Source of the DNA: an uncultured Fibrobacter sp.
GTDB lineage: Bacteria; Fibrobacterota; Fibrobacteria; Fibrobacterales; Fibrobacteraceae
Assembly: GCA_946186895.1 (NCBI GenBank)
Contig: CAMHOW010000007.1
Location: forward strand, 1-64,000
Direction of reading: 5' to 3'
Length of the DNA stretch: 64,000 bases
Of the stretch, positions 1 through 64,000 are shown in pieces. The notes beneath the pieces were generated by a model. It saw only the letters and a list, made by a program, of their open reading frames with translations, did not search any database and was not told the origin of the DNA. Within the stretch, counting starts at the first letter, position 1. Each line of letters opens with the position of its first letter. A program made the position numbers and the translations under genes.

Positions 1-907
1 TGAGCATGCCCATACCCATGTTGAAGGTAGAGTACATTTCGTCCTTTTCGACAGAACCGGCCTGTTGGATCAGCTTGAAGATCATCGGGGGATCCCAAGT
101 GGTACGGTCGATAATCACGTCTACGTTGTCCGGGAGGATACGCGGGATGTTGCCCTGGTAGCCAGAGCCGGTGATATGGGCGAGGCCCTGGATAATCTTC
201 TTGTTGCAGAGATCGATAAGGCTCGGGTAGTAGCTGCGGTGCGGAGTGGCAAGGGCTTCGCCGATAGTCTTGTCCATGCCGTCCACCAGAGTGTCGACCT
301 TGTAGCCGGCCACGTCGAACAGCACCTTGCGGGCAAGAGAATAACCGTTGGTGTGCAGGCCCGTAGAAGGCAGACCGAGAATAATGGTACCCGGCTTGAT
401 TTTCTTGCCGTCGATAATGTTTTCGCGTTCCACCACACCCACGATAGTGCCGGAGATGTCGTAGTCGCCGGGGCCGTAGAAGCCCGGCATTTCGGCAGTT
501 TCGCCACCGATAAGCACCAGGTCGTTTTCGCGACAGGCCTTGGCCATGCCGGCCACCAGCTTGTCCATCACGCCCGGTTCCAGACGGCCCGTAGCCACAT
601 AGTCCAAGAAGAACAGCGGACGCGCACCCTGCACCAAAATGTCGTCGCAGCAGTGGTTCACGATGTCCTGGCCCGGCAGTTCGTGAGTGCCCATCTCGAT
701 GTCGACCTTGAGCTTGGTGCCCACGCCGTCCACGGAACTCACGAGGACGGGGTCCTTCATGCCCAGGTGGTTCAGCGTAAACAGGCCGCCGAAGTTGCCC
801 ACGTCGCCCAAAACGCCTTGGTTGAATGTAGTACGTACGGATTTCTTCACGCCGACCATGGCTTCGTCAGCTCTGGCCAGGGAAACTCCTGCGTCTGCGT
901 AATTCAT
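1..907 (-). CDS. purM: phosphoribosylformylglycinamidine cyclo-ligase (AIR synthetase), 3' part cut by window edge
   Basis: Purine biosynthesis enzyme that closes the imidazole ring: FGAM + ATP gives AIR in the cytoplasm. The reverse-strand translation starts MNYADAGVSLARADEA at the ATG complementary to 905-907. It reads through the PurM hallmarks VSSVDGVGTKLKVD (metal/ATP region), HCCDDILVQGARPLFFLDY, IGGETAEMPGFY and GLPSTGLHTNGYSL. About 302 codons are visible, so only the last part of a typical ~340-residue protein is missing. It lies 43 bp downstream of the cNMP-binding gene on the same strand and may share its transcript. The long + strand open frame opposite it is a shadow. Confidence 0.95.
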   Translation of the reverse strand, partial: MNYADAGVSLARADEAMVGVKKSVRTTFNQGVLGDVGNFGGLFTLNHLGMKDPVLVSSVDGVGTKLKVDIEMGTHELPGQDIVNHCCDDILVQGARPLFFLDYVATGRLEPGVMDKLVAGMAKACRENDLVLIGGETAEMPGFYGPGDYDISGTIVGVVERENIIDGKKIKPGTIILGLPSTGLHTNGYSLARKVLFDVAGYKVDTLVDGMDKTIGEALATPHRSYYPSLIDLCNKKIIQGLAHITGSGYQGNIPRILPDNVDVIIDRTTWDPPMIFKLIQQAGSVEKDEMYSTFNMGMGML

Positions 908-950
908 CTTTTTTCCTTTGCCCTAGAGTCGGGCACTGTGTTCGCCCGTT

Positions 951-1748
951 TTACTGGGCGCTTTGTTTTTCATCAATATTTCTGAGAGCATCCAGGATGA
1001 GGCTCGTGGTGTCGGACATCTGGTTAATGTTCACGGTGTCCGGCATCAGGTGGGTATCCAGCTTGAACAGCGTGTCGTCACCCCAGGAGAGCAGCTTTTC
1101 CAAGGCATCCGGCCCCGCCAGTTTGCCACACTTGGCGCAGCAGATACGGCCGTCCTGGAAGGCGATAAATCCCTTTCCTTCGCCGCTTTCGAAAATAACG
1201 GTTCCTGTAATGCGGCTTTTTTCCATAGTCTGCGCAAAATCGATAAAAGGCAACACCCTTCCCGAAGCCAGCAGGGAAAGCCTTTCAAATTCGTCGATGG
1301 CCTTGTTCTTGGCGCGAAGACGCCCGGCCACTACCTTGTACAGGTACACCATGATGCTCGGGTTCTTTTCCAGGAACGCCACGAACTCGTCGCGGGGGAT
1401 AATCAGCACGGTGCAGCCGTCTTCGGCGGCAATCACCGTATTGCTGGTGGGCTCGTTACAAATGATGGACATTTCGCCGAAGCATCCGCCGCTTTCGATA
1501 TAGGCCAGCACGCTGTAGTGGCCGTCTGGCAGAATCTGTCCACAAATCTGGGCGCGGCCGCTCTGCAGCACGCAAAAAGCCATTCCTTCGGAATCGCCGT
1601 TGATAATAATCTCGCCGGCATCATATTCGCGAATCTGCGCGTTCAGTAACAAAAAGTCGGCGCAGTCCCTGGGGACCTGCTGCAAGAACGGCGTTCCCGA
1701 TTCGTAGGACGTCGCAATCCAGTCGCCAATACCCGTATGCTGTTTCAT
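951..1748 (-). CDS. cyclic-nucleotide-binding domain protein with C-terminal DUF4388-like domain
   Basis: 265 residues. Residues ~15-135 look like a cNMP-binding (CRP effector) fold: YDAGEIIINGDSEGMAFCVL, then SGGCFGEMSI matching the phosphate-binding cassette pattern G-E-[LM]-[SA]. No DNA-binding helix-turn-helix follows. Residues ~160-255 (ITGTVIFESGEGKGFIAFQDGRICCAKCGKLAG) resemble a DUF4388/PATAN-type domain known from bacterial signalling proteins. The protein is therefore more likely a signalling adaptor than a transcription factor. It begins 6 bp after the stop of the upstream binding-protein gene, so the two are probably co-transcribed. The ligand is unknown; the usual arginine of the cAMP cassette is not evident (EPTSN in its place). 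Confidence 0.75.
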   Translation of the reverse strand: MKQHTGIGDWIATSYESGTPFLQQVPRDCADFLLLNAQIREYDAGEIIINGDSEGMAFCVLQSGRAQICGQILPDGHYSVLAYIESGGCFGEMSIICNEPTSNTVIAAEDGCTVLIIPRDEFVAFLEKNPSIMVYLYKVVAGRLRAKNKAIDEFERLSLLASGRVLPFIDFAQTMEKSRITGTVIFESGEGKGFIAFQDGRICCAKCGKLAGPDALEKLLSWGDDTLFKLDTHLMPDTVNINQMSDTTSLILDALRNIDEKQSAQ

Positions 1749-1754
1749 AGTGTG

Positions 1755-3059
1755 TTAAAAATTAAAAATATTTCTGTACCAGCGGGAATTCTCTGCCACG
1801 CTGTCTGCCTTTTCGGTGGCTTTCTCGCTCCTTATCGCCCAAATGAAATCTCCCAGCACTTTTTCCGGAGCCACTACGGCGCTTTCATAGAAATCGTTGC
1901 CGCCCTGCGGGCCTTTACGGGCGTCGTTTTGGTACACCCGTTTTTCCTTGAAGGCCTTGATAACGGACACGCGGGGTTCCGTGGCGAGGATTTCGTCGGG
2001 GGTAGAGAACATTCCCGGATTGAACCAGATATCCACGGAGTCGGCCAGGGCTATAACCTCTTCTAAGGAGAATCGCAGTTCCCTGCTGGAATCGCTAGCC
2101 CACAGGTAACAACCTCCCGCATCGCGTATCAGTTGTGCCGTGTAGCTTTGACCGCCTGGTGCGTACCATACGCCACCGTAGCTCATGCCTACAAGCACGC
2201 GAGGGCAAGGTAGTTCGGAATTCGGAATTCGGAATTCGGAACTATTGGCGGGGGAAGTCTCCCCCTCGCTCCCACGTTGTTGCTCGCTACCCCCTCTAGC
2301 GGGGGACACCCCCGCAACGCCCCCGTTGCTAGACGAGAGGGTGTCATTGCGAGCCGAAGGCGGAGCAATCTCTAGTCCAGATTTGTTGAAGGAAGCAAGG
2401 TAGTCGGCTTTACTTTGTTCGTAAACAGCGTTGGCGAGGGAGTCCACGCCGAACAGGATTCCGTACAACTTAATCCATTCTGCCTTGGCCAGGGGGTGGT
2501 CCTCTTGCCATTCCGAGGTGAGCATCAGCGGCAGCCCCAGCGCCTCGATACGCTCGTAGTCGTCATAGCCGGCGCCGGTGGCGAAGTTCATGACCAGGTC
2601 AGGCTTTAACGCCACAAGTTTTTCGAGGGAAAGCGTGTTGCCGCTCCCCACTTCGACCACTTCACCCTTCTGGACACGGGCGTACAGGGCACTGTCGGCA
2701 ATGTACTGGGCTTCGCTTACACCTACAATGTGGTCTCCAAGCCCAAGCTTCATCAGGTAACCGATTTGTGCTGACGATTGCGCCACCACCCTGGAGAGGG
2801 GCTTTTCCAGGGAAAAGCGTCTTGTCAGGGTGTCGCGGCCCACGATGGAGCGGATTTCGGCCACCCGTTCCCCGCAGGATTCCCCGATTTTCAGGTTTTT
2901 GCTGTACTGTAGGGTGGGTAGGGGGGCGCAGTCCTTCGCCTGGTTCTCCTTTTTTTCGTCGGAACAGGCCATGAGCGATAGGGAAAGGAGGGCTACAAGG
3001 GCCGTCCTCACCCCTAGGACGGACCTGAAAAATGTGCGTAAAGTGTTGATTTTTAACAT
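1755..3059 (-). CDS. periplasmic-binding lipoprotein of the FecB/BtuF type (iron-siderophore or cobalamin), with repeat-derived insertion
   Basis: 434 residues. The N-terminus has a basic stretch, a hydrophobic segment and a lipobox (LSLSLMAC-S), so it is a predicted lipoprotein. The mature part has the two-lobed class III binding protein pattern: PLSRVVAQSSAQIGYLMKLGLGDHIVGVS, LEKLVALKPDLVMNFATG, and a C-terminal lobe PRVLVGMSYGGVWYAPGGQSYTAQLIRDAGG. Such proteins deliver chelates to an inner-membrane ABC transporter; no permease or ATPase gene is adjacent. Residues ~220-284 are low-complexity (SARNDTLSSSNGGVAGVS, then NSSEFRIPNSELP). They are encoded by a palindromic/tandem repeat block (2205-2395) whose relatives lie between genes elsewhere in the window. 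Upstream Shine-Dalgarno is weak. Confidence 0.8.
   Translation of the reverse strand: MLKINTLRTFFRSVLGVRTALVALLSLSLMACSDEKKENQAKDCAPLPTLQYSKNLKIGESCGERVAEIRSIVGRDTLTRRFSLEKPLSRVVAQSSAQIGYLMKLGLGDHIVGVSEAQYIADSALYARVQKGEVVEVGSGNTLSLEKLVALKPDLVMNFATGAGYDDYERIEALGLPLMLTSEWQEDHPLAKAEWIKLYGILFGVDSLANAVYEQSKADYLASFNKSGLEIAPPSARNDTLSSSNGGVAGVSPARGGSEQQRGSEGETSPANSSEFRIPNSELPCPRVLVGMSYGGVWYAPGGQSYTAQLIRDAGGCYLWASDSSRELRFSLEEVIALADSVDIWFNPGMFSTPDEILATEPRVSVIKAFKEKRVYQNDARKGPQGGNDFYESAVVAPEKVLGDFIWAIRSEKATEKADSVAENSRWYRNIFNF
2205..2395. repeat. composite palindromic repeat block inside a coding sequence
   Basis: Three sub-elements follow each other. At 2208-2240 there is a tandem TTCGGAATTCGGA run related to 5814-5850 and 39270-39358. 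At 2247-2325 there is a hairpin-rich stretch beginning GGGGGAAGTCTCCCCCTCGC that resembles the reverse complement of 29960-30035. At 2331-2376 there is a REP-like GTCATTGCGAGCCGAAGG sequence. The whole block is read in frame by the binding-protein gene and adds roughly 60 residues. Confidence 0.75.
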
Positions 3060-3136
3060 TTTATGAAATTTTCTTGCTCACATGGTTTAAACATAATGTA
3101 TTTTATATGTCTAGAAATTCCTTTTGGGAGTCTTTT

Positions 3137-3997
3137 ATGAAGACAAAAATAACCTCTTTTCTCTGGCCTGCCTTGCTGTGCGCCTCTATCTTTGCATCTA
3201 GCGCTTTTGCAGATACCGAGGCTGGCTTCTATGAAAAGGACCATATTCACGGCTTTATCTCTATCGGTGCCGACTACCGTGGCATGTTCTCGGAGTACCA
3301 GAACTACGTGAACAAGACGGCCTTTTTGAACGGCTACCACAAGGATCCGTCGGGCGATAGCACCAAGTATGCTGGTGAACTGAAGTACGAGACTTTTGAC
3401 GACTACTACTTCGGCATGCATGTGAACATCGGTGCCCAGTACAAGCAGTTCCTGACCTGGTTCGACATCAACTTTATGCCGACACAGACTTCTGAACGTC
3501 CCAGCTCTACCTACTCGGCAGTGTCCGAAGACGGAAGCACCTCCATGAAGTTCCCGCTGTACGACGTGCGCTGGTTTGCCTACGGTGCGGACTGGATGTT
3601 CGGTTGGAAACTCTTTGGCGAGAACACCTTCATCAACCTGATTCCCGCCGTTGGTTTCGGTTTCAACCTCATCAACTTCCATCTGGCGTCTAGTTTCGAT
3701 TTGTATGATCCGTCCAACGGAAAATCTGTTTCTGCTCGTGATCGTTACTACAGCACCTTTGCCTCTACCTTCAATTCCGAACTGGAACTTCGCTTGGAAT
3801 TTGGCCCTATCGCTGTCGGTGCTTACGGTGGTTACCGCTGCGTGCGTTACAACGAACTTGAAGTTGAGGGCATGAAGGTGTCTTCGGGATATCGTGACTA
3901 CGATACCGACAACATCGGTGACACCTGGTTCTTGGGTGTCCGCCTCACCTGGATCTTCCGCAGTGAATGGCAGAAGAAGCAGCAGGATAAGCTTTAA
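3137..3997 (+). CDS. secreted outer-membrane beta-barrel-like protein of unknown function
   Basis: Starts at the ATG at 3137, which has GGGAG 6 bp upstream and begins a clean signal peptide (MKTKITSFLWPALLC ending ASSAFA before DTEAG). The upstream in-frame ATG at 3074 lacks a ribosome site. The 286-residue product is rich in aromatic and glycine residues in alternating strands (YYFGMHVNIGAQYKQFLTWFDINF; GPIAVGAYGGYRCVRYNELEV) and ends in a strand-like WFLGVRLTWIF, as in outer-membrane barrels. No family is recognised. It is a monocistronic unit: divergent from the binding-protein operon and closed by a hairpin terminator at 4018-4050. Confidence 0.8.
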   Translation: MKTKITSFLWPALLCASIFASSAFADTEAGFYEKDHIHGFISIGADYRGMFSEYQNYVNKTAFLNGYHKDPSGDSTKYAGELKYETFDDYYFGMHVNIGAQYKQFLTWFDINFMPTQTSERPSSTYSAVSEDGSTSMKFPLYDVRWFAYGADWMFGWKLFGENTFINLIPAVGFGFNLINFHLASSFDLYDPSNGKSVSARDRYYSTFASTFNSELELRLEFGPIAVGAYGGYRCVRYNELEVEGMKVSSGYRDYDTDNIGDTWFLGVRLTWIFRSEWQKKQQDKL

Positions 3998-4017
3998 TCT
4001 TATTTCTATCGAATGTG

Positions 4018-4050
4018 AAAACCGAAAGCCTGGCGCTTTCGGTTTTTCGT
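4018..4050. terminator. bidirectional Rho-independent terminator
   Basis: Stem ACCGAAAGC (4021-4029) pairs with GCTTTCGGT (4035-4043) around loop CTGGC, flanked by A-run and T-run. It lies between two convergent genes (3137-3997 and 4051-4746). Confidence 0.85.
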
Positions 4051-4746
4051 TTATGAAACATGGCTCAGGTTGTGGCTGAATAGCTGGTTCAGGGCGAAAA
4101 GCTTTGATTCGCTCTTGCGTGGCGGAATCCTGTTTTCTTTGAACAAACTAATATCCGAGAGAGGCGAGGGAGGGTTACGGTTCGCCACGTTTTCCATGGC
4201 GATGTAGTAGGCCGAATGTTCCCGCAAAAGGCCGTCCGTTTTCCAGTGGACCCAACGGTTGTTCCTTTCGAAACGGAAGTTCCAGCCTAGTAGCAGGGTA
4301 GGAATCCCCATCTCGTTTAGCCTGTCGGGCAATGGTAAGTATTGCCCCTGGGTAGTAAACAGGATTACGGCATCCACATGCCTATAGGTAGCGAATGTCA
4401 GGGCATCCTCTATCAGCGACATGTTTGGGGTGTTGTCGAGGCCTCTTGTGGAATAGTGTATCTGGAACCCCGCATAGCGCAGTTCCCGCTCAAAGTTGAA
4501 AATGCCGTCATTTATGCTACCGCAGACTTTCGGGTCCCTGTCCGGATGGTAGTAGTGGCAGTCCATCAGGGCGTATTTCTTAGGCGGGTTGAAAAGTCGA
4601 AGAGCCTGGTCGCGAGCCCAGTTCTTGAACCCCAAGAAATCCAGGGTGGTGTGGAATGGGTGGTAGTTGCGGTAAAAGTTGTTGACCTTCTTGAGGGTGA
4701 ATCCGTCTACGTAGAAGGCGATATGGAATGGTCTTTTGCGGTGCAT
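4051..4746 (-). CDS. NYN/LabA-DUF88-like protein with altered acidic site
   Basis: 231 residues; the start is the ATG at 4746 with AGGAG 6 bp upstream (longer in-frame extension rejected). It opens HIAFYVDGFTLKKV, the beta1/first-aspartate region of NYN (PIN-like) RNases, and later has HVDAVILFTTQGQYLPLPDRL followed by MGIPTLLLGWN. That matches the NYN segment normally reading [ST]-x-D-x-D-[FY]. Here the acidic pair is replaced by glutamine (TTQGQY), so the fold looks conserved but metal-dependent nuclease activity is doubtful. Convergent with the outer-membrane gene; no operon partner. Confidence 0.65.
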   Translation of the reverse strand: MHRKRPFHIAFYVDGFTLKKVNNFYRNYHPFHTTLDFLGFKNWARDQALRLFNPPKKYALMDCHYYHPDRDPKVCGSINDGIFNFERELRYAGFQIHYSTRGLDNTPNMSLIEDALTFATYRHVDAVILFTTQGQYLPLPDRLNEMGIPTLLLGWNFRFERNNRWVHWKTDGLLREHSAYYIAMENVANRNPPSPLSDISLFKENRIPPRKSESKLFALNQLFSHNLSHVS

Positions 4747-4795
4747 TGCTACTCCTGATTTTAATACTGTACATGTATAAGACGGAGATGCAAAA

Positions 4796-4832
4796 CAAAA
4801 AGAGCCTGAAAATTTTATTAACAGGCTCATTT
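4796..4832 (-). terminator. Rho-independent terminator for the TPR gene at 4865-5800
   Basis: GAGCCTG (4802-4808) pairs with CAGGCTC (4822-4828). Read on the minus strand the hairpin is followed by a run of five T. It lies just downstream of the 4865 stop. Confidence 0.75.
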
Positions 4833-4864
4833 TTACAAAAGGCGGGGTGAAGTTTACAAAAGGA

Positions 4865-5800
4865 CTATAATAGTTTCCTCTTTTTCAGGTCGTCCATGAG
4901 GGAACCGGGCATCCATTTTTCCAAGGCCTTGTATTCGGGCGCCTTCAGCTTTTCGCGCCAGGCCTGGGCGGCCTTCTGGTCGCCCTTGTCGTTATAGATG
5001 CGGATAAGGTTTAGGGCGGAACACCAGTAGCGAATGCTTTTGCCGGTGCGCTTCTGGTAGCTTTCGGCGCTCTGTTCGTAAATCTTGGCGGCCTCGTCGT
5101 AACGCTTGAGGCGGTAGAGCATGTCGGCCTTAATCTGGAGCATTACCGGGTGGGCGGGCGCCTTCTTCAGGCCGCGCTCCGAAAGTTTCAGCCCCGTCTC
5201 GAAGTCTTCCTTGTCGTAGTGCATCCAGATAAGCGGTGCAAGGAACAGGGGCCAGAACCGCTTGGAGACCTTGGAGGCGCTGTCCAGCACCGTGAGGTAG
5301 TGGCTCCGGTTGTCAGACTTGAAGGGAAGCCAGCTGAAACTTTGATCTACATAGTAGGCGTAGATGGCATAGAATGCCTGGGGGTCCAGTTCCTTGGAGG
5401 CTTCGAACATCTTGGCGGCGGAGCGGGTTTTCATGGCTCCCTTGATGGAATGCCCCGTCTCGCTTTGCACAAAGCCCAGCTCGAACATCTGGAGCCCCTG
5501 CCACAGTCCCTGGGCCTCGCATTTTTCCAGGCTCTCTCCCGCCTTGAAAAGGGCCGCCGTGTCGCCCAGGTCGTCGTACATGCTTATCCGCACAATGCTT
5601 TCGATGACGCAGCCCGCCCCTTCGTCTTTTGCCTTGAGGGTGTGTGCCGTGTTCAGGGCTGCCTTGTAGTCCAGCGCCATGGTCTGGGCCGTTGCCTTCT
5701 CTACCAGGTTTTCCAGGGAGTCGGGCAGGGCGAGGCTCAGGCTTTCGGCAAAGGAAAGGGATGCAAGCAGGAGCGTTATGGCGATGGTGCGCAGGAACAT
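4865..5800 (-). CDS. secreted TPR-like protein of unknown function
   Basis: 311 residues with a signal peptide (MFLRTIAITLLLASLSFA before ESLSL). The rest is helical with TPR-type spacing, clearest at residues ~215-255 (HPVMLQIKADMLYRLKRYDEAAKIYEQSAESY) and ~260-290. It is probably a periplasmic protein-interaction scaffold; no catalytic motif is visible. The start ATG has little Shine-Dalgarno, and the 5' region carries the GAATTCGGAG tandem repeat at 5814-5850. It ends just before a hairpin terminator. Confidence 0.75.
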   Translation of the reverse strand: MFLRTIAITLLLASLSFAESLSLALPDSLENLVEKATAQTMALDYKAALNTAHTLKAKDEGAGCVIESIVRISMYDDLGDTAALFKAGESLEKCEAQGLWQGLQMFELGFVQSETGHSIKGAMKTRSAAKMFEASKELDPQAFYAIYAYYVDQSFSWLPFKSDNRSHYLTVLDSASKVSKRFWPLFLAPLIWMHYDKEDFETGLKLSERGLKKAPAHPVMLQIKADMLYRLKRYDEAAKIYEQSAESYQKRTGKSIRYWCSALNLIRIYNDKGDQKAAQAWREKLKAPEYKALEKWMPGSLMDDLKKRKLL

Positions 5801-5813
5801 GAAAGCAAATATA

Positions 5814-5850
5814 GAATTCGGAGTTCGGAGTTCGGAATTCGGAATTAGGG
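5814..5850. repeat. tandem GAATTCGGAGTTCGGA-type repeat
   Basis: Direct repeat of ~9-10 bp units (GAATTCGGAGTTCGGAG...) directly upstream of the TPR gene. The same family appears inside the gene at 1755-3059 (2208-2240) and at the 3' end of the histidine kinase gene (39270-39358). The rest of the 5801-6103 gap holds an AT-rich stretch and the promoter described at 6039-6066. Confidence 0.7.
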
Positions 5851-6038
5851 AAGAGGTAGAATTTTTTAATCCAAATTGGAATAATCAAAAATTGTTATTA
5901 AATTCGTTCAAAAGATAAATGAATGTGGTTGCAACTTTTTGACAATCAAGGCGTTGCAGCAAAATACTTGCAGTGTTGTAGCGGGCACATGGCTTCACAG
6001 CGCAAGTTACCCAATACCTACTAAATCCTTACGGTGCT

Positions 6039-6066
6039 TGCTTTGCGGCGTGCAGAGTGGTATATT
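6039..6066 (+). promoter_or_regulatory. candidate sigma70-type promoter
   Basis: TTGCTT (6039-6044), 16-bp spacer, TATATT (6061-6066), about 38 bp upstream of the small gene at 6104. Assigned by consensus only. Confidence 0.4.
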
Positions 6067-6103
6067 CTAGGGCAGGGAGAAACCCATTATGGAGGTAACG
6101 GTT

Positions 6104-6337
6104 ATGAACTTGTTCCATAAGACATCCGCCATAACTTTTTCTATCCTGCATCCGGGATTTCAGGTTTTCAAGGACCGCATCCGCGAAGAGCTGAGTACCA
6201 CCAGCGGCATCCTTTTGGATGACATTATGGATGACGATAGTTTGTACAAAATCTACCGCGACGGGGAATCCGCCGAGTTCGTGGTGGCAAGCATCAACGG
6301 CCCCATGGTAGATTTTGACGATGAAGAAGCCGCCTAG
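6104..6337 (+). CDS. small conserved-looking protein of unknown function
   Basis: 77 residues if started at ATG 6104, which has GGAGG 8 bp upstream (6091-6095). The in-frame ATG at 6089 would add five residues and has its own weaker GGGAG. The product begins MNLFHKTSAITFSILHPGF and ends in an acidic tail DFDDEEAA, with a short FKDRIREEL helix. No signal peptide, membrane segment or known motif was found. Convergent with the LpoA-like gene. Confidence 0.65.
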   Translation: MNLFHKTSAITFSILHPGFQVFKDRIREELSTTSGILLDDIMDDDSLYKIYRDGESAEFVVASINGPMVDFDDEEAA

Positions 6338-6415
6338 TGCGGTGAGGTATATTTGAACGCACCCCTGGCGGGGGCTGTCATGCAGTTTCTCGCCAGGGCG
6401 TGCCGTTTGGGCCCG

Positions 6416-8260
6416 CTACTTGGCGGCCTTTTTCTTTTCTTCTTCTTCGGCCTTTTCGGCTTCGAGGCTTGGGATCTTGCAGCCGTCCATAGTCTCGAAT
6501 TTGCCCTTGCGGACAGTGACAATCTTCGAGTTGGTGTTGACTCCGCGGCTAAACGTGATGTCGCCGTAGATTCCCTTGAAGTTTGCCGTCTTGTTGATGG
6601 TGCCCGTCAGGTCGTTCGGGTTTTTGGCAAAGGCCGTAAACACGATGTTTGCGGCGTCATAGCTGAGGCCGCTCACCTTGTCTTCGCCGGGCTCTTCGCC
6701 CCATTTTTCCTGGAAGCTCTCGGCGAATTTCTTGTAGGATTCCGATTCGGAATTCATGTCCAGTGCGGGCACGCTGAAGAAGGAACTGTCGGCCAGTTTC
6801 TTGCCCTGGATCAGGAACTCGCGGCCGTACCAGCCCGATGTTCCGAGCCTGATGCCCGAAATCTTGTTGAAGGCCACCTGGCCTACCATGAGGCCCGCGT
6901 CGCCCGGGTTGGTGGCGGGGATGAAGATGCCCGGAATCTCGAAGGTGGAGTCTTGCATGTAGAACCGGCGTTCCTTGGGGCTGATGGCGTCGAGGTCGGT
7001 GGCTCCGCGGGCGATGTTCCGGCGGCGGTTCAGCTGCTTGAAGCGGACATCGCGCAAAAGGTCGAATTCCGTCTTGTAGTCGGGCCTGCCCTCTTCGTAG
7101 TTCCTGAAGGCGACAATGGTGCCGCCCCTGCGGTCCACTGCCTGGGTGAAGCTCTGGGACATGGAGGCACCGTAGTCGCCCAGTGGCGACAGAATGGCGA
7201 ATTCCCGGATGTTCAGGCACTTGGTGGCGAAGTCGGCGATGCTCTGGGCCAGGTTGTCCATAGTGATGTTTACCTGGAAGATGTTGGGGCCGAGCTTTGC
7301 AATACCGTCGTCGGTGGCGGTGGGGGTCAGCATGGGGATATTCTGGAAATTGCTTCCGAGCCAGGCTGCCACCGTCGCCGCCGGTGCGCTCATGATGGGG
7401 CCCACGATGGCAATGATGCTGTCCTGGCTGATGGCCTGCTGGGTCCGCATGAGGGCGGTGGCCGCGTCTGCACGGGTGTCGGCGAAGCGGATGTTCACCT
7501 TGTCCTTGAGCTTGGACTGCTCGTGGGCCAAAAACACGCCCTGGACGGCGGCGTTACCGAATACGGCAAAGTTTCCGGACAATGGGGCGAGCACCAGCAG
7601 GGTGGGCTTGCCCGAGCCTGCGTCCTTCATGGAGTCCAGGCCCTTCTGGGCGGTGGAGGTCAGGCTTTCGGCGTTGCCGCCGTTAATGACTTTCTTGTAC
7701 CAGTAGCGGGCGGCGCGGTAGCGACCGGCGTTCTGGCATTCGCGACCGATCTGGAGCTGCATCCAGCCGATGACTTCCTTGTCGGCGGGGTACTTTTCCA
7801 GCAGGTTCTGGAGCTGGTCCGCGTTCAGCAGGTCGGCGGCCAGGGTCTTGATGAGCACCTCTTTGGTATGGGCTCTGGCGGCCGGGTTCTGGGAGTAGGC
7901 GAGAATCCGGAGCATGGCTTCGACGCCTTCGTAGACGCCCCCCTGCTCAATGGTGACGATAGCCTTGGCCAGTTCCATGCGTTCCCGGTATTCCGAGGAA
8001 ACATGGTATTCCAGGAACTTGGAGGTAAGGCCCAGGGCTTCGTCGCGCTTGTGTTCGCGCAGGTAGCATTCCGCAAGCATCACGGAGGCCTGGGCGCCGG
8101 CGTGTTTCTTGAACTGGGACTTGGAAAGTTTCTGCAGCTCGGGCACGGCTTCGGCGCACTTGCCGTCTTTGATGAGGGCCTTGGCCTTGTCAATTTCGCC
8201 GTCGGCGAGGGCGGCAGTGGAGAGCAGCAATGTAAAAAGGAGGGGTAGGACTCGGTTCAT
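6416..8260 (-). CDS. TPR plus type I periplasmic-binding domain protein (LivK-like, LpoA-like architecture)
   Basis: 614 residues with a signal peptide (LLFTLLLSTAALA before DGEIDK). Residues ~20-205 form helical repeats (GKCAEAVPELQKLSK, GRYRAARYWYKKVIN). Residues ~220-590 match the Leu/Ile/Val-binding fold: LLVLAPLSGNFAVFGNAAVQGV, IIAIVGPIMSAPAATVAA, IPMLTPTATDDG, FAILSPLGDYG, GYDA-like LSYDAANIVF. The tail is charged (KAEEEEKKKAAK). TPR plus type I binding fold is the layout of LpoA, the periplasmic activator of penicillin-binding protein PBP1A. A true ABC-transporter receptor is the alternative, but no permease is nearby. No lipobox. It lies 12 bp after the nucleotidyltransferase-like gene, so the two are likely coupled. 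Confidence 0.8.
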   Translation of the reverse strand: MNRVLPLLFTLLLSTAALADGEIDKAKALIKDGKCAEAVPELQKLSKSQFKKHAGAQASVMLAECYLREHKRDEALGLTSKFLEYHVSSEYRERMELAKAIVTIEQGGVYEGVEAMLRILAYSQNPAARAHTKEVLIKTLAADLLNADQLQNLLEKYPADKEVIGWMQLQIGRECQNAGRYRAARYWYKKVINGGNAESLTSTAQKGLDSMKDAGSGKPTLLVLAPLSGNFAVFGNAAVQGVFLAHEQSKLKDKVNIRFADTRADAATALMRTQQAISQDSIIAIVGPIMSAPAATVAAWLGSNFQNIPMLTPTATDDGIAKLGPNIFQVNITMDNLAQSIADFATKCLNIREFAILSPLGDYGASMSQSFTQAVDRRGGTIVAFRNYEEGRPDYKTEFDLLRDVRFKQLNRRRNIARGATDLDAISPKERRFYMQDSTFEIPGIFIPATNPGDAGLMVGQVAFNKISGIRLGTSGWYGREFLIQGKKLADSSFFSVPALDMNSESESYKKFAESFQEKWGEEPGEDKVSGLSYDAANIVFTAFAKNPNDLTGTINKTANFKGIYGDITFSRGVNTNSKIVTVRKGKFETMDGCKIPSLEAEKAEEEEKKKAAK

Positions 8261-8272
8261 GATGGGGACAGC

Positions 8273-8587
8273 CTAGTTTTCGGGGGCGGCCTGGACCACG
8301 TCGTGTTCTTTCTTGATCTGTTTCTGGAGGGATTCCGGGAGCTTCACCCAGTCGATGACGTCAACTCCGAAGGGGAGTCCGCTTTCGGCGAAGGCCTTTT
8401 CCACGGCGGTCATGGCCTCGAAGGAAAGGGGCTTGTCGGTGATGACTGCCAGTTCCAGTTGGGTGTCGGGGGTCAGGTCCACGCCCGTTACCCGGGCGCC
8501 GTATGCCCAGACCTCGAGACCCTCGAAATGAAGGCCCACGATGCGCTGGACAGTTTCCAATTGATCGGTTTCTAAGCAAAGTGCCAT
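8273..8587 (-). CDS. MNT-type minimal nucleotidyltransferase-like protein, active site degenerate
   Basis: 104 residues; ATG at 8587 with GAGGC 5 bp upstream. The pattern VWAYGARVTGVDLTPDTQLELAVI aligns with the minimal nucleotidyltransferase signature FGSRARG-x-x-x-SD[IL]D[LF]. The second glycine/serine and the catalytic Asp pair are changed (QLE instead of DID). The C-terminus DVIDWVKLPESLQKQIKKEHDVV matches the family's usual ending. It is first in a two-gene unit with the LpoA-like protein. It may be a structural relic or a regulator rather than a transferase; no HEPN partner is adjacent. Confidence 0.65.
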   Translation of the reverse strand: MALCLETDQLETVQRIVGLHFEGLEVWAYGARVTGVDLTPDTQLELAVITDKPLSFEAMTAVEKAFAESGLPFGVDVIDWVKLPESLQKQIKKEHDVVQAAPEN

Positions 8588-8722
8588 AGTGCCTCAAAAT
8601 ATAGATAAAGCCCGGAGTCAATGCCCCCGAAGTCGGAGAAACTGGCCCAAAGCGGCAATTTTACTGCACAAATGTATAAAAATAGTGAGGCGGGAGTATG
8701 ACCAAGGTATAGCTGAAGGCGT

Positions 8723-10501
8723 TTATTTCACTTGAATTCGACTAGAAATATGGGGGCCGCGCACGATATAAGCCCCCTTCGCATAGCCTGCGGCCTTGAG
8801 GGTGGCGGGTACATCGGCAGCGGCGTTCACCTTGCCCAAATATTTTCCCGTCATACTGAATACGCTAAGCGGAGCTGAGGCTGATTTGCCAGTCATACTG
8901 AACGCGCTAAGCGAAGCCGGGGTTGTGTGCGAAATTTGTATATCTCTGCCCGCAATGGTGTCAATAGGCGGTTCTGGCACCTTATTCGGTTCCAAGAACG
9001 AAATCCAGTCTACATTCACGTAGGCCCCCGTAATCAAAATGCGGAGAACATGTTCGCCCTTATCCAGCTTGACGGTACCGATCTCAATTTCCTTATAGAC
9101 TTTCCAGGTCGTATCAATTTTCGCTACCTTGATAGAATCGGTAATCGCCTCGCCATCCATGAACAGCCGAAATCCCGCCGTTTCAGAAGCGGTCGCCACA
9201 TTCGCTGTTAACGTGAGTTCCGCATCAGATTCCACATTCACGCTGTATTCCAGCCATTCGTCTGTTAGCGTGTAGCCAACGGCATAACCCTTGCAGGAGT
9301 TTTCTCCGCAAACAGCATCGTCAATTGACTCGATATCCACTGCATCTTCGCGATAGGCTTTGCCCTGGTTTTCGGAATCTTTGTCGTAGAAGGTAAAGCG
9401 GTTGCCGCCCACATCGTAATTTTCGGCCTCGATTTTGCCCGGAATCACGGCGACCTTTCCATCGTAAGCCTCGCGTTTTGGCGGATCCGTCACAACTGTA
9501 TCGGCCCAGGCCTTATGCATACGGTCCACGCCCGACTGGTTTACTATTTCGAGTTTGATATTTGCGCCTTCGCCACTGCGCTTGGTCATACTATACCAGT
9601 CGCCATCGCGCAGGCCCGGCCAGTAGAAACTTCCCATTTCCCATTCGCGCAGCTGATCGCTCATGCCGCGAATGTAAGCCATAAAGTAGTTGGTCGGAGT
9701 AGAATTATAGTCCATGTAATCGTAATGCACACCCGCCTTTTCGCCCGGACTCATTGCACCACCCCATTCCGTACACACGGTGCGGTCGGCATAGTTGCCC
9801 ACCTTGTACTTAAAGCTATTGCGCCAACCTTCTTCGGTATTGATGCTCATGTTCCAGAAGGTGTATTCGTGAACCGCAAAAAGGCAACCTTCGAAGCGCG
9901 GGTCATTGGCAATGTCAGGCACGTTCTGCGCCATTCCCGTACCATCGAGTAAAATATGGTCGCGTGGCACATTCGGGAACTTTTCAAGCCACTCCGCATA
10001 CAAATTACGCAGTTGGTCCTTGGTGTACATGTGCGGTTCGTTGAAAATTTCGAAATAGGCATTCGGATGGTCGCCATACTTTTCGACGATCCTGCTCCAC
10101 ATTTTCCACCAGTCATCCATATTTTTGGGGCCAGCCGGCTGCGAAGGGCCCCAGTAACCCATCACCAGGCGGCCATGTTTCAGCGCCACGTCTAACGCAC
10201 CCGAATACATTTCGAAAGCGGTCAGAATTGTCGGCTCGTTCACCGGCATACGTACACTGTTCGTGCCCATCAGTTCCTGGAACTGTCCGATTACGCGTTC
10301 GGCTACCACCGACGCGGACTCGTAATTATCAGCGAGGCTGAGGCCCGAAAGCACTAGCACCTCAGAAATAAAATTGTCGCGTTTATCCGCCCAGTTCACG
10401 CCACGGAATTGACTTGTGACGGCAAAGGAATCTATCGCCGTTAATGCGGCAATAACCAAAGTAGTGCAGGCAAGCCGCCTGAACTTAAAACCAAACCTCA
10501 T
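8723..10501 (-). CDS. secreted GH5 endoglucanase with CBM6-like module and Fibrobacter C-terminal domain
   Basis: 592 residues. A signal peptide (TLVIAALTAIDSFA) is followed by a GH5 barrel at ~32-340: FRGVNWAD, acid/base in YFEIFNEPH (Glu155), HEY at 211-213, nucleophile in VCTEWGG (Glu245). This hydrolyses beta-1,4-glucans such as cellulose outside the cell. Residues ~365-510 (VIPGKIEAENYDVGG ... YVNVDWISFLEP) are a CBM6-like carbohydrate-binding module. The C-terminal ~70 residues (SVFSMTGKYLGKV...GAYIVRG) look like the sorting/attachment module found on Fibrobacter surface enzymes. A duplicated SFSMTGK-like stretch before it is encoded by a repeat (8849-8922). ATG at 10501 with an AGGTGATC ribosome site. 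Confidence 0.9.
   Translation of the reverse strand: MRFGFKFRRLACTTLVIAALTAIDSFAVTSQFRGVNWADKRDNFISEVLVLSGLSLADNYESASVVAERVIGQFQELMGTNSVRMPVNEPTILTAFEMYSGALDVALKHGRLVMGYWGPSQPAGPKNMDDWWKMWSRIVEKYGDHPNAYFEIFNEPHMYTKDQLRNLYAEWLEKFPNVPRDHILLDGTGMAQNVPDIANDPRFEGCLFAVHEYTFWNMSINTEEGWRNSFKYKVGNYADRTVCTEWGGAMSPGEKAGVHYDYMDYNSTPTNYFMAYIRGMSDQLREWEMGSFYWPGLRDGDWYSMTKRSGEGANIKLEIVNQSGVDRMHKAWADTVVTDPPKREAYDGKVAVIPGKIEAENYDVGGNRFTFYDKDSENQGKAYREDAVDIESIDDAVCGENSCKGYAVGYTLTDEWLEYSVNVESDAELTLTANVATASETAGFRLFMDGEAITDSIKVAKIDTTWKVYKEIEIGTVKLDKGEHVLRILITGAYVNVDWISFLEPNKVPEPPIDTIAGRDIQISHTTPASLSAFSMTGKSASAPLSVFSMTGKYLGKVNAAADVPATLKAAGYAKGAYIVRGPHISSRIQVK
8849..8922. repeat. two in-frame copies of a REP-like GTCATACTGAA repeat
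   Basis: GTCATACTGAATACGCTAAG and GTCATACTGAACGCGCTAAG occur 42 bp (14 codons) apart in the GH5 gene. They produce the duplicated peptide [AV]FSMTGK. The sequence resembles the intergenic GTCAT(A/C)CTGA repeats common in bacteria. Confidence 0.65.
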
Positions 10502-10578
10502 AAGATCACCTATCCCTTCAACCCGTCCAATAAACCCAACTATAAGATACCTTTTGAAAAGCCAAAATAACCCTCGTA

Positions 10579-10614
10579 AAAAAGAGTTCCCATGGACAAA
10601 ATGTCAATGGGAAC
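10579..10614 (-). terminator. Rho-independent terminator for tmk
   Basis: A 12-bp stem with one mismatch, GTTCCCATGGAC (10586-10597) and GTCAATGGGAAC, flanks loop AAAAT. On the minus strand it is followed by CTTTTTT. It lies 60-90 bp past the tmk stop. Confidence 0.75.
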
Positions 10615-10672
10615 GAATGACTTTGGTGATTACCAATAGTGGGGCGGTTGTCTATTGCTTTACGCAGCGACC

Positions 10673-11314
10673 TTATTTTTTTGATTGTAGCCTGGCCTTG
10701 ACCAGCTTATACAGGTCTGCAAAGACCTGTTCTTTTTCGCGGTCGGCATCGATGGCGGAAACGCAGTCGGGGTAGTCGTGGGCCGCGGCAAGGTAGCCCT
10801 TGCGCACCCGTTCGAAAAAGTCCGCCTTCTCCTGCTCAAGTCGATCGGGTGCTTCGCCCCGCCTTGCGGTGCGAGCGCGGCCCCGCTCCACGCTTATGTC
10901 CAGCACTACCGTCAGTTCCGGGAAGCAACCATCGCAGGTCAGTTCTGTTAGGCGCTGGACCTGTTCGGCTCCAAGCCCACGGGCATATCCCTGGTAGGCG
11001 TAGGTGCTCCAGGCGAATCGGTCGGCGATGACGACCTTGCCTGCGTCTAGGGCGGGCTGTATGATTTCGGCAATGACCTGGGCTCGGGCGGCGTTGTACA
11101 GGAGCAGTTCCGTCTTGTCGGCCATGACTCCCTTGAAGCTAGGGTCCAGCAAAATCTCTCGGATGCGTTCCGAAATTTTGGCGCCACCGGGTTCCCGGAG
11201 CTTCACCACAGAGTAGCCCTCTTTTTCGAGAGCTTCGATGAGCATGTCTATCTGGGTGGATTTGCCCGACCCGTCGATTCCTTCCAGGCTAAAAAAGCGC
11301 TTTGCCGTTTTCAT
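10673..11314 (-). CDS. tmk: thymidylate kinase
   Basis: 213 residues. It phosphorylates dTMP to dTDP with ATP in the cytoplasm. It has the P-loop FFSLEGIDGSGKSTQ at residues ~7-21, KLREPGG, the thymidine-site motif VVIADRFAWSTYAYQGYARG, and a LID region ARRGEAPDRLE. Length is normal for TMPK. The start MKTAKRFFSLEG at 11314 fits the family, although the ribosome site is poor; a longer in-frame extension upstream is rejected because it is antisense-like sequence in the repeat-protein gene. It follows the small secreted-protein gene on the same strand by 70 bp and ends before a terminator. Confidence 0.93.
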   Translation of the reverse strand: MKTAKRFFSLEGIDGSGKSTQIDMLIEALEKEGYSVVKLREPGGAKISERIREILLDPSFKGVMADKTELLLYNAARAQVIAEIIQPALDAGKVVIADRFAWSTYAYQGYARGLGAEQVQRLTELTCDGCFPELTVVLDISVERGRARTARRGEAPDRLEQEKADFFERVRKGYLAAAHDYPDCVSAIDADREKEQVFADLYKLVKARLQSKK

Positions 11315-11384
11315 GCCGGTAAATATGCAAAAAAAAGCGCCCGTTGTGGGCGCATGATCCTGACAAGGACCCTTTTCGGAAATG

Positions 11385-11744
11385 TTATAACACGCGACGC
11401 GGATTGGGACCCCAGTCATCATCGCCCCTGTGGTTCCACTGGTTGGCGCCCTGGTCCAGGGCGACATTGAAACCGTCCCTGGGTCTAAAATGGTTCCATT
11501 CGTTAGCACCTTGGTCCAGAGCGACATTGAAACCGCCCCTAGGAATAAAATGGTTCCATTCGTTGGCGCCCTGGTCCAGAGCGATGCTTCCGCCCCGGAA
11601 GATGAAATTGTCAACATCCTGCTCCAAAGCAACGTTCTTGGAGGGATTGCCATCGGTAGCGTATATGATGGGGATGGCGTTTGCAACTCCGCCAAAACCT
11701 GCGATGCTAGCGACAAAAATGAATGATGCGATTGCGTGTTTCAT
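11385..11744 (-). CDS. small secreted protein with ~20-residue tandem repeats
   Basis: 119 residues; ATG at 11744 with AAGGAG 7 bp upstream. Signal peptide MKHAIASFIFVASIAGFGG...ANA. The mature part is almost wholly repeats of about 20 residues, consensus NVALDQGANEWNHFxPRGGF. The first copy is divergent (NVALEQDVDNFIFRGG), two are near-identical, and the last is truncated (NVALDQGANQWNHRGDDDW). No family is recognised. A secreted, basic/aromatic repeat of this kind could bind carbohydrate or the cell surface, but that is a guess. The DNA of copies 2-3 is nearly identical, so copy number may vary between strains. It lies next to the structured repeat array at 11952-12238. Confidence 0.75.
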   Translation of the reverse strand: MKHAIASFIFVASIAGFGGVANAIPIIYATDGNPSKNVALEQDVDNFIFRGGSIALDQGANEWNHFIPRGGFNVALDQGANEWNHFRPRDGFNVALDQGANQWNHRGDDDWGPNPRRVL

Positions 11745-11924
11745 GATAAACTCCTTTGTGTTTTGAATTCCTTGTTTCTTATGTCCATAATATACCTTCC
11801 GAAATTCATAAAGTCAAATACATAATTTCTTTGTTTTTGATAACAAATATTGATGAATACCGGCGAAAGGCTTGAAATTATGGCTGAGGAGTGACAGATG
11901 TGTGGTGATGGTATAAAAAAGAGA

Positions 11925-11950
11925 TTCCGGGTCAAGCCCGGAATGACAAC
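11925..11950. repeat. REP-like palindrome, TTCCGGGTCAAGCCCGGAA
   Basis: Perfect inverted repeat TTCCGGG-TCAAG-CCCGGAA followed by TGAC. The same element recurs at 44201-44246, 53219-53245 and 53281-53312, with variants at 23667-23690 and 44957-44984. Confidence 0.85.
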
Positions 11951-11951
11951 G

Positions 11952-12238
11952 GTGAGCAACAAAGCCCCTAGTATTAACTAGGGGTGGTTGCGAGAGAATC
12001 CGCATGCCGGAGAATCCATTCTAGGTTTTAGCGGATTCGGTCGTTATTGTGAGCAACAAAGCCCTGGTATTAACCAGGGGCGGTTGCGAGAGAATCCGCA
12101 TGCCGGAGAATCCATTCTAGGTTTTAGCGGATTCGGTCGTTATTGTGAGCAACAAAGCCCCTAGTATTAACTAGGGGCGGTTGCGAGAGAATCCGCATGC
12201 CGGAGAATCTATTCTAGGTTTTAGCGGATTCGGTCATT
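11952..12238. repeat. three tandem copies of a ~97-bp structured repeat
   Basis: Copies begin at 11952, 12049 and 12145 (97, 96 and ~94 bp). Each starts GTGAGCAACAAAGCCC, forms a first hairpin around loop ATTA, and a second fold in which GAATCCGC pairs with GCGGATTC and encloses AGAAT-CC-ATTCT. In copy 2 the first stem reads CCCTGG/CCAGGG where copies 1 and 3 read CCCCTAG/CTAGGGG, a compensatory A-T to G-C change. No open frame runs through all copies. It fills the 11745-12298 gap together with REP elements at 11925-11950 and 12241-12268; the remaining 11745-11920 is AT-rich and holds the promoter side of the small secreted-protein gene. Confidence 0.85.
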
Positions 12239-12240
12239 AA

Positions 12241-12268
12241 AAGATGGCGGCTCGGAGGCCGCCATGAC
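12241..12268. repeat. palindromic element ATGGCGGC...GCCGCCAT
   Basis: AAGATGGCGGCTCGGAGGC followed by CGCCATGAC forms an 8-bp stem. A near-identical element is at 23709-23738. Because it lies at the 3' side of the FISUMP gene (minus strand) it may also act as that gene's terminator. Confidence 0.7.
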
Positions 12269-12298
12269 ATTCTTGGAAGTGCGAACGATTATTTACTG

Positions 12299-13054
12299 CT
12301 ACGCGTTTTTTACGCAGCGTACGGACAAGGCATCGGAGCGGTAGACCCCTTCGATGTCCACGGAATTGTTGGTGATGCTCAGGCGGTAGGCATTGGACTT
12401 GCCGTATTCATCCTTGCACCAGAAACGGGCGCGCTTGCCGAAACGGCAGAAGGCGCCGTTGTTGAAGCGGTAGCCGGCGGGCAGGGCGAAGAACCCGAAG
12501 GAATCCTCGCCGGGATTGCCCCAGAAGCACTCGCTGCGCAGTTCGTCGCCGTTGGAATTCTTGGGCAGGTTCTCCAGGAGCTGTTCCCATTCCTTGTAGC
12601 TGGGGATATGCCAGCCATCGGGTGCGATTCCCTGGTAGTTGTCCTGACGGATGTTGTGGTACATTTCCAGGTCCTTGGCGGGGGACTGCTCGCTGAAATC
12701 GGCAGGGATGCCGAGAGCCGCTGTCCAGGTGTAGAGACGACCGTATTTCGCGATGTTGGTTTCGTCGTTACCCGGAGCGTAGCTTTCTTCTGTCTTGAAA
12801 CGCAGGTTGTCCACCATCCAAATCTGGTTGCCGATTTTTACGGTGCGGTAGGTTTCACCATCACGAGCATCGGTGAATGTTCCGTAGTTGAATTTCTTTG
12901 CATTCAGGGCTACGCATTTTTCGTAAGATATCAGGTTTTCCTTTTCGGAGGCTTCTTTCTTGGTAGCCTTGCTGACGGTAGCGCCGATACGGAAGGCCGC
13001 CACGATGACGACGACGAGGGCGATGACGTTGAATACGATAAAGGATGTTTCCAT
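12299..13054 (-). CDS. membrane-anchored FISUMP-domain protein
   Basis: 251 residues. An N-terminal membrane anchor (FIVFNVIALVVVIVAAFRIGA) is followed by a charged linker. Then comes the Fibrobacter succinogenes major paralogous domain at ~60-250: FTDARDGETYRTVKIGNQIW, MVDNLRF, YGRLYTWTAA, APDGWHIPSYKEWEQLL, FFALPAGYR and a final LSVRCVK. The domain is abundant in Fibrobacter and is thought to be extracytoplasmic; its biochemical role is unknown. ATG at 13054 with AAAGGAAAC upstream. It is followed by repeats and has no obvious operon partner. Confidence 0.9.
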   Translation of the reverse strand: METSFIVFNVIALVVVIVAAFRIGATVSKATKKEASEKENLISYEKCVALNAKKFNYGTFTDARDGETYRTVKIGNQIWMVDNLRFKTEESYAPGNDETNIAKYGRLYTWTAALGIPADFSEQSPAKDLEMYHNIRQDNYQGIAPDGWHIPSYKEWEQLLENLPKNSNGDELRSECFWGNPGEDSFGFFALPAGYRFNNGAFCRFGKRARFWCKDEYGKSNAYRLSITNNSVDIEGVYRSDALSVRCVKNA

Positions 13055-13116
13055 AGTGTTTCCTTTTTAAGAAAGCTAACGCAAATTTAGTAATTGCAAG
13101 GCCTGTGGCCAAGCCA

Positions 13117-14679
13117 TTACGTAGAATACATGGGGAATACGATGGGGGTTATGAACAGGTTCGCGATAAGGATGATGAAATTCATGGGAATCCCTATCTT
13201 CATGAAGTCCGTGAACCTATAACCGCCGGCGCCGTAGACCAGCATGTGGGTGCCCGAGCCGATGGGGGTGGCAAAACTGCTGCTCACCGAGATCATCAGG
13301 GCGATGCAGAAGGTAAGGGGGTTCACGCCCAGGGCGGTGGCGGCACTGATGGTGATGGGGCAGAACATGGCCGCCGTGGCCGTATTGCTGATAAATTCAG
13401 TAATGAAGGTGGCTACCAGGCAGATGGCCGCAATCACCACGTAGGGGTTGGTTCCACAAATATCCAGAAGGTTGTTCGCAATCATCTGGGCTACCCCCGT
13501 AGATTCCAGGGCCTTGCCCAGGCAGATACTGCCGGAGAAGATGATGAGGATATTCCAGTTGACGGAGTTCATGGCCTGGGCACTGGTGCAGCAGCGGAAA
13601 ACCACCATGGCCACCGCGGCAAGGATGCTGGCCGAAAGCAGGGGCAGCACGTCGAAAGCCGAAAGCAACACCATGGCGAGCATGATAAGCGAGGAGACGA
13701 TGGTCTTTTTGCCGATGGCCTTCTCGCCGGCCGCGTTTTCCAGGAAGCCTTTCAGGTGGTCGTTCTTTAGATCCAGGTTTTCACAAATCCACTGGAGTTG
13801 TTCTGCCTTGCCCGAGACGATGATATGGTCAGACCCCATGATGAAGGTCTCTGGCGTGGCCACCTCCACGTCGTTGTCGAAACGACGGATGGCGAGGATG
13901 GAGCTCTTGTTCTTTTCGAACCCCTTGGGGTTCTGCTCGTAGATCTCTTGCAGGGACATGCCGATAAGCCTGTGTTTGGAAGGTACTCGGAGCTCTAGCG
14001 TCAGGTCGTCATCTTCGCCGCCGCTCAAGGGAGATTTGCGGATGGGAAGCAGCTTCTGTAGCACGATGATGGCGGTGACTCCTACCGCAAGGCAGAAAAG
14101 CCCGCAGAGGGTGGGGGTAAAAATGCTCAGGTGCGTTCCGGTATTGTCGGCATAAAGCCCGGAGATAATCAGGTTCGGCGCCGTGCCGATGAGGGTACAG
14201 ATACCGCCCATACCCGAGGCGTAGCTCAGGGGAATCAAAAGCTTCGACGGCGAGATGCCCAGCTTCTTGGACCAGATCTTCACCACGTCGATAAAGATGG
14301 CCACCACAGTGGTGTTGGTGAGGAACGAACTCATGACGGCCACCGGGAACATGGTCCGCAGAATAGCATGGGTAAGTGTTTTGGGGGAGCCCATCAGGTG
14401 CTTTACCACCCAGTTCAAAAAGCCCGTGTAGTTCAGGCCCGCGATGACCGCATAAAGCACAGCGATGACCACGACGGAGGTGGAGCTGAAGCCCCCAAAA
14501 GCAGTCTTTGCGTCAAGAACCCCGCTGACATACAGGATAAAGATGCCCAGGAGAAATACGATGTCGGTTCGCACCTTTGTAAAAATCAAGGTTGCGAAAA
14601 GCGACAGTACGACGACTATGGTGAACCAAGCATTGCCCGACAGGCCCATCCATTCGAATGCAAGCACCCCCTGTAGCAT
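13117..14679 (-). CDS. DASS/SLC13-type anion:sodium symporter with a TrkA-C domain
   Basis: 520 residues with about a dozen hydrophobic segments. The two family half-site motifs are visible: TNTTVVAIFID (N-half) and SNTATAAMF (C-half), the Ser/Thr-Asn-Thr signatures that bind sodium and carboxylate or sulfate. A cytosolic TrkA-C/RCK_C-like domain sits between the halves at ~205-290 (LELRVPSKHRLIGMSLQEI ... FIMGSDHIIVSGKAEQL). The substrate cannot be decided: dicarboxylate, sulfate or phosphate are all known for this group. Start ATG 14679 has AAGGGAA upstream. Confidence 0.85.
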   Translation of the reverse strand: MLQGVLAFEWMGLSGNAWFTIVVVLSLFATLIFTKVRTDIVFLLGIFILYVSGVLDAKTAFGGFSSTSVVVIAVLYAVIAGLNYTGFLNWVVKHLMGSPKTLTHAILRTMFPVAVMSSFLTNTTVVAIFIDVVKIWSKKLGISPSKLLIPLSYASGMGGICTLIGTAPNLIISGLYADNTGTHLSIFTPTLCGLFCLAVGVTAIIVLQKLLPIRKSPLSGGEDDDLTLELRVPSKHRLIGMSLQEIYEQNPKGFEKNKSSILAIRRFDNDVEVATPETFIMGSDHIIVSGKAEQLQWICENLDLKNDHLKGFLENAAGEKAIGKKTIVSSLIMLAMVLLSAFDVLPLLSASILAAVAMVVFRCCTSAQAMNSVNWNILIIFSGSICLGKALESTGVAQMIANNLLDICGTNPYVVIAAICLVATFITEFISNTATAAMFCPITISAATALGVNPLTFCIALMISVSSSFATPIGSGTHMLVYGAGGYRFTDFMKIGIPMNFIILIANLFITPIVFPMYST

Positions 14680-14727
14680 TATTCCCTTCGAAAGTGAAAA
14701 ATGAACAGGGTCAAATATAGAAAACGC

Positions 14728-15159
14728 TTACGCCTTTGGCGAACGGGAAACCTTCACAACCACGGTTCCGGCAAGCTTGTCGTGCCAGGCTTGTTTCTTG
14801 GGGTCAAAGGCCACCCACAGGAATCCAAGTCCCAATGGGATGATTGAAAGGAAATAGGCAAAGTAGCGCCCGACGCATTGTTTTTTAGAAGGCTTGCTTC
14901 CGGTCTGTGCATCTACGATTCTTGCAGAAACGGCCATCTTGCCCGGAGTGGCTTGCTTTTTGGTCCAGAACAAGATGACGAGAATCATGGGCAGGACATT
15001 TGAAATGATGATGTCTGCCGGATTTTGGAACATATTCCTATTCTCTAGGTATGCCAGCCCGTATATTCCAAGGAGAGGCGGCAATGTAATTGCCATAATC
15101 AAGACGCTGTCGATGAGGGTTGCAAGAACCCTCGCCCAGAAACCTACGTACCTTGTCAT
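14728..15159 (-). CDS. RDD-family membrane protein
   Basis: 143 residues. It opens YVGFWARVLATLIDSVLIM, the RDD signature (R...D in the first helix), then a second helix (VLPMILVILFWTKKQATPGKMAVSARIVD) with the usual TPGK motif and a third (YFAYFLSIIPLGLGFLWVAF). The C-terminus KKQAWHDKLAGTVVVK matches the family end. Function is unknown in most RDD proteins; some act in ion exchange. A strong GGAGGGG ribosome site lies 5 bp before the ATG at 15159. Confidence 0.9.
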   Translation of the reverse strand: MTRYVGFWARVLATLIDSVLIMAITLPPLLGIYGLAYLENRNMFQNPADIIISNVLPMILVILFWTKKQATPGKMAVSARIVDAQTGSKPSKKQCVGRYFAYFLSIIPLGLGFLWVAFDPKKQAWHDKLAGTVVVKVSRSPKA

Positions 15160-15215
15160 AATCCCCTCCTTCGTTCCTATATTCCAATATAGTTCCGATG
15201 GCGGGTCATGTCAAG

Positions 15216-17546
15216 TTACAATCCCATGGTTCGGCCTTCGCGGCTGTCCTTGTACGAGATTTCGGACTTGAGGGCGTTCAGCACCATCTCGGTGGTGAGT
15301 TCGCTTTCGCTGTAGAATCGCAGCGTTCCGTAGGCGGCGTTGAAGTCGCCTGGCGTAAGCATGCGCAGGTCCTTGGCGGCATCCGGGCAGGGGAGTGTCG
15401 GGAAGAACCCGTTCCAGAGCTTCTCGATACCCTCGGGCTTCAAGTAGTTGAACTTTACCTTCAGGGCGAAACGCCTGCGTGAGGCGGTATCCAGGCTGTC
15501 GTTGAAGTTGGTGGCCGCAATGAAGATCCCCTTGAAGTTCTCCATCTGGGTGAGCATCTCGTTCACCTGGGTTACTTCCCAACTGCGTGCAGCGCCACTG
15601 CGGTCGCGGATAAGGCTGTCGGCCTCGTCCAGGAACAGGATAGCATTCGACTTCTCTGCCTCCTTGAACATCTCGCGGATCTTCTTTTCGGTGTTACCCA
15701 CGTAGCAGTCCAGCAGGTCGCTCGCCTTCTTGATGACGATCTTCCTGTTGAGGGTGCGGGCCAGGTGCTTTGCGAATTCCGTCTTGCCGGTACCCGGAGG
15801 GCCGTAGAGCAGCATGTTCAGGGAATCGGGCTTATCCGACTCTTGCATGGCCTGCCACTTGCGATCAAAGGCGGTCAGCACCTTGGTGAGGTTTTCCATG
15901 TTGGCATCGGTATTCAGGGCGCCAAGCAGGTAGTTCGGGGCCCGGCTATCCCTGTCGCGGTTAGCGTATTCTAGGTCGAGGTTCAGGAGTTCTGCCTGGG
16001 CCTCGGCGATAATCTTCACAATCTTTTCGGAATCCATGCCACAAGGCTTGCCTTGCAGCCGCTTAGCGCCGGCAATCGCCTGGGTTATCCCACCGGCGGT
16101 AATAGGGATCTCTTCCGCGAAGCGGGACAGCGTGTTGTGAGGCAGGAGATCACCGGCGCCCTGTTCCCTGGCTACGGACTGCCAGATTTGCAGCCGCTGT
16201 TCAGACTTCGGGCGTTCAAAGTGGATAGAATAGTCGAACCTGCGCAGGGTGCTATTCTCGATGCACTGGATGGAATTGGAAATCCAGATGACAGGAATCT
16301 GGATTTGCTCCAGGAAGAAGTTCAGGGCGCCCTTCTCGCAGCCATTCAGGATAAGGTCGGCCTCGTCCACCAGCAGGATGGCCTTCTTCTTCTTGTACTT
16401 GGTGGCAGCAAAGAGGATACTGCTCATGCGCTCCTGCAGGGAGGAGTCCTCCTTGCTTTCGCGGTGGATGCCCTCAATACTGATGTTTGTCAGGATAAGG
16501 GGGCGGTGCAGCTTCTTGGCAAGGGCCTTGGCAAGTTCCGTCTTGCCGGTTCCCTCGACACCGTAGAAGAACAGGTTGAGCCGCTGTCCGGGTTGGGCGT
16601 ACTTGAGCAGATTCTGTGCCACTTCTACCTTCGGGTTGTTCCGGCAGAGTACCTTGTAGGGGACGCTATCGCCTTCGTAGACCCTGAAGAAAAGAGATTC
16701 CAGGTCGTCGCCGGAGAGTCCGTCCAGGAAAAATCCGATACGCTTGGACAAGTTGAGGTCGTCGCAGATAATGCCCATGCGCTTTAGGGTGCCCTGGTTA
16801 GAGATGGCGCTTTCGAGCTTGATGTCCGGATAGAGCTGCGGGAAAATGTCGGGCAGGGCCGTACCACGGTATCTTCCGTGGGCGCCGATCATTTCCACCA
16901 GGGAGTTGCACTGGTCCTTGTTGAAGAAGATCCATGCGAAAATCAGGATTTCCATTTCGTCTTCGGTCAGGTTAAACGACTCTTGCACGATATTCAGGCG
17001 TCTTAGGTAGCCGTCATTGACGGACTTGTTCTCTTCTAGGTAGCCTTCCAGTTCGCGGACGATACTCTTGTAGAACACCTTCTGGGACGGGGCGTCGAAA
17101 ATACCCTCGCCACACAGGTAGTTCCGTACGAACCCGCTGATTTCGGCGATGGAGCTGGACCTGGAAATCATGTCGTTAAAGCGCACCACGGCCTTTTTGC
17201 GCCTCTGGTAGGCTACGGACTTGTCGTCGTCATCGCAGTTGATCCTCTTGCCTGCATAATTGTCGTTGGATTCAGCGATGAATACCCTCTTTTGGGCGCT
17301 GGGGAGCATGTCCTCTTCGGCGTTTACCTTTTCGAAATGGTCCGAAAGGTCTTTCAACACGCGGGAGGCGCGCTCTTTCGGGATGATGGCGATACTGTCG
17401 TCAGGGTCCGGGAAGCTCTTGGAAACCTGCATCATGCGGATCCAGTATTCGTAGCTCTTGAGGGTGATGAAGTCGAGATTGACCTGGTTCTTGAACTTGC
17501 CGGACCGCAGAGAGTCCAAAACCCCTTCAAAATAATCTTTTTTCAT
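15216..17546 (-). CDS. tandem AAA ATPase
   Basis: 776 residues. An N-terminal all-helical region (~1-320) without a recognised family is followed by two AAA modules. Module 1 has Walker A YGVEGTGKTEL (~330-340) and Walker B ILLVDEAD. Module 2 has Walker A LYGPPGTGKTEF (~565-575), Walker B AILFLDEADSL and ATNFNDSLDTASRRRF with the arginine finger region. Module 1 looks less canonical in sensor/arginine-finger (STLRRFDYSIHF) but is intact. Such proteins act as cytosolic remodelling or unfolding machines; the substrate is unknown. GGAGG lies directly before the ATG. Not linked to a protease gene. Confidence 0.88.
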   Translation of the reverse strand: MKKDYFEGVLDSLRSGKFKNQVNLDFITLKSYEYWIRMMQVSKSFPDPDDSIAIIPKERASRVLKDLSDHFEKVNAEEDMLPSAQKRVFIAESNDNYAGKRINCDDDDKSVAYQRRKKAVVRFNDMISRSSSIAEISGFVRNYLCGEGIFDAPSQKVFYKSIVRELEGYLEENKSVNDGYLRRLNIVQESFNLTEDEMEILIFAWIFFNKDQCNSLVEMIGAHGRYRGTALPDIFPQLYPDIKLESAISNQGTLKRMGIICDDLNLSKRIGFFLDGLSGDDLESLFFRVYEGDSVPYKVLCRNNPKVEVAQNLLKYAQPGQRLNLFFYGVEGTGKTELAKALAKKLHRPLILTNISIEGIHRESKEDSSLQERMSSILFAATKYKKKKAILLVDEADLILNGCEKGALNFFLEQIQIPVIWISNSIQCIENSTLRRFDYSIHFERPKSEQRLQIWQSVAREQGAGDLLPHNTLSRFAEEIPITAGGITQAIAGAKRLQGKPCGMDSEKIVKIIAEAQAELLNLDLEYANRDRDSRAPNYLLGALNTDANMENLTKVLTAFDRKWQAMQESDKPDSLNMLLYGPPGTGKTEFAKHLARTLNRKIVIKKASDLLDCYVGNTEKKIREMFKEAEKSNAILFLDEADSLIRDRSGAARSWEVTQVNEMLTQMENFKGIFIAATNFNDSLDTASRRRFALKVKFNYLKPEGIEKLWNGFFPTLPCPDAAKDLRMLTPGDFNAAYGTLRFYSESELTTEMVLNALKSEISYKDSREGRTMGL

Positions 17547-17564
17547 TAAAACCTCCGTCGTTTA

Positions 17565-17593
17565 TTTATCGCTTTATCTTATGCCATTGTCAA
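17565..17593 (-). promoter_or_regulatory. promoter of the AAA ATPase gene
   Basis: Minus strand: TTGACA (17588-17593), 17-bp spacer, GATAAA (17565-17570), about 20 bp before the GGAGG ribosome site. Exact -35, partial -10 match. Confidence 0.5.
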
Positions 17594-17624
17594 ATCGTTC
17601 AAGCAAAAAAATAGAATCGCGATA

Positions 17625-17639
17625 CGACAAATACTGTCG
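17625..17639. promoter_or_regulatory. inverted repeat CGACA-N5-TGTCG, candidate operator
   Basis: CGACAAATACTGTCG, lying ~30 bp upstream of the -35 box of the AAA ATPase gene. Its position could suit an activator or repressor site, but no regulator can be named. Confidence 0.3.
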
Positions 17640-17682
17640 CAATGTAGTGCGTCGCGATGGAGGCAAATTGCGTTTTTTGACG

Positions 17683-17709
17683 AAAAAACCGCAGCTTTTG
17701 GGGCTGCGG
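17683..17709 (-). terminator. Rho-independent terminator of secA
   Basis: CCGCAGC (17689-17695) pairs with GCTGCGG (17703-17709); the minus strand continues TTTTTT. It lies about 46 bp after the secA stop. Confidence 0.9.
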
Positions 17710-17754
17710 CTTATAATTTTGCTTGTCTAGTAATTATTAACTAGCTAGTCGAAA

Positions 17755-20721
17755 TTACTCTAGGTCCTTGCCGTGGCACTTCTTGTACTTGAGTCCGGAC
17801 CCGCACCAGCAGGGGTCATTTCGGCCCAGCTTGGGGCCCGCCTGTTGGGCGCGACGTGCCGCAGCGGCGACGGCGGGGTTTGTGTAGGTACGGCGTACCG
17901 TGGGCCTTGTTCCGGGGAGAGCCGACTGCGGCATGGGCTGCGGGGCAGCCTCACTTGCGGCCTGTTGGCTTTCGGAAAGGGCGTTGGTCTCGGAGCTTGC
18001 GGCCTGACCGGCGAGGCCTGCAGCCTTGGCGCCTTCGGTGCTCGGCTGTTCGGCGTTTTCGGGAGCCTGTGCGGATTCAGTGGACTGTGCGGATTCCTGC
18101 TGGCCATCGCCAGCTTCACTTTCAGGCTTCGGCTGTTCACGCAACTGCAGCTGGTCCGGCGAGACGGTCTGTCCGTTGGGCAGCGTAATCCGGATGTTCA
18201 AGATACGGAGCATTGTCAGGGTGGCAATCTTTTCGATGCAGCCCTCGAACATCTTGTAGCCTTCGTTCTTGTAAATCATCAGCGGGTCTTTCTGGGCGTA
18301 TCCGTGGAAACGGATGGCGTCCTTCAGCTGGTCCATGGCGTACAGGTGTTCTTTCCACACCTGGTCGATGGTCATCAGCAAGAACCTGCGTTCGATATTG
18401 CGGAAGTCCGCGTCGGGAATAATTTTGGTGAGCTTGTCGTAGCGCGCCTTGCAGAGCTCGATGATTTCGTCCAGCACCTGGTCCGGCGTCTTTTTGGTGG
18501 CATCGTCGAAGCTCAGATTGTATTCCATACCGAGGCTGCGCTGCAGGTCGGTGTGAAGCCCTTCCAGGTTCCAGTTTTCCACATAGCTCTTGGGCGGAAT
18601 GTAGTTGCTGACCTTGATGTCGCAGGCGTCCTCGATGCGGTTCATAATTTCGTCGCGAATGTCTTCGCCGTTCAGAATACGCCGGCGGAGTCCGTAAATC
18701 ACCTTGCGCTGTTCGTTCATCACGTTGTCGTAGTCCAGCAAGTGCTTACGGATATCAAAGCTCTGGCCTTCCACGCGACGCTGGGCGCTGCGGATGGAGC
18801 GGCTTACGATGGGGTGGGTAATCACCTCGTCTTCGCCTACGCCAAAGCGGGTCATCAGGTTCTTCACGCTATCGCCGCCGAAAATGCGCATCAGGTTGTC
18901 GTCAAGGCTCAAGAAGTACTGGCTGGAGCCCGGGTCGCCCTGACGGCCGGAACGTCCGCGCAGCTGGTTGTCGATACGGCGGGATTCGTGGCGTTCGGTA
19001 CCCAGCACGTGAAGGCCGCCCACCTCGGTAACTCCGGGGCCGAGAGCGATGTCGGTACCACGGCCCGCCATGTTGGTGGCGATGGTCACCTTGCCCTTGT
19101 AGCCGGCGTACTGGATGATTTCGGCTTCGCGGCTGTGGTTCTTGGCGTTCAGCACCTCGTGGGGGATTCCTTCCTTTTCCAAAAGGCCGTGGAGGTGTTC
19201 GGACTTTTCGATGGATGCGGTACCCACCAGCAGGGGCTGGCCCTTTTCGTGACGGTCCTTGATTTCTGCCACGATGGCTTTCCACTTGGCCCCTTCGGAC
19301 TTGTACACCATGTCCTGCATGTCCTTGCGGATGCAGGGCTTGTTGGTGGGAATCACCCAGGTGTTCATGTTGTAAATCTTGATGAATTCCGTAGCTTCCG
19401 TCTCGGCGGTACCGGTCATGCCGGAGAGCTTCTTGTACATGCGGAAGTAGTTCTGGAACGTAATGGTGGCAAGAGTCTGGTTCTCGCGACGGATTTGCAC
19501 CTTTTCCTTGGCTTCGATGGCCTGGTGCATGCCGTTGCTGTAGCGGCGGCCTTCCATAAGACGGCCCGTGTTCTCGTCCACGATGATAATTTCGCCGTCA
19601 CGGACGATGTAGTCCACGTCGCGTTCGTACAGGTGCCAGGCGCGCAGGGCCTGGTCCAAGAAGTGCACCCAGTCTGCGTGTTCGCCGTACAGGTTGGTAA
19701 TCTGCATCAGGCTTTCTACGTGGTTCACACCCTTTTCGGTGAGCTGGATGTTCTTGTCCTTCTCGTCGACGGAGAAGTCCTTGTTCTTGATGAGCTTCTG
19801 GGCAATCTCGTTGGCCTTGGCGTACTTGTCGGTGGCGTCTTCGGCCGGGCCGCTAATAATGAGAGGCGTACGGGCTTCATCGATCAAGATGGAGTCCACT
19901 TCGTCCACGATACAGAAGTTCAGTTCCCGCTGCACCAGCTGGTCGGGCTCCACCGCCATGTTGTCGCGGAGGTAGTCGAAACCGAATTCGTTGTTGGTAC
20001 CGTAGGTCACGTCGCTGTTGTAGCTCTTGCGGCGCTGTTCAGAATTGAGGCCGTTCACGATAAGGCCAACGGTAAGTCCCAGGAACTGGTACACCAGGCC
20101 CATCTGCTTGGCGTCGCGGCCGGCCAGGTAGTCGTTCACCGTCACCACGTGTACGCCATGTCCAGAAAGACCGTTCAGGTAAACAGGCAGTGCTGCGGCC
20201 AGGGTCTTACCTTCACCGGTGGCCATTTCGGCGATGGCGCCTTCGTGGAGCACCAGACCGCCGATCATCTGCACGTCGAAGGGCATCATACGGAAAGGTT
20301 TGACCGACTCGGGGTACAGCTCGCGGACCTTTGCGTAGAGAGCGGCGGGCAGGTAGACTTCCCATTCGTTCTTGCCGGCGGCAAGTTCTGCCTTGGCGGC
20401 ATCGGCGGCAGCCTGGAGCTCGGGGCCCAGGCGGCTGAAGTCGAATTCAAATTCAGGCTTGAAGATGTTGAAAATACCGAGACGGCGGTCGCAGGCCTCT
20501 TGGCACACGGCAAAGGCTTCTACCTTGATGTCTTCGAGAGAGGCGCCGTTTTTCAGCTTTTCGCGGAATTCGGCACTTTTTGCGGCCAGGGCGGCATCGT
20601 CCAGGGCTTCCATGGCCTCACGGGCTGCATGTATCTTGGCGATGACAGGCTTAAGCTGCTTTACCTTGCGTTCGTGGGGCGTACCAAAAATCTTGTGGAG
20701 TACGGTGTCGACTACGCTCAT
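17755..20721 (-). CDS. secA: preprotein translocase ATPase SecA
   Basis: 988 residues. Motor ATPase that pushes unfolded preproteins through SecYEG at the inner membrane. Motifs: Walker A MATGEGKTLAAALP, HVVTVNDYLAGRDA, FGFDYLRDNM, DEAD-type VDEVDSILIDEARTPLIISG, GTGTAETEATEF-like segment, TNMAGRGTDI, GRSGRQGDPG. A variable Ala/Gln/Glu-rich linker leads to the zinc-binding tail CWCGSGLKYKKCHG. The start is placed at MSVVDTVLHKIFGTP (20721) with AAGGA upstream; an in-frame extension of 39 residues is rejected because it lacks a ribosome site. It is a single-gene unit with its own terminator, divergent from the GH74 gene. Confidence 0.98.
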   Translation of the reverse strand: MSVVDTVLHKIFGTPHERKVKQLKPVIAKIHAAREAMEALDDAALAAKSAEFREKLKNGASLEDIKVEAFAVCQEACDRRLGIFNIFKPEFEFDFSRLGPELQAAADAAKAELAAGKNEWEVYLPAALYAKVRELYPESVKPFRMMPFDVQMIGGLVLHEGAIAEMATGEGKTLAAALPVYLNGLSGHGVHVVTVNDYLAGRDAKQMGLVYQFLGLTVGLIVNGLNSEQRRKSYNSDVTYGTNNEFGFDYLRDNMAVEPDQLVQRELNFCIVDEVDSILIDEARTPLIISGPAEDATDKYAKANEIAQKLIKNKDFSVDEKDKNIQLTEKGVNHVESLMQITNLYGEHADWVHFLDQALRAWHLYERDVDYIVRDGEIIIVDENTGRLMEGRRYSNGMHQAIEAKEKVQIRRENQTLATITFQNYFRMYKKLSGMTGTAETEATEFIKIYNMNTWVIPTNKPCIRKDMQDMVYKSEGAKWKAIVAEIKDRHEKGQPLLVGTASIEKSEHLHGLLEKEGIPHEVLNAKNHSREAEIIQYAGYKGKVTIATNMAGRGTDIALGPGVTEVGGLHVLGTERHESRRIDNQLRGRSGRQGDPGSSQYFLSLDDNLMRIFGGDSVKNLMTRFGVGEDEVITHPIVSRSIRSAQRRVEGQSFDIRKHLLDYDNVMNEQRKVIYGLRRRILNGEDIRDEIMNRIEDACDIKVSNYIPPKSYVENWNLEGLHTDLQRSLGMEYNLSFDDATKKTPDQVLDEIIELCKARYDKLTKIIPDADFRNIERRFLLMTIDQVWKEHLYAMDQLKDAIRFHGYAQKDPLMIYKNEGYKMFEGCIEKIATLTMLRILNIRITLPNGQTVSPDQLQLREQPKPESEAGDGQQESAQSTESAQAPENAEQPSTEGAKAAGLAGQAASSETNALSESQQAASEAAPQPMPQSALPGTRPTVRRTYTNPAVAAAARRAQQAGPKLGRNDPCWCGSGLKYKKCHGKDLE

Positions 20722-20821
20722 TTCATTTCCTTTATACTGCCGGGGGCAATAACCCGCGGACACTGTTAAAAAATACGGCGAAAAGATAGAAAAAGGTAAG
20801 AAAAGCTTTGCCTTAAAATAC

Positions 20822-20849
20822 TTGAAATAACAAGGCAATTGGCTATATT
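20822..20849 (+). promoter_or_regulatory. promoter of the GH74 gene
   Basis: TTGAAA (20822-20827), 16-bp spacer, TATATT (20844-20849), followed by an AGGGAG ribosome site and ATG at 20874, which leaves a very short leader. Confidence 0.55.
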
Positions 20850-20873
20850 TCCGATAATTCTAGGGAGTTTATT

Positions 20874-23489
20874 ATGGATTGGAAGGTGATTGCCCTGGCT
20901 GGGGTACTCTGTACCCAGGCTTTTGCTGTCGAAAAATACGAGTGGGGAAACGTCCGTTTTGACGGCGGTGGATTCGTGTCTGCCGTGATTTTCCACCCCA
21001 AGGAAAAGAACCTGCTTTACGCCCGCACCGACGTGGGTGGCATCTACCGTTACGATTTTTCGTCGAAGACCTGGATTCCCCTGATGGATTTCATCTCCGA
21101 AAACGATAAGGGCCTTTATGGAACAGAAGCCTTTGCGTTGGACCCCACGGACCCGAAGCGTATTTACGTGCTGGCTGGAACGGGCTACTTTAGCAACGGC
21201 AATACCGCTGTGCTTAGAAGCACAGATTACGGCACTACCTGGGACACCAGCTATGTGGAAATGCTTGCCCACGGTAACGGCATGGGCCGCCAGACCGGCG
21301 AAAAACTGGTCGTGGACCCCAACAAGCCGAATATCCTCTTCTGTGGTAGCCGCTCCAAGGGCCTCTACAAGAGTACCGACTATGGCAAGACCTGGACCAG
21401 CGCCTACGAGGTGGCTCTATCCACTGCCGTTAAAAGTGATCTGAACAATGTGAACGGCATCAGCTTTGTGATGTTTGATGAATCTCAGGGCAAGAATGCT
21501 GACGGTTCCACGAAGACCATTTATATCGGCATCTCTCAAAAGACAGAAAACCTGCAGGTCAGTAAGGATGGTGGCGCCACCTGGAATACAGTGGCAGGAG
21601 GCCCCGCAAACCTGATGCCCCATCGCGCAAAGATTGTGGGTGAAGACATGTACATCACCTACGCCGATGGCCCCGGCCCTCATACAGTCAATAGCGGTGC
21701 CGTTTACAAGTACAACACTAAATCGGGCACATGGACAAACATTACGCCTTCTGACGATGGCGAAAAGAATGAATGTTCCTATGGTGGCATTGCCATCGAC
21801 CCGAAGGATTCCAAGCATATCATTGTTTCCACGCTAGGCCAGTATACCGGACGCCACGTCACTAAAGAAAACAAGGATAACTACGGTGACCGCATCTATG
21901 TAACTACCGACGGTGGCGCAAGCTGGACCCACGGCCAGCATTACGAAGACGTTCCGAATATCGACCCGAATGGAACGGCCTGGATTCCCGGTAACGCCAT
22001 CCACTGGGCGGGTTCCCTGGAAATCAACCCTTTCAACAACAAAGAAGCATGGGTTACCAGCGGTAACGGCATTTTCCAGACAGACGACATTACGGCGAAG
22101 GTTCCCTTGTGGAAATTCCAGAGCAAGGGCATCGAGGAGACTGTGCCTCTTGATATCGTGAGCGTTCCGGGAGGCCCGCTGGTAACGGCCATCGGTGATT
22201 ACGACGGAGCCGTCTATACCGACATCAACAAGAGCACTCCTCGCCACACGCCCACCATCGGCACAACCGAAAGCATAGGGTATGCCCCTCTCAGCGGTTC
22301 CTTGTTGCGCACCGGCGTGATAACGAAGTACTTTACGTATGAATCCAAAAATTTTAATGTCATGTATCGCTCTGACGACATGGGCGCTACCTGGGATTCC
22401 TTGAAAACGGAACTCAAGGGAGGCAAGGGGCTGGTGGTGCTTTCTGCCGACGGTAAGGTGATTCTCCACAGACCCGATCAGAGCGCGAACGTTTACCGCT
22501 CCGACGACAATGGCGCTACCTGGACCACATTGACAACTGGCGAACAGACGCAATACGCTCGCATTGTGGCAGACCCCAAGAATACAGACGTGTTCTATGT
22601 GATGAATTCCATGGGAACGCTTTATAAGTCAACGGACAAGGGTAAAAACTTTACCGCTCAGACCGCTCGCCTACAAAACGAAGGTGCTGGAGAATACTAC
22701 AACGGTGGCGGCCTTATCCGTACGGTTCCCGGCAAGGAAGGTCACCTTTGGGTTCCTATGGATCAGTCTCAGCAGTGGCTGCCCAAGGGCTTCAGCGAGA
22801 ATGGCCTTGCCTACACCGAAGATGGCGGCAAGACCTGGAACCGCTGCGAAGGCGCAAGTACCGCCATTGCCGTGGGTATTGGCAAGGCCAAGGAAGGTGC
22901 CAGTTACGAGACCATCTATATCTGGGGTGCAAACAAGTCTGGTAGTGCTATCGGTATCTACCGCAGTACTGACAAGTGCAAGACCTTCGAGCGTGTGAAC
23001 GATGACATGCACCAATTTGGTGGCCCGGGTAACGGAAACTTTGTGCAGGGTGACATGAACAACTTCGGCGTGGTGTACATGAGTACGGTGGGCCGCGGGC
23101 TTATAGTGGGCGCTCCCGAAGGAACCAAGTTCGTAATCCCCTCGCCCGAAAATACGGTCACTACAGATTCTTCCAAGACCAAGGATTCTGATACAAAGGA
23201 TTCCTCGAAGGATAAGGATTCCAAGGATAGCAAAAAGTCCGATGGTATCTTGCGGATTGAGCTTTCGGCTGCTGTCTCTATGCAGCTGGAGAACCGCACC
23301 CTGTATGTGAACGCTCCGGCCGGTAGTAAGCTGACGGTACTATCTGTCAACGGCCATGTTGCCATGCAGGCGGTTGTGGGCAAGGGCTCTGCGGTAAGCC
23401 TTTCTAGGCTGCCTGTAGGCAGGTACATTGTACAGCTAGAATCGCCGACCGGCTTAAGGCTCGGCCAGCGTGGCGTTATGATAAGGTAA
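20874..23489 (+). CDS. secreted GH74 xyloglucanase-like enzyme with C-terminal Fibrobacter module
   Basis: 871 residues. Signal peptide MDWKVIALAGVLCTQAFA. It is a tandem seven-bladed propeller of the GH74 type with repeated BNR/sialidase-like turns (STDYGTTWD, STDYGKTWT, SKDGGATWN, SDDNGATWT, TEDGGKTWN). The first catalytic Asp fits YARTDVGG (Asp53) and the second fits IGDYDGAVY (Asp442), as in endo-xyloglucanases. Residues ~760-790 are a Ser/Lys/Asp linker, then a ~75-residue C-terminal domain (TLYVNAPAGSKLTVLSVNG ... GRYIVQL) like that on other Fibrobacter secreted enzymes. Likely substrate is plant xyloglucan outside the cell. Start supported by AGGGAG 7 bp upstream. Confidence 0.88.
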   Translation: MDWKVIALAGVLCTQAFAVEKYEWGNVRFDGGGFVSAVIFHPKEKNLLYARTDVGGIYRYDFSSKTWIPLMDFISENDKGLYGTEAFALDPTDPKRIYVLAGTGYFSNGNTAVLRSTDYGTTWDTSYVEMLAHGNGMGRQTGEKLVVDPNKPNILFCGSRSKGLYKSTDYGKTWTSAYEVALSTAVKSDLNNVNGISFVMFDESQGKNADGSTKTIYIGISQKTENLQVSKDGGATWNTVAGGPANLMPHRAKIVGEDMYITYADGPGPHTVNSGAVYKYNTKSGTWTNITPSDDGEKNECSYGGIAIDPKDSKHIIVSTLGQYTGRHVTKENKDNYGDRIYVTTDGGASWTHGQHYEDVPNIDPNGTAWIPGNAIHWAGSLEINPFNNKEAWVTSGNGIFQTDDITAKVPLWKFQSKGIEETVPLDIVSVPGGPLVTAIGDYDGAVYTDINKSTPRHTPTIGTTESIGYAPLSGSLLRTGVITKYFTYESKNFNVMYRSDDMGATWDSLKTELKGGKGLVVLSADGKVILHRPDQSANVYRSDDNGATWTTLTTGEQTQYARIVADPKNTDVFYVMNSMGTLYKSTDKGKNFTAQTARLQNEGAGEYYNGGGLIRTVPGKEGHLWVPMDQSQQWLPKGFSENGLAYTEDGGKTWNRCEGASTAIAVGIGKAKEGASYETIYIWGANKSGSAIGIYRSTDKCKTFERVNDDMHQFGGPGNGNFVQGDMNNFGVVYMSTVGRGLIVGAPEGTKFVIPSPENTVTTDSSKTKDSDTKDSSKDKDSKDSKKSDGILRIELSAAVSMQLENRTLYVNAPAGSKLTVLSVNGHVAMQAVVGKGSAVSLSRLPVGRYIVQLESPTGLRLGQRGVMIR

Positions 23490-23497
23490 CAACAAAG

Positions 23498-23738
23498 ACT
23501 CCTACGTCATTCCACTTTGTGGCATGACTAGTTCGTCTCGGCAATGCTAGCCTGCAAGCAGTCTGACATTGCTCTCGACTCCTACGTCATTCCCCTTCGG
23601 GGCATGACTGGTTCGCTTCGGATATAGAAACATGCACATGTTTCTACATCGCTCAGCTCCTACGTCATTCCGGGCTCGAGCCGGAATCATTGATTTCGTA
23701 GACATAAATCAAGATGGCGGCTCAAGGCCGCCATGACG
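23498..23738. repeat. three ~78-bp two-hairpin units plus a palindrome
   Basis: CTCCTACGTCATTCC recurs at about 23500, 23579 and 23657. After each, a short hairpin differs in sequence but keeps pairing: CCAC-TTT-GTGG, CCCC-TTC-GGGG, CCGG-CTCGAG-CCGG (approximate). Longer second hairpins follow the first two, for example AGAAACATG/CATGTTTCT at ~23628-23644. At 23709-23738 lies the ATGGCGGC/GCCGCCAT element also seen at 12241. The array fills the gap downstream of the GH74 gene and may double as its terminator. Confidence 0.75.
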
Positions 23739-23778
23739 CAGTACTTGAAACATGTTTAATCAAGTACGTAATGCTTGA

Positions 23779-24318
23779 CTAGTAGTTTTCGGCGTTGACT
23801 TCGAAGTAAGCCTGCGGGTGTGCGCACACGGGGCAAAGGGCCGGTGCCTTGGTGCCCACAACGATGTGCCCGCAGTTGCGGCATTCCCACACCTTCACTT
23901 CGCTCTTGGCGAAAACTTCTTGCATTTCTACATTCTTCAGCAGGGCGCGATAGCGTTCTTCGTGGTGCTTCTCGATGGCGGCCACCATGCGGAACTTGGC
24001 GGCCAGGGGCTTAAAGCCTTCGGCTTCGGCGGTTTTTGCAAAGCCTTCGTACATGTCGGTCCATTCGTAGTTTTCGCCGTCAGCGGCCTCTTTCAGGTTC
24101 TGGGCGGTGTCGCCAATGCCATCCAGTTCCTTGAGCCACATCTTGGCGTGTTCCTTTTCGTTGTCGGCGGTTTTCAGGAACAGGGCGGCAATCTGTTCAA
24201 AGCCCTCTTTCTTGGCCTTGGAGGCAAAGTAGGTGTACTTGTTGCGTGCCTGGGATTCGCCTGCGAATGCGGCCTGCAAGTTCTTTTCGGTTTGGGTTCC
24301 GGCGTATTTGTTTGCCAT
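23779..24318 (-). CDS. rubrerythrin
   Basis: 179 residues. Peroxide-scavenging diiron protein of anaerobes. The ferritin-like four-helix part carries the metal ligands [21 protein letters not shown] and [14 protein letters not shown]-terminal rubredoxin-like domain has two CxxC pairs ([12 protein letters not shown] and [12 protein letters not shown]). The start is [21 protein letters not shown] at 24318 with GAGG upstream; an in-frame extension ([15 protein letters not shown]) is rejected. It lies 63 bp downstream of the TtcA-like gene. Fits an obligate anaerobe; compare the flavodiiron protein at 48365-49522. Confidence 0.95.
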
Positions 24319-24381
24319 AGTTTCCTCGTAATGGGTTGCGGGCTTTTGCCCTTTGTGTCTCAACAGAGAATATACATTATT

Positions 24382-25104
24382 CTACAGCAGATAGTCCATC
24401 CGGATATTCCGCATGCTTTCAAATAGGTTTGCCTTGAGGGTAGAATTGCCCTTGGTAAGGCTCTTGATTTCTTCGCGGATAGACTTGCGGTGGCTCGCCT
24501 TGGAGAATTCGCAGGTGCAGGTGAACTTGCGGATGTCGGCGTCTTCGGCGTATTCGATAATCTCCGATTCTTCGCAGTAGCAAAGCGGACGGATAACGCT
24601 CACCGGGTATTTTTCATAGGGCACCATGGGCGGCATGCCGCTGAATTCGCCCTTGTAGAGCATGTTCATCAGCAGGGTCTCTACGATGTCGTCCATGTGG
24701 TGGCCCAACGCAATCTTGTTGTAGCCGTTTTCACGGGCGAACTTGATAAGTTCGGTGCGACGCTGGGTGCTGCACCAGTAGCAGTTCAGCTTGCGACCTT
24801 CCTTGAGCCGGCCTTCTACCGCCACGTCCTTGAAGTAGAAGGGAATCTGCGGGTACTGCTGCGCCATCCGTTCCAGAAATTCCCGGGGGGCCTTGTCCGC
24901 AAAGTCGCTCTGGATATGGATGGCGGCGATTTCGCAGTCGGGCAGGAACTTTCCCATGCGTGCAGCCAGTTCCATCAAGAGCACGCTGGAATCCTTGCCG
25001 CCACTGACGGCAATAAGCACCTTGTCGCCGTCTTCAATCAGGCCAAAGTCGTGGAGTGCCTTGGTAATCTTTTTGCTGATGCGTTTGCGGATGGCGTTGG
25101 ACAT
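24382..25104 (-). CDS. TtcA-family PP-loop ATPase (tRNA 2-thiolation type)
   Basis: 240 residues. PP-loop AVSGGKDSSVLL at ~30-41, then CYWCSTQRRTEL and GHHMDDIVETLLMNMLY, and a C-terminal CTCEFSKASHRKSIREE. The paired cysteine motifs and the GHHxDD segment fit the TtcA/TtuA group, which activates a tRNA base with ATP and inserts sulfur using an iron-sulfur cluster. Whether the target is cytidine 32 cannot be decided from sequence. Start ATG 25104 has only a weak ribosome site. It sits between dnaN's terminator and rubrerythrin. Confidence 0.85.
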   Translation of the reverse strand: MSNAIRKRISKKITKALHDFGLIEDGDKVLIAVSGGKDSSVLLMELAARMGKFLPDCEIAAIHIQSDFADKAPREFLERMAQQYPQIPFYFKDVAVEGRLKEGRKLNCYWCSTQRRTELIKFARENGYNKIALGHHMDDIVETLLMNMLYKGEFSGMPPMVPYEKYPVSVIRPLCYCEESEIIEYAEDADIRKFTCTCEFSKASHRKSIREEIKSLTKGNSTLKANLFESMRNIRMDYLL

Positions 25105-25122
25105 GTTGGTTGCGGCGGGAAG

Positions 25123-25158
25123 AAAAAAAGGGCTCGCCTGTGCGACACCCCTTTTTTA
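25123..25158 (-). terminator. Rho-independent terminator downstream of dnaN
   Basis: AAAAAAAGGG-N-CCCTTTTTT symmetry with an internal loop (GCTCGCCTGTGCGACAC). The minus strand ends in a T7 run. It lies 20-55 bp past the dnaN stop. Confidence 0.7.
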
Positions 25159-25177
25159 GTTTGTTTGCACCTTGCGG

Positions 25178-26299
25178 TTAGTCGTCGGTCAGGTGGGTGG
25201 GCATCAGCAAGAAGCTGAAGTTCAGGCCTTCGCCAACGGGCTCGATGATGCAGGCGCCAATGGGGTTGTTCATCTTCATCACCGTTTCTTCGGACTTGCA
25301 CATGCTGAAGATTTCAGAAATGTAGCGTCCGTCAAAGCCGATGCTGAAGGAGCCTTCGCCGTTGTGGGTCACGGAGAGGGCTTCGCGGGAGTCGCCGCCA
25401 ACATCCGGGTCAGATGCGCTGAGTTCCAGGTTGTTGCCGTCGAACTGCAGGCGAACCTTGTGGGTACGGGCATTGGCCATAGAAATCACGCTGCGCATCT
25501 TGTTCAGGAATTCTACGGTGTTCAGCTGCACGGTGCGTTCAAAGTTCTGGGGAATCACTGCGCGGTAGTTAGGATACGGTCCTTCGTACAGCTTGGAGAT
25601 CACCTGGATAGATTCGGTGTTGAACAGCACGTGGGTGGCAGAGGCGCGGACCTCGATGGTGGCGTCGGCCTTGGCCATGTGCAGAATCTGTTCCAGGGGC
25701 TTGCGGGGGATAATGATTCCGCTGCTCAGGCTTGCGCCTTCTTGTTCGATGGCGGCGCGTCCCAGACGGTGACCGTCTGTAGCGATCATGGAAATCTTGC
25801 CGTCGCCTGCTTCCAGGAAGATGCCGTTCAGGCTTAAGCGTGTAGAGTCGGTAGATGTGGCAAACTTGGTCTTTTCAACCAGGAATTCCAGTTCGCTCTT
25901 GGCAAAGTTCAGGGTTTCGCCTTCGCTCACTTCGGGGAACGGAGGGAAGTCGCTGGCGTCAAATCCGGTGATGCTGGCCTGGCCCTTTTCGCTCCAGCGG
26001 ATCTTGGCGAGGAAGTTTTCTACGTCTACGCTGACGGTGGTGATGCTCGGGTCTACGAGGCTCTTCACGAGTTCCAAAAGCTTACGGGCGTTGATAACCA
26101 CGGAGCCGTCACGCTGTCCTTCTACTTCGACCTTGACCCTGATACCCAGGTCCAGGTCAGTGGCGCTCACTTCCAGGACGTTCCCTTCGAGACGGAGGGC
26201 AAAGTTGTTGAGAATCTGGATTGTGGATTTGTTCGGCACCGCATTGACGGCGGCACTCAAGGCGTCCAGGAATACAGCTTTTTGGATTTGGAATTTCAT
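25178..26299 (-). CDS. dnaN: DNA polymerase III beta sliding clamp
   Basis: 373 residues, the normal size. It encircles DNA and tethers the polymerase. It begins MKFQIQKAVFLDALSAAVNAVPNKSTIQIL and contains FPPFPEV, LSLNGIFLEAG, MIATDGHRLGRA and IIPRKPLEQIL, typical of three-domain clamps, ending NFSFLLMPTHLTDD. It starts 3 bp after a 50-codon membrane-protein gene, so the two are probably translated together. dnaA or recF genes are not adjacent, so this need not mark the origin. Confidence 0.97.
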   Translation of the reverse strand: MKFQIQKAVFLDALSAAVNAVPNKSTIQILNNFALRLEGNVLEVSATDLDLGIRVKVEVEGQRDGSVVINARKLLELVKSLVDPSITTVSVDVENFLAKIRWSEKGQASITGFDASDFPPFPEVSEGETLNFAKSELEFLVEKTKFATSTDSTRLSLNGIFLEAGDGKISMIATDGHRLGRAAIEQEGASLSSGIIIPRKPLEQILHMAKADATIEVRASATHVLFNTESIQVISKLYEGPYPNYRAVIPQNFERTVQLNTVEFLNKMRSVISMANARTHKVRLQFDGNNLELSASDPDVGGDSREALSVTHNGEGSFSIGFDGRYISEIFSMCKSEETVMKMNNPIGACIIEPVGEGLNFSFLLMPTHLTDD

Positions 26300-26302
26300 A
26301 GA

Positions 26303-26455
26303 TTATGCACCCCTTTGAATAATAGTCGTTCCTACGAAGAATACAACCGCAATTACTGCCAGGGCCACGATGACCCACTTGTTCATAGAATTGGTCTTCT
26401 TAGGCGTGAAATTCTTTGCATTTTGCTTTGCACGCCTGCGATCGGTTCGGCTCAT
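26303..26455 (-). CDS. 50-residue single-pass membrane protein upstream of dnaN
   Basis: Reverse-strand frame from the ATG complementary to 26453-26455 to TAA at 26303: a basic N-terminus (MSRTDRRRAKQNAKNF), then KTNSMNKW and one hydrophobic helix (VIVALAVIAVVFFVGTTII) ending QRGA. GGAG lies 9 bp upstream. The stop is 3 bp before the dnaN ATG. The charge pattern predicts the N-terminus in the cytoplasm. No family recognised. Confidence 0.6.
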   Translation of the reverse strand: MSRTDRRRAKQNAKNFTPKKTNSMNKWVIVALAVIAVVFFVGTTIIQRGA

Positions 26456-26519
26456 AGAAAAATCTCCATTGTTTTATGGTGTAAAAACTACTATTTTAAG
26501 AGTGAAAAAGGGAACGCTT

Positions 26520-26804
26520 ATGGATAAAACAGTGCTAAATAAGCTTAAAAACCACGCCGTAGGTTTGGCCTCCGCGGCACTTGTTCGGGTTGAACTGGCC
26601 ACCGAAGAGAGCCGCCTCAAGACCAAGTTCCAGTCCCTCGGGCAGAAACTCTACGGTGCCGTGCAAGACGACCTTCTGAAGGCCATCAAGGACGACCCCG
26701 CGGTAGTGGAGCTTATCGGCGGTATCGAGGAAAGCCAGAAGAAGATTGCCGAGCTGGAGAAGAAACTCTCCAAGGAAAACGTGGGGAATAGTGAAGAAGC
26801 TTGA
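26520..26804 (+). CDS. small coiled-coil protein, ZapA-like position upstream of an M23 gene
   Basis: 94 residues from ATG 26520 (AAAAAGGGA upstream). The first two thirds are helical (LKNHAVGLASAALVRVELATEESRLKTKF) and the C-terminus is a clear heptad coiled coil (GIEESQKKIAELEKKLSKE). No recognised family. It overlaps the following M23 gene by 14 bp, so the two are coupled. The in-frame start at 26370 is antisense to the small membrane gene and is rejected. Confidence 0.65.
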   Translation: MDKTVLNKLKNHAVGLASAALVRVELATEESRLKTKFQSLGQKLYGAVQDDLLKAIKDDPAVVELIGGIEESQKKIAELEKKLSKENVGNSEEA

Positions 26805-27618
26805 GGTTCATGTCTTTCCGAGCAAGACCTCGGCGCCTAAGAACTACAAGATTTCCCTGACCAGGGTCATCGTGATGGTAGTTCTGTTGGCTTGCGCTAT
26901 TCTCGGGTTTGTGCTGTTTTCGCCCCAGAAGATCGTGGCGAACCTCTCTGACGGAAACGTGCTTTCGGTGTACCGGCAGAACATGGCCATCAAGCACGAA
27001 ATCAAGGATATCCGCCAGTCGGTGGATGAGTCTATCTTGAAGGCCGAAGAGACTAGGCTTTTACGGGACAGCACCATTAATCTGAGCGGCCTGGGCTTTA
27101 CGCTAGAAGAGGCTGGCCGCGATATGCGCTCGGGTAGCGAGCGCAAGAGCCTTGCCGAAATTGAGGCGACCTTCAAGAAGTTGCTTAACCGCCTGGAGCA
27201 GGATTCCGTGACGGCGGCTATGGTGCCCGTGCTGCACCCCTTCAGGAGCAGTCATGCCGTCAAGAACCGTTTCGAAATGATTTACGACCACTTTACCGAA
27301 CAAGAATTACCTCACCGCGGTATAGATTATGTGGCCGCCATCGGTGATACCGTCGTGGCTACCGGCGCAGGCATGGTGGCCGAAGTCCAGCGGCATCGCG
27401 GGTTCGGGCTTTCTATGAAGATCGAGCACATGCCTGGCATCAAGACGTTCTATGCTCACCTGGGGCAGGCCCTTGTCCAACCGGGTCAGCGCGTTAAGCG
27501 CGGGCAACCCATCGCCATTATTGGCGAGAGTGGCACGGAGTCCAGCGTGGCCTTGCATTACGAGATTCGCCTAAACGGAACGCCCGTGAATCCGGAAGAT
27601 TATTTTATAACGAAGTAG
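26791..27618 (+). CDS. membrane-anchored M23/LytM-domain protein lacking the catalytic histidine
   Basis: 275 residues; a GTG start at 26791 is preferred because it follows GGGG and overlaps the upstream stop. One transmembrane helix (VIVMVVLLACAILGFVLF) is followed by a coiled-coil-like stretch (~60-150) and a C-terminal LytM fold. Zinc-ligand motif HRGIDY and the later YAHLG are present. The HxH motif reads ALHYEIR, so the first histidine is alanine. In M23 enzymes that residue is the catalytic base, so this is probably a non-enzymatic, EnvC/NlpD-like domain that could control a murein amidase. Confidence 0.8.
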   Translation: MKKLEVHVFPSKTSAPKNYKISLTRVIVMVVLLACAILGFVLFSPQKIVANLSDGNVLSVYRQNMAIKHEIKDIRQSVDESILKAEETRLLRDSTINLSGLGFTLEEAGRDMRSGSERKSLAEIEATFKKLLNRLEQDSVTAAMVPVLHPFRSSHAVKNRFEMIYDHFTEQELPHRGIDYVAAIGDTVVATGAGMVAEVQRHRGFGLSMKIEHMPGIKTFYAHLGQALVQPGQRVKRGQPIAIIGESGTESSVALHYEIRLNGTPVNPEDYFITK

Positions 27619-27625
27619 GTCGCCT

Positions 27626-28591
27626 ATGCCAAAAGCACCCTTTGAACAGAATATCATCGCCCTCGTGTGGGACTGCGACAAGACGCTTATCAGCAGCTAC
27701 ATGCAAGAGCCACTCTTTCGCCATTACAACGTAGACGGGGCCCAGTTCTGGCGCGAGGTGAACGCTCTTCGTGAATATTACGGGCGCGTAGGCGTACATG
27801 TGAACCCGGATACTAGCTACCTGAACCATGTGCTGACATACGTGAAGCAGGGCCTGTTCAAGGGCCTTTCGAACAAACTATTGCGTGAATTCGGCAGTGA
27901 GCTTGTATTCTATCCGGGACTTCCTGAATTTTTCGGGAGTATCAGGCAGCTGGTAGAAAACGACCCCAAGTACAAGGCCTTCGATATCAAGTTGGAACAT
28001 TACGTGGTGAGCACGGGCTTTGCAGAGACTATCCGCGGGAGCGCTATCGCGCCATTTGTAGACGGAATTTTTGGTTGCGAGTTTATCGAGACTCCGGCTC
28101 TCCCCGGTTTCGATGAGGCCGCGAAGGCGGGTGCCGCTCCTGCCGAGGGCGAGATTAGCCAGGTGGCCTGCGCCTTGGACAATACTTCCAAGACCCGCTA
28201 CCTTTTCGAGATTAACAAGGGTAGCAACAAGTATCCCGCCGACATCGACGTGAATTCTACCATCGCCCACAGCGACCGTCGCGTGCCTTTTGAGAACATG
28301 CTCTACATTGCCGACGGGCCCTCGGACGTACCGGCTTTTAGCATCTTGAATTACAATGGCGGCCAGACTTTTGCTGTGTACCCCAAGGGCGACAAGCAGG
28401 CCTTTAGGCAGGTGGACAAGCTCCGTCGTGATGGTCGCGTGCAGATGTTTGGCGAGGCAGACTATACCGAGGGTTCACAGTCGTGGCTGTGGCTTACCGA
28501 GAAGGTGACTTCTATTGCTGACCGCATTGTGCGTTCAAAACAGGCGGCCATCAAGAATAGCGTCAGCGCCCCTCCGGGACATTTGGGGTAA
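27626..28591 (+). CDS. HAD-superfamily phosphatase
   Basis: 321 residues. Motif I is VWDCDKTLI (DxDxT nucleophile), motif II is VVSTGFAETIRG, and motif IV is LYIADGPSDVPAFS, a phosphoserine-phosphatase-like arrangement. A large cap lies between motifs I and II. Substrate unknown. The ATG lies 7 bp after the M23 stop, suggesting one operon of coiled-coil protein, M23, HAD, and the Cys/His repeat protein 10 bp further on. Confidence 0.85.
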   Translation: MPKAPFEQNIIALVWDCDKTLISSYMQEPLFRHYNVDGAQFWREVNALREYYGRVGVHVNPDTSYLNHVLTYVKQGLFKGLSNKLLREFGSELVFYPGLPEFFGSIRQLVENDPKYKAFDIKLEHYVVSTGFAETIRGSAIAPFVDGIFGCEFIETPALPGFDEAAKAGAAPAEGEISQVACALDNTSKTRYLFEINKGSNKYPADIDVNSTIAHSDRRVPFENMLYIADGPSDVPAFSILNYNGGQTFAVYPKGDKQAFRQVDKLRRDGRVQMFGEADYTEGSQSWLWLTEKVTSIADRIVRSKQAAIKNSVSAPPGHLG

Positions 28592-28601
28592 GGAGAAAAT
28601 T

Positions 28602-28853
28602 ATGAGCTCTTGTAGGTATTGCGGGTCTTCGTCGTACGGCAGCTGTTCGTACTCTCCACACGGACATCATGAACATCACGACGACGAGGATAGTTGCGAA
28701 TTCTGCGGCTCGTCTTCTTATGGGTCAGGCTGCTCTTATAGCCCTAACGGAAATCACCGTCATGGGACGGGCCGTGATAGGTGCGTGTGGTGCGGTTCTA
28801 CCTCGTATGGCTCCGGCTGCTCTTACAGCCCCACGGGCTACCACGAGAAGTAA
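28602..28853 (+). CDS. 83-residue protein made of three zinc-binding-like Cys/His repeats
   Basis: ATG 28602 with AGGAG upstream. The whole protein is three units of about 26 residues with consensus CxxCGSSSYGSGCSYSPxGxH: CRYCGSSSYGSCSYSP, CEFCGSSSYGSGCSYSP, CVWCGSTSYGSGCSYSP, each followed by a His-rich spacer (HGHHEHHDD, NHRHGTG, YHEK). The CxxC, third Cys and His spacing would suit one zinc per unit. Similar single-unit proteins exist in other bacteria as uncharacterised ORFs, by my recollection. The tight link to the HAD gene suggests co-expression. Confidence 0.8.
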   Translation: MSSCRYCGSSSYGSCSYSPHGHHEHHDDEDSCEFCGSSSYGSGCSYSPNGNHRHGTGRDRCVWCGSTSYGSGCSYSPTGYHEK

Positions 28854-28876
28854 TTTCGGCGAGCATCACTACCGTT

Positions 28877-29890
28877 TTAGTTGACTTTAACTTGGCGGCC
28901 TTTTAGGTCGTAAAACTTTTGCTCTTTGAAATTTGCTTTAGGCTTTTCTAAAACCCTTGAGCCCTTCCGAAGGGCTTGCAGTTCCTGATTTTCATCAGAC
29001 TGTTTTTCTGAAGTGCTGGGCTTTACCGTTTCTTCCGTTTGCTCTGTTACTGTGGAGCTTGAACTGCCGGGATTTTGCTTTTCTTCTGTTTTTCCGGTTT
29101 CCGTGTTGCTTGCCTTGGCGTCAGGCTCGTTGAACAGCTCAAGGATTTCACTGTCGGAAAGGGCGCGGTTGTAAAATCTCAGGTCGTCGATGCGGCCCTG
29201 GAAATAGCTCCACTGTGAACGTGTGCCAAGCCTAAGGGGCGCGGTACCGTTCTGGACTTGTACGCCGTAGGTGGCGTCATATAGGTCGTCCTGGTCTTTT
29301 TGCACCCCGTTTTTGAACAAAGTAATCTTGTTGGACTCTACGTCATAGCGTGCGACAAAATGGATCCACTCGTTTTCTTGGACTTGTTCCTGCACGTAGC
29401 TTCCGGCTCCGAGACCGCCTTCCAGGTTGAAGGCGTAGGCCGACATTCGGTTCGGACGGTCCTCTTGCCCTTGGGAAAGGTCCTTGTTGTACATGCGGAA
29501 TACCCATTCTTGCTGGTGGGGCACGCCCTTGCCCATCCAGTGGGTGTATCCGCCTGATTCTGCTTTCTGGAAGTTCAGTACTTCGGGGCTGACCCATACC
29601 GAGATGGTTAGGGCCCCTGTGGTGGAAATGCTGAAAGCGTCGTTGTCGGGAATTTCTAGGTAGGTTTCGTTTCCGTCGAAGTAGGCGCTGGAGTTCTCGT
29701 TGCCGAACCGGTCTGCGGCGAATGTGGCTCCGTGGTTTTCAGCCGGGTCGATCTCTGTGCTGGTGGTGTTCTCAAAAGAGCTGCTGAACGGGTAAAAGGC
29801 CACAAGCCCCTCAGAAGGGACTGCGGCGGATTCTTCGGCTGCAACCGCGGCGGAAATCATTGCCGTCAGATAAAGAACTTTACGGAACAT
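28877..29890 (-). CDS. secreted LamG/concanavalin-like protein
   Basis: 337 residues from MFRKVLYLTAMISAAVAAEE (29890). The in-frame ATG at 29926 has no better ribosome site and would break the signal peptide. Residues ~25-250 form a LamG-type jelly roll: GLVAFYPFSSSFEN, NHGATFAADRFGN, SAYFDGNETYLEIP, FSISVWVSP-like, WIHFVARYDVESNKITLFKNG, RIDDLRFYNRALSDSEILELF. A Ser/Glu/Thr-rich linker and a short C-terminal FYDLKGRQVKVN follow, the latter resembling a truncated sorting tail of Fibrobacter exoproteins. Probably a carbohydrate- or surface-binding protein. Confidence 0.85.
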   Translation of the reverse strand: MFRKVLYLTAMISAAVAAEESAAVPSEGLVAFYPFSSSFENTTSTEIDPAENHGATFAADRFGNENSSAYFDGNETYLEIPDNDAFSISTTGALTISVWVSPEVLNFQKAESGGYTHWMGKGVPHQQEWVFRMYNKDLSQGQEDRPNRMSAYAFNLEGGLGAGSYVQEQVQENEWIHFVARYDVESNKITLFKNGVQKDQDDLYDATYGVQVQNGTAPLRLGTRSQWSYFQGRIDDLRFYNRALSDSEILELFNEPDAKASNTETGKTEEKQNPGSSSSTVTEQTEETVKPSTSEKQSDENQELQALRKGSRVLEKPKANFKEQKFYDLKGRQVKVN

Positions 29891-29959
29891 TGCTAAAGGT
29901 TTTGTCTCCAGGAATGAATATAACATTTTTTGAAATTTGACGGTAGGTCCAGTTGTTTC

Positions 29960-30045
29960 GGGTTTTAGGGGTGAAACCCCTAGGAGAGGGGGTAGCCCCG
30001 GAACAAGTTCGGGGCGAGGGGGAGGCTTCCCCCTTCCTAAAACAC
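29960..30045. repeat. hairpin-rich dispersed element
   Basis: In order: AGGGG-TGAA-ACCCCT, GGGGGTAGCCCC, CCCCGGAAC-AA-GTTCGGGG, GGGGGA-GGCT-TCCCCC. Its reverse complement matches the pattern of 2247-2325 (GGGGGAAG-YCTCCCCCTCGC ... GCTACCCCCTCT). It sits in the 29891-30242 gap, whose remaining part is AT-rich and contains the leader of RNase G. Confidence 0.7.
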
Positions 30046-30242
30046 CCGTTTTTGCCCTGCAATCCCTATTCCCTGACCCCTAGATCCTAATCTCTTATTA
30101 TATATTTAGAGTCCCTAGATCTCGTTTGGCGGGCGGGCGGTACTTTCCGTCAAGAAACCGGCGGGGTTCGGAGGCGTTCCATACTTTTGGAAGGCCTTTT
30201 AGGGATTTGACTAATCGATTTTGCTTTACTTTTAGGAGTTTT

Positions 30243-31778
30243 ATGGCAAATAAGTGTAAGCGCGGAATCCTGATTAGCAAGACACCCTACGAGAAGCGCA
30301 TCGCCATCATGGAAGACGGCGAGCTCGCGGAATTGGTCGTAGAAAGCGTGTCTTCTACCCGGGTTCTGGGCAATATATATAAGGGTGTAGTCCAGAAGGT
30401 GCTTCCTGCACTGAAGGCCGCGTTCATCGATATCGGCCTCGAAAAAGCGGGATTCCTCCATCAGGACGACGCCATGGACAGAAACGAGCTGTTGCGCCGT
30501 GAATATGGCGACGACGGCGACGAGGGCGGTTCTTCCAAGGAAATCTCCATCGACGAGATCCTTCAGGAAGGTCAGGAAATCATGGTCCAGGTGGTTAAGG
30601 AACCCATCAGCACCAAGGGTGCCCGTTTGACGACTCATCTGAGCTTTGCCGGACGGTTCTTGGTTTGCATGCCGGGTACCAACTTCGTGGGCGTATCCAA
30701 GCGTGAGCGCGACCCCGCCAAGCGCCGGGAATTCCAGAAGGTGGTCCGCCGCCTGAAGGCCCGTGACGTGGGTTACATTGTGCGTACCAACGGGCTGAAC
30801 GAGTCCGAGTTCGAAATCCAGAAGCAGATGCGCGAACTGGAAAGCAAGTGGGAACAGACGAAGTACAACTTCGAGACCATGCCCGCCGAGACCTGCATCT
30901 ACGAAGAGTCGGATTCTATCGAACAGACGGTCCGCGAGTATTTTGGCGAGAACACCGACTACGTGTATATCGACAACCGCGACGAATATTTCGCCTTGCG
31001 TGATTACCTGAAGGTGCTCTCTCCGGACAAGCTGGACAAGGTGAAGCTCTGGAGCTCTAACGAGAGCCTGTTCGAGTACTTCAAGATCGAAAACGACTAT
31101 GCCCGCTCCCTGCAGCGCCAGGTACCGCTGCCCCGTGGTGGAAACCTGGTCATCGAGCAGACCGAAGCCCTGGTGTCTATCGACGTGAACACCGGTCCGA
31201 AGGTCCACGGCAAGGACCAGAGCAAGATTATTCTCGAGACCAACATTGATGCCTGCCACGAGATTGCAAAGCAGCTGCGTCTGCGCGATGTGGGTGGCCT
31301 TATCATTATCGACTTTATCGATATGGAAACCGATGCCGACCGCGAGGCCGTGTATCAGGAATTCCGCAAGGCAATCCGCAGGGACAAGGCTCCTATCAGC
31401 CCCGCTCCCATTAGCCAGTTCGGCCTGATGGAAGTGACCCGCAAGCGTGTTCGCGTGAACCTGATGACCGAGAAGACGGAAATCTGCCCGGTGTGCCACG
31501 GTGGTGGACGTATCGCCACGCTGGAATCTACCTTGGGCATGATTGACCGCTGGATGGCCCGTGCCCGCGCAAAGGGAAAACTGAAGGAAGTGACCTTGGT
31601 GGTGAGCACTCCGCTGGTGGACGTGTTCTGCAAGGACATGGCCCGTATGTTCCATTATTTGGAATACAAGCACAGCATGAAGATCGACCTGGTGGAAGAC
31701 GAACATGCCCATGTGAACCAGTTCTGGATGTACGACAAGAACAACGAGGACATCACGGACCTTTACAATTTTGCGTAA
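30243..31778 (+). CDS. rng: ribonuclease G/E family endoribonuclease
   Basis: 511 residues. Single-strand-specific endonuclease for mRNA decay and rRNA maturation. The N-terminal S1-like OB region reads VYKGVVQKVLPALKAAFIDIGLEKAGFLH (start NIYKG). Catalytic metal-binding residues lie in ALVSIDVNTGPKV and GLIIIDFIDMETDADREAV. The zinc-link EICPVCHGGGRI is present. Length and lack of a long acidic tail fit RNase G rather than RNase E. ATG 30243 is preceded by AGGAG; the upstream in-frame ATG at 30126 is rejected. Closed by a terminator at 31826. Confidence 0.95.
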   Translation: MANKCKRGILISKTPYEKRIAIMEDGELAELVVESVSSTRVLGNIYKGVVQKVLPALKAAFIDIGLEKAGFLHQDDAMDRNELLRREYGDDGDEGGSSKEISIDEILQEGQEIMVQVVKEPISTKGARLTTHLSFAGRFLVCMPGTNFVGVSKRERDPAKRREFQKVVRRLKARDVGYIVRTNGLNESEFEIQKQMRELESKWEQTKYNFETMPAETCIYEESDSIEQTVREYFGENTDYVYIDNRDEYFALRDYLKVLSPDKLDKVKLWSSNESLFEYFKIENDYARSLQRQVPLPRGGNLVIEQTEALVSIDVNTGPKVHGKDQSKIILETNIDACHEIAKQLRLRDVGGLIIIDFIDMETDADREAVYQEFRKAIRRDKAPISPAPISQFGLMEVTRKRVRVNLMTEKTEICPVCHGGGRIATLESTLGMIDRWMARARAKGKLKEVTLVVSTPLVDVFCKDMARMFHYLEYKHSMKIDLVEDEHAHVNQFWMYDKNNEDITDLYNFA

Positions 31779-31825
31779 GGTGCCGCGACGACGGCGTGAG
31801 CCGCCGCGAGCCTGTGAATATGAGT

Positions 31826-31852
31826 CCTGCGGTTTGCCGCAGGGCTTTTTTT
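31826..31852 (+). terminator. Rho-independent terminator of rng
   Basis: CCTGCGG (31826-31832), loop TTTG, CCGCAGG (31837-31843), then GCTTTTTTT. Confidence 0.92.
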
Positions 31853-31910
31853 ATCTTAATTTTTATGCGTTCAACGAAATGGCGGATGCGCCTAAAAAAC
31901 GGAGATTGTT

Positions 31911-33308
31911 ATGAATAGAGTAATTCTGGTGGCTACGGCCGGTGCGAACATGGATGCAAAGGTGAAGGAAGTGGAGGCTGCTGTCGCTGCCGCCGGTCTC
32001 AAGTCTGCCGTCTACAAGCCTTGTGTGAATGGCGGTGAGGCTGCTGCTGAACTGAAGGCTCACCGTTCTGCCGTACTGATGGAAAAGATCGCCGCCGACT
32101 TCTTGCAGAAGGATTTTGCCGCTGTGGATACCGTGGTGGTGGAAGGCGCTACCGGCATGGCCGATGCCATTGCCCACAAGTTCAACGATGACCTTGCTAC
32201 GGCTCTGGATGCAAAGATTTTCTCTGACGGCGAAGATGCCGACCTGTTCTGCCCGAACCGCCTGCTGGCATGCGCTAAGTGCTTGGCCAAGGAACTGGCT
32301 GCAGAACCTGCTGAACGCAAGACCAGCCAGGCCATGTTCCGCGCCGGTCTTCTGCTGAAGGCCTCCAAGGCCAAGAAGCGCATTGTGCTGCCCGAAGGTT
32401 CTGAACCCCGCACCGTGCAGGCTGCGAAGCTGGTAATCGACCGCAAGATTGCAGTGCCCGTTCTCGTCGGCAAAAAGGACGAGATTTTCAAGGTGGCCAA
32501 GGAACAGGGTGTGGAACTTCCCGCTGATATCGAGATTATCGAACCGACCGCCGAGATGGCTGAAAAGTACGTGCCGACTCTGGTGGAACTGCGCAAGTCT
32601 AAGGGCATGACCGAGGATCAGGCCCGCGCCGCTCTCGCCGACAACGTGATGCTTGCCACCATGATGCTTAAGATGGGCGAAGTGGACGGTCTTGTGTCTG
32701 GCGCCATTCATTCTACCGCCGACACCTTGCGCCCGGCCCTGCAGGTCATCAAGTGCGCACCCGGCGTCAAGTCTGTAAGCTCTGTGTTCTTCATGTGCAT
32801 GCCCGGCAAGACCTACATCTACGGTGACTGCGCTATTAACCTGAACCCCACCGCCGAAGAACTGGCCGGAATCGCCATGCAGTGCGACGACACCGCTAAG
32901 GCCTTTGGCCTGCCTAGCCGTGTCGCCATGCTCAGCTACAGCACCATGAACAGCGGCAAGGGCCCCGATGCCGACTTGGTCCGTGAAGCCACCAAGCTGG
33001 TGAAGGAAGCTCGTCCCGAGATGCTCGTAGATGGTCCACTCCAGTACGACGCGGCCACCGTGCCAAGCGTTGGTTCCCTGAAGGCTCCGGGTAGCACCGT
33101 GGCCGGCAAGGCTACCGTGTTCGTGTTCCCGAGCCTCTCCGCCGGTAACATCGGTTACAAGGCTGTGCAGCGCAGCGCCCATGGCACCATCGCCATCGGC
33201 CCCATGCTCCAGGGCCTCGCCAAGCCGGTGAACGACCTGAGCCGTGGCGCCCTCGTGGAAGACATCGTCTACACGATTGCGCTGACCGCTGTGCAGGCGG
33301 GGGTATAA
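31911..33308 (+). CDS. pta: phosphate acetyltransferase
   Basis: 465 residues. Converts acetyl-CoA and phosphate to acetyl phosphate for acetate formation and ATP gain. The catalytic PTA domain spans ~145-465: [95 protein letters not shown]. The N-terminal ~135 residues are a reduced form of the long Pta's P-loop/DRTGG part and lack a Walker A. ATG with GGAG 6-9 bp upstream. No ackA is adjacent. A strong GC3 bias creates a 439-residue antisense shadow. Confidence 0.93.
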
Positions 33309-33352
33309 TAATAAGGGAAGGCTACGCCCTCCCTAACACCCTCCTTACACTC

Positions 33353-33389
33353 AACACCCCGCACTTTTTAGGTCAGCGGGGTGTTTTCG
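33353..33389 (+). terminator. Rho-independent terminator of pta
   Basis: AACACCCCGC (33353-33362) pairs with GCGGGGTGTT (33376-33385), then TTCG. Inverted-repeat arms of 10 bp. Confidence 0.85.
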
Positions 33390-33410
33390 TGGGCACCTTC
33401 GGTGCTGTAA

Positions 33411-36400
33411 TTATTCCTTAGTCGTTGAAATACAATTGTTCTGGAGTTTTAGGATGATGTCGCCGGTATCCGGGTCCATCATCATGTCAAATGTTGCCCG
33501 TATGGTAAAGCGATAGCCATTTACATCGTAGGTTATGTCCAGTGGCGGAACGATGCATTTATTTAGGTGGTCGAGAATCAGCCTTTCGCGCGTGTAGTCC
33601 ATTGCTCTCAAAAGGTTTTCTTCGCTCTTCATCATCAGCGAACTCAAGTAACTGTAATGACTCTCGTAAGTGTATTTTCCATCCCATTCCTTGGGAATGT
33701 ACGATATGCCGTCCATGCGGATTACAGGAGTGTTCTTGGTGATGTTCCAGATAAGGAATCCCTTGTAGCCTGGGTCGTAAGACTTAGTATGGGTCGCCTC
33801 GCCAGATGCCATGAATTTTTCAAAAGCATCCTTTCGGGTGAAATAATTCTTCATTGCTATATCATCCTCCGAGATGAACCCTGAGAGAATAGTTCCATAA
33901 GGCGTTTTCCTGAAGACGCGCCCTACTAGATAGATTCGCTTTATCTTTCCATTGTTGGTTTTGGTACGGCAGGAAATTTGCTTTGTCTTGTTACTGTTGC
34001 TTGAAATGTGTTTCTTGAGAGTAGAGATGGTTCTTTCGTAATCTTCTGGAATGATGAGATTTTTGAAATGCTTTCCGACAAAGTTTTGGAAATCATTGAT
34101 GTTGTCGCAGTCAAAGATGTCTAGCGCCTTGGCGTTCATATAAAGGATTTTGCCATCCTTGGGGTTGATGAGAATGACACCTCCAGGAATGTATTCCATG
34201 TAATTCAGTGCCATCTGGCGCAATGCTTCGGCATTTTTGATTGTACCGTCAATCTTTGCCTTAATCATGTCCTTGTCCTTAATGGGCAAGTGAATGAACT
34301 GCTGGGCTCCCAGGCGTATACTTTCTTTTGCAAGGTCCAGGTTGTCGGTCATGATGATAAACGGAATTTGTGCGTCTTGCCTGTTTTCCTGGAACTTCTG
34401 GATAATCTTGAACCCGTCTAATTTTGGAAGATCTGCTTCAATCAGGGCTAAGGAAATATTGTTTTCGTGTTCGTTCAAGAGTTCAATAGCCTGCTCCCCA
34501 TCTTCGGCAAGTAGCAGGTTGTAATTGATCCTTAATAGGCTTTCAAGGAATGCCCTATTTTGCGGATGGCCGTCGGCCAGCAAAATGGTCTTTTTCTCCG
34601 TTGGAATGGTTCCATTGGTGCTGCTGGAGGATTTGTCCGATGCACTTACATTTGTATTGCGCAGCATGAGGTCGTAAATGTGGTAGCCGTTGATATCGGC
34701 AATTAGGGCTCCCCGCATAAAGACATACTTTCCACGCGTTACATAGGTTATTTCGCATGGAGCCTTGTAGGCTCTTCCTTCAGCTTCGTGGAGTGTATAG
34801 TACACCGGATTCTTGGGGTTACTTGCAGCCGCCTCTACCTCTTCGAGACTTGTAAAGCCAAGGCTTTGGAGCTGTTCTTTGTACTGGTTGTTCACGAACA
34901 GGAATCTGAAGATTCCGTCTTTATAAGACATAATGGCCTTGGGGGAATCTACCTGATAGTCCTGGCTCCCCACCTTTGAATATACAAGGCCCATATTGCG
35001 GTCTTCTTTAATTATACCCGTAGATTCCATGTGCTTCAAGGTGTCTTTCAGGGGTTGGGGCTTTCCGTAATAATAACCCTGGACCTTTTCGCAGCCGATG
35101 CTCTTTAGGAATTCCATCTGTTCCTTGGTCTCGACGCCTTCTGCTAGTGTCTTTATGCCAAGATTTTTCGCCATGCGGACAGTGGAGCTGATGATGATAC
35201 GGGATACATCGTTGAAGTTCGAGAGGAACGCCATATCGATCTTCAGTTCGTCGAACTTGTAATCCTTGAGAGTGTTCAAAGAGGAGTATCCACTGCCGAA
35301 ATCGTCCATCCAGACTTCGTAACCCGCTTGCCGGAACCTTTCGATTTCTTTTTGGACATACGGATCAGATGCCATGATACTTTCTGTGATTTCAACGTGA
35401 ATGTATTTGCGGTCTATCCTATGTTTTTCGCGGGATTTTTCGACCTCTTCGAAAATATCACACCCGATAAAGTCTAGGCGGGACAGGTTGAAGGAAACGG
35501 GAACGATAGAATTCCCCTGGTCGAGTTCGGCCCGTAGCTCCTTGCAGACAAGTTCTATGATGTGGCTGTCAAGCTTGTGAATCTGTCTAGATTCCTCTAA
35601 GGCTCTGATAAAGATTGCTGGGCCCAAAAAACCGTATTGCGGGTCAATCCAGCGAGCAAGGGCTTCCATACCGCAGAATGTTCCCGTGATGGTACGTACG
35701 ACCGGCTGGTAGTAAACCTTGATATAGTCGTTGGCGATAGCGTCGTCGATATGGTTCACCACGTAGTTTTGCAGTAAAAGGTCTTTGTTTAATTCCTCGT
35801 CGTAATAACGGATGAAATTGTCGCCCTTCTTTTTCTGTATGATGCAGGCTAGTTTTGCTTTTTCGCTTGTTTCGATGAAATCGTTAAATTCTTCGACCTT
35901 GCAGATTCCGACAAAGAGGTCCATCGAAATTTTCGAGATGGCGCTCTTGACGCATTTGCGGATTTCTTGCAGCGTTTCTTCGATATTGTAAAGGTTCGCA
36001 ATAACGGCAAAATGATCGTTAGAGAGTCGACAGACCAGATTGTTTGGGAAATGTTTTTTGATGCATGCTGCAAAATTGATCAGGAATTCGTTTCCCTGAT
36101 TAAATCCGTTGGCGCTATTGAACAGTTTCATTCCGACGATGTCAAAGAAGATGACAGCAGGGGTTCCGCCCATCTTGACGATATCCTCTTCGTAATGACC
36201 GCTGCAAACGCGTCCATATTCTAGGTTCGGAAGCCCGGTCAGAGAGTCAAAGTAACGGTCAGCATGTTCACTGATTCGCAAGAATATGGCTTTCTTGCTG
36301 TGCCAGGGAATTTGGGATACGCTCACAATCAGGTCTTTCCCGGTGCGGGGGCTCCTGATAATGAGTTCACCCTTTTCAAAAATTTCGTCAAGAGGAATCT

Positions 36401-37013
36401 GGGCAAGTTCCTTTTCGCTGAAGAAATAATCCTCTAGTTTGATTCCTGAATCAAAGGGTCGCACGGGTTTCCAAAGTTTCTCGATGGTAGTGCTGACCAT
36501 GTAGATTTCGTGGGTGGCCGCGTCGAAAATCACGAAGGGGTCCACCTTGTCCATGTTCAGGAACTCGATAATACTGTTCTCGAAGCCACGTCTATCGTTG
36601 CCATTGGATTCTAGGGCGGCGGTCACGTCGTCGTAGCAGATAACGGCGATTTTTGTGCCGTTGTCTAGATGCCGGTGGTATCCTGAGGCATGGATGGTGC
36701 GGTATTCTTCTTTACCATAAAGCTTTTGGCGATAGACCACATCGTAGTGGCCATCTTTCATTTTTGAAAATTCTGCAGCCTTGGTTGCCACAAAGGCGAG
36801 GTCTTCACGGTGGACATCTCTGTACATTCCTGTATCAAGGAGATGTATCAGGTCTTCACGGGTAAGGCCTGGCGCTTGCCAATGGATAAGTCCTTTTGAA
36901 ACGAGAATAGCCCGAACACGTCCATCAATAAGTTGATAGACTGCAAGAGGAATCTCGGAATTTTCGTATTCCTGCCGGATTTCCTCGGGTAAGCCAAGTT
37001 CTCTTTCTGACAT
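33411..37013 (-). CDS. multidomain c-di-GMP phosphodiesterase (PAS, degenerate GGDEF, EAL, receiver, PAS)
   Basis: 1200 residues. An N-terminal sensory/PAS region (~1-240) is followed by a GGDEF-like domain (~255-400). Its signature is SNDHF instead of GG[DE]EF, so it is catalytically dead. The EAL domain (~420-660) keeps the key residues: MEALARW, FNLSRLDF, HVEITES, WMDDFGSGYSSL, ELKIDMAF, LAEGVE, QGYYYGKP. It should therefore hydrolyse c-di-GMP. A PAS-like block then precedes a receiver domain (~820-935: TILLADGHPQNRAFL, LIEADLPKLDGF, PFIIMT, HLPIK), with another PAS and an unassigned tail after it. No transmembrane segment. Start ATG 37013 has AGAGAG upstream. Confidence 0.88.
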   Translation of the reverse strand: MSERELGLPEEIRQEYENSEIPLAVYQLIDGRVRAILVSKGLIHWQAPGLTREDLIHLLDTGMYRDVHREDLAFVATKAAEFSKMKDGHYDVVYRQKLYGKEEYRTIHASGYHRHLDNGTKIAVICYDDVTAALESNGNDRRGFENSIIEFLNMDKVDPFVIFDAATHEIYMVSTTIEKLWKPVRPFDSGIKLEDYFFSEKELAQIPLDEIFEKGELIIRSPRTGKDLIVSVSQIPWHSKKAIFLRISEHADRYFDSLTGLPNLEYGRVCSGHYEEDIVKMGGTPAVIFFDIVGMKLFNSANGFNQGNEFLINFAACIKKHFPNNLVCRLSNDHFAVIANLYNIEETLQEIRKCVKSAISKISMDLFVGICKVEEFNDFIETSEKAKLACIIQKKKGDNFIRYYDEELNKDLLLQNYVVNHIDDAIANDYIKVYYQPVVRTITGTFCGMEALARWIDPQYGFLGPAIFIRALEESRQIHKLDSHIIELVCKELRAELDQGNSIVPVSFNLSRLDFIGCDIFEEVEKSREKHRIDRKYIHVEITESIMASDPYVQKEIERFRQAGYEVWMDDFGSGYSSLNTLKDYKFDELKIDMAFLSNFNDVSRIIISSTVRMAKNLGIKTLAEGVETKEQMEFLKSIGCEKVQGYYYGKPQPLKDTLKHMESTGIIKEDRNMGLVYSKVGSQDYQVDSPKAIMSYKDGIFRFLFVNNQYKEQLQSLGFTSLEEVEAAASNPKNPVYYTLHEAEGRAYKAPCEITYVTRGKYVFMRGALIADINGYHIYDLMLRNTNVSASDKSSSSTNGTIPTEKKTILLADGHPQNRAFLESLLRINYNLLLAEDGEQAIELLNEHENNISLALIEADLPKLDGFKIIQKFQENRQDAQIPFIIMTDNLDLAKESIRLGAQQFIHLPIKDKDMIKAKIDGTIKNAEALRQMALNYMEYIPGGVILINPKDGKILYMNAKALDIFDCDNINDFQNFVGKHFKNLIIPEDYERTISTLKKHISSNSNKTKQISCRTKTNNGKIKRIYLVGRVFRKTPYGTILSGFISEDDIAMKNYFTRKDAFEKFMASGEATHTKSYDPGYKGFLIWNITKNTPVIRMDGISYIPKEWDGKYTYESHYSYLSSLMMKSEENLLRAMDYTRERLILDHLNKCIVPPLDITYDVNGYRFTIRATFDMMMDPDTGDIILKLQNNCISTTKE

Positions 37014-37040
37014 TACTATACTCTCTAGTAATGAAACTAA

Positions 37041-37080
37041 ATTAAAAATCCCTAAAAAGCAAACTTTTTAGGGGCCTTTC
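37041..37080 (-). terminator. Rho-independent terminator of the TPR gene
   Basis: CCCTAAAAAG (37050-37059), loop CAAA, CTTTTTAGGG (37064-37073). The minus strand continues ATTTTTAATTT. It lies just past the stop at 37125. Confidence 0.8.
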
Positions 37081-37124
37081 CGCGATAATGTGTTTATAAC
37101 TGGTGTTTTTTTGGGAAAAACTTG

Positions 37125-37883
37125 TTATTTCGCTTGTCGCGGATGCTTCTTGTCTAGTTTTTTCTGAAGTTCTTTCAGGTGCCAGCGGCCGCGCTTGTCT
37201 TCGAGCATATAGTCCGTGCGGACCCCTCGGGAAAGCCCCTTGTCGATAAGCTTTTGGGCTTCGTCGTATTTCTTTTGGTCTAGATACAGTTCTGCCAAGA
37301 AGAAATAGTTGTACAGGTCGCCAGGATCCTGTTTTAAGGCCATGTTCAGGTATTTATCGGCAAGAGCCTTGTCGGGCCACGAGAGGATAATGGGAATGTG
37401 GGGGAGCAGCTGGTGGGCGCGTCCTAGCACTTGGTAATTCCCTGTAGCGGTGGCTACATCGCGGACCTTTGCGGCCACACCTTCCTTGACCGAGGCCAAC
37501 GGATTCTTTTCGGCGCCCCACATAGAGACGGAGGCGGCGTAGATGTGGGCGATTACCTTGTTTTTCGGGTAGCGGTTATAGGCGTTTTCGCTAAGGGTTT
37601 TTAGGGTGTCTAGCTTAACTTTGCGCTTGCTCTTTTCGAAGGGCACGAATCGGAAGGCGAAATAGACACTCTTGACTAGACCTTCCGTCGCTTTTTCTTC
37701 TACGGTGGAATCGTTTTGTGCCCGTTTGTAGGCGGCAATCATGAGTTCTGCATTTTTCTTGTCGGCCTTGTCGCCATTGGCCCGCTCTGCCCGTGCCATG
37801 TAGCAGGAATCTGCAAAAGCCAAGTCAGGGTTTGCAAAACAGCAAACCGCAGCAAAGAGGATGATGGCTGTAAGGAGCCGCAC
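37125..37883 (-). CDS. secreted TPR-containing protein
   Basis: 252 residues. The start is GTG at 37883; AGGTAG lies 8 bp upstream, inside the end of the phosphofructokinase gene. Signal peptide MRLLTAIILFAAVCCF; its LAFADSCYMARAERANG region leaves no canonical lipobox. C-terminal TPR-like pairs (DLYNYFFLAELYLDQKKYDEAQKLIDKGLSRG). The architecture resembles the TRAP transporter T-component (TatT) group, but that is only a suggestion. Ten bp after pfk, so probably co-transcribed. Confidence 0.75.
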   Translation of the reverse strand: MRLLTAIILFAAVCCFANPDLAFADSCYMARAERANGDKADKKNAELMIAAYKRAQNDSTVEEKATEGLVKSVYFAFRFVPFEKSKRKVKLDTLKTLSENAYNRYPKNKVIAHIYAASVSMWGAEKNPLASVKEGVAAKVRDVATATGNYQVLGRAHQLLPHIPIILSWPDKALADKYLNMALKQDPGDLYNYFFLAELYLDQKKYDEAQKLIDKGLSRGVRTDYMLEDKRGRWHLKELQKKLDKKHPRQAK

Positions 37884-37893
37884 CGCTCGCTAC

Positions 37894-39240
37894 CTATTTC
37901 CTTCCCTTTCCCTTTCCGGAGAAGTAGTCCTGCTGGCGGGTCGCTCCCAACACGGCGTGCCAGAGCGGTCCGTTGGGATTGATCTTCTTGCGTTCGTTGA
38001 CGGCGTATTCTATAGGCACGTGGCTGAACTGCTCGTTCATGCTGCCCACCACCATGTCTGTCTTGCCCGCCATGCCTGCGTGCACGGCGCTTTCGGCCAG
38101 CTGGAAGCAGAAGATGGCGTCGGTGCCTTTGGCGGGAATGCTACGGACCATGTAGCTCGGGTCAAAGTACTTGATGTTGACTTCTTTGCCCACCTTGTCA
38201 AAGTGGTTCTTGATTTCGCGGGTCAAGAATTCGCCGATGTCGTTTTTCAAGATGTTGCCGCTGGCATCCCTGCGTTCAGGCAGGTCTTTGAATAGCTCTT
38301 GCCCGGCACCTTCGGCGACAGCGATGACGGCGTGGGTCTTTCCGCTGCCGTAGCGGCTTTCGAGAGCCTTAAAAAGTCCGTTCTCGCCTTCTAGCGTAAA
38401 GGGCACTTCGGGAATCAGGCAGAAGTTCACTACTGTGGTGGCCAAAGCCGCGTAGGCAGCGATAAAGCCAGAGTCACGGCCCATGAGCTTCACAAGCCCA
38501 AGACCATTGAAAGCTCCGTTGGCTTCGTTATGAGCGCTGGTAATCACGTCTGTAGCGCTGAGTACCGCCGTCTCGAAACCGAAGGTTCGGTCAATAAGGT
38601 TCAGGTCGTTGTCAATGGTTTTCGGGATACCGATAACAGAGATAGGCTGGCGACGCTTCTTCACCTCTTCGGCAATGGCATGCGCACCCCGGAGGGTTCC
38701 GTCACCGCCGATACAGAACAGCACATTGATGTTCAACCGCATTAGGGTATCCACCATGACAGAGGGCTCCTGCATACCGCGGGAGCTTCCGAGAATGGTA
38801 CCGCCGTCATCCTGGATGGCGTCTACCACGTCGGGGTTCAGCATGATAGGCGGGTAACCGTAGGCCGGGTTCAGCCCGCGATAGCCGTAAGGAATGCCAA
38901 AGATATTCCGCACACCGTAGTCAAACCACAGCACCTGAACAAGACCTTTGATGACGTTGTTGAGGCCGGGGCAGAGGCCGCCGCAGGTCACGATGCCTGC
39001 GCGTGTCCAGGCGGGGTCGTGGAAAATCGTTTCCCTAGGGCCTGCCGCTTCTAGGGAGGGGATCGCCTTCCCGCTATCGACAAATTTTTTGATGCGGTTC
39101 ACGTCGGTGGTGAGGCTGATACGGTCGCCGTCGGAGACGAACTGCACGCCCTTCATGGGGGATTTCAGGGTTCCCGTTCCCACCGTTTCGATGGAGAGGT
39201 CGTACTGTTCCGGATTGTTGAGAATATCTTCTTGCGTCAT
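37894..39240 (-). CDS. 6-phosphofructokinase, clade X/TP0108 type
   Basis: 448 residues. Glycolytic enzyme forming fructose 1,6-bisphosphate. The N-terminal ~80 residues are an extension typical of this clade. The core reads AGIVTCGGLCPGLN, PYGYRGL, GTILGSSRG, VLFCIGGDGT, IPKTIDNDLN, VKLMGRDSGFIAAYAA and PEVPF. The GGDGT glycine favours ATP as phosphoryl donor, while the Lys in PKTIDND is the residue usual in PPi-dependent forms; similar mixed enzymes are ATP-dependent in some clades. So donor specificity is uncertain, ATP slightly favoured. Ten bp upstream of the TPR gene. Start ATG 39240 next to a repeat at 39270-39358. Confidence 0.9.
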   Translation of the reverse strand: MTQEDILNNPEQYDLSIETVGTGTLKSPMKGVQFVSDGDRISLTTDVNRIKKFVDSGKAIPSLEAAGPRETIFHDPAWTRAGIVTCGGLCPGLNNVIKGLVQVLWFDYGVRNIFGIPYGYRGLNPAYGYPPIMLNPDVVDAIQDDGGTILGSSRGMQEPSVMVDTLMRLNINVLFCIGGDGTLRGAHAIAEEVKKRRQPISVIGIPKTIDNDLNLIDRTFGFETAVLSATDVITSAHNEANGAFNGLGLVKLMGRDSGFIAAYAALATTVVNFCLIPEVPFTLEGENGLFKALESRYGSGKTHAVIAVAEGAGQELFKDLPERRDASGNILKNDIGEFLTREIKNHFDKVGKEVNIKYFDPSYMVRSIPAKGTDAIFCFQLAESAVHAGMAGKTDMVVGSMNEQFSHVPIEYAVNERKKINPNGPLWHAVLGATRQQDYFSGKGKGRK

Positions 39241-39269
39241 GCCTTAAAAATATATAATTCAAGATTCGA

Positions 39270-39358
39270 AAGTTTTTACAATTCGGAATTAGTAAGTAGG
39301 AATTAGGAATTGTTTCAAAAACTGTAAATTTGAACTCCGAACTCCGAACTCCGAATTA
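39270..39358. repeat. AATTCGGAATTAG / GAACTCCGAACTCCGA repeats at the 3' end of the histidine kinase gene
   Basis: Two runs: AATTCGGAATTAGTAAGTAG and, oppositely oriented, GAACTCCGAACTCCGAACTCC. The kinase stop codon (TAA complementary to 39356-39358) lies within the last unit, so the element forms the end of the gene. Same family as 2208-2240 and 5814-5850. Confidence 0.7.
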
Positions 39359-41149
39359 TATTTCTAGCGGCGGGAAATGGATCTTGGTGCGGAGCCCGGG
39401 CCCAGCGTTTTCCATCTCGATTTTCATGTTGGTGAGGGTGCAGAGCTTTTTCACCATAGAAAGGCCGATACCCGTTCCGCTTGTTCTGCGGGTCATCTCG
39501 TTTTCGACGCGGTAGAATTCCTGGAACACCTTTTTCATTTCGGCAGGCGGAATACCCGGGCCGTAGTCGCGCACCGCCAGGTACACGTCGGTATCTTTGA
39601 TGCGGAGCTCTATGACAATCATCTTGTAGTCCGCATCTTTGGAGAACTTCAGCGAGTTGTCCACCAGGTTCATCAGGATTTGCATAATGGCATCCCGGTC
39701 CATCATCAGGGTGATGTCCCGAACATCGGTATCCGAAGAAACGGTGAGTTCGAAACCGTGCTTCTCTACGTTCTTGCTGTAGGTGGCCACAAAGTCGTCC
39801 AGCACGGCCTTGGGCCTGTCCTTGGCGAGCTGCACTTTCCAACGGTCGCCATCTAGCTTGGAGAGGTTCAGCACGTTCTGGATTAGACGTGTAAGACGGT
39901 CGGCTTCGCTTGCAATCTGGTTATAGTATTTCTGCTTTTTCTCTTCGTTAGCTACCCAGGAGTTCTGCAGCAGTTCGGCGTACATACGGATAGACGTTAG
40001 CGGAGTCTTTAGCTCGTGACTCACTGCAGAGATAAAGTCTTGCCGTTTCTTGGCCAGGTTCAGTTCGCTTTTGGTTAGGCGGTAGATAGCTACAAGGCCG
40101 CCACCCAAGATAATGAGCACTACGGCCCCGAGGAAAATCAGGAAGGTGGCACCTCTGGAATCGTCCCTGTTTTTCATGTGCATTACCAGGGAGATACTGT
40201 TCAGGGGTGGAATCAGCTTGGTGGAAAAGATTTCTTGAGATTCATCTTTGGTGCCGAAGGCAAGCAGCGTTTTCGCACCATCACGGAATTCCAGCACCAG
40301 GTCTTTTTCGAGTGGGTAAAACTGGGTTTCGTTTTGTACCAGGCTATTCAAGTAGGCCTTGGTATTCACGATGTAGCCTTGAATATAAAGTTCGCTGCCT
40401 CGCGTAACGTTGCGGTAAAAGACCATGTAGTCACCGTTGATCTTGGCCATGAAGGGCTCGATTTCCACTTCATGGTTGTAGTTCACCGTGGTCGCAGAAA
40501 GACTGTCCATGTCCTGGGATTCGGCGTTGAACGCAATGTTTTCCATTTCCGAGGTGGTTTCAACGCGGTGGGGCCTTATGGGTTCTTTTTTATTGCTATG
40601 GTCCAGCTTGGGGTCTTGCTTGTAGATGTAGTCGATAACCTTTTCCACAGAATCTCTGGGCTGGGCCATGGCCTCGATACCATGGTTCTCTATCTTCAGC
40701 TCATCGAGGATGGCCTTGATCTTGTTGCGAACCTCTTCGCGACGCATCCTTTCGGCCTGCGGGATCTGCTCCAGGAGAATTTGTCCGAAACGGCCTTCGG
40801 GCAAGAACGGCGTGCGCAGCGTGTTGTCGGGAGTGAGCTGGAAATGCCCTACAAGCCCTGTGTACTGGCTGGTAACAGGGTAGTCCACCAGTTCAGACAA
40901 AGTATTTTCTTCGCCACCAATCACCTGCACCGTGCGGATAAACCCGTATTCGGAGTAGGATCGCTTTTCTTCGACGGCCAGGTCACGGGCGAGCCTCTGG
41001 TTCAGGGTGTTGGCCACGAACATGGCATGGCCCGTGTAGAGCGAGTTGGTACCCAGCTGCAACTGCGAATACGACTGGTAAAGCAATATTACCAGCGGTA
41101 TCGTAATGACAACAAAGATGGATGCAAAAATTACGTGGACTTTGTGCAT
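39356..41149 (-). CDS. membrane sensor histidine kinase
   Basis: 597 residues. One N-terminal TM helix (VIFASIFVVITIPLVILLY), a large periplasmic sensor (~30-340), a second TM (ATFLIFLGAVVLIILGGGLVA), then DHp with phosphorylation motif FISAVSHELKTPLTSIRM (roughly residue 375) and CA domain with NLVDNSLKFSKDAD (N box), DYGPGIPPAEM (G1) and TGIGLSMVKKL (G2). Gene overlaps the response regulator by 19 bp, so coupled translation. No HAMP domain obvious. Signal unknown. The stop is formed by a repeat element. Confidence 0.92.
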   Translation of the reverse strand: MHKVHVIFASIFVVITIPLVILLYQSYSQLQLGTNSLYTGHAMFVANTLNQRLARDLAVEEKRSYSEYGFIRTVQVIGGEENTLSELVDYPVTSQYTGLVGHFQLTPDNTLRTPFLPEGRFGQILLEQIPQAERMRREEVRNKIKAILDELKIENHGIEAMAQPRDSVEKVIDYIYKQDPKLDHSNKKEPIRPHRVETTSEMENIAFNAESQDMDSLSATTVNYNHEVEIEPFMAKINGDYMVFYRNVTRGSELYIQGYIVNTKAYLNSLVQNETQFYPLEKDLVLEFRDGAKTLLAFGTKDESQEIFSTKLIPPLNSISLVMHMKNRDDSRGATFLIFLGAVVLIILGGGLVAIYRLTKSELNLAKKRQDFISAVSHELKTPLTSIRMYAELLQNSWVANEEKKQKYYNQIASEADRLTRLIQNVLNLSKLDGDRWKVQLAKDRPKAVLDDFVATYSKNVEKHGFELTVSSDTDVRDITLMMDRDAIMQILMNLVDNSLKFSKDADYKMIVIELRIKDTDVYLAVRDYGPGIPPAEMKKVFQEFYRVENEMTRRTSGTGIGLSMVKKLCTLTNMKIEMENAGPGLRTKIHFPPLEI

Positions 41150-41856
41150 TCAGGAGTCGAGCACATCTGGTAGCCTTCGCCACGGAACGTTACCAGGAAC
41201 TTCGGGTGAGAAGGATCGTCTTCGATTTTCTTGCGGAGCTTGGTGATATGGATATCCACGGTGCGGGTGTCCACGGAATCGGCGTTCTCGTAGCCCCAGA
41301 CCTTGCGCAGCAGTTCGGAACGGGGAACGGCGTGGTCGCGGTTGGTCCACAGGTACTCGAGGATTTCCACTTCTTTGCGGGTGAAGGCGATTTCTTCGTT
41401 GCCACGGGTGCCGCGGTATTCACGGAAATCAATCTTCAGGTTGCCCGCAATGAGCTTGCCTTCGTTCTCGGCGCTCTGGCGGCTGCGACGCAACACGGCT
41501 TCGATACGGGCCAGCAGCATGGGCACGGAGAAGGGCTTCGGGATATAGTCGTCGGCGCCATACTTGAGGCCGTTGATGATATCCTCGTCGGAATTCTTGG
41601 CAGAAAGGATGATGATAGGAACGCTCCTGTCTTTTTCGCGAATCTTGTCGCACACGGTAAAGCCGTCGATTCCAGGGAGCATCAGGTCTAGGAGGATTAG
41701 TCCGTACTGTCCGGTCAGAGCTTCGGCAAGTCCAGTTTCGCCATCGGCGCAATGCTTTACGTTGTAGCCGTTCAGTTCGCAAAGGTCAATCAGGCCCTCT
41801 GCGATGGCGATTTCGTCTTCGATAATAAGAATGCTTGTATTGCTGTTCTGGCTCAT
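41131..41856 (-). CDS. OmpR/PhoB-type response regulator
   Basis: 241 residues from ATG 41856 (AAGGAAA upstream; the TTG five codons earlier is rejected). Receiver domain: ILIIEDEIAIAEGL, LILLDLMLPGIDGF (phospho-Asp), PIIILSAK, PKPF. Winged helix: TRKEVEILEYLWTNRDHAV, VDTRTVDIHITKLRKKIE. Partner of the overlapping histidine kinase, likely activating envelope-related genes; direct targets unknown. An outer-membrane protein gene lies 24 bp further upstream on the same strand. Confidence 0.95.
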   Translation of the reverse strand: MSQNSNTSILIIEDEIAIAEGLIDLCELNGYNVKHCADGETGLAEALTGQYGLILLDLMLPGIDGFTVCDKIREKDRSVPIIILSAKNSDEDIINGLKYGADDYIPKPFSVPMLLARIEAVLRRSRQSAENEGKLIAGNLKIDFREYRGTRGNEEIAFTRKEVEILEYLWTNRDHAVPRSELLRKVWGYENADSVDTRTVDIHITKLRKKIEDDPSHPKFLVTFRGEGYQMCSTPECTKST

Positions 41857-41879
41857 CTTTTTTCCTTTCAATTCAAATC

Positions 41880-42680
41880 TTAGAGGGCGAATCCACCACC
41901 CACTTCAAGAGTCATGTTGCCTGCATCGACTTCCTTGGGGTAGTCGCCGCCAAAGTAGTACTTGAAGTTGCAGTAGGCGGCAATGGGGATAATGGGGAGC
42001 TTGGCGCGCATACCCACAAGCACGTGACCGCCGATGCTGGTTTTCAGGCCTTCGTCCATGGCCTTGTCCTGGACCTTCTGCTTGAGGGTCTGGCCGAGGG
42101 CTTCAAGTTCCTGGGCCTTTGCCTGCAGGGCTTCGGGATCCAGGCCTTCCTTGTTGGCGGCGCTCTTGATCATGTCCGAAATGGCGGGGTCATCAATGAT
42201 TCCCTGCACAAAGCTCTGGTTCAGCACGAAGGTGTTCAGGTGGTACGTCACACCGCCACCAATGTAGGGGCGAAGGACGGGGATAAAGGTAAGGGGGTAG
42301 GTGATAGACACGTCCAGGCCGCTAGCCACGAACTTGGGGTTAGCCTTGCCAAAGGGGGTGCCTGCCAGTTCAATTTCCAGGGGGAGCGGTTCGGCAACAC
42401 CATCTACGTAAAGTGCTGCGTCGTAAGAACCGAACTGGATATTGTAGGTGGCTTCGATATCGAAGATGGGGAGGATGTCAATCCACAGCTTGAAGCCGAA
42501 TCCCTGCATGGTGCCGTCAAAACCGCCGTGGCTGAACTGGATTCCTTCGGCAACGGGGGCTGCCGGGGCAGCTTTCATCTTGGTGCCGAATCCGGGGGCG
42601 TAGTGGCCACCGATACCGATAATAGCGAAGGACTGGGTGGCGAGCAGGGCCGCCGCTGCAAGAATGACTTTGAAATTCAT
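41880..42680 (-). CDS. outer-membrane barrel-like protein
   Basis: 266 residues. Signal peptide MNFKVILAAAALLATQSFA, then a glycine- and aromatic-rich pattern of alternating strands (GFKLWIDILPIFDIEATYNIQFG; VLRPYIGGGVTYHLNTF) and a final strand TLEVGGGFAL. A helical insert (~170-215: ANKEGLDPEALQAKAQELEALGQ) is unusual. No family named. It starts with AGGAA and lies 24 bp upstream of the response regulator, so the three genes may form one operon and the barrel could be a target or sensor partner. Confidence 0.75.
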   Translation of the reverse strand: MNFKVILAAAALLATQSFAIIGIGGHYAPGFGTKMKAAPAAPVAEGIQFSHGGFDGTMQGFGFKLWIDILPIFDIEATYNIQFGSYDAALYVDGVAEPLPLEIELAGTPFGKANPKFVASGLDVSITYPLTFIPVLRPYIGGGVTYHLNTFVLNQSFVQGIIDDPAISDMIKSAANKEGLDPEALQAKAQELEALGQTLKQKVQDKAMDEGLKTSIGGHVLVGMRAKLPIIPIAAYCNFKYYFGGDYPKEVDAGNMTLEVGGGFAL

Positions 42681-42794
42681 AGTGATTCCTCGTTAAAACT
42701 TTACAAAGAAACTATATAAATTTTTCACAGGGGTGTTAGCCACCAGCCTAAAAAAGTCCACAATTTTCGGGGCGAACCCGCGGTCTGATTTGTG

Positions 42795-44189
42795 CTATTT
42801 GATGGCCGGAACGATAAGTAGCACTTTCTGGCCCTTGCGCACCGAGAGCTTGTCGAACTTGTATACGCCCACAGTCTCTCCATGGGGCCCTATAGCCGCA
42901 ACGCTTACGTCGTGGCTGCCCGGCTGGACTGGCAGGCGGGTCATGTAGAAGGAGTGGGGCAAGAACAGCCCAACGCGTAGGTCGGCCTGTTCCAGCTGGC
43001 TCTGGCCCACGTCTACGGCGATGTTTTTCAGCAGGTCAAAAATGCCGTTGCCCGTGTTGGTGGCCTGCTTGGCCTTCTGGGCGGCAATGGTACGCAAAAT
43101 AACGCGAACAGCGGTGCGGGTAATGACGGTGTTACGTTCGTCATCCATGTTCTGCCGCAGTTCCTGGTCCACGTCCATGACCTTCTCGGGCTTTACTCGG
43201 GGCTGGTTGTCTAGCGATACTTCGAACTTGTTTACACGGCTCTTGTACGTGCGCACCTCGGGCAGAGCAAACCCGATGTGGAACGTGCCGCTACCGGCGC
43301 CAGGTACAGGGGGTGCCACCAGGGTAAAGGACATCTGCCTTCCGGTTTCACCGTCCTTGTAGTACAGGTTCATGGCGCCTGCGCTCACAAAGGTTCCCGA
43401 CAGGTACATTTCGCCAAGGATAGGGCTGTGACCCGCATAACCAAGCACAATGATTTCTTGGCCCTGTTCCCGAACAGCGGTGGCCTTGGGCGTGCTTGCA
43501 AGCTCCGGCTTTTTTAGGGCGCGTATGTCGTCTTCGCGTTCCATACGGCGCAGGCTTTCTGTGGCAAACTCGAAGAACTCCTTCGGGACACCCATTTTGC
43601 TTTCGTCAAAGGCCTTGATGGCCTTGATATAGGCGATGGCGGCCTCGTCGTCGTCACCGTCCAGCTCGTAGACCAGGGCCTGCAGGTAACGCAGGTAACC
43701 GTTGTCGTTTACTTTGTCCTTATCCTTCTGGTAAAGGGTGTTCATGGCGATTTGCGAACGCTTGACTTCTACCAGGGCGCCGTCCAAATCCATCTTGGCC
43801 AGATAGTTCAGAATCTGGTACTGGTACATGGTCAAGAGTTCGAAGGGCCTTGCACGGTAAGGACGGGTGTTGTCGTTGGTAAGGACTGCCGCCGCCTCGT
43901 TGGTCACGGACTTGGTGTAAAGATCCTCGTAGATCTTTTCGGCTTGGGCAAGGTTCTTGATGCTTTCGTCAAAGTTACGGTTGTAATGGTGGAGGATTCC
44001 CAGGTCGTAGTAGTACAGGAATTCACTGTTGGAACCGTAAAGGTCATCCTTCTCCTTCTTCACCTCGGCGATGGTGGCCTCGAAGCCTTTCTTTTCTAGG
44101 GTCGGGGAAAGCGTCTCGTAACGCGTCATGGACTTGTTGGCGCACGACGTTAAGAGAACCGCTGTAAGAAGAAGGAGTAGCTTTTTCAT
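42795..44189 (-). CDS. COG3014-type lipoprotein
   Basis: 464 residues from MKKLLLLLTAVLLTSC-A (lipobox LLTSC). N-terminal half is TPR-like (YYYDLGILHHYNRNFDESIKNLAQAEKIYEDLYT ... LVEVKRSQIAMNTLYQKDKDKVNDNG...YLRYLQALVYE), the C-terminal half is a beta-rich domain ending MTRLPVQPGSHDVSV. It resembles the COG3014 group that often accompanies LpoB-type genes. The Shine-Dalgarno is poor because the 5' flank is a REP element (44201-44246). The longer TTG-initiated frame is rejected. Confidence 0.7.
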   Translation of the reverse strand: MKKLLLLLTAVLLTSCANKSMTRYETLSPTLEKKGFEATIAEVKKEKDDLYGSNSEFLYYYDLGILHHYNRNFDESIKNLAQAEKIYEDLYTKSVTNEAAAVLTNDNTRPYRARPFELLTMYQYQILNYLAKMDLDGALVEVKRSQIAMNTLYQKDKDKVNDNGYLRYLQALVYELDGDDDEAAIAYIKAIKAFDESKMGVPKEFFEFATESLRRMEREDDIRALKKPELASTPKATAVREQGQEIIVLGYAGHSPILGEMYLSGTFVSAGAMNLYYKDGETGRQMSFTLVAPPVPGAGSGTFHIGFALPEVRTYKSRVNKFEVSLDNQPRVKPEKVMDVDQELRQNMDDERNTVITRTAVRVILRTIAAQKAKQATNTGNGIFDLLKNIAVDVGQSQLEQADLRVGLFLPHSFYMTRLPVQPGSHDVSVAAIGPHGETVGVYKFDKLSVRKGQKVLLIVPAIK

Positions 44190-44200
44190 ATGAATAACGT

Positions 44201-44246
44201 CATGGCGGTTCCGGGTCAAGCCCGGAATGACGTTCGATCCGCCATC
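44201..44246. repeat. nested REP palindrome
   Basis: TTCCGGG-TCAAG-CCCGGAA nested within ATGGCGG ... CCGCCAT, in the gap between the LpoB-like and COG3014 genes. It is long enough to affect mRNA stability in an operon. Confidence 0.8.
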
Positions 44247-44250
44247 TAGA

Positions 44251-44856
44251 TTACATCTTCACGCTGTCTTTGGAGACGAACTTCTTGATCTTCTTGTCGC
44301 CCACCCAGACCTTGCGGTGGCTCTGGATGTCGGTGAGTTCCAAGTCAACCTGGTAGTAGATGACCTGTTCGCCACCTTCCTGGTCCACGATGGAATTGAG
44401 CGTTCCGGTGAGCATCAGGTCGGCGCCGATTTCCTGGCCGGCGTCCTTGCGGGTCTCTTCGGTGGCGTTGCCGGCCTGGCTGGCAAGCTCGTTACGCAGT
44501 TCGGCACGTTCTTCGGCGTTGGCCACAAAGTCAGCCTTGCCAGAATTGATCAGGGCGCGTTCCATGTCCTTCACGAAGGTTTCGACGTTGATGTGTTCGT
44601 GGCTCTTGTTGCGGATCTTGCCGATGACCACGGTGGGCACCACGCCACCCTTCTGCTGGATCATGGTCTGGTACCAGGGGCGATTCAGGCAGTCGGTAAT
44701 CATCTCGTCGGCCACCAGGCGGGAGTCGGTGTCGTTCCAGGCGCCAGAAAGGTCGGTCACGGAGTTTTCGTCGATGCGGGTGACTTTCTTGCCGCCAGAG
44801 CATCCCACGAGGAGGGCGAGGCTTGCGCAAAGGCAAAGGGTCCAAATCTTAGACAT
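44251..44856 (-). CDS. LpoB-like penicillin-binding-protein activator lipoprotein
   Basis: 201 residues, lipobox LALLVGC-S. Matches LpoB/COG3417: WNDTDSRLVADEMITDCLNRPWYQ, VVIGKIRNKSHEHINVETFVKDMERALINSG, AEERAELRNELASQAGNAT, IGADLMLTGTLNSIVDQ, VDLELTDIQSHRKVWVGDKKIKKFV. LpoB stimulates peptidoglycan synthase PBP1B from the outer membrane in E. coli. It may play that role here, but distant LpoB-like proteins can have other functions. CAGGAG before ATG 44856. Neighbours: COG3014 downstream, PEGA protein upstream. Confidence 0.82.
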   Translation of the reverse strand: MSKIWTLCLCASLALLVGCSGGKKVTRIDENSVTDLSGAWNDTDSRLVADEMITDCLNRPWYQTMIQQKGGVVPTVVIGKIRNKSHEHINVETFVKDMERALINSGKADFVANAEERAELRNELASQAGNATEETRKDAGQEIGADLMLTGTLNSIVDQEGGEQVIYYQVDLELTDIQSHRKVWVGDKKIKKFVSKDSVKM

Positions 44857-44924
44857 GTTTTTCTCCTGTTTTCAGGTTTAAAGTTTACAAAGGTTAATAT
44901 AGCTAAATAAGTGGCCAAGACCAA

Positions 44925-44951
44925 CAAAAAAGCCCCGGCTTTTGGCCGGGG
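44925..44951 (-). terminator. Rho-independent terminator downstream of the PEGA gene
   Basis: CCCCGGC (44933-44939), TTTTG loop, GCCGGGG (44945-44951). The minus strand runs on CTTTTTTG. Confidence 0.85.
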
Positions 44952-44956
44952 AATTG

Positions 44957-44984
44957 AGATTCCGTGTCGAGCACGGAATGATGT
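44957..44984. repeat. REP-like hairpin ATTCCGTG-TCGAG-CACGGAAT
   Basis: Variant of the TTCCGGGTCAAGCCCGGAA family, lying between the PEGA gene stop and its terminator; the arms are changed on both sides so pairing is kept. Confidence 0.7.
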
Positions 44985-45000
44985 ATGAGTATCGCGAGAA

Positions 45001-45540
45001 TTATCTCTTGTACTTCTTGCCCTTAGAGGCGTCCAGGGTGATTTCAGCGGTTTCTTCACCACGGACAGTCACCAGTTCTTCGGCAGAGCGGCCGTTGCTG
45101 CATTCGGCGCGAACAACGTGGTCACCGGCGTCGAGGCTGGTGATGGTGAGGGCGGCACCGTCGGTCTTGTCGGCGTTGTCACCGTCAACGTAGATCAGGC
45201 ACTTGCCGGGGATGGTGGTCACCTTGATGTTGCCCTTGGGAATCTTGGTACCGAAGTCAAACTTGTTACGCTTGTCGTTACCGGGCCACACGTTTACGCG
45301 CTGGTTCACCAGTTCAAAACCCTGGTCGATCACCACCAGAGTCTGGCGGCCAGACTTGACGGCCATATTTTCGATGGGGCTCTTGCCCAGCAGTTCACCG
45401 CCCAGGTAAACATCGCTGTTAGGCGGGTTGGTAATGATGGTCACGTTGGCGGCCTTGCCACGAGGAGGTGGATCTTCGTCGGCAACGGCAGAGGTGAAAA
45501 GGAATGCGACCATCAAGGCCAGAATGTACAGTTTCTTCAT
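45001..45540 (-). CDS. secreted PEGA-domain protein
   Basis: 179 residues from MKKLYILALMVAFLFTSAVA (45540, AGGAG 6 bp upstream). It contains PEGA motifs: VTIITNPPNSDVYLGGELLGKSPIE and IKVTTIPGKCLIYVDGD. PEGA repeats occur in surface and periplasmic proteins, often in cell-envelope contexts. Ends with a basic DASKGKKYKR tail. Upstream of the LpoB-like and COG3014 genes on the same strand, but a terminator lies in between. Confidence 0.8.
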   Translation of the reverse strand: MKKLYILALMVAFLFTSAVADEDPPPRGKAANVTIITNPPNSDVYLGGELLGKSPIENMAVKSGRQTLVVIDQGFELVNQRVNVWPGNDKRNKFDFGTKIPKGNIKVTTIPGKCLIYVDGDNADKTDGAALTITSLDAGDHVVRAECSNGRSAEELVTVRGEETAEITLDASKGKKYKR

Positions 45541-45625
45541 GGATTGCTCCTGTTTGTTGTTCAAAAATTCACGTTCTCTAGGAATTTATATTTTTTTCGC
45601 TGAAAAAATAACGTTATTCAATGTA

Positions 45626-45770
45626 AAAAGGGGAAAAAGTTCCCCTAATTCGCACTCCGTTGCTCATTACCCCTTTGAACGGGCTTCAGTCGCCAGCCCG
45701 TAACGCCCGGCTTACAATCCCTCACACCACATTCCACACCTCACATTCCACATCAAACATCTATTTTCTA
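45626..45770. repeat. palindromic/simple repeats between PEGA and PF09818 genes
   Basis: GGGGAA-AAAG-TTCCCC hairpin at about 45629-45645, a run resembling the 2270 element (CTCATTACCCC ... GCCCGTAACGCCCGG), then CACATTCCACA repeated at about 45728-45752. No open frame. The promoter of the ATPase gene must be here but is not evident. Confidence 0.5.
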
Positions 45771-45781
45771 TCTTCTTGGAT

Positions 45782-47461
45782 ATGAAGGCCCTTTACCAGA
45801 AAATCCGCGTCTTTGACGGAAAAAGCTACGGTCTGTACCGCTCTCTCGCCGACAAGGCCTGGGACTTTGGCGACTTTACGCTGGAGTTTCTGCATGTACA
45901 GGGCGACCCCTTTGCGCCGGCCTCCCGGATTCTGGTGACGGCCCCCCTGCAGACCCTCGGGTACGGGGGCGAGTGGAGCAGTACCTTCGAACGAAAGCTT
46001 GCCATTTCGGACTACCTCCTCCGCAAGCTCAGCGAAAACGTGAAGGAACGGTTCCCCGACAAGAACGCCGCCATCGAGGTGGAGACCCCCGGGCCAGAAA
46101 TGCTGGTGCGGAACGCCCTCTGGGTAGACAACGGCACACTCCGGGCAAGCCTCGCGGTACACCTCCCGGGCGAGGGCCGCAAGATTCAGGCCGAACTGGC
46201 GGCCGAAATATTGACCATGACGCTCCCCGACCTGCTTTCGGCAAGCCTGTACCACACGCCCGAAAACCAGGCCGGCATCGAGAGGAGTTTTCAGACCCTG
46301 GAGACCCGCCGCACCATCTTAGAAGAGCTCCCTAAACGCGGGCTGGTGGCTTTTGTGCCCGATGGGGCCGTGCTCCCTAGAGAGTCCGGGCTTTCGGAAC
46401 GGCCGCTTTCGGGCGCTGTCCCGTTCGAGACTCCCGAAGAGCTGGCGGTCACCTTCGACATTGGCGGCAAGACGCTCCGTGGCATGGGAATCCCGAAAGG
46501 CGTGACAGTTATAACTGGCGGCGCCTACCACGGAAAGTCCACCCTGCTTGAGGCGCTGGTACGTTCCGTTTACCCCCACGTTCCTGGCGACGGCCGTGAG
46601 GGAATTGTGGTGGAGGAATCTGCGTTCCGCGTGGGCGTCGAAGACGGGCGCTATGTGCGTGGCACAGACCTCTCCTGTATGGTCCGTGACCTGCCGGGCG
46701 GAGTCTCTACCAAGAATTTCTCTACCGAAAAGGCTTCGGGCTCCACCAGCGAGGCGGCAAACCTGTTAGAGGCCATGGAGATGGGCTCCAAGACCTTCCT
46801 CATCGATGAGGATTCGTCGGCGGTGAACTTCCTCATTCGTGACCGGCGCGTACGTGCCCTGCTTGGCGATGACCGTGAACCTCTGATTCCCCTTACCGAC
46901 CGCATCCGCTCTTTTGTAGACATGGGCTTTAGCTTTATCTTGGTGGCGGGTGCTTGCGGAGATTTTCTGAGTCTTGCAGACAACATCGTGGTAATGGCGG
47001 AATACAAGGCCGAATGTGGTAACACCAAGGCCCGTGAGCTTTTCGGCGATTCAGAAGCCGGCGAAGCCCCGAAGCAATCTCCTACCAGCGTCTCCCTCCC
47101 TGTTCCCCGAACCTTCGACGAATTCGTGAAGCCGCTGCTCCCCAAGGTACGCCCCGCCTCTGCGGTGGAGCGTCAGGTAAAGGTCAAGCTTAATGGCGAC
47201 AGCCTGCTTCAGGTAGGCCAGCTGGTAGCCGACGTTTCCCGAGCTGGGCTCTTGGTTGACAAGTCGCAGAAATTGGGCACAGGGTATTTGGCACTGAACC
47301 TGTGCCAAAATCCAGAAGGTCTGCCCCTTCGTGAGATGGCAGACAAACTATGCGAAAAAATCCGCAACGTAGGGTTCCGCAATCTGCCTCAGGGCATGAG
47401 CCGCTATATGAGCCTGCCCCGTGCGGTAGATGTTGTGGCGGTGCTGCTTAGGATGCGGTGA
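45782..47461 (+). CDS. PF09818-type ABC-class ATPase
   Basis: 559 residues from ATG 45782 (the TTG two codons earlier is rejected). Predicted P-loop GGAYHGKSTLLEALV at ~245-259, with an acidic LIDEDSSAVNFLIRDRR Walker B and signature-like STKNFSTEKASGSTSEAANLLEAME, as in the COG3044 family of predicted ABC ATPases. No transmembrane part; function unknown in this family. Monocistronic, with repeats on its 5' side. Confidence 0.85.
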   Translation: MKALYQKIRVFDGKSYGLYRSLADKAWDFGDFTLEFLHVQGDPFAPASRILVTAPLQTLGYGGEWSSTFERKLAISDYLLRKLSENVKERFPDKNAAIEVETPGPEMLVRNALWVDNGTLRASLAVHLPGEGRKIQAELAAEILTMTLPDLLSASLYHTPENQAGIERSFQTLETRRTILEELPKRGLVAFVPDGAVLPRESGLSERPLSGAVPFETPEELAVTFDIGGKTLRGMGIPKGVTVITGGAYHGKSTLLEALVRSVYPHVPGDGREGIVVEESAFRVGVEDGRYVRGTDLSCMVRDLPGGVSTKNFSTEKASGSTSEAANLLEAMEMGSKTFLIDEDSSAVNFLIRDRRVRALLGDDREPLIPLTDRIRSFVDMGFSFILVAGACGDFLSLADNIVVMAEYKAECGNTKARELFGDSEAGEAPKQSPTSVSLPVPRTFDEFVKPLLPKVRPASAVERQVKVKLNGDSLLQVGQLVADVSRAGLLVDKSQKLGTGYLALNLCQNPEGLPLREMADKLCEKIRNVGFRNLPQGMSRYMSLPRAVDVVAVLLRMR

Positions 47462-47486
47462 TTGTAATCTGCCTAATTATGTGTAT

Positions 47487-47509
47487 CCGTTGTTGAAAAA
47501 GGCAACGGT
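47487..47509 (+). terminator. weak hairpin after the ATPase gene
   Basis: CCGTTG ... CAACGG followed by TTGTTT; a modest stem, weak U-tract. Confidence 0.35.
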
Positions 47510-47544
47510 TGTTTGCAAAATGAGAGGCGATCGGCTCACCCCCC

Positions 47545-47573
47545 TTGTTTTTTGCATTCGAGTTTGATATATT
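47545..47573 (+). promoter_or_regulatory. promoter of the antitoxin-like/GNAT pair
   Basis: TTGTTT (47545-47550), 17-bp spacer, TATATT (47568-47573), 70 bp upstream of ATG 47647. Confidence 0.5.
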
Positions 47574-47646
47574 GTAAGCAGGACCCACTTGGGGGTGCCG
47601 CCCCGGCTTGGCCGGATTACCATATGGAATAAGCAAAAGAGGAACT

Positions 47647-47865
47647 ATGGCTCGCGAAATTCGAGAGACCCCTATTTTGTTCGGTGAGGATGCTCGCCGG
47701 TTTTTAGCCCGTATGGAAGAGCGGCGCACCGAATCTCCGGAAGCTCGTGCCCGTCGTCTGCGGGATTACGAGTTCATGAAAAAGGCTTATGAACTTGGTA
47801 TGCAAGAGAAGCGTGCCCGTGAAGCAGCCAACGGAGGTGTGGATCCATGGTTCAAGAAAGCATAG
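47647..47865 (+). CDS. small antitoxin-like protein paired with a GNAT gene
   Basis: 72 residues from ATG 47647 (AGAGGAAC upstream). Sequence begins REIRETPILFGEDARRFLARM and ends with a charged helix. It overlaps the next gene's start by 19 bp, the arrangement of a type II toxin-antitoxin pair with a GNAT acetyltransferase toxin. I recall similar small proteins upstream of GNAT genes in Bacteroidota; no RHH motif is obvious, so antitoxin identity is an inference. It would now be an orphan because its partner is broken. Confidence 0.6.
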   Translation: MAREIRETPILFGEDARRFLARMEERRTESPEARARRLRDYEFMKKAYELGMQEKRAREAANGGVDPWFKKA

Positions 47866-48345
47866 AAAAATACAGGTTTATACGTTTAAACGAGAACAAC
47901 GTGGTTGAAAGCTTTGACTGCGGAGACCAGGACTTAAACGATTTCATTCTTAATAGGTCTGCGGCCTACCAGAAGTACTTGCTTTCCGTGAGCTATGCCT
48001 TTGCCAACCCAGACAACGGAAAAATTCTTGCCTATTGCAGCCTTGCAAACGACAAGGTGGCGGTAACAGATTTCAAGGATAAGACCGAATTCAACCGGTT
48101 CCGCAGACATCACGGTTTTCCAAATGCCAAGCGTTTGAAAAGTTACCCTGCGGTAAAACTTTGTCGTTTGGGAGTGGATACTTCCGCAAAGGGAAAACAA
48201 GGCCGGATGTCGATTTCTGACGGTGGATGCCTACCTAGGGGCGGTTCCTTTCTACATCAAGAACGATTTCCAGTTCATGAATGCCGAAGACACGGACCCT
48301 CACACCCGCATGATGTATTTTGACCTGAAAGATATCGTGGACTAG
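47847..48345 (+). pseudogene. GNAT acetyltransferase (possible toxin) with internal deletion and frameshift
   Basis: N-terminal frame: IRLNENNVVESFDCGDQDLNDFIL ... LKSYPAVKLCRLGVDTSAKGK, typical of GNAT toxins. At ~48193 the frame breaks. The next base frame resumes the family's C-terminus NKAGCRFLTVDAYLGAVPFYIKNDF ... DLKDIVD with stop at 48343. What is missing between is the pantetheine-binding [RQ]-x-x-G-x-[GA] loop (motif A) and following helix, which must have been deleted along with loss of frame. The one-frame ORF therefore runs to 48323 but is nonsense after residue ~115. No catalytic activity is expected. Confidence 0.78.
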
Positions 48346-48364
48346 GTTCTGCGATTTTTCTCTA

Positions 48365-49522
48365 TTACGCCAATTCCTTCACCAGCTGCTTAAGGGCAGC
48401 CAGGGATTCTGCAGAAAGAGAACTCTTTACCGTCACTGTAGTTTCGCACAAGGTAACGTTTTTCAGGGTCGAAAGGATTTCGGCCATCTTCTTGGCGGCC
48501 ATGGGCGCCCAGGTGCCGTTCTCCACGATTCCCACCTTGCGGTTGCTGTAGTTCTTGGCCTTCAGGTGGTTCAAGAAATCTTCCATCACGGGGAAAAGCC
48601 CTGCATCGTAAGTGGGGGCCATCACCACCATGCGGTCATAGCGGAATGCATCTTCGATAACTTCGGCCATGTCACTTCGGGCTAGGTCCGATACCACAAC
48701 CTTTGGCACTCCGGCCGCTTCCAATTCCTTCGCAAGAACTTCTGCCGCTTTGGCGGTGTGGCCGTAGATAGAGGCATAGGCGATAAGCACGCCTGTGTCT
48801 TCGGGGGCGTAGCTACTCCAGGTGTTGTACTTGCCGATATAGTATTCCAAGTTTTCGGCCAGCACAGGGCCATGCAACGGGCAGATGGTCTTGATGTCGA
48901 GTGTGGCAGCCTTCTTGAGAACCGCCTGCACCTGGTTTCCGTACTTGCCCACAATGTTGAAGTAGTAGCGGCGGGCTTCGCAGGCCCAATCATCGGGGTC
49001 GGCATCATAGATGCCGAACTTGCCAAAGGCATCGGCGGAGAACAGAATCTTTTCAGTCTGCTCAAAGCTGAAAAGCACCTCGGGCCAGTGAACCATGGGG
49101 GCGCCGACAAACTGCAAAGTATGCTTACCAAGAGAAAGCGTGTCGCCCTCTTTCACCGTGAGTTTTTTCACGTCGGCAGGGAGCTCCATGAACTGCGGGA
49201 GCAACGCAAACGCCTTGGCAGAAGCCACCAGGGTCGCCTCGGGGTAGAGCGCCACGAACTGCGCGATACCGCCGGCGTGGTCCGGTTCCAGATGGTGTAT
49301 AATCAAGTAGTCGGGCTTGCGTCCCGCGAGAACCGCCTGCAGGTTGGTGAGCCATTCCGTGACCTTGCGGCTATCCACCGTATCGGTAACGGCAATCTTT
49401 TCGTCATTGATTACAAAAGAATTGTAGGCCATACCCGCGGGCACCACATACTGCCCTTCGAAAAGGTCGATGTCGGTATCGTCAACGCCAATGTAATTGA
49501 TGGATTCGCTAAAGTTTTTCAT
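48365..49522 (-). CDS. flavodiiron protein (A-type flavoprotein)
   Basis: 385 residues. N-terminal beta-lactamase-fold diiron domain with HHLEPDHAGG and MVHWPEVLFSF, CPLHGPVLAEN; C-terminal flavodoxin domain (LIAYASIYGHTAKAAEVLAKEL, MVVMAPTYDAG, VGIVENGTWAP). It reduces O2 to water, or NO to N2O, in the cytosol of anaerobes using rubredoxin or similar donors. GAGGT is placed before ATG 49522. Works with rubrerythrin (23779-24318) in oxygen and peroxide defence, though the genes are far apart. Ends 20 bp from the GNAT pseudogene. Confidence 0.93.
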   Translation of the reverse strand: MKNFSESINYIGVDDTDIDLFEGQYVVPAGMAYNSFVINDEKIAVTDTVDSRKVTEWLTNLQAVLAGRKPDYLIIHHLEPDHAGGIAQFVALYPEATLVASAKAFALLPQFMELPADVKKLTVKEGDTLSLGKHTLQFVGAPMVHWPEVLFSFEQTEKILFSADAFGKFGIYDADPDDWACEARRYYFNIVGKYGNQVQAVLKKAATLDIKTICPLHGPVLAENLEYYIGKYNTWSSYAPEDTGVLIAYASIYGHTAKAAEVLAKELEAAGVPKVVVSDLARSDMAEVIEDAFRYDRMVVMAPTYDAGLFPVMEDFLNHLKAKNYSNRKVGIVENGTWAPMAAKKMAEILSTLKNVTLCETTVTVKSSLSAESLAALKQLVKELA

Positions 49523-49549
49523 GTAAACCTCGTCTTGGAATGGTAAAAG

Positions 49550-50362
49550 TTACCAGTAAAAATTCATGTTGAACCAACCCTTCTTTCCGTCGGCGGAAAT
49601 GGCGATACCGCAAGAAAGCTTGGTGTAGGCGGAATTGCGCATGTTCAGGTAATGCCCGATGTATTGGTAGTCCTCGTCTTTATCCGGATCGCGCTGCCCG
49701 CTGGTGACCAGGGCCTTCTCGTCTTCCCACATCGCCTTGATGTAGTACTGCACCGCTGCGGTGGCGTTTTTCTTCCAACTGGTGCTAAAGTTCGGCCCAG
49801 AATTCTGCGCACCGATACCGCACATTCTTGAGTGCCCGTGAGCCTTGTTTTCTTCCATGTCGGCAGCGGCCTGCTGGATGGTACAATACTGGACATCGTC
49901 ATCGGCAAGAACCAAGGGCGCTACGCCTTCGGTGGCGCGGTATTCGTTGGCAAGCTTCAGGCATTCGTCTCTCCAGCCGTCGTCAATAAAGGGCTGCGCC
50001 TGTTCGTATTCCTGTAGGGGAGTCAGGGTAGATGTCGAAGAGGTAGTCGTTGACCCGGCCGACTCCGGCGCTCCCGATTCAGAGGAATTTGGCACCCCCG
50101 ATTCAGAAGATTCAGGCGTCGTTGTTTCGGAAGACCCGGCAGAAGAGGGAACTGCCGATTCAGCAGAAGAAAGTACTGTTGAGCCAGCGGATTTGGGCGC
50201 CGCCGTCTCAGAAGATTCAGGTAAGTCTGCGCCCGAAGAAGACGACTCGTTTTCCGCCTGGATCTGTGGCTGTCCTGCCTCTGTGGGGCTGTCGGAACTG
50301 CTGCAAGCCGCCATCGCAAAAACCGCGAAGGCAATCGTAAGGTAACCAAATCTCTTTTTCAT
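49550..50362 (-). CDS. CAP/SCP-domain lipoprotein 1
   Basis: 270 residues from MKKRFGYLTIAFAVFAMAAC-S (50362, AGGAAAAAG upstream). Lipoprotein signal, then ~80 residues of Ser/Glu/Pro/Ala/Thr low-complexity repeats (PESSESGVPNSSESGAPES), then a CAP domain: CLKLANEYRATEGVAPLVLADDDVQYC, NKAHGHSRMCGIGAQNSGP, AVQYYIKAMWEDEKAL, YQYIGHYLNMRNSAYTKLSCGIAISADGKKGWFNMNFYW. CAP domains are found in secreted surface proteins; activity unknown. Paralogue of the next gene, 36 bp apart. Confidence 0.85.
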   Translation of the reverse strand: MKKRFGYLTIAFAVFAMAACSSSDSPTEAGQPQIQAENESSSSGADLPESSETAAPKSAGSTVLSSAESAVPSSAGSSETTTPESSESGVPNSSESGAPESAGSTTTSSTSTLTPLQEYEQAQPFIDDGWRDECLKLANEYRATEGVAPLVLADDDVQYCTIQQAAADMEENKAHGHSRMCGIGAQNSGPNFSTSWKKNATAAVQYYIKAMWEDEKALVTSGQRDPDKDEDYQYIGHYLNMRNSAYTKLSCGIAISADGKKGWFNMNFYW

Positions 50363-50397
50363 CTTTTTCCTATGCCTTGAGAAAAATCCGTTGAGAA

Positions 50398-50946
50398 TTA
50401 GAAAAAGTCCACGTTGAACCAACCCGTGGTTCCGTCTTTAGAAACGGCAATACCGCAAGCGACCTTGGTATACTTGCCGCGCATGTTCTTGTAGTGGCCG
50501 ATGTAAGGGTAGTCCTCATCTTTTTCAAGATCGCGTTCACCGCTTTCTACCAGTTTCTTTTCGCCCCACATCATGTCTAGGTAATACTCGGCCACGTCGG
50601 CAGCCTTGCGGCCATTTGACATGTTGGCATTGGGGCCCGAGTTCTGCGCCCATTCCCCGCAGGCCTTGAAATGCCCGTGGGCCTTGTTTTCGGCCAGGTC
50701 ATCGGCGGACTGTTCGTCGGCGCATTTCTGCTTTTCTTCGTCGGCAAGTGCTACCGGTTCCAGGTTTTCTGTAGCGCGGTACTTGTTGATGACCTCTAGG
50801 CAATGTTCTCGCCAATCAGGTTCGTCCATTCCGGCAGTGACATCTGCTCCGGAACTAGAATCATCGGAACAGCCTGTAGCGGCCAGTGCAAAAAACACCG
50901 TGGCTAGAACGGCTCGCCCTGCAAAAGTCTTGAACATGGTTATCAT
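50398..50946 (-). CDS. CAP/SCP-domain lipoprotein 2
   Basis: 182 residues from ATG 50946 (AAGGAG upstream). Lipobox FALAATGC-S; short linker; then the same CAP domain as its neighbour: HCLEVINKYRATENLEPVALADEEKQKC, NKAHGHFKACGEWAQNSGP, YYLDMMWGEKKLVESGERD, YPYIGHYKNMRGKYTKVACGIAVSKDGTTGWFNVDFF. Clearly a tandem duplicate; this copy has lost or never gained the long Ser-rich linker. Divergent from the RsbW-like gene. Confidence 0.88.
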   Translation of the reverse strand: MITMFKTFAGRAVLATVFFALAATGCSDDSSSGADVTAGMDEPDWREHCLEVINKYRATENLEPVALADEEKQKCADEQSADDLAENKAHGHFKACGEWAQNSGPNANMSNGRKAADVAEYYLDMMWGEKKLVESGERDLEKDEDYPYIGHYKNMRGKYTKVACGIAVSKDGTTGWFNVDFF

Positions 50947-51061
50947 AAACACTCCTTGATATGCGTAACATTAATGTACATAAAAAACACGGGATTCATG
51001 CGTCATCTAGCCCAAAAGGGACTAAACACCCAAGTCTTAATGAGTATATTTTGCCACGATT

Positions 51062-51469
51062 ATGGCCACGAAAGAAACAACTGTCGATGCGTCGATTGAA
51101 AAAGGCGAGGCTCTTACCGCCTTTGTGGAGTCCATGCTGGAACCCTACGAGCCTTCGCCCAAGGCTACCATCCAGGTCGATGTAGCTATAGACGAGGTGT
51201 TCAGCAATATCGTCCAATATTCCGGAGCCAAGTCCGTGACGGTTGTGGCCAACCTGGACGAACCTACGTCTATGTTTTCCCTGACTTTTGTGGACGGGGG
51301 CAAGCCCTATAACCCCCTAGAAAACGACGACCCCGACGTTTCGCTCCCTGTGGAAGAACGGCAAATAGGGGGCCTGGGCATCTTTTTGGTGAAGAAAACC
51401 ATGGATGACGTTCAATACGAACGTAAGGGTGACCAGAATTATTTTACTATTTTTAAGAAAATCAGATAG
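51062..51469 (+). CDS. RsbW/SpoIIAB-type anti-sigma factor kinase-like protein
   Basis: 135 residues of the HATPase_c_2 fold: VDVAIDEVFSNIVQYSG (N box), FVDGGKPYNPLENDDPDV (G1), IGGLGIFLVKKTMDDVQYER (G2), ending YFTIFKKIR. Such kinases bind or phosphorylate an antagonist. Followed 9 bp later by a STAS gene, a normal partner-switch pair. No sigma factor gene is adjacent. Weak ribosome site. Confidence 0.88.
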   Translation: MATKETTVDASIEKGEALTAFVESMLEPYEPSPKATIQVDVAIDEVFSNIVQYSGAKSVTVVANLDEPTSMFSLTFVDGGKPYNPLENDDPDVSLPVEERQIGGLGIFLVKKTMDDVQYERKGDQNYFTIFKKIR

Positions 51470-51478
51470 AGGTACAAG

Positions 51479-51775
51479 ATGAAAATCGAACAGACCCGTG
51501 ACAATACCACTTTGACCCTGGCTTTGGAAGGTCGTCTGGATACCATCACCGCACCCGAATTGGAACAGGTCGTCAATGCGAGCCTGGACGGGCTCACCGC
51601 CTTGATCTTTGACTTTGCCAAGCTGGAATACGTTTCTTCGGCAGGGCTCCGCGTGTTGCTCAGCGCTCAGAAGAAGATGAACAAGCAGGGCAAGATGGAA
51701 GTCAAGAACGTCTGTGCCGAAATCATGGAAGTCCTGGACATCACAGGTTTCAGCGACATTCTGACGATTGTCTAG
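51479..51775 (+). CDS. STAS-domain anti-sigma factor antagonist
   Basis: 98 residues (ATG 51479). STAS fold: LALEGRLDTITAPELEQVV, LIFDFAKLEYVSSAGLRVLLSAQ with the usual phospho-acceptor Ser (53 or 54), KNVCAEIMEVLDITGF. Counterpart of the RsbW-like kinase upstream. Shares its stop with the convergent NSS gene: both stops lie in one CTAG at 51772-51775. Confidence 0.9.
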   Translation: MKIEQTRDNTTLTLALEGRLDTITAPELEQVVNASLDGLTALIFDFAKLEYVSSAGLRVLLSAQKKMNKQGKMEVKNVCAEIMEVLDITGFSDILTIV

Positions 51776-53190
51776 AATATCTTGGCTGCCAGTTCCGGCG
51801 CGAACTTGGTCAGGTAGCCCTGGATAAGCAGAATCGTGATCAGGGCAGGCAGAATCCACTTGAAGTAAATCTTGACGAGCTTGTGGCGGGGGAGTTTTAG
51901 GCCCTCGCCCGTGTTCATTTCGTTGAAGAATTTTTCTTCGCCCCAACCGTAGCGGTTACAGCAGAACACCACCATGAATATGGCGCCTGCAGGCAACATG
52001 GTGTTGCTCACGATAAAGTCTTCCAGGTCAAGCACGCAGCTGCCCGGGCCAAAAGGCTCGAATCCGGAGAGCACGTTGAACCCAAGGGCGCAGGGGAGCG
52101 ACATCAGGAACACCGCAATCACGTTCCAGAACGCCACCTTCCGGCGCTTGTAGCCCTTCAGGTCCATCCAGAAGGCCACGATATTCTCGAACACGGCAAT
52201 CAGGGTAGAAAGAGCCGCAAACGACATGAACAAGAAGAACGCCGCGCCGCAGAACCGGCCCGCGGGCATCATGGCGAACACGTTGGACAAAGTAACAAAG
52301 ATAAGCCCGGGGCCCTGCGCAGGGGACTGCCCAAAGGCAAAGCACGAGGGGATAATGATAAGGCCCGCCACCAGCGCCACCACGGTATCCAAGGCACAGA
52401 TGCTCGCCGCCTCTTTGGTCAGGGAATGCTGCCTCTTGATGTAGCTTCCGAAAATGGCCATGCTACCGATACCGATGCTCAGGGTAAAGAAGGCGTGGGC
52501 AAATGCCGCGAAGATGGCTTCTCCCATTCCCTTGCCGGACTGTGACAGACGTTCCAGGGAGGGCAGCAGGTAGAATTCAATGCCCTTGCCCGCACCCGGC
52601 AGTGTCACCGCCCGTATGGCGAGCAAGATCATGATGATAAACAGCGCGATCATCATCTTCTTGGTAATGCGTTCCACACCTTTGCGCAGCCCGAGAGACA
52701 CAATGCCAAGGCCCAAGACAATGGCCACGGTCATCCAGAAAATCAGCAGCGGTGGGTTCGAGAGCATCTCGCCGAAGCCGCTTGCAATCTGGTCGGGAGT
52801 GCCCTTCAAGAATTCGCTGTCGGTGAGCATCTTGTAGAAGTAGAAGAACATCCAGCCCGTAACCACAGAGTAGAACGCCATCAAAATGTAGTTGGCGCTG
52901 ATCAGCGGGAACTTGGCCCAGTGCCACTTGGTGCCGGGCTGCTCAAGCTTGTCAAAAGCCATGCCGATACCGCTCTTGCCGCCACGCCCAATGGCCAGTT
53001 CCGCCATGAGCACCGGGAGCCCCAGGAACAGCAGGAATCCCAGGTAGGGCAGCACAAAGGCCGCACCGCCGTATTGCCCCGCGATGTAGGGGAAACGCCA
53101 CACGTTGCCAAGTCCAATGGCACAGCCCGCGGCAATCAGCAAAAATCCAAGTCTGGTCTTAAAAGTCTCGCGCTCTCTTTTATGTTCCAT
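51772..53190 (-). CDS. neurotransmitter:sodium symporter (NSS) family transporter
   Basis: 472 residues, about 12 TM helices. Signature region GCAIGLGNVWRFPYIAGQYGGAAFVLPYL near the N-terminus and TLSIGIGSMAIFGSYIKR, AFFLFMSFAALSTLIAVFENIVAF. Sodium-driven uptake of amino acids or similar amines is usual for prokaryotic members; the substrate cannot be read here. Its stop overlaps the STAS gene's stop in a palindromic CTAG. Start ATG 53190; ribosome site weak. Confidence 0.9.
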   Translation of the reverse strand: MEHKRERETFKTRLGFLLIAAGCAIGLGNVWRFPYIAGQYGGAAFVLPYLGFLLFLGLPVLMAELAIGRGGKSGIGMAFDKLEQPGTKWHWAKFPLISANYILMAFYSVVTGWMFFYFYKMLTDSEFLKGTPDQIASGFGEMLSNPPLLIFWMTVAIVLGLGIVSLGLRKGVERITKKMMIALFIIMILLAIRAVTLPGAGKGIEFYLLPSLERLSQSGKGMGEAIFAAFAHAFFTLSIGIGSMAIFGSYIKRQHSLTKEAASICALDTVVALVAGLIIIPSCFAFGQSPAQGPGLIFVTLSNVFAMMPAGRFCGAAFFLFMSFAALSTLIAVFENIVAFWMDLKGYKRRKVAFWNVIAVFLMSLPCALGFNVLSGFEPFGPGSCVLDLEDFIVSNTMLPAGAIFMVVFCCNRYGWGEEKFFNEMNTGEGLKLPRHKLVKIYFKWILPALITILLIQGYLTKFAPELAAKIF

Positions 53191-53218
53191 AATGTCTAAT
53201 GATAATAATTTTCTCTAC

Positions 53219-53312
53219 GTCATTCCGGGCTTGACCCGGAATCTAGAATCCCGCCACCATCGTCATTCCGGCAACTACTTTCGTCATTCCGGGCTTGACC
53301 CGGAATCTAGAC
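53219..53312. repeat. pair of REP-like palindromes
   Basis: GTCATTCCGGGCTTGACCC + GGAATC at 53219-53245 and again at 53281-53312, with a half copy CGTCATTCCGGCAAC between. Same family as 11925-11950 and 44201-44246. Confidence 0.85.
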
Positions 53313-53339
53313 TATTTTTATATTCCTCTTAGAATAACC

Positions 53340-53675
53340 ATGCCACACTTTGTCTACATGCTGCGCTGTGCCGGGAACCGCATCTACACGGGTTACGCTG
53401 TAGACGTGGCCGCCCGTTTTGAGGAACACCGCACAGGTCATGGGGCCAAGTTCACCAAGGCATTCCCTCCCGAAAAAATCCTCCGGCAGTTCGAGCTCCC
53501 CAGCAAAGAATACGCCCTCAGGCTAGAGGCTCGCATCAAAAAACTTGCGACTCCCCAAAAAGAACTTTTGGCCCAGGGCGACGAAGAACTGACCCGCTCC
53601 CTCATAGATGGCCTCGGCGAACCGCTCTCGCCTAAAAAACGGAAGCGTCGCAAGCCGCGCGAGCAGCGCAAGTAG
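53340..53675 (+). CDS. GIY-YIG endonuclease-superfamily protein (YhbQ-like)
   Basis: 111 residues from ATG 53340 (an in-frame earlier start lies in the REP and is rejected). GIY-YIG core: FVYMLRCAGNRIYTGYAVDVAARFEEHRTGHGAKFTKAFPP. C-terminal ~30 residues are very basic (KKRKRRKPREQRK), suggesting nucleic-acid binding. Family members are often uncharacterised nucleases implicated in DNA repair or mobility. No linked partner. Confidence 0.85.
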   Translation: MPHFVYMLRCAGNRIYTGYAVDVAARFEEHRTGHGAKFTKAFPPEKILRQFELPSKEYALRLEARIKKLATPQKELLAQGDEELTRSLIDGLGEPLSPKKRKRRKPREQRK

Positions 53676-53710
53676 CGTTAACATCGTCGTTCAAAACCAT
53701 GATGTCTACA

Positions 53711-53744
53711 TATAATACAAAGTGTATCATATGATTCACTTTGT
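53711..53744 (+). promoter_or_regulatory. perfect TATAAT -10 box overlapped downstream by a 28-bp palindrome, candidate operator
   Basis: TATAAT at 53711-53716; then ACAAAGTGTATCAT (53717-53730) and ATGATTCACTTTGT (53731-53744), an inverted repeat with one mismatch, centred on CATATG. The predicted transcript start falls inside it, the typical place for a repressor site. The -35 is poor (CGTTCA). The next gene is a TIGR02147 regulator, so autoregulation is plausible. Not GC-rich, so unlikely to be a terminator. Confidence 0.6.
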
Positions 53745-53808
53745 AATAATCCGATTCTAAAAAACCGCAAAAAGTCATTTTTTTTGCATTTTCAAGGATT
53801 TATTTTTT

Positions 53809-54657
53809 ATGTTGATGAAGTCTATCCTGCAATACAAGGATTACCGCAAGTATATCCGCGACTACTACGTTTGCGAAAAGAAACGTTCCTCCTTTTCGTG
53901 GAGAGAATTTTCTAGGCGTGCGAAATTTATTTCCCCGAATTTTTTGAAATTGGTTTCCGAAGGAAAGTCCAAACTGAGTGCCCCCTCTGCCGAGCGGGTT
54001 GCAGATGCTATGGATTTGGTGGGTTTCGAAAAAGTCTTTTTCCAGAACTTAGTTATTTACAACCAGTCCAAGGACTCCAAAAAGGGAAAGGCCGCCTTTG
54101 AAAAAATGCAGGTAATCGCCAAGGAAAACGCGGTCCGCAAGATGGGCGTCGGGTATCAGAAATTCTATGCGACCTGGCTCCATGCGGTGGTTCGCGAACT
54201 AGCCTGCTCCATGGAAAAGCCTAGCGCCGAATCTATAGCGAAACGTTGCCGCCTTGTGGTATCCCCTGCAGAGGTGGCAGACTCCATTGGCTTTCTTTTA
54301 AGGGCAGGACTCTTAAAAAGTAACGGTCGTGGTGGTTACCGTCAAACAGAAAAAATAGTGGAAGGGGATGAACAGGGTATTCCGCTTGCCTTGCGGGCCA
54401 TGAATCGGCAAATGGCAAGGCTTGCGGAACAGGCTTTAGACGACGTTCCCCCGGAATGGCGAGAAATCACGGGTATCACCATGGGGCTTTCCCGGCAGTC
54501 CTATACCAAGGTCTTGGGGGCGTTGGCCTCTTGCCGTAAAAAGATTCTGGATATTGTAACCAAGGAAGAAAACGTGGATAGGGTTTATAGGCTCAACTTG
54601 CAGATGTTTCCTATGACCACCATCGAGTCAGACAAGGAAAACGATGACAATATCTAG
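53809..54657 (+). CDS. TIGR02147-family (DUF4423-like) putative regulator
   Basis: 282 residues. Matches the Fibrobacter-rich TIGR02147 family: SILQYKDYRKYIRDYY, FSWREFSRRAKFISPNFLKLVSEGKSKLSAPS (HTH-like), the middle AEVADSIGFLLRAGLLKSNGRGGY winged region, and the family's conserved C-terminal end MGLSRQSYTKVLGALASCRKKI, RLNLQMFPMT. Function unproven; DNA binding is inferred from the HTH-like part. ATG 53809 (or 53815). Its gene overlaps the following lipoprotein gene by 14 bp, so they are co-expressed, and the upstream palindrome suggests autoregulation. Confidence 0.88.
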   Translation: MLMKSILQYKDYRKYIRDYYVCEKKRSSFSWREFSRRAKFISPNFLKLVSEGKSKLSAPSAERVADAMDLVGFEKVFFQNLVIYNQSKDSKKGKAAFEKMQVIAKENAVRKMGVGYQKFYATWLHAVVRELACSMEKPSAESIAKRCRLVVSPAEVADSIGFLLRAGLLKSNGRGGYRQTEKIVEGDEQGIPLALRAMNRQMARLAEQALDDVPPEWREITGITMGLSRQSYTKVLGALASCRKKILDIVTKEENVDRVYRLNLQMFPMTTIESDKENDDNI

Positions 54658-55324
54658 CATAGTCCTAGCCTTCTTGGCGCTTTCGTTTTTCGCCTGCTCC
54701 AATAGCGACGACAAGCTCGGCGGTGGTGCGGTAGAGGGTAATACCGTGACGGCGGAATACAGGGTGGATCCCGTGCAGATAGATTCCATAAGGGAAGTCT
54801 TGGGTGAATCTTCCGTTGACACTCCCTCTAGAGTGAGAGATCAATGCGAATGGTACAGCATACACCTGAATACTCCAAGGGAGGAGTATTTTGAGTTCTT
54901 CGACGACATTGATGCATCGGAGTCGTGCCTGGTCAACCTTTACCCCGAACAGAACAGCGTTGATTATTGGGGATTAATGGATTCGGACGTATCTATTGAT
55001 GGTGTGGTATGGAAAAACACCCACGAAGTTATCTACATCGTGCCTACCGACCAGGGAGTGGCCATCAACGAGAAGGTTTACAACTTCTATGTGTTTTATC
55101 CTCCGTTTCTATGTGAAAAACTAATGGAGCCCTATAGGGAGTCGTGCCAGGAACGGGGAGGCGTATTCCAAACACCTCCAGGTGGATGTGAATGCGGAGT
55201 CAGGTTCACTTGTACTATCGAACTGCCTTTTTTGACCAAGCCTGTCCGTGAAACGCTAGAAGACGTAGCGGAGCAGCTAAAGAATTCCTGCATGGAAGAG
55301 GTGCAGGCCTACACAAGAAATTAA
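54644..55324 (+). CDS. Cys-rich lipoprotein of unknown function
   Basis: 226 residues. Lipobox LSFFAC-S after a hydrophobic start. About eleven cysteines in the mature part (DQCEWYSI, ESCLVNLY, FLCEKLMEPYRESCQERGG, PPGGCECGVRFTCTIEL, NSCMEE), implying disulfides in the envelope. No recognised domain. AAGGAA lies upstream of ATG 54644, inside the TIGR02147 gene. Part of a TIGR02147-lipoprotein-lipoprotein operon. Confidence 0.8.
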   Translation: MTISSIVLAFLALSFFACSNSDDKLGGGAVEGNTVTAEYRVDPVQIDSIREVLGESSVDTPSRVRDQCEWYSIHLNTPREEYFEFFDDIDASESCLVNLYPEQNSVDYWGLMDSDVSIDGVVWKNTHEVIYIVPTDQGVAINEKVYNFYVFYPPFLCEKLMEPYRESCQERGGVFQTPPGGCECGVRFTCTIELPFLTKPVRETLEDVAEQLKNSCMEEVQAYTRN

Positions 55325-55339
55325 CAACAAGGAGTAGTT

Positions 55340-56074
55340 ATGAATATCAACAAAATCATCCTTTCTGCGGCTTCTGTCGCGGCTATGACACTTGTCGCTT
55401 GCGGTAGCGACAGTTCCAACTCGGCACCATCGGCAACCCTTCCCGAAAATGGCAGGGTCAAGACCGGCATAGAGGTCAACAACTATCTATGCTCGACTAC
55501 GGAAAACCAGTGCGAGAAAATTTTCGTTGAAGATATAAATGTCACCATGCAGTGCGGGTCGATGGGTACATGGGCTGCTATGCTCTTGGACGAACCCGTC
55601 GAAGGTTGTAGCGGCAGTGGGTCCGGCAACTCACCGAGCGGTGCCTCTGGAACGCCCGGCAATGGGCTGAAGGTTGCTTCTTGCTTCTTCGTTCAAGATG
55701 GCGAATGCGAAGAAGTGCAAACCACGGATTTGGCTGTTATAGATTCTGTCAAGACTTTTTGCAACAATACTCCGGGCGCAACCTACAAGGAGGCTTCTTG
55801 TGACCCGAATGCCGTACTCAAGTGCGATTTTGAGCAATTCATGAAAAAGATGAGCCTGTATTTTTATACGCTGCCCTTTGAAGGCATGACCTGCGCAGAT
55901 GTTGATTATGACACTGACTCGGGTGATAACTCCGGAATCAATGAGGCATGCGCAAGTATCGAAGAGGAAGTTATCAGCTCTGGATGCCTTGAAGAATTTT
56001 TGAATCCGTCTGCACGGTGTCAACCGGTAGTCGCAAGATTGGATGATTGCTACAGTGCAAACGAGGATTACTAA
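55340..56074 (+). CDS. second Cys-rich lipoprotein in the TIGR02147 operon
   Basis: 244 residues. MNINKIILSAASVAAMTLVAC-G lipobox. Region ~40-85 (EVNNYLCSTTENQCEKIFVE ... VTMQCGSMGTW) and ~105-150 (VASCFFVQDGECEEVQTTD ... VKTFCNNTPGATY) look like two copies of a ~45-residue unit with paired Cys, separated by a Gly/Ser/Pro linker. A separate Cys-rich end (CADVDYD, CASIEEEV, GCLEEFL) follows. AAGGAG before ATG 55340, 15 bp after the previous stop. Function unknown. Confidence 0.82.
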   Translation: MNINKIILSAASVAAMTLVACGSDSSNSAPSATLPENGRVKTGIEVNNYLCSTTENQCEKIFVEDINVTMQCGSMGTWAAMLLDEPVEGCSGSGSGNSPSGASGTPGNGLKVASCFFVQDGECEEVQTTDLAVIDSVKTFCNNTPGATYKEASCDPNAVLKCDFEQFMKKMSLYFYTLPFEGMTCADVDYDTDSGDNSGINEACASIEEEVISSGCLEEFLNPSARCQPVVARLDDCYSANEDY

Positions 56075-56080
56075 CTAAGG

Positions 56081-56971
56081 CTACACTTCTATAGACATGC
56101 CGGTGAACATCTGGCAGGCCCTTTCGCCTAGAACTTCGTGCAGTATCTCGTAGGCGCGATTGCCGGTGCAGTGGCCCGTGTAGATCTTTTGCACGTCTAA
56201 TTCTAGCAGGCGCTTGGCAAAGGCGTAGACCGCTTCGTCTTTGTAGCGGTATAGGTGGAACCCGCCAAGGATTCCGTAAATCTTTTTGCCCGGGAAGGTG
56301 GCCTCGATTCCTTTTACGATGTTGTCGGCGCCGGCATGGCTGCAACTGTTCATCACGAAAAGGCCCTTGGGAGTGTCAAAGACCAGGCTCTGCTCGTGGT
56401 CAAAACTGTCGTAGCGGTAACGGCCGTTTTCCTTGATAGAAAGCCCTGCCGCCTGTGCGATGTGGGCACGGGCCTCTGGGCTCATGATGCTGTCTTTATG
56501 GGGAACCAGGTATACGTTTGGGGCAATCTCTGCATCGCCTTCGACAAAGTGGATGCGGCCGGCAAAACGCTTCAGGTAGCCCCTGCGTATGCCGATGTAT
56601 TCGTGGTAGGCGAATGGTCCGAAAAGTTTGTGGGTATGGTAGCAGTTTTCGGCGGCGCCTTGCCTCAAAAAGCAGGAGGCCTTTTCGTTGATGCTGAAAA
56701 ATTCCGAAAGTCCGTTGGCGTGGTCGTAGTGGGCGTGGCTGAGGATTGCCGTGTCTACTTTTGAAAGGTCTATGCCCATGGCGGCGGCGTTGCGTGCGAA
56801 CCGGCGCGAGGCCCCGGCGTCTAACAGGTAACGGTTGCCCTCGAACTCTATGTAGACAGAAAGCCCCCACTCTCCGCAGAGGGTTGCGCAGTTATTGCCG
56901 GGCGCACAACTGTTATTAAGCGCAGAATCCGTGCCACCGGCAATATTATCTACCAGAATCTTGACAAGCAT
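56081..56971 (-). CDS. metallo-beta-lactamase-fold hydrolase
   Basis: 296 residues. Metal-binding motif TAILSHAHYDHANGL (HxHxDH) plus NSCSHAGADN and GGFHLYRY, TGHC. The order resembles the group annotated near dihydropterin/RFA-P synthase (COG1237), which uses the fold for phosphonucleotide or pterin chemistry; substrate unknown. Convergent with the lipoprotein operon; followed upstream by a 58-codon gene. Confidence 0.8.
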   Translation of the reverse strand: MLVKILVDNIAGGTDSALNNSCAPGNNCATLCGEWGLSVYIEFEGNRYLLDAGASRRFARNAAAMGIDLSKVDTAILSHAHYDHANGLSEFFSINEKASCFLRQGAAENCYHTHKLFGPFAYHEYIGIRRGYLKRFAGRIHFVEGDAEIAPNVYLVPHKDSIMSPEARAHIAQAAGLSIKENGRYRYDSFDHEQSLVFDTPKGLFVMNSCSHAGADNIVKGIEATFPGKKIYGILGGFHLYRYKDEAVYAFAKRLLELDVQKIYTGHCTGNRAYEILHEVLGERACQMFTGMSIEV

Positions 56972-56979
56972 CTTGCACC

Positions 56980-57156
56980 CTACCGATTCCAGCCGTTATG
57001 CCCTTCGCCATAGTACAGCGCTGCATCTTCGGGCCCAAAGTCGTCTGGCCCAGTGTCCCGCGGTGAAAGCCACCCCCGCATCTTCTTGATGCGTTCGCGA
57101 CGCTCGGCGGTGCGGCGCTCCTCGGCTTTTTTCTTTTCATCAGTAGAGTCAACCAT
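56980..57156 (-). CDS. 58-residue highly charged protein beside the MBL hydrolase
   Basis: ATG complementary to 57154-57156 to TAG at 56980. Residues 1-26 are a charged helix (TDEKKKAEERRTAERRERIKK), then MRGWLSPRDTGPDDFGPED and AALYYGEGHNGWNR. It starts 8 bp upstream of the hydrolase on the same strand, a probable small operon partner. Weak ribosome site; real by charge pattern and context only. Confidence 0.5.
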   Translation of the reverse strand: MVDSTDEKKKAEERRTAERRERIKKMRGWLSPRDTGPDDFGPEDAALYYGEGHNGWNR

Positions 57157-57208
57157 ACGCTATAAAGATAGATTATTCAGGTGCTCATAGGACTCTTTTT
57201 AACTTGAT

Positions 57209-58651
57209 TTAACTTACTTCCCAATAGCCTCCTTTATCGGGCCCAACGCGTTTTACAATGCCTTCGGCCTGTAGCTTTGCAATATTCTTTTCTACGGCTC
57301 TCGTTGTCACCCGTAGTGATTCCGCTATCATGGGTATGGTAATTTTAGGGTTTTCTTTCATCATTTCGATGATTTTCACCGAACTTTTCACCGAACTTTT
57401 CACCGAACTTTTCACCGAACTTTCCACCGAACCTTTCTGTGAACCATTGGGAACATCAGAGTCAACGCCCTCATTCAACTCAAACGGCATTACATTAATC
57501 CTGTTGAACGGAATCGTCACCACAATGAAATTCTTCTCGATCTTTATAGAATCTCGACCATACGCCCCGACAATCTTCGGCACACCGCGGCCTGATCGTT
57601 CACTTAGCCGCAACTGCAAGAACATTGAGGCAAGAATTTCGTTGACAGGGATACTCACGCCCTTGTAAAACCCTTCCAAATCCGGCTCAAGTCCGAGACC
57701 GCCATGCGAAAGTATCTCAATGCGGTCCGTGAAGACGCTTATCATGGGGGCATTCATGCCTAGCCACTTGTTATGAATAAACGCGTTCAATACCGCTTCA
57801 TGGAATGCCTCGTAGTCAAAAAGAGGAACATCCTTTCGTTCTGAAATGCGGCCTCGTTCATCCGCCTGGATTATATTGATGGCATCGCCGTATTCTAGAA
57901 TTTTATCCATCGCGTATAAGATGCAGGTGTTCCCGTATTCCTTGACCGAAAACAACGTATCAGCCTTGCTTTTGCCACTAAAAACAGACACACGAATTGG
58001 AATGTCATTCGCATCCGAAAGCAGCAGTGCCATGATATTGTAACGCCCGTCTGCAGTCAAGAGCTTGAGCGATTTCTTGAAAGTTTCCTTGCGGAGGGCA
58101 ACCCCTTTTGCCCCATAATACATGAACAGTTTTTCAAATGTCAGTTCCTGCGCATAATCGGGTGCGGCCATACTGACAATTGTCGGAATGCCGTTAGACA
58201 ACGTATTCAAAAGACGAATCTCCCATTCAGGGAACTTAGAGAGCTTTTCCTTGCTTGAACCGATTCGGATAAAAGCCTGCGACAGGAACTTCGTCGGGAC
58301 TGATTTCGCGGCGGGAACAGACAATAAAACAAGGCGTTTGTCGTCAATCTGAACCTCTTCGACCTCAAAAGCAACGCTTGGCTTTAAATTCCGGGCGAGA
58401 TAATGCTTGTAGGGTTCGTGATCAACGTCCTTGTCGAAGTTTACAGTTGTGCCTATGATTTCGTGGGTTGAATTATGGATTCCCCACACGATATAGCCAA
58501 ATTCCCGGCCACACAAGGCCGCCCCGTTTGAAATCGCCGAAATATACTCGCCAATTTCGTCTTTTGAAAACCAACTTTCCTTAAAGTCTAGCCACTCATA
58601 TTCATGCGGAATGGCCACTAGGTTCTTTATAAGATCTTCTGATTTTGCCAT
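57209..58651 (-). CDS. AlbA_2/Schlafen-like + HATPase_c_4 regulator with tetrapeptide-repeat linker and C-terminal HTH
   Basis: 480 residues from ATG 58651, which has GGAGG 11 bp upstream; the ATG at 58669 lacks a site. N-terminus HEYEWLDFKESWFSKDEIGEYISAISNGAAL is the AlbA_2 putative DNA-binding/Schlafen-like domain. The middle (~270-400: FDYEAFHEAVLNAFIHNKWLG, FTDRIEILSHGGLGLEPDLEG, SERSGRGVPKIV) is the HATPase_c_4 fold. Then comes SVESSVK followed by repeats of SSVK, coded by five 12-bp units (57373-57432), and a C-terminal winged helix (NPKITIPMIAESLRVTTRAVEKNIAKLQAEG). Often linked to mobile or defence regions. Adjacent to the repeat remnants at 58920-59245. Confidence 0.85.
   Translation of the reverse strand: MAKSEDLIKNLVAIPHEYEWLDFKESWFSKDEIGEYISAISNGAALCGREFGYIVWGIHNSTHEIIGTTVNFDKDVDHEPYKHYLARNLKPSVAFEVEEVQIDDKRLVLLSVPAAKSVPTKFLSQAFIRIGSSKEKLSKFPEWEIRLLNTLSNGIPTIVSMAAPDYAQELTFEKLFMYYGAKGVALRKETFKKSLKLLTADGRYNIMALLLSDANDIPIRVSVFSGKSKADTLFSVKEYGNTCILYAMDKILEYGDAINIIQADERGRISERKDVPLFDYEAFHEAVLNAFIHNKWLGMNAPMISVFTDRIEILSHGGLGLEPDLEGFYKGVSIPVNEILASMFLQLRLSERSGRGVPKIVGAYGRDSIKIEKNFIVVTIPFNRINVMPFELNEGVDSDVPNGSQKGSVESSVKSSVKSSVKSSVKIIEMMKENPKITIPMIAESLRVTTRAVEKNIAKLQAEGIVKRVGPDKGGYWEVS
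57373..57432. repeat. five tandem 12-bp units (TTCACCGAACTT) inside the AlbA_2 gene
   Basis: CACCGAAC begins at 57377, 57389, 57401, 57413 and 57425. On the coding strand the unit reads Ser-Ser-Val-Lys. Copy-number changes would stay in frame. Confidence 0.9.
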
Positions 58652-58910
58652 AAGCTTTTTTGCCTCCATATTGCCACAAATTGCGGCTGGTTGATGTTAG
58701 AGGCGTTCTTGCAAAACCGAAAACCCGGTTAAAACAAACGCGCCCAAGCCGAGAGCAGCGGAAATAAACTTGTTTATTTCCATTGCCGAGGCGAAGCGCG
58801 TTGCGTTGTAAACGAAAAACGCACCTCGCCTTAAAACAGCGAGATGCGTCGGACGGTAATGTACCTAATATCTAAAAAGTTGGCAAGAGGGGGAAGAAAA
58901 TTTTACAAAG
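58652..58910. other. intergenic region with hairpin
   Basis: No supported gene. GGAAATAAAC (58760-58769) and GTTTATTTCC (58772-58781) form a 10-bp perfect inverted repeat. A separate terminator lies at 58814-58849. The rest is unremarkable. Confidence 0.6.
58814..58849 (-). terminator. strong terminator with no intact gene upstream
   Basis: ACGCACCTCGC (58819-58829) and GCGAGATGCGT (58839-58849); the minus strand continues TTTTTCG. Minus-strand sequence upstream (58920-59300) contains only degenerate frames, so this is the likely 3' end of a decayed gene. Confidence 0.7.
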
Positions 58911-58920
58911 CGGGCCATTT

Positions 58921-59245
58921 TTATCCTCTCACTTATCCTATCGTTTAACCTATCACCCAATCTTTAACCCAACTTATTGCCCAACTCATCACCCAACCGC
59001 CATCATTCTTTATTGGACATTTTATTGGACAATGTATTGGACATTTCTGCAAGATTTCAGATTGGGGCAACACAGCTGCCCCAATTTATGGCTGATATTG
59101 TGCCATTTATTGTGTCGTTTATTGTGTCATACGTTGGGAACATTTGGGCCATTTTTTAGGCCTCTTTTCTATTTCACCGAACTTTTCCCCGAACCATTGA
59201 GAACGTCCAAGATTTGACCACCTATTTGACCACCCACTTGACCAC
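58921..59245. repeat. cluster of four unrelated 12-bp-period repeat arrays, probable gene remnants
   Basis: Arrays at 58921-58992 (six units such as CCAACTCATCAC), 59010-59046 (TTGGACATTTTA), 59106-59126 (TTTATTGTGTCG) and 59214-59246 (TTGACCACCTAT). On the minus strand they read tetrapeptides such as LGDR, LGNK, MSNK, TIND and GGQ[VI]. At 59174-59212 the minus frame reads DVLNGSGKSSVK then stop, homologous to DVPNGSQKGSVESSVK of the AlbA_2 gene at 57209-58651. Open frames crossing them are broken. This fills most of the 58652-59343 gap; 59250-59343 carries an AAGGAG ribosome site for the next gene. Confidence 0.75.
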
Positions 59246-59343
59246 CTGCTACAGTATCATCGACCCCCAAAAGCAGCTCTACTTTACCGACGATGTCGGA
59301 ATAAAAGTGTATATTAGAATCCATACGCTAAGGAGATTCCGCC

Positions 59344-59529
59344 ATGACCCAAAAACTCTGGAACACCTGCAAAAAGTGCGGTTGCGAAAAGCCCGAAGAC
59401 ACCGAGAAGCTTTGCGAGCAGTGCAAGGCCAAACGGCGGCAATTCTGGAGCGATCTCAAAAAGGTCGGCGGCGTAGCCGCTGGCGCCCTCCTGGTAGTAT
59501 TCGCCGGCGGGAAACTGAGGAAGAAATAA
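59344..59529 (+). CDS. 61-residue zinc-ribbon single-pass membrane protein
   Basis: ATG 59344 with AAGGAG 8 bp upstream. CKKCGCEKPEDTEKLCEQC gives two CxxC pairs, a charged middle, a hydrophobic helix (VGGVAAGALLVVFAGG) and a basic tail KLRKK. A decayed copy of the same gene lies at 60632-60738, so the pair flanks the fic gene. Function unknown. Confidence 0.75.
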   Translation: MTQKLWNTCKKCGCEKPEDTEKLCEQCKAKRRQFWSDLKKVGGVAAGALLVVFAGGKLRKK

Positions 59530-59572
59530 AGCATTCTACTTGACCGGCAACGGTGCATAATATATATTTAGG

Positions 59573-59630
59573 ATGTCGGAATAATGTCGGATTAATGTCG
59601 GATAAGATGTCCATGAAAATGTCGGATAAA
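59573..59630 (+). repeat. ATGTCGGA(T/A) repeats across the fic start
   Basis: ATGTCGGA-type units begin at 59573, 59584, 59595, 59607 and 59619 with spacings 11, 11, 12, 12. The first two read ATG TCG GA[AT] TAA, i.e. three-codon mini-frames; the third opens the fic frame. Unit-number change by an 11-bp unit would shift frame or start. Confidence 0.75.
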
Positions 59631-60635
59631 TATGAGCCGCCCTTTACGCTCAACACGGCGATAGTCATCCTTGCAGCAGAGATTGCGGCCAAGGTCGAAC
59701 GGTTTGCCATCCGGTTGGAACAGCCGGATAGTCTGCGCCTGCGCAGGGTCAACCAGATTCAAAGCATCCACAGTTCCCTGGCGATAGAAGGTAACATGCT
59801 TTCTGAAGACCAGGTGTCCGACATCATCGAAGGCAAGCGGGTTGCCGCCCCTGCACGCGAAATCCTAGAAGTAAAAAACGCCCTGCGGACCTACGAACTG
59901 TACCCCTCACTAAACGCATTTTCTGAAAAGGACTTGCTCAAGGCCCATGCCGTAATGATGCAGGGAATGATTCCCGACGCGGGCAAATACAGGAATTGCA
60001 ATGAAGGCGTATTTAAAGGGAAAAAGTGCGTCCATTTCGCTCCGCCACCGAAAATGGTGCCCATCCTGATGAAGAACCTCTTTTCTTGGCTAAAGAGGAG
60101 CAAGATGCATTGGCTGATTCGGTCCTGCATCTTTCATTATGAATTTGAGTTCATCCACCCGTTCCGGGATGGCAACGGACGAATGGGCCGCCTGTGGCAA
60201 TCCCTTATTCTAGGCAAGTGGAACCCCGTCTTTGCGCACCTGCCTGTCGAGAATCTGGTCTACGCCAACCAACAGGAATACTACAACGCAATTAACGCAT
60301 CAAGCACGGCCAGCGACTGCAGTATTTTTGTCGAATTCATGCTGGACAAGATTCTGGGAGCACTAAAGGATGTTCAGAATGTTGAAGTCGAGACGCCAGT
60401 TGCAGAAACCATCCACTTGACCGCCCGTCAAGAAAAGATTATCGCAGCGCTGAAAAAGAACAACTTCCTTACCGAAAAGGAATTGGCAGAAAAGTTTGCC
60501 GTCACCCCAAGGACGATTGAACGTGATCTAGCGAAGTTGCAGCAGTACGGAACGCTTGAACGAGTCGGTTCAAAAAGAGACGGTCGCTGGATTGTCAAAA
60601 AAATAGAATCTAGTTGCCAAGGACACCCGCGATGA
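59595..60635 (+). CDS. Fic-domain protein with N-terminal inhibitory motif and C-terminal HTH
   Basis: 346 residues from ATG 59595, chosen because it begins the MSDKMSMKMSDKYEPPF repeat frame; ATG 59607 or 59619 are possible. Fic motif HPFRDGNGRMGRL at ~205-217 transfers AMP (or similar) to a hydroxyl on target proteins. The class II inhibitory motif SSLAIEGN at ~65-72 keeps the enzyme inactive until relieved. C-terminal winged helix (EKELAEKFAVTPRTIERDLAKLQQYG) suggests autoregulation or DNA binding. Repeats at the start and a duplicated small gene on each side suggest recent rearrangement. Possibly toxin or defence effector. Confidence 0.85.
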   Translation: MSDKMSMKMSDKYEPPFTLNTAIVILAAEIAAKVERFAIRLEQPDSLRLRRVNQIQSIHSSLAIEGNMLSEDQVSDIIEGKRVAAPAREILEVKNALRTYELYPSLNAFSEKDLLKAHAVMMQGMIPDAGKYRNCNEGVFKGKKCVHFAPPPKMVPILMKNLFSWLKRSKMHWLIRSCIFHYEFEFIHPFRDGNGRMGRLWQSLILGKWNPVFAHLPVENLVYANQQEYYNAINASSTASDCSIFVEFMLDKILGALKDVQNVEVETPVAETIHLTARQEKIIAALKKNNFLTEKELAEKFAVTPRTIERDLAKLQQYGTLERVGSKRDGRWIVKKIESSCQGHPR

Positions 60636-60738
60636 CTCAGAAACTCTGGAAAACCGAAACGACCTCAAGAAGGTCTGCGGCGTAGCCGTGGGAGCTCTCT
60701 TGGTGGTATTCGCTGGCGGGAAGCTGAGGAAGAAATAA
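60632..60738 (+). pseudogene. truncated copy of the zinc-ribbon membrane miniprotein
   Basis: ATGACTCAGAAACTCTGGAA matches the start of the 59344 gene, then ~79 bp (including both CxxC pairs) are missing. The reading frame hits TAG after 17 codons. In another frame the C-terminus NDLKKVCGVAVGALLVVFAG ... GKLRKK remains. Its ATG overlaps the fic stop (ATGA). A direct repeat therefore flanks fic. Confidence 0.85.
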
Positions 60739-60741
60739 AAT

Positions 60742-60775
60742 ACCATTTTGCCAACGTCGGCAAAATGGTTTGTTG
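60742..60775 (+). terminator. Rho-independent terminator after the fic unit
   Basis: ACCATTTTGCC (60742-60752), loop AACGTC, GGCAAAATGGT (60759-60769), then TTGTTGG. Perfect 11-bp stem; may also serve the minus strand gene ending at 60781. Confidence 0.75.
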
Positions 60776-60780
60776 GTTGT

Positions 60781-63700
60781 TTATGTCAGCGATTCCAGCA
60801 CAAGATACTTGCAGGGTTTCGGGTTGTACTTTTCTATATCCTTAGCCCATATTGGCACGTATTCCACTTCCGCTTCAGGGTTATCTAGGACATGATTATT
60901 CGGGATATACAAAATCAGATAGTTCTCATTCTGTTTTAGCGTTTTGTATTCGTTTTCAGAAATAAAGAACCGTATTCCCTTATCACTACTGGTTTTTACC
61001 TCTACAAATAGTTTCTTTGTCTCGCTAACGAGTTCAACATCATAGCCAACAGAGTCATCGCAATTCACATTATTCTCTTTGCGGAAAGATGCAGCCGAAC
61101 GCCAGTTCACAACATAAGCCTCTCCCGCAAAGAAATTTGTCACCGCGTCAATATTCTTCTCGCGCAGCCTGTTGACAATAAACAATTCCGCATCATCGCC
61201 CTTATCGCGATTTTCATCGGCATCTTCCGTCACAATTTTCCTGTTCCGGGTACCGACCTTGCCATGACGGGGTTGCACAACCCTGATTACCGGAGACTCC
61301 AATGGTTCGGCACCAGTCGTAACTTCTCCACCCCTAGATGTTATTTCTTTAATCTTTCTCGGGAGTTCTTTCAGCTCCTTTTCTTCGGGAGTTTGCGGCT
61401 CTTCCGGCTTATCGCTTTCAAGCCATTGCGAGAACTTCGCCTTAATAGAACTCTGCCTAAACATTAGCAGGTTACGGTTACTGCCTTCAGCCAAGAATCG
61501 GTAGACTTGTTCTTCGTCGGACATTTCCAGCAAGGCGCCCTTATTCTCTTTCTGGATTGCGCTCACCTCGTTTTCCAAATCCTGTTCCTGGAACGTTACC
61601 GGCAAGTTCTTCGCCTTCAGGAACTGCTCCACATAACCAGCCGCATCAAATTCAAACGAATTGTCACTGAGCCCCACGATTTCAGACTCAATCGCCCTCT
61701 GCAATTCATCCCGACGCTGGTTATACCTCGATTGTTCTTCGTCCGTAGACTGCTCCAGCGTTTTCCAAATCAGCAAATCGCAATATTTTTGCTTTATTTT
61801 AAACGCAAGCTCCAGCAACTTTGCATTCGCATGCACCAGCGAAAAGGCCATTCTAAACTGATTATTGAACGTCGACAAGTCCATTCCCAGCTTCTGCAGG
61901 ATTTTTCTTATGGTTTCCTTTTGACTGGGGGACTCTATCTTGTCGAAATCCAGCTTCTTGACTAGTTTTTCAAGTTCATCGTCAACGGCAATTTGTGCGG
62001 CGCTAAATTTCTGCAAGAGTTCTGTTGTCTCTGCAGTTTCTCCATACAATTCGAATTTTGCCGATTCGTATTGAGAGTCATCATTCAATTCCGCCTTAAG
62101 GATACTTTTCCTATACTCAGTCCTTCGGACAAACAAATCCGCATACTGCCGCAGGGTATGCTCATCCGTCAAGTTCAAGGCAGATGACAGCAACTGCATA
62201 AGAGCCTCGACAATCAAGACCTCGTTCTGGCTTTTGAATTCCTCATAAGGAACACCGCCTACATCGCCAACACATATAAACCATTTCTTGTTGCCCTCTT
62301 GGTCTTCAACCAAGCGGAAACCACCTGGAATAAGGATGGGTTCACCGTTATCAAAACTTACTGAAATTTGGTCTACAAGACAGATGCTCTTATAGAATTT
62401 CTTTAGCGTGCCCCTGTCGCCATCTGAATTTTTGCGGCGTCTTAAACAATAGATGTAAACCGCCCAGCACTTGATGTCATCTAGGAAAGCATCCCTAAAC
62501 CACACCTGCTTATTTTCATTTGGCACGACCTTGTATCGCTCCTGGAACGGTTCTACAAAGAACACATCTTTAACCGTGCTGGTATTCTTTCTGAGCTGCA
62601 AGTTTATCAAAGGGTCTCCCGCAAGATTTAGCACCTGCGTATTTGCGTAGAACACCTTTGAATGGGGCAACAAGGAACCGTCTTTGGTAAGAATTAACCC
62701 ATCAGACTTAAACTTCGTCCTCGCACTAGAATCCTGCGTTAGCAAAGAGCTCGCCGAGCCATCCGCTATCTCACCGTAAATTCGCTTCAAGATAGGCTTA
62801 GCCTGTTCATTCCCGGAGGTTTGCAGATTCAGCAACAACTGATAGAAATCTTGCGACTCTAGATCCTTGAGGCTCTCCTTCATTCCAAGAGTTATCAACA
62901 ATCCCCTTATAACGTCTAATTTCATTCCTGCTATAGAGGCTATATTCCTAAGCCATTTTTCTGAAATACAACCCGGATAATATTTAGGGAGCTCTGTTTC
63001 ACGATTTCCTATATAGAGGCATTGCGTTGTTGTAAACTTGCCATTTCCTATTTTTATCCATTTTATATCCTTAATTTCAGCACCAAAATAAGGAAAAAAC
63101 TTTTTTTGAATTTCCGAATAAAGATTCTCATCATTATTTATCCACTGAAAGAGAATCTCCGTATCCAAATTACTAAACGCATCTTTCCAATTTTCTTCTC
63201 CTCCATCAGAGAAACTGGGCGGGAACTGATGTATACCAGCATTATTCAATAGCCGCTTCAATGATTCTAGCTGAGAATCTTCAATATCAAAAAAACTTAA
63301 TGGCGCTATTTTATGATATACAGGCAAGGCTTTAAAAATTTGTGCCCCTAATTCATTCCCCATTTCCTCGCTCATATATAAAAGGGGAAGCTCTTGACTA
63401 CGTCCTGCAGCATCGGGAAGTCTGCTTATAATTTCTTTCACAAACTTATCCTCCGTAGAACCGCTATCTTTTTTTATCTTATCATAATTCGCTAATATCC
63501 ACTTTATATATAATCTAGTCGGTAAACTAACATTTCTCTTTAGGTATTTTGCAATTTCAAAATAATTATACGGGCGCAAAAAATCATTTTTAAAATGGAA
63601 TTGGAAACATTGATACCAGGTAGTTACGTTTGGGTATGCAACTTCGAGTTTATTTTTTACTATCTGTTTCAGGCAAGTGGCATATTCTCCATCCAAAATC

Positions 63701-64000
63701 GGAATCGGATCTCCAGCCAAATCGGGCAAAGCATCAGTAACATCGTCATCTTGAAAGAATATTTCGCCGTGTGCAAATTCGCCATTTTGTGTTTTCAAAA
63801 GATTCGGCCAGACAAGTGTAGTTTTCTTTTTACTTTGTTTTTTTGCATACTCTTCGCACCAAAAAACAAACGATTCGCAGTTTTCTTGTGCGGAACACCG
63901 TTTTTCCATGGCCTGAAGTAGGAGATATAGATTATTAAAATTGCCTTCTTTGGACAAATAAGTAGTTGTTACGCCTAATTCTTTCAGAAAATCGTTTTCC
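60781..64000 (-). CDS. large NO VEIN-like protein with C-terminal DUF3883 domain (5' part cut by window edge)
   Basis: At least 1073 residues; the frame is open through the window end (no credible start inside), so the N-terminus lies outside. The C-terminal ~120 residues carry the DUF3883/NOV_C pattern: DAELFIVNRLREKNIDAVTNF, VGYDVELVSETKKLFVEVKTS, IRFFISENEYKTLKQNENYLILYI, with EVKTS in a PD-(D/E)XK-like arrangement. In the NO VEIN family such proteins have an N-terminal HSP90-like ATPase, which would be off the edge here. The middle is long, charged and helical. Bacterial relatives occur in defence islands; the role here is unproven. Confidence 0.7.
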   Translation of the reverse strand, partial: ENDFLKELGVTTTYLSKEGNFNNLYLLLQAMEKRCSAQENCESFVFWCEEYAKKQSKKKTTLVWPNLLKTQNGEFAHGEIFFQDDDVTDALPDLAGDPIPILDGEYATCLKQIVKNKLEVAYPNVTTWYQCFQFHFKNDFLRPYNYFEIAKYLKRNVSLPTRLYIKWILANYDKIKKDSGSTEDKFVKEIISRLPDAAGRSQELPLLYMSEEMGNELGAQIFKALPVYHKIAPLSFFDIEDSQLESLKRLLNNAGIHQFPPSFSDGGEENWKDAFSNLDTEILFQWINNDENLYSEIQKKFFPYFGAEIKDIKWIKIGNGKFTTTQCLYIGNRETELPKYYPGCISEKWLRNIASIAGMKLDVIRGLLITLGMKESLKDLESQDFYQLLLNLQTSGNEQAKPILKRIYGEIADGSASSLLTQDSSARTKFKSDGLILTKDGSLLPHSKVFYANTQVLNLAGDPLINLQLRKNTSTVKDVFFVEPFQERYKVVPNENKQVWFRDAFLDDIKCWAVYIYCLRRRKNSDGDRGTLKKFYKSICLVDQISVSFDNGEPILIPGGFRLVEDQEGNKKWFICVGDVGGVPYEEFKSQNEVLIVEALMQLLSSALNLTDEHTLRQYADLFVRRTEYRKSILKAELNDDSQYESAKFELYGETAETTELLQKFSAAQIAVDDELEKLVKKLDFDKIESPSQKETIRKILQKLGMDLSTFNNQFRMAFSLVHANAKLLELAFKIKQKYCDLLIWKTLEQSTDEEQSRYNQRRDELQRAIESEIVGLSDNSFEFDAAGYVEQFLKAKNLPVTFQEQDLENEVSAIQKENKGALLEMSDEEQVYRFLAEGSNRNLLMFRQSSIKAKFSQWLESDKPEEPQTPEEKELKELPRKIKEITSRGGEVTTGAEPLESPVIRVVQPRHGKVGTRNRKIVTEDADENRDKGDDAELFIVNRLREKNIDAVTNFFAGEAYVVNWRSAASFRKENNVNCDDSVGYDVELVSETKKLFVEVKTSSDKGIRFFISENEYKTLKQNENYLILYIPNNHVLDNPEAEVEYVPIWAKDIEKYNPKPCKYLVLESLT

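What the first reader, a model, noticed from the sequence alone, without database searches (positions are those of the whole stretch)
11952..12238. Three tandem ~97-bp units with compensatory hairpin changes
Copies keep two fold elements. In copy 2 the stem of the first hairpin has changed on both sides (CTAG to TGG type), keeping pairing, so the secondary structure is under selection or copied as a unit. No frame is shared. The array lies between the 20-residue-repeat secreted protein and the FISUMP gene. It could be an RNA element, a protein-binding array or a REP-type mobile cluster.
Basis: seen in the sequence. Interest (0 to 1): 0.6.

Follow-up and report, generated by a model that had tools for sequence, protein, structure and literature searches.

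The report
Fibrobacter's paired-hairpin gene-end repeats
The three repeats belong to a large family of short, two-hairpin DNA elements scattered through Fibrobacter genomes, mostly just behind the ends of genes; their shape is kept while their letters change, and they come and go between related species.

Summary
Three direct units (11952-12042, 12049-12138, 12145-12235) with identical 6-nt linkers each fold into two hairpins. They are one locus of a family: a covariance model built from 16 units of this genome finds 34-35 matches in it, and 1,380 matches in 60 of 61 Fibrobacter genomes. In the phylum it occurs in 84 of 167 genomes, in 3 of 40 genera, all of one family. No Rfam family matches the array.

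The structure is real: 20-22 of 24 pairs show changes on both sides, against zero of 500 shuffles. Tandem G.A pairs, loops and junction letters are also kept. G.U/A.C counts and folding energies favour the + strand.

In one near-complete genome the CGGTC end faces an antisense gene in 35 of 40 arrays, its stop codon within -3 to +10 nt in 16 of 35. At the malate dehydrogenase end the element is present in 15 of 30 genomes (at least 7 changes), once with a clean 6-bp duplication.

Best reading: mosaic, slowly mobile, extragenic structured repeats, like REP/BIME elements in behaviour but without their tags, dedicated transposase or orientation pattern. The mobilising enzyme and any host function are unknown. 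I found no description in the papers searched.

The parts
11952..12042 (+). unit 1 (GTGAGC...CGGTC, 91 nt)
   Evidence: R1 match, 101.4 bits
11956..11991 (+). unit 1 hairpin 1: GCAAC/GTTGC outer stem, AAA / G internal loop, GCCCCTAGT/ACTAGGGGT inner stem, AUUA loop
   Evidence: fold; covariation
11996..12038 (+). unit 1 hairpin 2: GAATCCGC/GCGGATTC stem, conserved CCNNAGA and TTTAGC inside
   Evidence: fold; covariation
12043..12048 (+). linker GTTATT
12049..12138 (+). unit 2 (90 nt), hairpin 1 with one compensatory pair change and one base shorter
   Evidence: R1 match, 94.5 bits
12053..12087 (+). unit 2 hairpin 1
   Evidence: fold
12092..12134 (+). unit 2 hairpin 2
   Evidence: fold
12139..12144 (+). 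linker GTTATT, identical to the first
12145..12235 (+). unit 3 (91 nt)
   Evidence: R1 match, 102.7 bits
12149..12184 (+). unit 3 hairpin 1
   Evidence: fold
12189..12231 (+). unit 3 hairpin 2
   Evidence: fold
11924..11944 (.). flanking palindrome ATTCCGGGTCAAGCCCGGAAT followed by GACA; a different dispersed hairpin seen beside many copies, not part of the unit
   Evidence: fold; similar sequences
12244..12265 (.). flanking palindrome ATGGCGGCTCGGAGGCCGCCAT followed by GACA, between the array and the FISUMP stop codon
   Evidence: fold
12299..13054 (-). FISUMP-domain gene facing the CGGTC end of the array (its stop lies 63 nt away)
   Evidence: TIGR02145
11385..11744 (-). 119-aa ORF on the other side of the array, no NCBIfam match

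Best explanation
The array is one locus of a genus-wide family of mosaic, extragenic, structured repeats. Each ~90-nt unit carries two hairpins with conserved feet (GTGAGC/GCGAG; for hairpin 2 mostly a foot with a tandem G.A pair), conserved loops and nearly constant length. Units are gained and lost as DNA at gene ends, most often directly behind the stop codon of the gene on the opposite strand, and pile up in direct arrays. Shown: dispersion, structure with covariation, preference for the + strand, fixed orientation towards gene ends, patchiness, and flanking direct repeats. Inferred: that the + strand hairpins are read as single-stranded DNA by an unidentified enzyme that copies or inserts the unit, which is why the fold is kept while its letters drift, and that cis effects on the neighbouring mRNA are secondary.
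For: Copies: 15 blastn matches in the own genome, 34-35 with the model, 1,380 matches in 60 of 61 genus genomes, none in 83 of 167 genomes of the phylum. Covariation: (0 of 500 shuffles each for the covariation score; slid partners collapse). + strand: 96 G.U against 28 A.C stem cells over alignments A3 and A4 together, A3 alone 27:15; + folds better in 77 of 120 units with RNA and 99 of 120 with DNA parameters. Position: in G048 the CGGTC side faces an antisense gene in 35 of 40 arrays, stop within -3..+10 nt in 16 of 35, against 1 of 20 on the GTGAGC side; arrays antisense to both neighbours 15, sense to both 3. Gain and loss: at mdh 15 of 30 genomes filled, at least 7 changes forced by supported branches; TTACGT on both sides of the insert in G048 and once in the empty G075. 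Flanking repeats: sequence before GTGAGC repeats the element's own 3' end plus flank, up to 16-19 bp, total 288 against 213.8 for permuted pairs, 0 of 2000. Mosaicism: hairpin 1 types swapped at the same site; a third hairpin module spliced in at GCGA/GAG.
Against: No mobilising gene was found; Y1 transposases are absent from 41 of 61 genomes and unrelated to copy number. Near-identical dispersed copies are rare (a pair above 0.93 identity in 2 of 14 genomes with such pairs), so recent transposition is scarce. A clean insertion duplication was seen at one gene end only; the second mdh pair (G009/G045) carries an older remnant in its flank, and other filled/empty pairs were not clean. Recombination between species or between flanking repeats could also make the pattern patchy. 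Conservation of loop letters would also follow from a host function.
Confidence: 0.5

Rival explanations
1. Host-useful 3'-UTR element: the unit is kept because the transcript of the facing gene carries a strong double hairpin a few nt after its stop codon, which slows the ribosome or blocks 3' exonucleases, as reported for E. coli REPs near stop codons.
For: Docking at stop codons of core genes: mdh, efp, trpS, leuB, pta, metK, gdhA and a methylmalonyl-CoA decarboxylase alpha-like carboxyltransferase; in several loci it lies between stop and a terminator-like hairpin (read by eye). E. coli REPs within 15 nt of a stop codon are discussed as stalling ribosomes (PMC12306157, passages).
Against: In that transcript the folded strand is the - strand, whereas G.U/A.C counts and energies favour +. 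Presence is patchy between close relatives.
Confidence: 0.2
2. A structured + strand RNA (small RNA or antisense to gene 3' ends) expressed from the units.
For: Purine-rich conserved internal loops, tandem G.A pairs swapped for A-U/U-A, + strand preference.
Against: The upstream gene is sense in 19 and antisense in 16 of the G048 arrays with a called upstream gene (intragenic array left out), so there is no constant source of + transcription; terminator-like hairpins often precede the unit (by eye); no conserved promoter-like flank among the junctions read (by eye).
Confidence: 0.13
3. Neutral palindrome maintenance: template switching inside hairpins copies one arm onto the other, giving double changes without selection, and slippage between flanking repeats makes the arrays.
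For: Few G.U intermediates (96 of 4,244 stem cells over A3 and A4); flanking direct repeats and shared linkers.
Against: Arm copying would erase the tandem G.A pair, kept in 78-79 of 107 units, and does not explain conserved loops, junction letters and the narrow length range of 88-94 nt.
Confidence: 0.12
4. A strict REP/BIME family moved by a RAYT (Y1) transposase.
For: Extragenic, palindromic, high copy, mosaic, stop-proximal.
Against: No Y1_Tnp match in 41 of 61 genomes, including the window's genome and genomes with 52-68 copies; no GTAG tag; direct orientation.
Confidence: 0.05

Closest known systems
REP / BIME (repetitive extragenic palindromes, RAYT-associated)
   Same: Extragenic, short palindromes, tens of copies per genome, mosaic clusters, often beside stop codons.
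   Different: Two different hairpins per ~90-nt unit, direct orientation, no GTAG tag, no RAYT in most genomes, unit feet GTGAGC/GCGAG and CGGTC end.
CGTC-tagged palindromic repeats (Di Nocera et al. 2013, PMC3733652, passages read)
   Same: Palindromic families reported without a dedicated transposase; present in several phyla.
   Different: Those are small single hairpins with an unpaired CGTC tag and mostly CCA-like tail; this unit ends in CGGTC and has two hairpins. Fibrobacter is not named in that text.
MITEs
   Same: Small non-coding mobile DNA; one site with a 6-bp duplication; short imperfect inverted ends by eye ((A)CCGTGAGC / GCGAACGG(T)).
   Different: No parent transposon found; inside is under structural constraint; duplication not general.
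Integron attC arrays
   Same: Variable stems with kept boxes, strand preference, direct arrays with flanking repeats.
   Different: No cassette genes between units, no integron integrase above cut-off in 61 genomes, no GTTRRRY box by eye (motif recalled).
Rfam RF02983 Fibrobacter-1 RNA
   Same: Structured, found in the same window.
   Different: No match to the array at gathering or permissive threshold.

Membership tests
REP/BIME | extragenic palindrome in many copies | tested here: met
   (42 of 43 G048 arrays not called intragenic)
REP/BIME | unpaired GTAG (or CGTC) tag at one end of the hairpin | tested here: not met
   units begin GTGAGC and end CGGTC in nearly all junctions printed (read by eye)
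REP/BIME | RAYT/Y1 transposase in the genome | tested here: not met
   PF01797 in 20 of 61 genomes, not in the window's own; copy number medians 16.5 with, 18 without, p 0.73
REP/BIME | alternating orientation of units in clusters | tested here: not met
   the 36 distinct arrays are same-strand by the way arrays were formed; opposite-strand neighbours under about 400 nt were seen in L261 only among the 39 G048 loci
MITE | target site duplication | tested here: inconclusive
   TTACGT at mdh in G048 against empty G075; no second clean pair
MITE | terminal inverted repeats shared with an autonomous transposon | tested here: inconclusive
   short imperfect inverted ends by eye; no search for a parent element was made
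Integron attC array | integron integrase in the genome | tested here: not met
   TIGR02249: 0 of 61 genomes over cut-off
Integron attC array | gene cassettes between sites | tested here: not met
   linkers are 1-8 nt
Rfam RNA family | match at gathering score | tested here: not met
   window; 12 loci: only a tRNA
Expressed structured RNA | transcript | not testable with these tools
   no RNA-seq at hand
Stop-proximal translation-modulating REP | hairpin within about 15 nt of a stop codon | tested here: met
   16 of 35 antisense-facing arrays of G048 have the stop within -3..+10 nt; the window's own array lies 63 nt away
Stop-proximal translation-modulating REP | effect on expression | not testable with these tools
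   needs a bench test

The most novel reading that the evidence does not exclude
A new class of miniature mobile element moved by recognition of a strand-specific double hairpin in single-stranded DNA, using its own 3' end (GCGAACGGTC plus a few nt) as attachment half-site at gene stop codons, so that loci switch between 0, 1, 2, 3 or more units with n+1 half-sites: integron-like logic without cassettes, integrase of the integron type, or Y1 transposase.
Probability: 0.25. Interest if true: 0.82.

Novelty: new variant of a known kind. Interest (0 to 1): 0.6.

Why it matters
It adds a large structured-repeat family to a phylum where my searches found none described, with unusually clear covariation between copies of one genome. 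It gives a natural experiment: the same core genes with and without a hairpin pair directly behind the stop codon in close relatives, which can separate effects on 3' ends from selfish spread. If the + strand DNA fold is what is recognised, it points to an unknown mobilising enzyme.

Tried and rejected
Protein-coding repeat: spacing of 97 and 96 nt does not hold a frame and copies elsewhere lie between genes. Known RNA: no Rfam match. Intrinsic terminator: no T run after the hairpins, and terminator-like hairpins sit separately beside the units (by eye). Viral origin: three partial pattern matches in viral contigs did not match the model. RAYT-driven REP. Integron. Recent transposon burst.

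Results that led nowhere or need care: most flank pairs were other copies, not empty sites; the window against L125 showed an array of three absent here beside pta, but the spacer DNA is unrelated, so no junction could be read. The automatic labels for efp and pccB are partly wrong (G064 efp labelled full and G065, G021 labelled remnant; G000 pccB labelled remnant although L011:38-127 is a unit), so only the mdh labels, which agree with the sequences, are used. The second G.U/A.C line printed is cumulative over A3 and A4; I give it as such; the two alignments share some elements. Linker tests include orthologous arrays, and local tandem duplication would also give matching linkers. Gene calls come from my own ORF scoring. 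The set L058-L137 was chosen by an exact pattern, so its context counts are biased; G048 was used instead.

Full report
What is there. The window lies on contig C7 of an 88%-complete genome of the Fibrobacter group (relatives with the element are titled Fibrobacter). Between a FISUMP gene and a small ORF, both on the - strand, three direct units of 91, 90 and 91 nt are separated by the same linker GTTATT. Each unit folds on the + strand into two hairpins and beats all 200 shuffles.

A family, not a lone array. blastn finds 15 matches in the own genome. Sixteen units of this genome gave alignment A2 and model R1. R1 finds 35 matches at E up to 1 in the own genome, 28 of them below 1e-5. In 61 genus genomes it finds 1,380 matches at E up to 0.01, in 60 of 61; the exception is 70% complete. 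In the phylum scan 84 of 167 genomes match, from 3 of 40 genera, all of one family; one near-complete genome of the genus (G144) has none. A pattern scan of GTDB contigs gave 89 stretches; the 80 listed are all titled Fibrobacter. Three viral contigs with a partial pattern do not match R1.

The structure is constrained. In A2, 15 of 24 pairs have changes on both sides and 96.3% of cells pair; RNAalifold on its own gives 14 of 22. With 75 matches from 48 sources it is 22 of 24, and with 124 matches from L058-L137 20 of 24. No shuffle of 500 reaches the observed covariation score in any set, and sliding partners by one to three columns destroys the signal; alignments A3 and A4 were fitted to the model, A2 was not. 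Kept outside the pairs are GTGAGC, AA(A), the AUUA loop, GCGAGAG, CCNNAGA, TTTAGC and CGGTC. Inside stem 2 a tandem G.A/A.G pair stands in 78-79 of 107 units and is replaced mostly by A-U/U-A. The length stays within 88-94 nt in the 16 units.

Which strand. G.U outnumbers A.C in the stems: 27 to 15 in A3, 96 to 28 over A3 and A4 together, nearly half of the G.U at one basal pair. The + strand folds more stably in 77 of 120 units with RNA and 99 of 120 with DNA parameters. A cruciform role, using both strands alike, would not predict this asymmetry.

Where it sits. G048 (20 contigs, 100% complete) has 49 matches in 43 arrays. On the CGGTC side a gene was called for 40 arrays and is antisense in 35; its stop lies -3 to +10 nt from the unit end in 16 of 35. 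On the GTGAGC side a sense stop lies that close in 1 of 20. Arrays antisense to both neighbours number 15, sense to both 3; none lies between divergent genes where both genes were called. The facing genes include core genes: malate dehydrogenase, EF-P, TrpS, LeuB, Pta, MetK, GdhA and a carboxyltransferase.

Gain and loss. Thirty mdh loci, the best of 50 genomes with a hit at E up to 1e-80 out of 61, were fetched. Fifteen carry a unit directly behind the mdh stop codon and 15 do not; the mdh tree needs 8 changes, at least 7 on supported branches. G048 and the empty G075 share the flank up to the stop codon, and TTACGT stands on both sides of the insert and once in the empty site. G009 against G045 looks alike, but G045 keeps a piece resembling an older 3' end, and elsewhere lone 3' ends are found behind efp, so loss is common too. 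In 38 G048 arrays (five with a span of 80 nt or less were left out) the sequence just before GTGAGC repeats the unit's own 3' end and flank more than permuted pairs do (288 against 213.8, 0 of 2000). In 36 distinct arrays of two or more units the last linker matches the right flank (62 against 19.9, 0 of 5000) and adjacent linkers are equal in 7 of 11 cases. This can come from target duplication, from slippage, or both. Dispersed copies within a genome have median identities of 0.72-0.82, and a pair above 0.93 in 2 of 14 genomes: spread is slow.

Mosaic build. Hairpin 1 types are exchanged at the same site between species while hairpin 2 stays, as behind the fructose-bisphosphate aldolase-like gene in L014 and L107 (gene named from its sequence by recall). 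A third hairpin module, containing GGCCACCTTTAGGTGG, sits between GCGA and GAG in several units and also occurs apart from them (13 pattern matches in the loci held).

How it most likely works. A mobile or once-mobile DNA element whose single-stranded + fold is recognised explains the kept fold, the strand preference against the direction of the facing gene, the flanking repeats and the patchiness. The recognising enzyme is inferred only. A role in the facing mRNA is less likely because the favoured fold is on the other strand. A + transcript lacks a constant source. Arm-copying mutation may add to the covariation but does not explain the G.A pairs and loops.

Against what is known. The behaviour resembles REP/BIME elements. 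Membership fails on tag, transposase and orientation. The integron comparison fails on integrase and cassettes. CGTC repeats (PMC3733652, passages) and E. coli REPs near stop codons (PMC12306157, passages) are the nearest published parallels seen; neither text names Fibrobacter. The S85 genome paper (PMC3079729, passages) mentions no such repeats in its main text at the terms searched; its supplement on insertion sequences was not readable here. Searches for a description were (listings). The claim of novelty rests on these and on Rfam only.

Noticed in passing
window 30103-30204 (+): Rfam RF02983 Fibrobacter-1 RNA, 105 bits. It lies just upstream of an ATG at about 30243 whose product reads like the start of an RNase E/G protein (by eye, recall), so this RNA may be a leader of that gene.
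   Followed up: no
window 11924-11944 and 12244-12265; many other loci: A second, shorter dispersed hairpin ending in GACA (ATTCCGGGTCAAGCCCGGAAT and variants) flanks this array and stands beside many units in other genomes.
   Followed up: partly
L010:3801, L017, L139, L188, L199, L215, L220; alone in L156, L157, L161: A third hairpin module with GGCCACCTTTAGGTGG and a variable stem is spliced between hairpin 1 and hairpin 2, and also occurs without them.
   Followed up: partly
L165 (G062), behind mdh: A unit whose hairpin 1 loop holds an insert of about 100 nt while the stem arms are intact.
   Followed up: no
window 11431-11584: 60-bp tandem repeat inside the 119-aa ORF, 86% matches.
   Followed up: no
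window 57373-57437, 59009-59046, 59096-59130, 59212-59247: Several short arrays with a 12-bp period and different consensus units.
   Followed up: no
L106, L129, L011 against L117, L063: Behind a gene with a lysine-rich C-terminus the unit's CGGTC end overlaps the coding sequence, so the last residues and the stop codon appear to come from the element.
   Followed up: partly

Follow-up and report, generated by a model that had tools for sequence, protein, structure and literature searches.

Tetrapeptide linkers of AlbA_2-type proteins look like translated arrays of the proteins' own DNA target, and an intergenic array cluster in Fibrobacter is read as their remains

The window analyzed here comprises the 64,000 nucleotides at positions 1 to 64,000 of contig CAMHOW010000007.1 (assembly GCA_946186895.1) from an uncultured Fibrobacter sp., a rumen-type genome assembled into 134 contigs totaling 2.8 Mb and 88% complete. 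A series of short tandem arrays at 58921-59247 lies between a minus-strand gene coding for a 486-residue protein, in which the SLFN_AlbA_2 (PF04326), HATPase_c_4 (PF13749) and wHTH (PF08279) domains all scored above cut-off, and a plus-strand small ORF followed by a fic gene. The features flanking the arrays are the following:

57209-58669, minus strand: gene for the SLFN_AlbA_2, HATPase_c_4 and wHTH protein
57269-57307, minus strand: predicted recognition-helix codons TTRAVEKNIAKLQ of this gene (helix 33-45 of the model)
57373-57437, minus strand: linker array of this gene, GTTCGG sites at a 12-bp period
58850-58818: terminator-like hairpin near the AlbA_2 promoter
58858-58886, minus strand: sigma-70-like promoter of the AlbA_2 gene
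59293-59303, plus strand: ATGTCGGAATA site upstream of a 61-residue ORF at 59344
59553-60635, plus strand: Fic protein with a C-terminal HTH (helix TPRTIERDL)
59573-59631, plus strand: 11/12-bp direct repeats ATGTCGGA(A/T)TA, just past the Fic promoter (59540-59568) and into the start codon region (MSDK)

The arrangement TTGCCA-17-TACATT followed by a variable terminator-like hairpin occurs at 58810-58890 and also upstream of L050, L061 and L067-L069; one promoter and leader are common to many AlbA_2 genes of different subfamilies, as if the cargo reused an expression cassette. In L072 and L073, a long conserved leader, TATTACGACAATCC...GACAGTCGGCATAGGCC..., lies 5′ of the AlbA_2 start and has no Rfam match. 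No relatives of the window's AlbA_2 gene were found on viral contigs. Elsewhere, the window contains heptanucleotide tandem arrays (TTCGGAA, GAATTCG, AATTAGG and GAACTCC) at 2214-2241, 5814-5846 and 39280-39355, a 96-bp unit in three tandem copies with 95% matches at 11952-12239, and a Fibrobacter-1 RNA (RF02983, 105 bits) at 30103-30204.

A reading of the sequence alone had described 58921-59245 as four adjacent arrays of 12-bp period. This periodicity was borne out, 12 bp being the sole period detected in 58921-59247: its run score of 74.5, spread over five runs, was attained by none of 2000 dinucleotide shuffles (mean 0.04, maximum 10.5), periods 7-11 and 13-17 scored zero, and Tandem Repeats Finder also called the arrays. 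The four types named (LGD, MSNK, TIND and GGQ) are all present, but with KWPK and SSVK the count rises to at least six. The following elements, all read on the minus strand, were recognized:

58921-58954, minus strand: INDR array GATAGGTTAAACGATAGGATAAGTGAGAGGATAA, a site type that intact genes combine with helix EPTINRT
58949-58999, minus strand: LGD/LGN array TTGGGTGATGAGTTGGGCAATAAGTTGGG... with an in-frame TAA, paired with helix TTAIEKN
59009-59046, minus strand: MSNK array of ATGTCCAATAAA units (period-12 run 59009-59043), helix KTAQR
59061-59085, minus strand: palindrome ATTGGGGCAGCTGTGTTGCCCCAAT between TIND and MSNK, matching DUF1016/YhcG
59096-59130, minus strand: TIND array of ACAATAAACGAC units (period-12 run 59096-59128), helix DSTVARA
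about 59143-59164, minus strand: KWPK array, a single degenerate unit (relatives have GTGGCCCAAA units), helix HTTIKK
59172-59209, minus strand: SSVK remnant with left flank, DVLNGSGKSSVK followed by a stop, with GTTCGG sites of the resident AlbA_2 gene's type
59212-59247, minus strand: GGQ array (GGQV/GGQI) of GGTGGTCAAAT units (period-12 run 59212-59246), helix SAVQKH in intact genes

The LGD period-12 run proper occupies 58968-58997 and extends to about 58949; in intact genes, LGD and INDR make up a single composite linker. GGQ and SSVK lie in one frame while TIND, MSNK and LGD/INDR lie in another, and stops intervene between the arrays, leaving the cluster non-coding and without an open frame. 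No RNA family was found at the arrays.

Every array type of the cluster was found as the in-frame linker of some intact SLFN_AlbA_2 gene, as the sequence-only reading had proposed for the arrays in general and for the stop-terminated SSVK piece, which indeed matches the linker of the adjacent gene. LGDRINDRI is the linker of MNKENHL-type genes and GGQM/GGQI that of MDLAKFE-type genes, KWPK is found in L208, TIND occurs intact as NDTINDTIND in L227, and the MSNK units are identical to those of P0001-type genes. Almost all AlbA_2 genes sampled from the genus have a linker of 12-bp period at one fixed place, with a differing tetrapeptide. The arrays match at least five AlbA_2 subfamilies in addition to DUF1016, which speaks against their proposed duplication from the neighboring gene. 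Homology to intact genes extends beyond each array by between a few and some tens of bases, and short left and right flanks of some lost genes remain attached.

Pieces of the 58921-59247 region are present in 47 of 80 Fibrobacter genomes. Eight fuller loci (L081-L088) follow one array order, GGQ, SSVK, KWPK, TIND, MSNK, LGD/INDR, a PEQV array and GGQI, each lacking some of the arrays; the unit numbers, proposed earlier as a check among relatives, proved variable (1-3 for MSNK, 0-4 for INDR). The series of L081 terminates in GGQIGGQI fused to a complete winged-helix tail. Those of L084 (L084b) and L085 open with the beginning of an AlbA_2 gene that has lost its middle, the deletion lying at a shared CTGCGGG. 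Over the 95 bp past this junction, identity to the 3′ part of the intact L208 gene, KWPK array included, is 95%, giving the order AlbA_2 gene start, its own 3′ part, arrays. Orphan linker and winged-helix fragments without the ATPase part were also observed (L081:4480-4696, L065:1342-1731 and, in the window's own genome, L337 (C89), which has helix RQVER and an NVGE linker).

We compared the identities of linker, ATPase and wHTH across 105 genes. Where the ATPase parts were at least 90% identical and the wHTH 30-50% identical, the units were unrelated (6.9/12, background 6.3); where the ATPase parts were less than 30% identical and the wHTH 50-70%, the units were related (9.2/12). Partial correlations and permutation backed this comparison. 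Since the unit tracks the identity of the wHTH and not that of the ATPase, linker and wHTH constitute one module. The linker swapping suggested by the sequence-only reading, and with it the idea of a reservoir of linker variation, has partial support insofar as linkers do change between close relatives, but they do so jointly with the wHTH.

We then added 34 genes of the same phylum but of other genera and families, and retained 87 representatives below 65% wHTH identity; groups of related genes inflate some of the counts, despite the use of representatives and permutations. The unit tracked the recognition-helix residues beyond common ancestry (partial r between unit and helix given the rest of the wHTH = 0.296, permutation P = 2×10−4), the mean unit match being 6.0 for helices identical at 0/7 residues, 8.0 at 4/7, 8.8 at 5/7 and 10.3 at 6/7. 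The effect peaked at helix positions 4, 6 and 7 and was about nil at the buried positions 9 and 12. In a confident model of the wHTH, the unit-linked residues fall in helix three, the recognition helix, and the modeled fold is similar to that of MarR-type DNA binders, with ZitR with DNA as the top match; a sequence-based search turned up no solved structure similar to the wHTH. Although right about the identity of the linkers, the earlier reading had missed this common feature, a DNA motif that tracks the recognition helix.

It is the DNA and not the peptide that is conserved, as codon sharing and the use of two reading frames both indicate. When distant pairs were aligned by peptide, identical residues used the same codon in 73-94% of cases (about 78%) if the helices matched at 4 or more of 7 residues, compared to 46-59% (about 48%) if they mismatched, the ranges excluding a single-pair bin; an alternative codon test, whose pairs had been preselected by DNA similarity, was biased and was dropped for the peptide-aligned one. 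One DNA unit is read in different frames before similar helices in MSNK (KTAQR) and NVQE (KTIQR), with only mild enrichment of frame-shifted unit matches overall among the 87 representatives.

For a cross-phylum set, we searched plasmids by tblastn with the AlbA_2 protein and its wHTH. The linker sites found there in Fic and AlbA_2 genes were those predicted by the Fibrobacter genes (RAVEK-GTTCGG, TAIEK-GTTGGG, TIER-ATGTCGG and GIEWQ-ACTAGG), in the sole independent test of these rules, which was itself selected by wHTH similarity, the rules having first been derived from the same Fibrobacter data. GTTCGG occurs three times in the linker of a Treponema Fic (SRAVEK) at 13 and 20 bp spacing in two frames, twice in that of an Azotobacter Fic (QRAVEK) and repeatedly, in two frames, in that of Phocaeicola (KRAIEK). 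Arcobacter (TTAIEK) has GTTGGGTGAA three times, matching the TAIEK-GTTGGG rule, Runella (KTIER) has ATGTCGG three times and Aliarcobacter (KGIEWQ) has ACTAGG three times. Matches whose helix type is absent from the Fibrobacter set (for example, TIGR in Salinivibrio and Shewanella, YIRK in Parabacteroides) are uninformative in both directions. In the training set itself, at least two GTTCGG copies are present in 4/4 RA(V/I)EK genes and in 0/82 others, and several other rules behave alike on these same data.

Own-promoter operators were considered for the Fibrobacter AlbA_2 genes and rejected: the linker unit showed no overall excess in the gene's own promoter, where it matched at 9.26 versus 9.25 in the promoters of others, and was found in the promoter only of some Bacilli AlbA_2 genes (L028 group, L040). 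Any autoregulation in Fibrobacter would therefore act from within the gene. In the Bacilli promoters of L028-L034, L040 and L043, direct repeats are equal or close to the gene's own linker unit (GTTGGTAATAAA; GTATACAATAAA versus GTATCCAATAAA). Judged by eye, the Fic-promoter repeats in relatives seem to change in step with the Fic helix.

The palindrome ATTGGGGCAGCTGTGTTGCCCCAAT is about 90% identical over 39-44 bp to a hypervariable in-frame segment of DUF1016/YhcG genes, of which other alleles carry a different palindrome at the same position. In 7/8 genes, the palindromic score of this segment was higher than in any control window from that gene, and in 5/7 it was higher than in synonymous re-draws. 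Judging from these sequences, DUF1016/YhcG may be another family that holds its DNA site within the gene. In L074, L097, L308, L303, L306, L318 and L321, the hypervariable segment preceding LSW(S/T)H forms a DNA palindrome that is nearly perfect, and the palindromes vary between alleles (ATTGGGGCAACAGTGTTGCCCCAAT, ATTTGACAGACAGTGTCTGTCAAAT and others). At L066:1376-1420, two different YhcG-type palindromes adjoin in an intergenic region; an INDR array and its winged helix come next.

Together, we consider it probable that the linkers of AlbA_2-type proteins and of some Fic proteins are translated arrays of the DNA site of their own wHTH, and that the cluster holds leftover arrays of deleted genes. 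The linker appears to be a DNA target array of the protein itself: translation of tandem copies of the site recognized by the winged helix would yield the tetrapeptides that precede this domain, so that a DNA address would travel inside the gene together with its reader. We infer that the wHTH binds its own array, which would serve autoregulation by blocking elongation or a nearby promoter. We read the cluster at 58921-59247 as the fossil linkers of lost genes; several AlbA_2 genes and one DUF1016/YhcG gene would once have occupied this hotspot and then been deleted, leaving behind arrays that would now be mostly functionless, although some may still be bound. Decay does not fully explain the survival of mainly the arrays, which were perhaps preserved by slippage re-expansion or because deletion joins fall in arrays. 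Rather more tentatively, the mobile AlbA_2, Fic and DUF1016/YhcG families might carry their own address in the ORF such that any cell with a copy could recognize and silence incoming or duplicate copies of the same specificity, the clusters then being live collections of addresses.

An unlikely alternative in our view, and a step below the preceding one, is that the cluster consists of live operators exerting multi-input control between the divergent AlbA_2 and small-ORF promoters, read by resident and incoming winged-helix proteins. The arrays do sit between two divergent genes with the AlbA_2 promoter adjoining, sites of two unrelated families are gathered there, two putative readers are adjacent (the RAVEK AlbA_2 for GTTCGG, the TIER Fic for ATGTCGG at 59293), and the GGQ site is fitted by a SAIQ-type Fic encoded elsewhere in the genome. 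However, no reader for TIND, MSNK or LGD/INDR turned up in wHTH searches of the 88% complete assembly, the arrays have the 12-bp period of coding arrays where the Fic promoter has 11 bp, and both left-hand and right-hand flanks of lost genes remain joined to them. These observations, with the match to at least five subfamilies and DUF1016, are why we take the arrays as fossils.

The two remaining explanations concern the linkers themselves. That they are ordinary flexible linkers, in which the tetrapeptide is what matters, inherited with the wHTH and homogenized by slippage, would accommodate a period that is a multiple of three, the turnover of units by slippage and the co-inheritance of the adjoining linker and wHTH; we hold it to be very improbable given that the unit can be predicted from surface residues of the helix over and above the remainder of the wHTH, that third codon positions are shared and that a single site is read in two frames within one linker. 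Least credible of all is the earlier suggestion of silent cassettes donating to the expressed gene by gene conversion. The cluster and the linkers do have sequence in common and linkers differ between close relatives, but the arrays come from different subfamilies, homology is short, being mostly array and short flanks, no conversion or donor-specific tract was seen, and linker and wHTH change jointly.

If linkers are indeed translated target arrays, then unrelated peptides sharing a 12-bp period would be explained, the message being the DNA, and this would offer a clear example of one set of bases serving as both regulatory site and protein linker and moving as a unit between genes and phyla. 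Should binding hold, the target sites of thousands of uncharacterized AlbA_2 and Fic regulators could be read off the genes themselves, and a winged-helix recognition code could be derived from about 90 natural helix-site pairs. We found no description of AlbA_2 tetrapeptide repeats or of sites within a regulator's own coding sequence in a literature search that left subscription literature mostly uncovered, such that a prior description is possible.

Three known systems invite comparison. In the S subunits of the type I restriction systems EcoR124I/II, TAEL tetrapeptide repeats of constant peptide act as a spacer setting the gap between half-sites (PMC3874165). The AlbA_2 linkers are likewise 12-bp, four-residue repeats of variable copy number between domains of a DNA-recognizing protein, yet they are not HsdS TAEL-type spacers: they join other domains, their peptide is arbitrary and varies among genes, and their DNA unit goes with the recognition helix. 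BldC, a wHTH protein, binds direct repeats as head-to-tail multimers (PMC5859096), and thus resembles the AlbA_2 proteins in pairing a winged helix with tandem direct repeats of about one helical turn, which the latter would bind; unlike them, BldC is MerR-like and its described sites lie in promoters, outside its own coding sequence. RptR is an autoregulated defense-island repressor with 9-bp promoter repeats (PMC12255303). AlbA_2 proteins would share with it the association of a repressor with a direct-repeat array in a mobile defense context, whereas RptR combines its 9-bp promoter repeats with a conserved helix and has no coding array diversifying with that helix.
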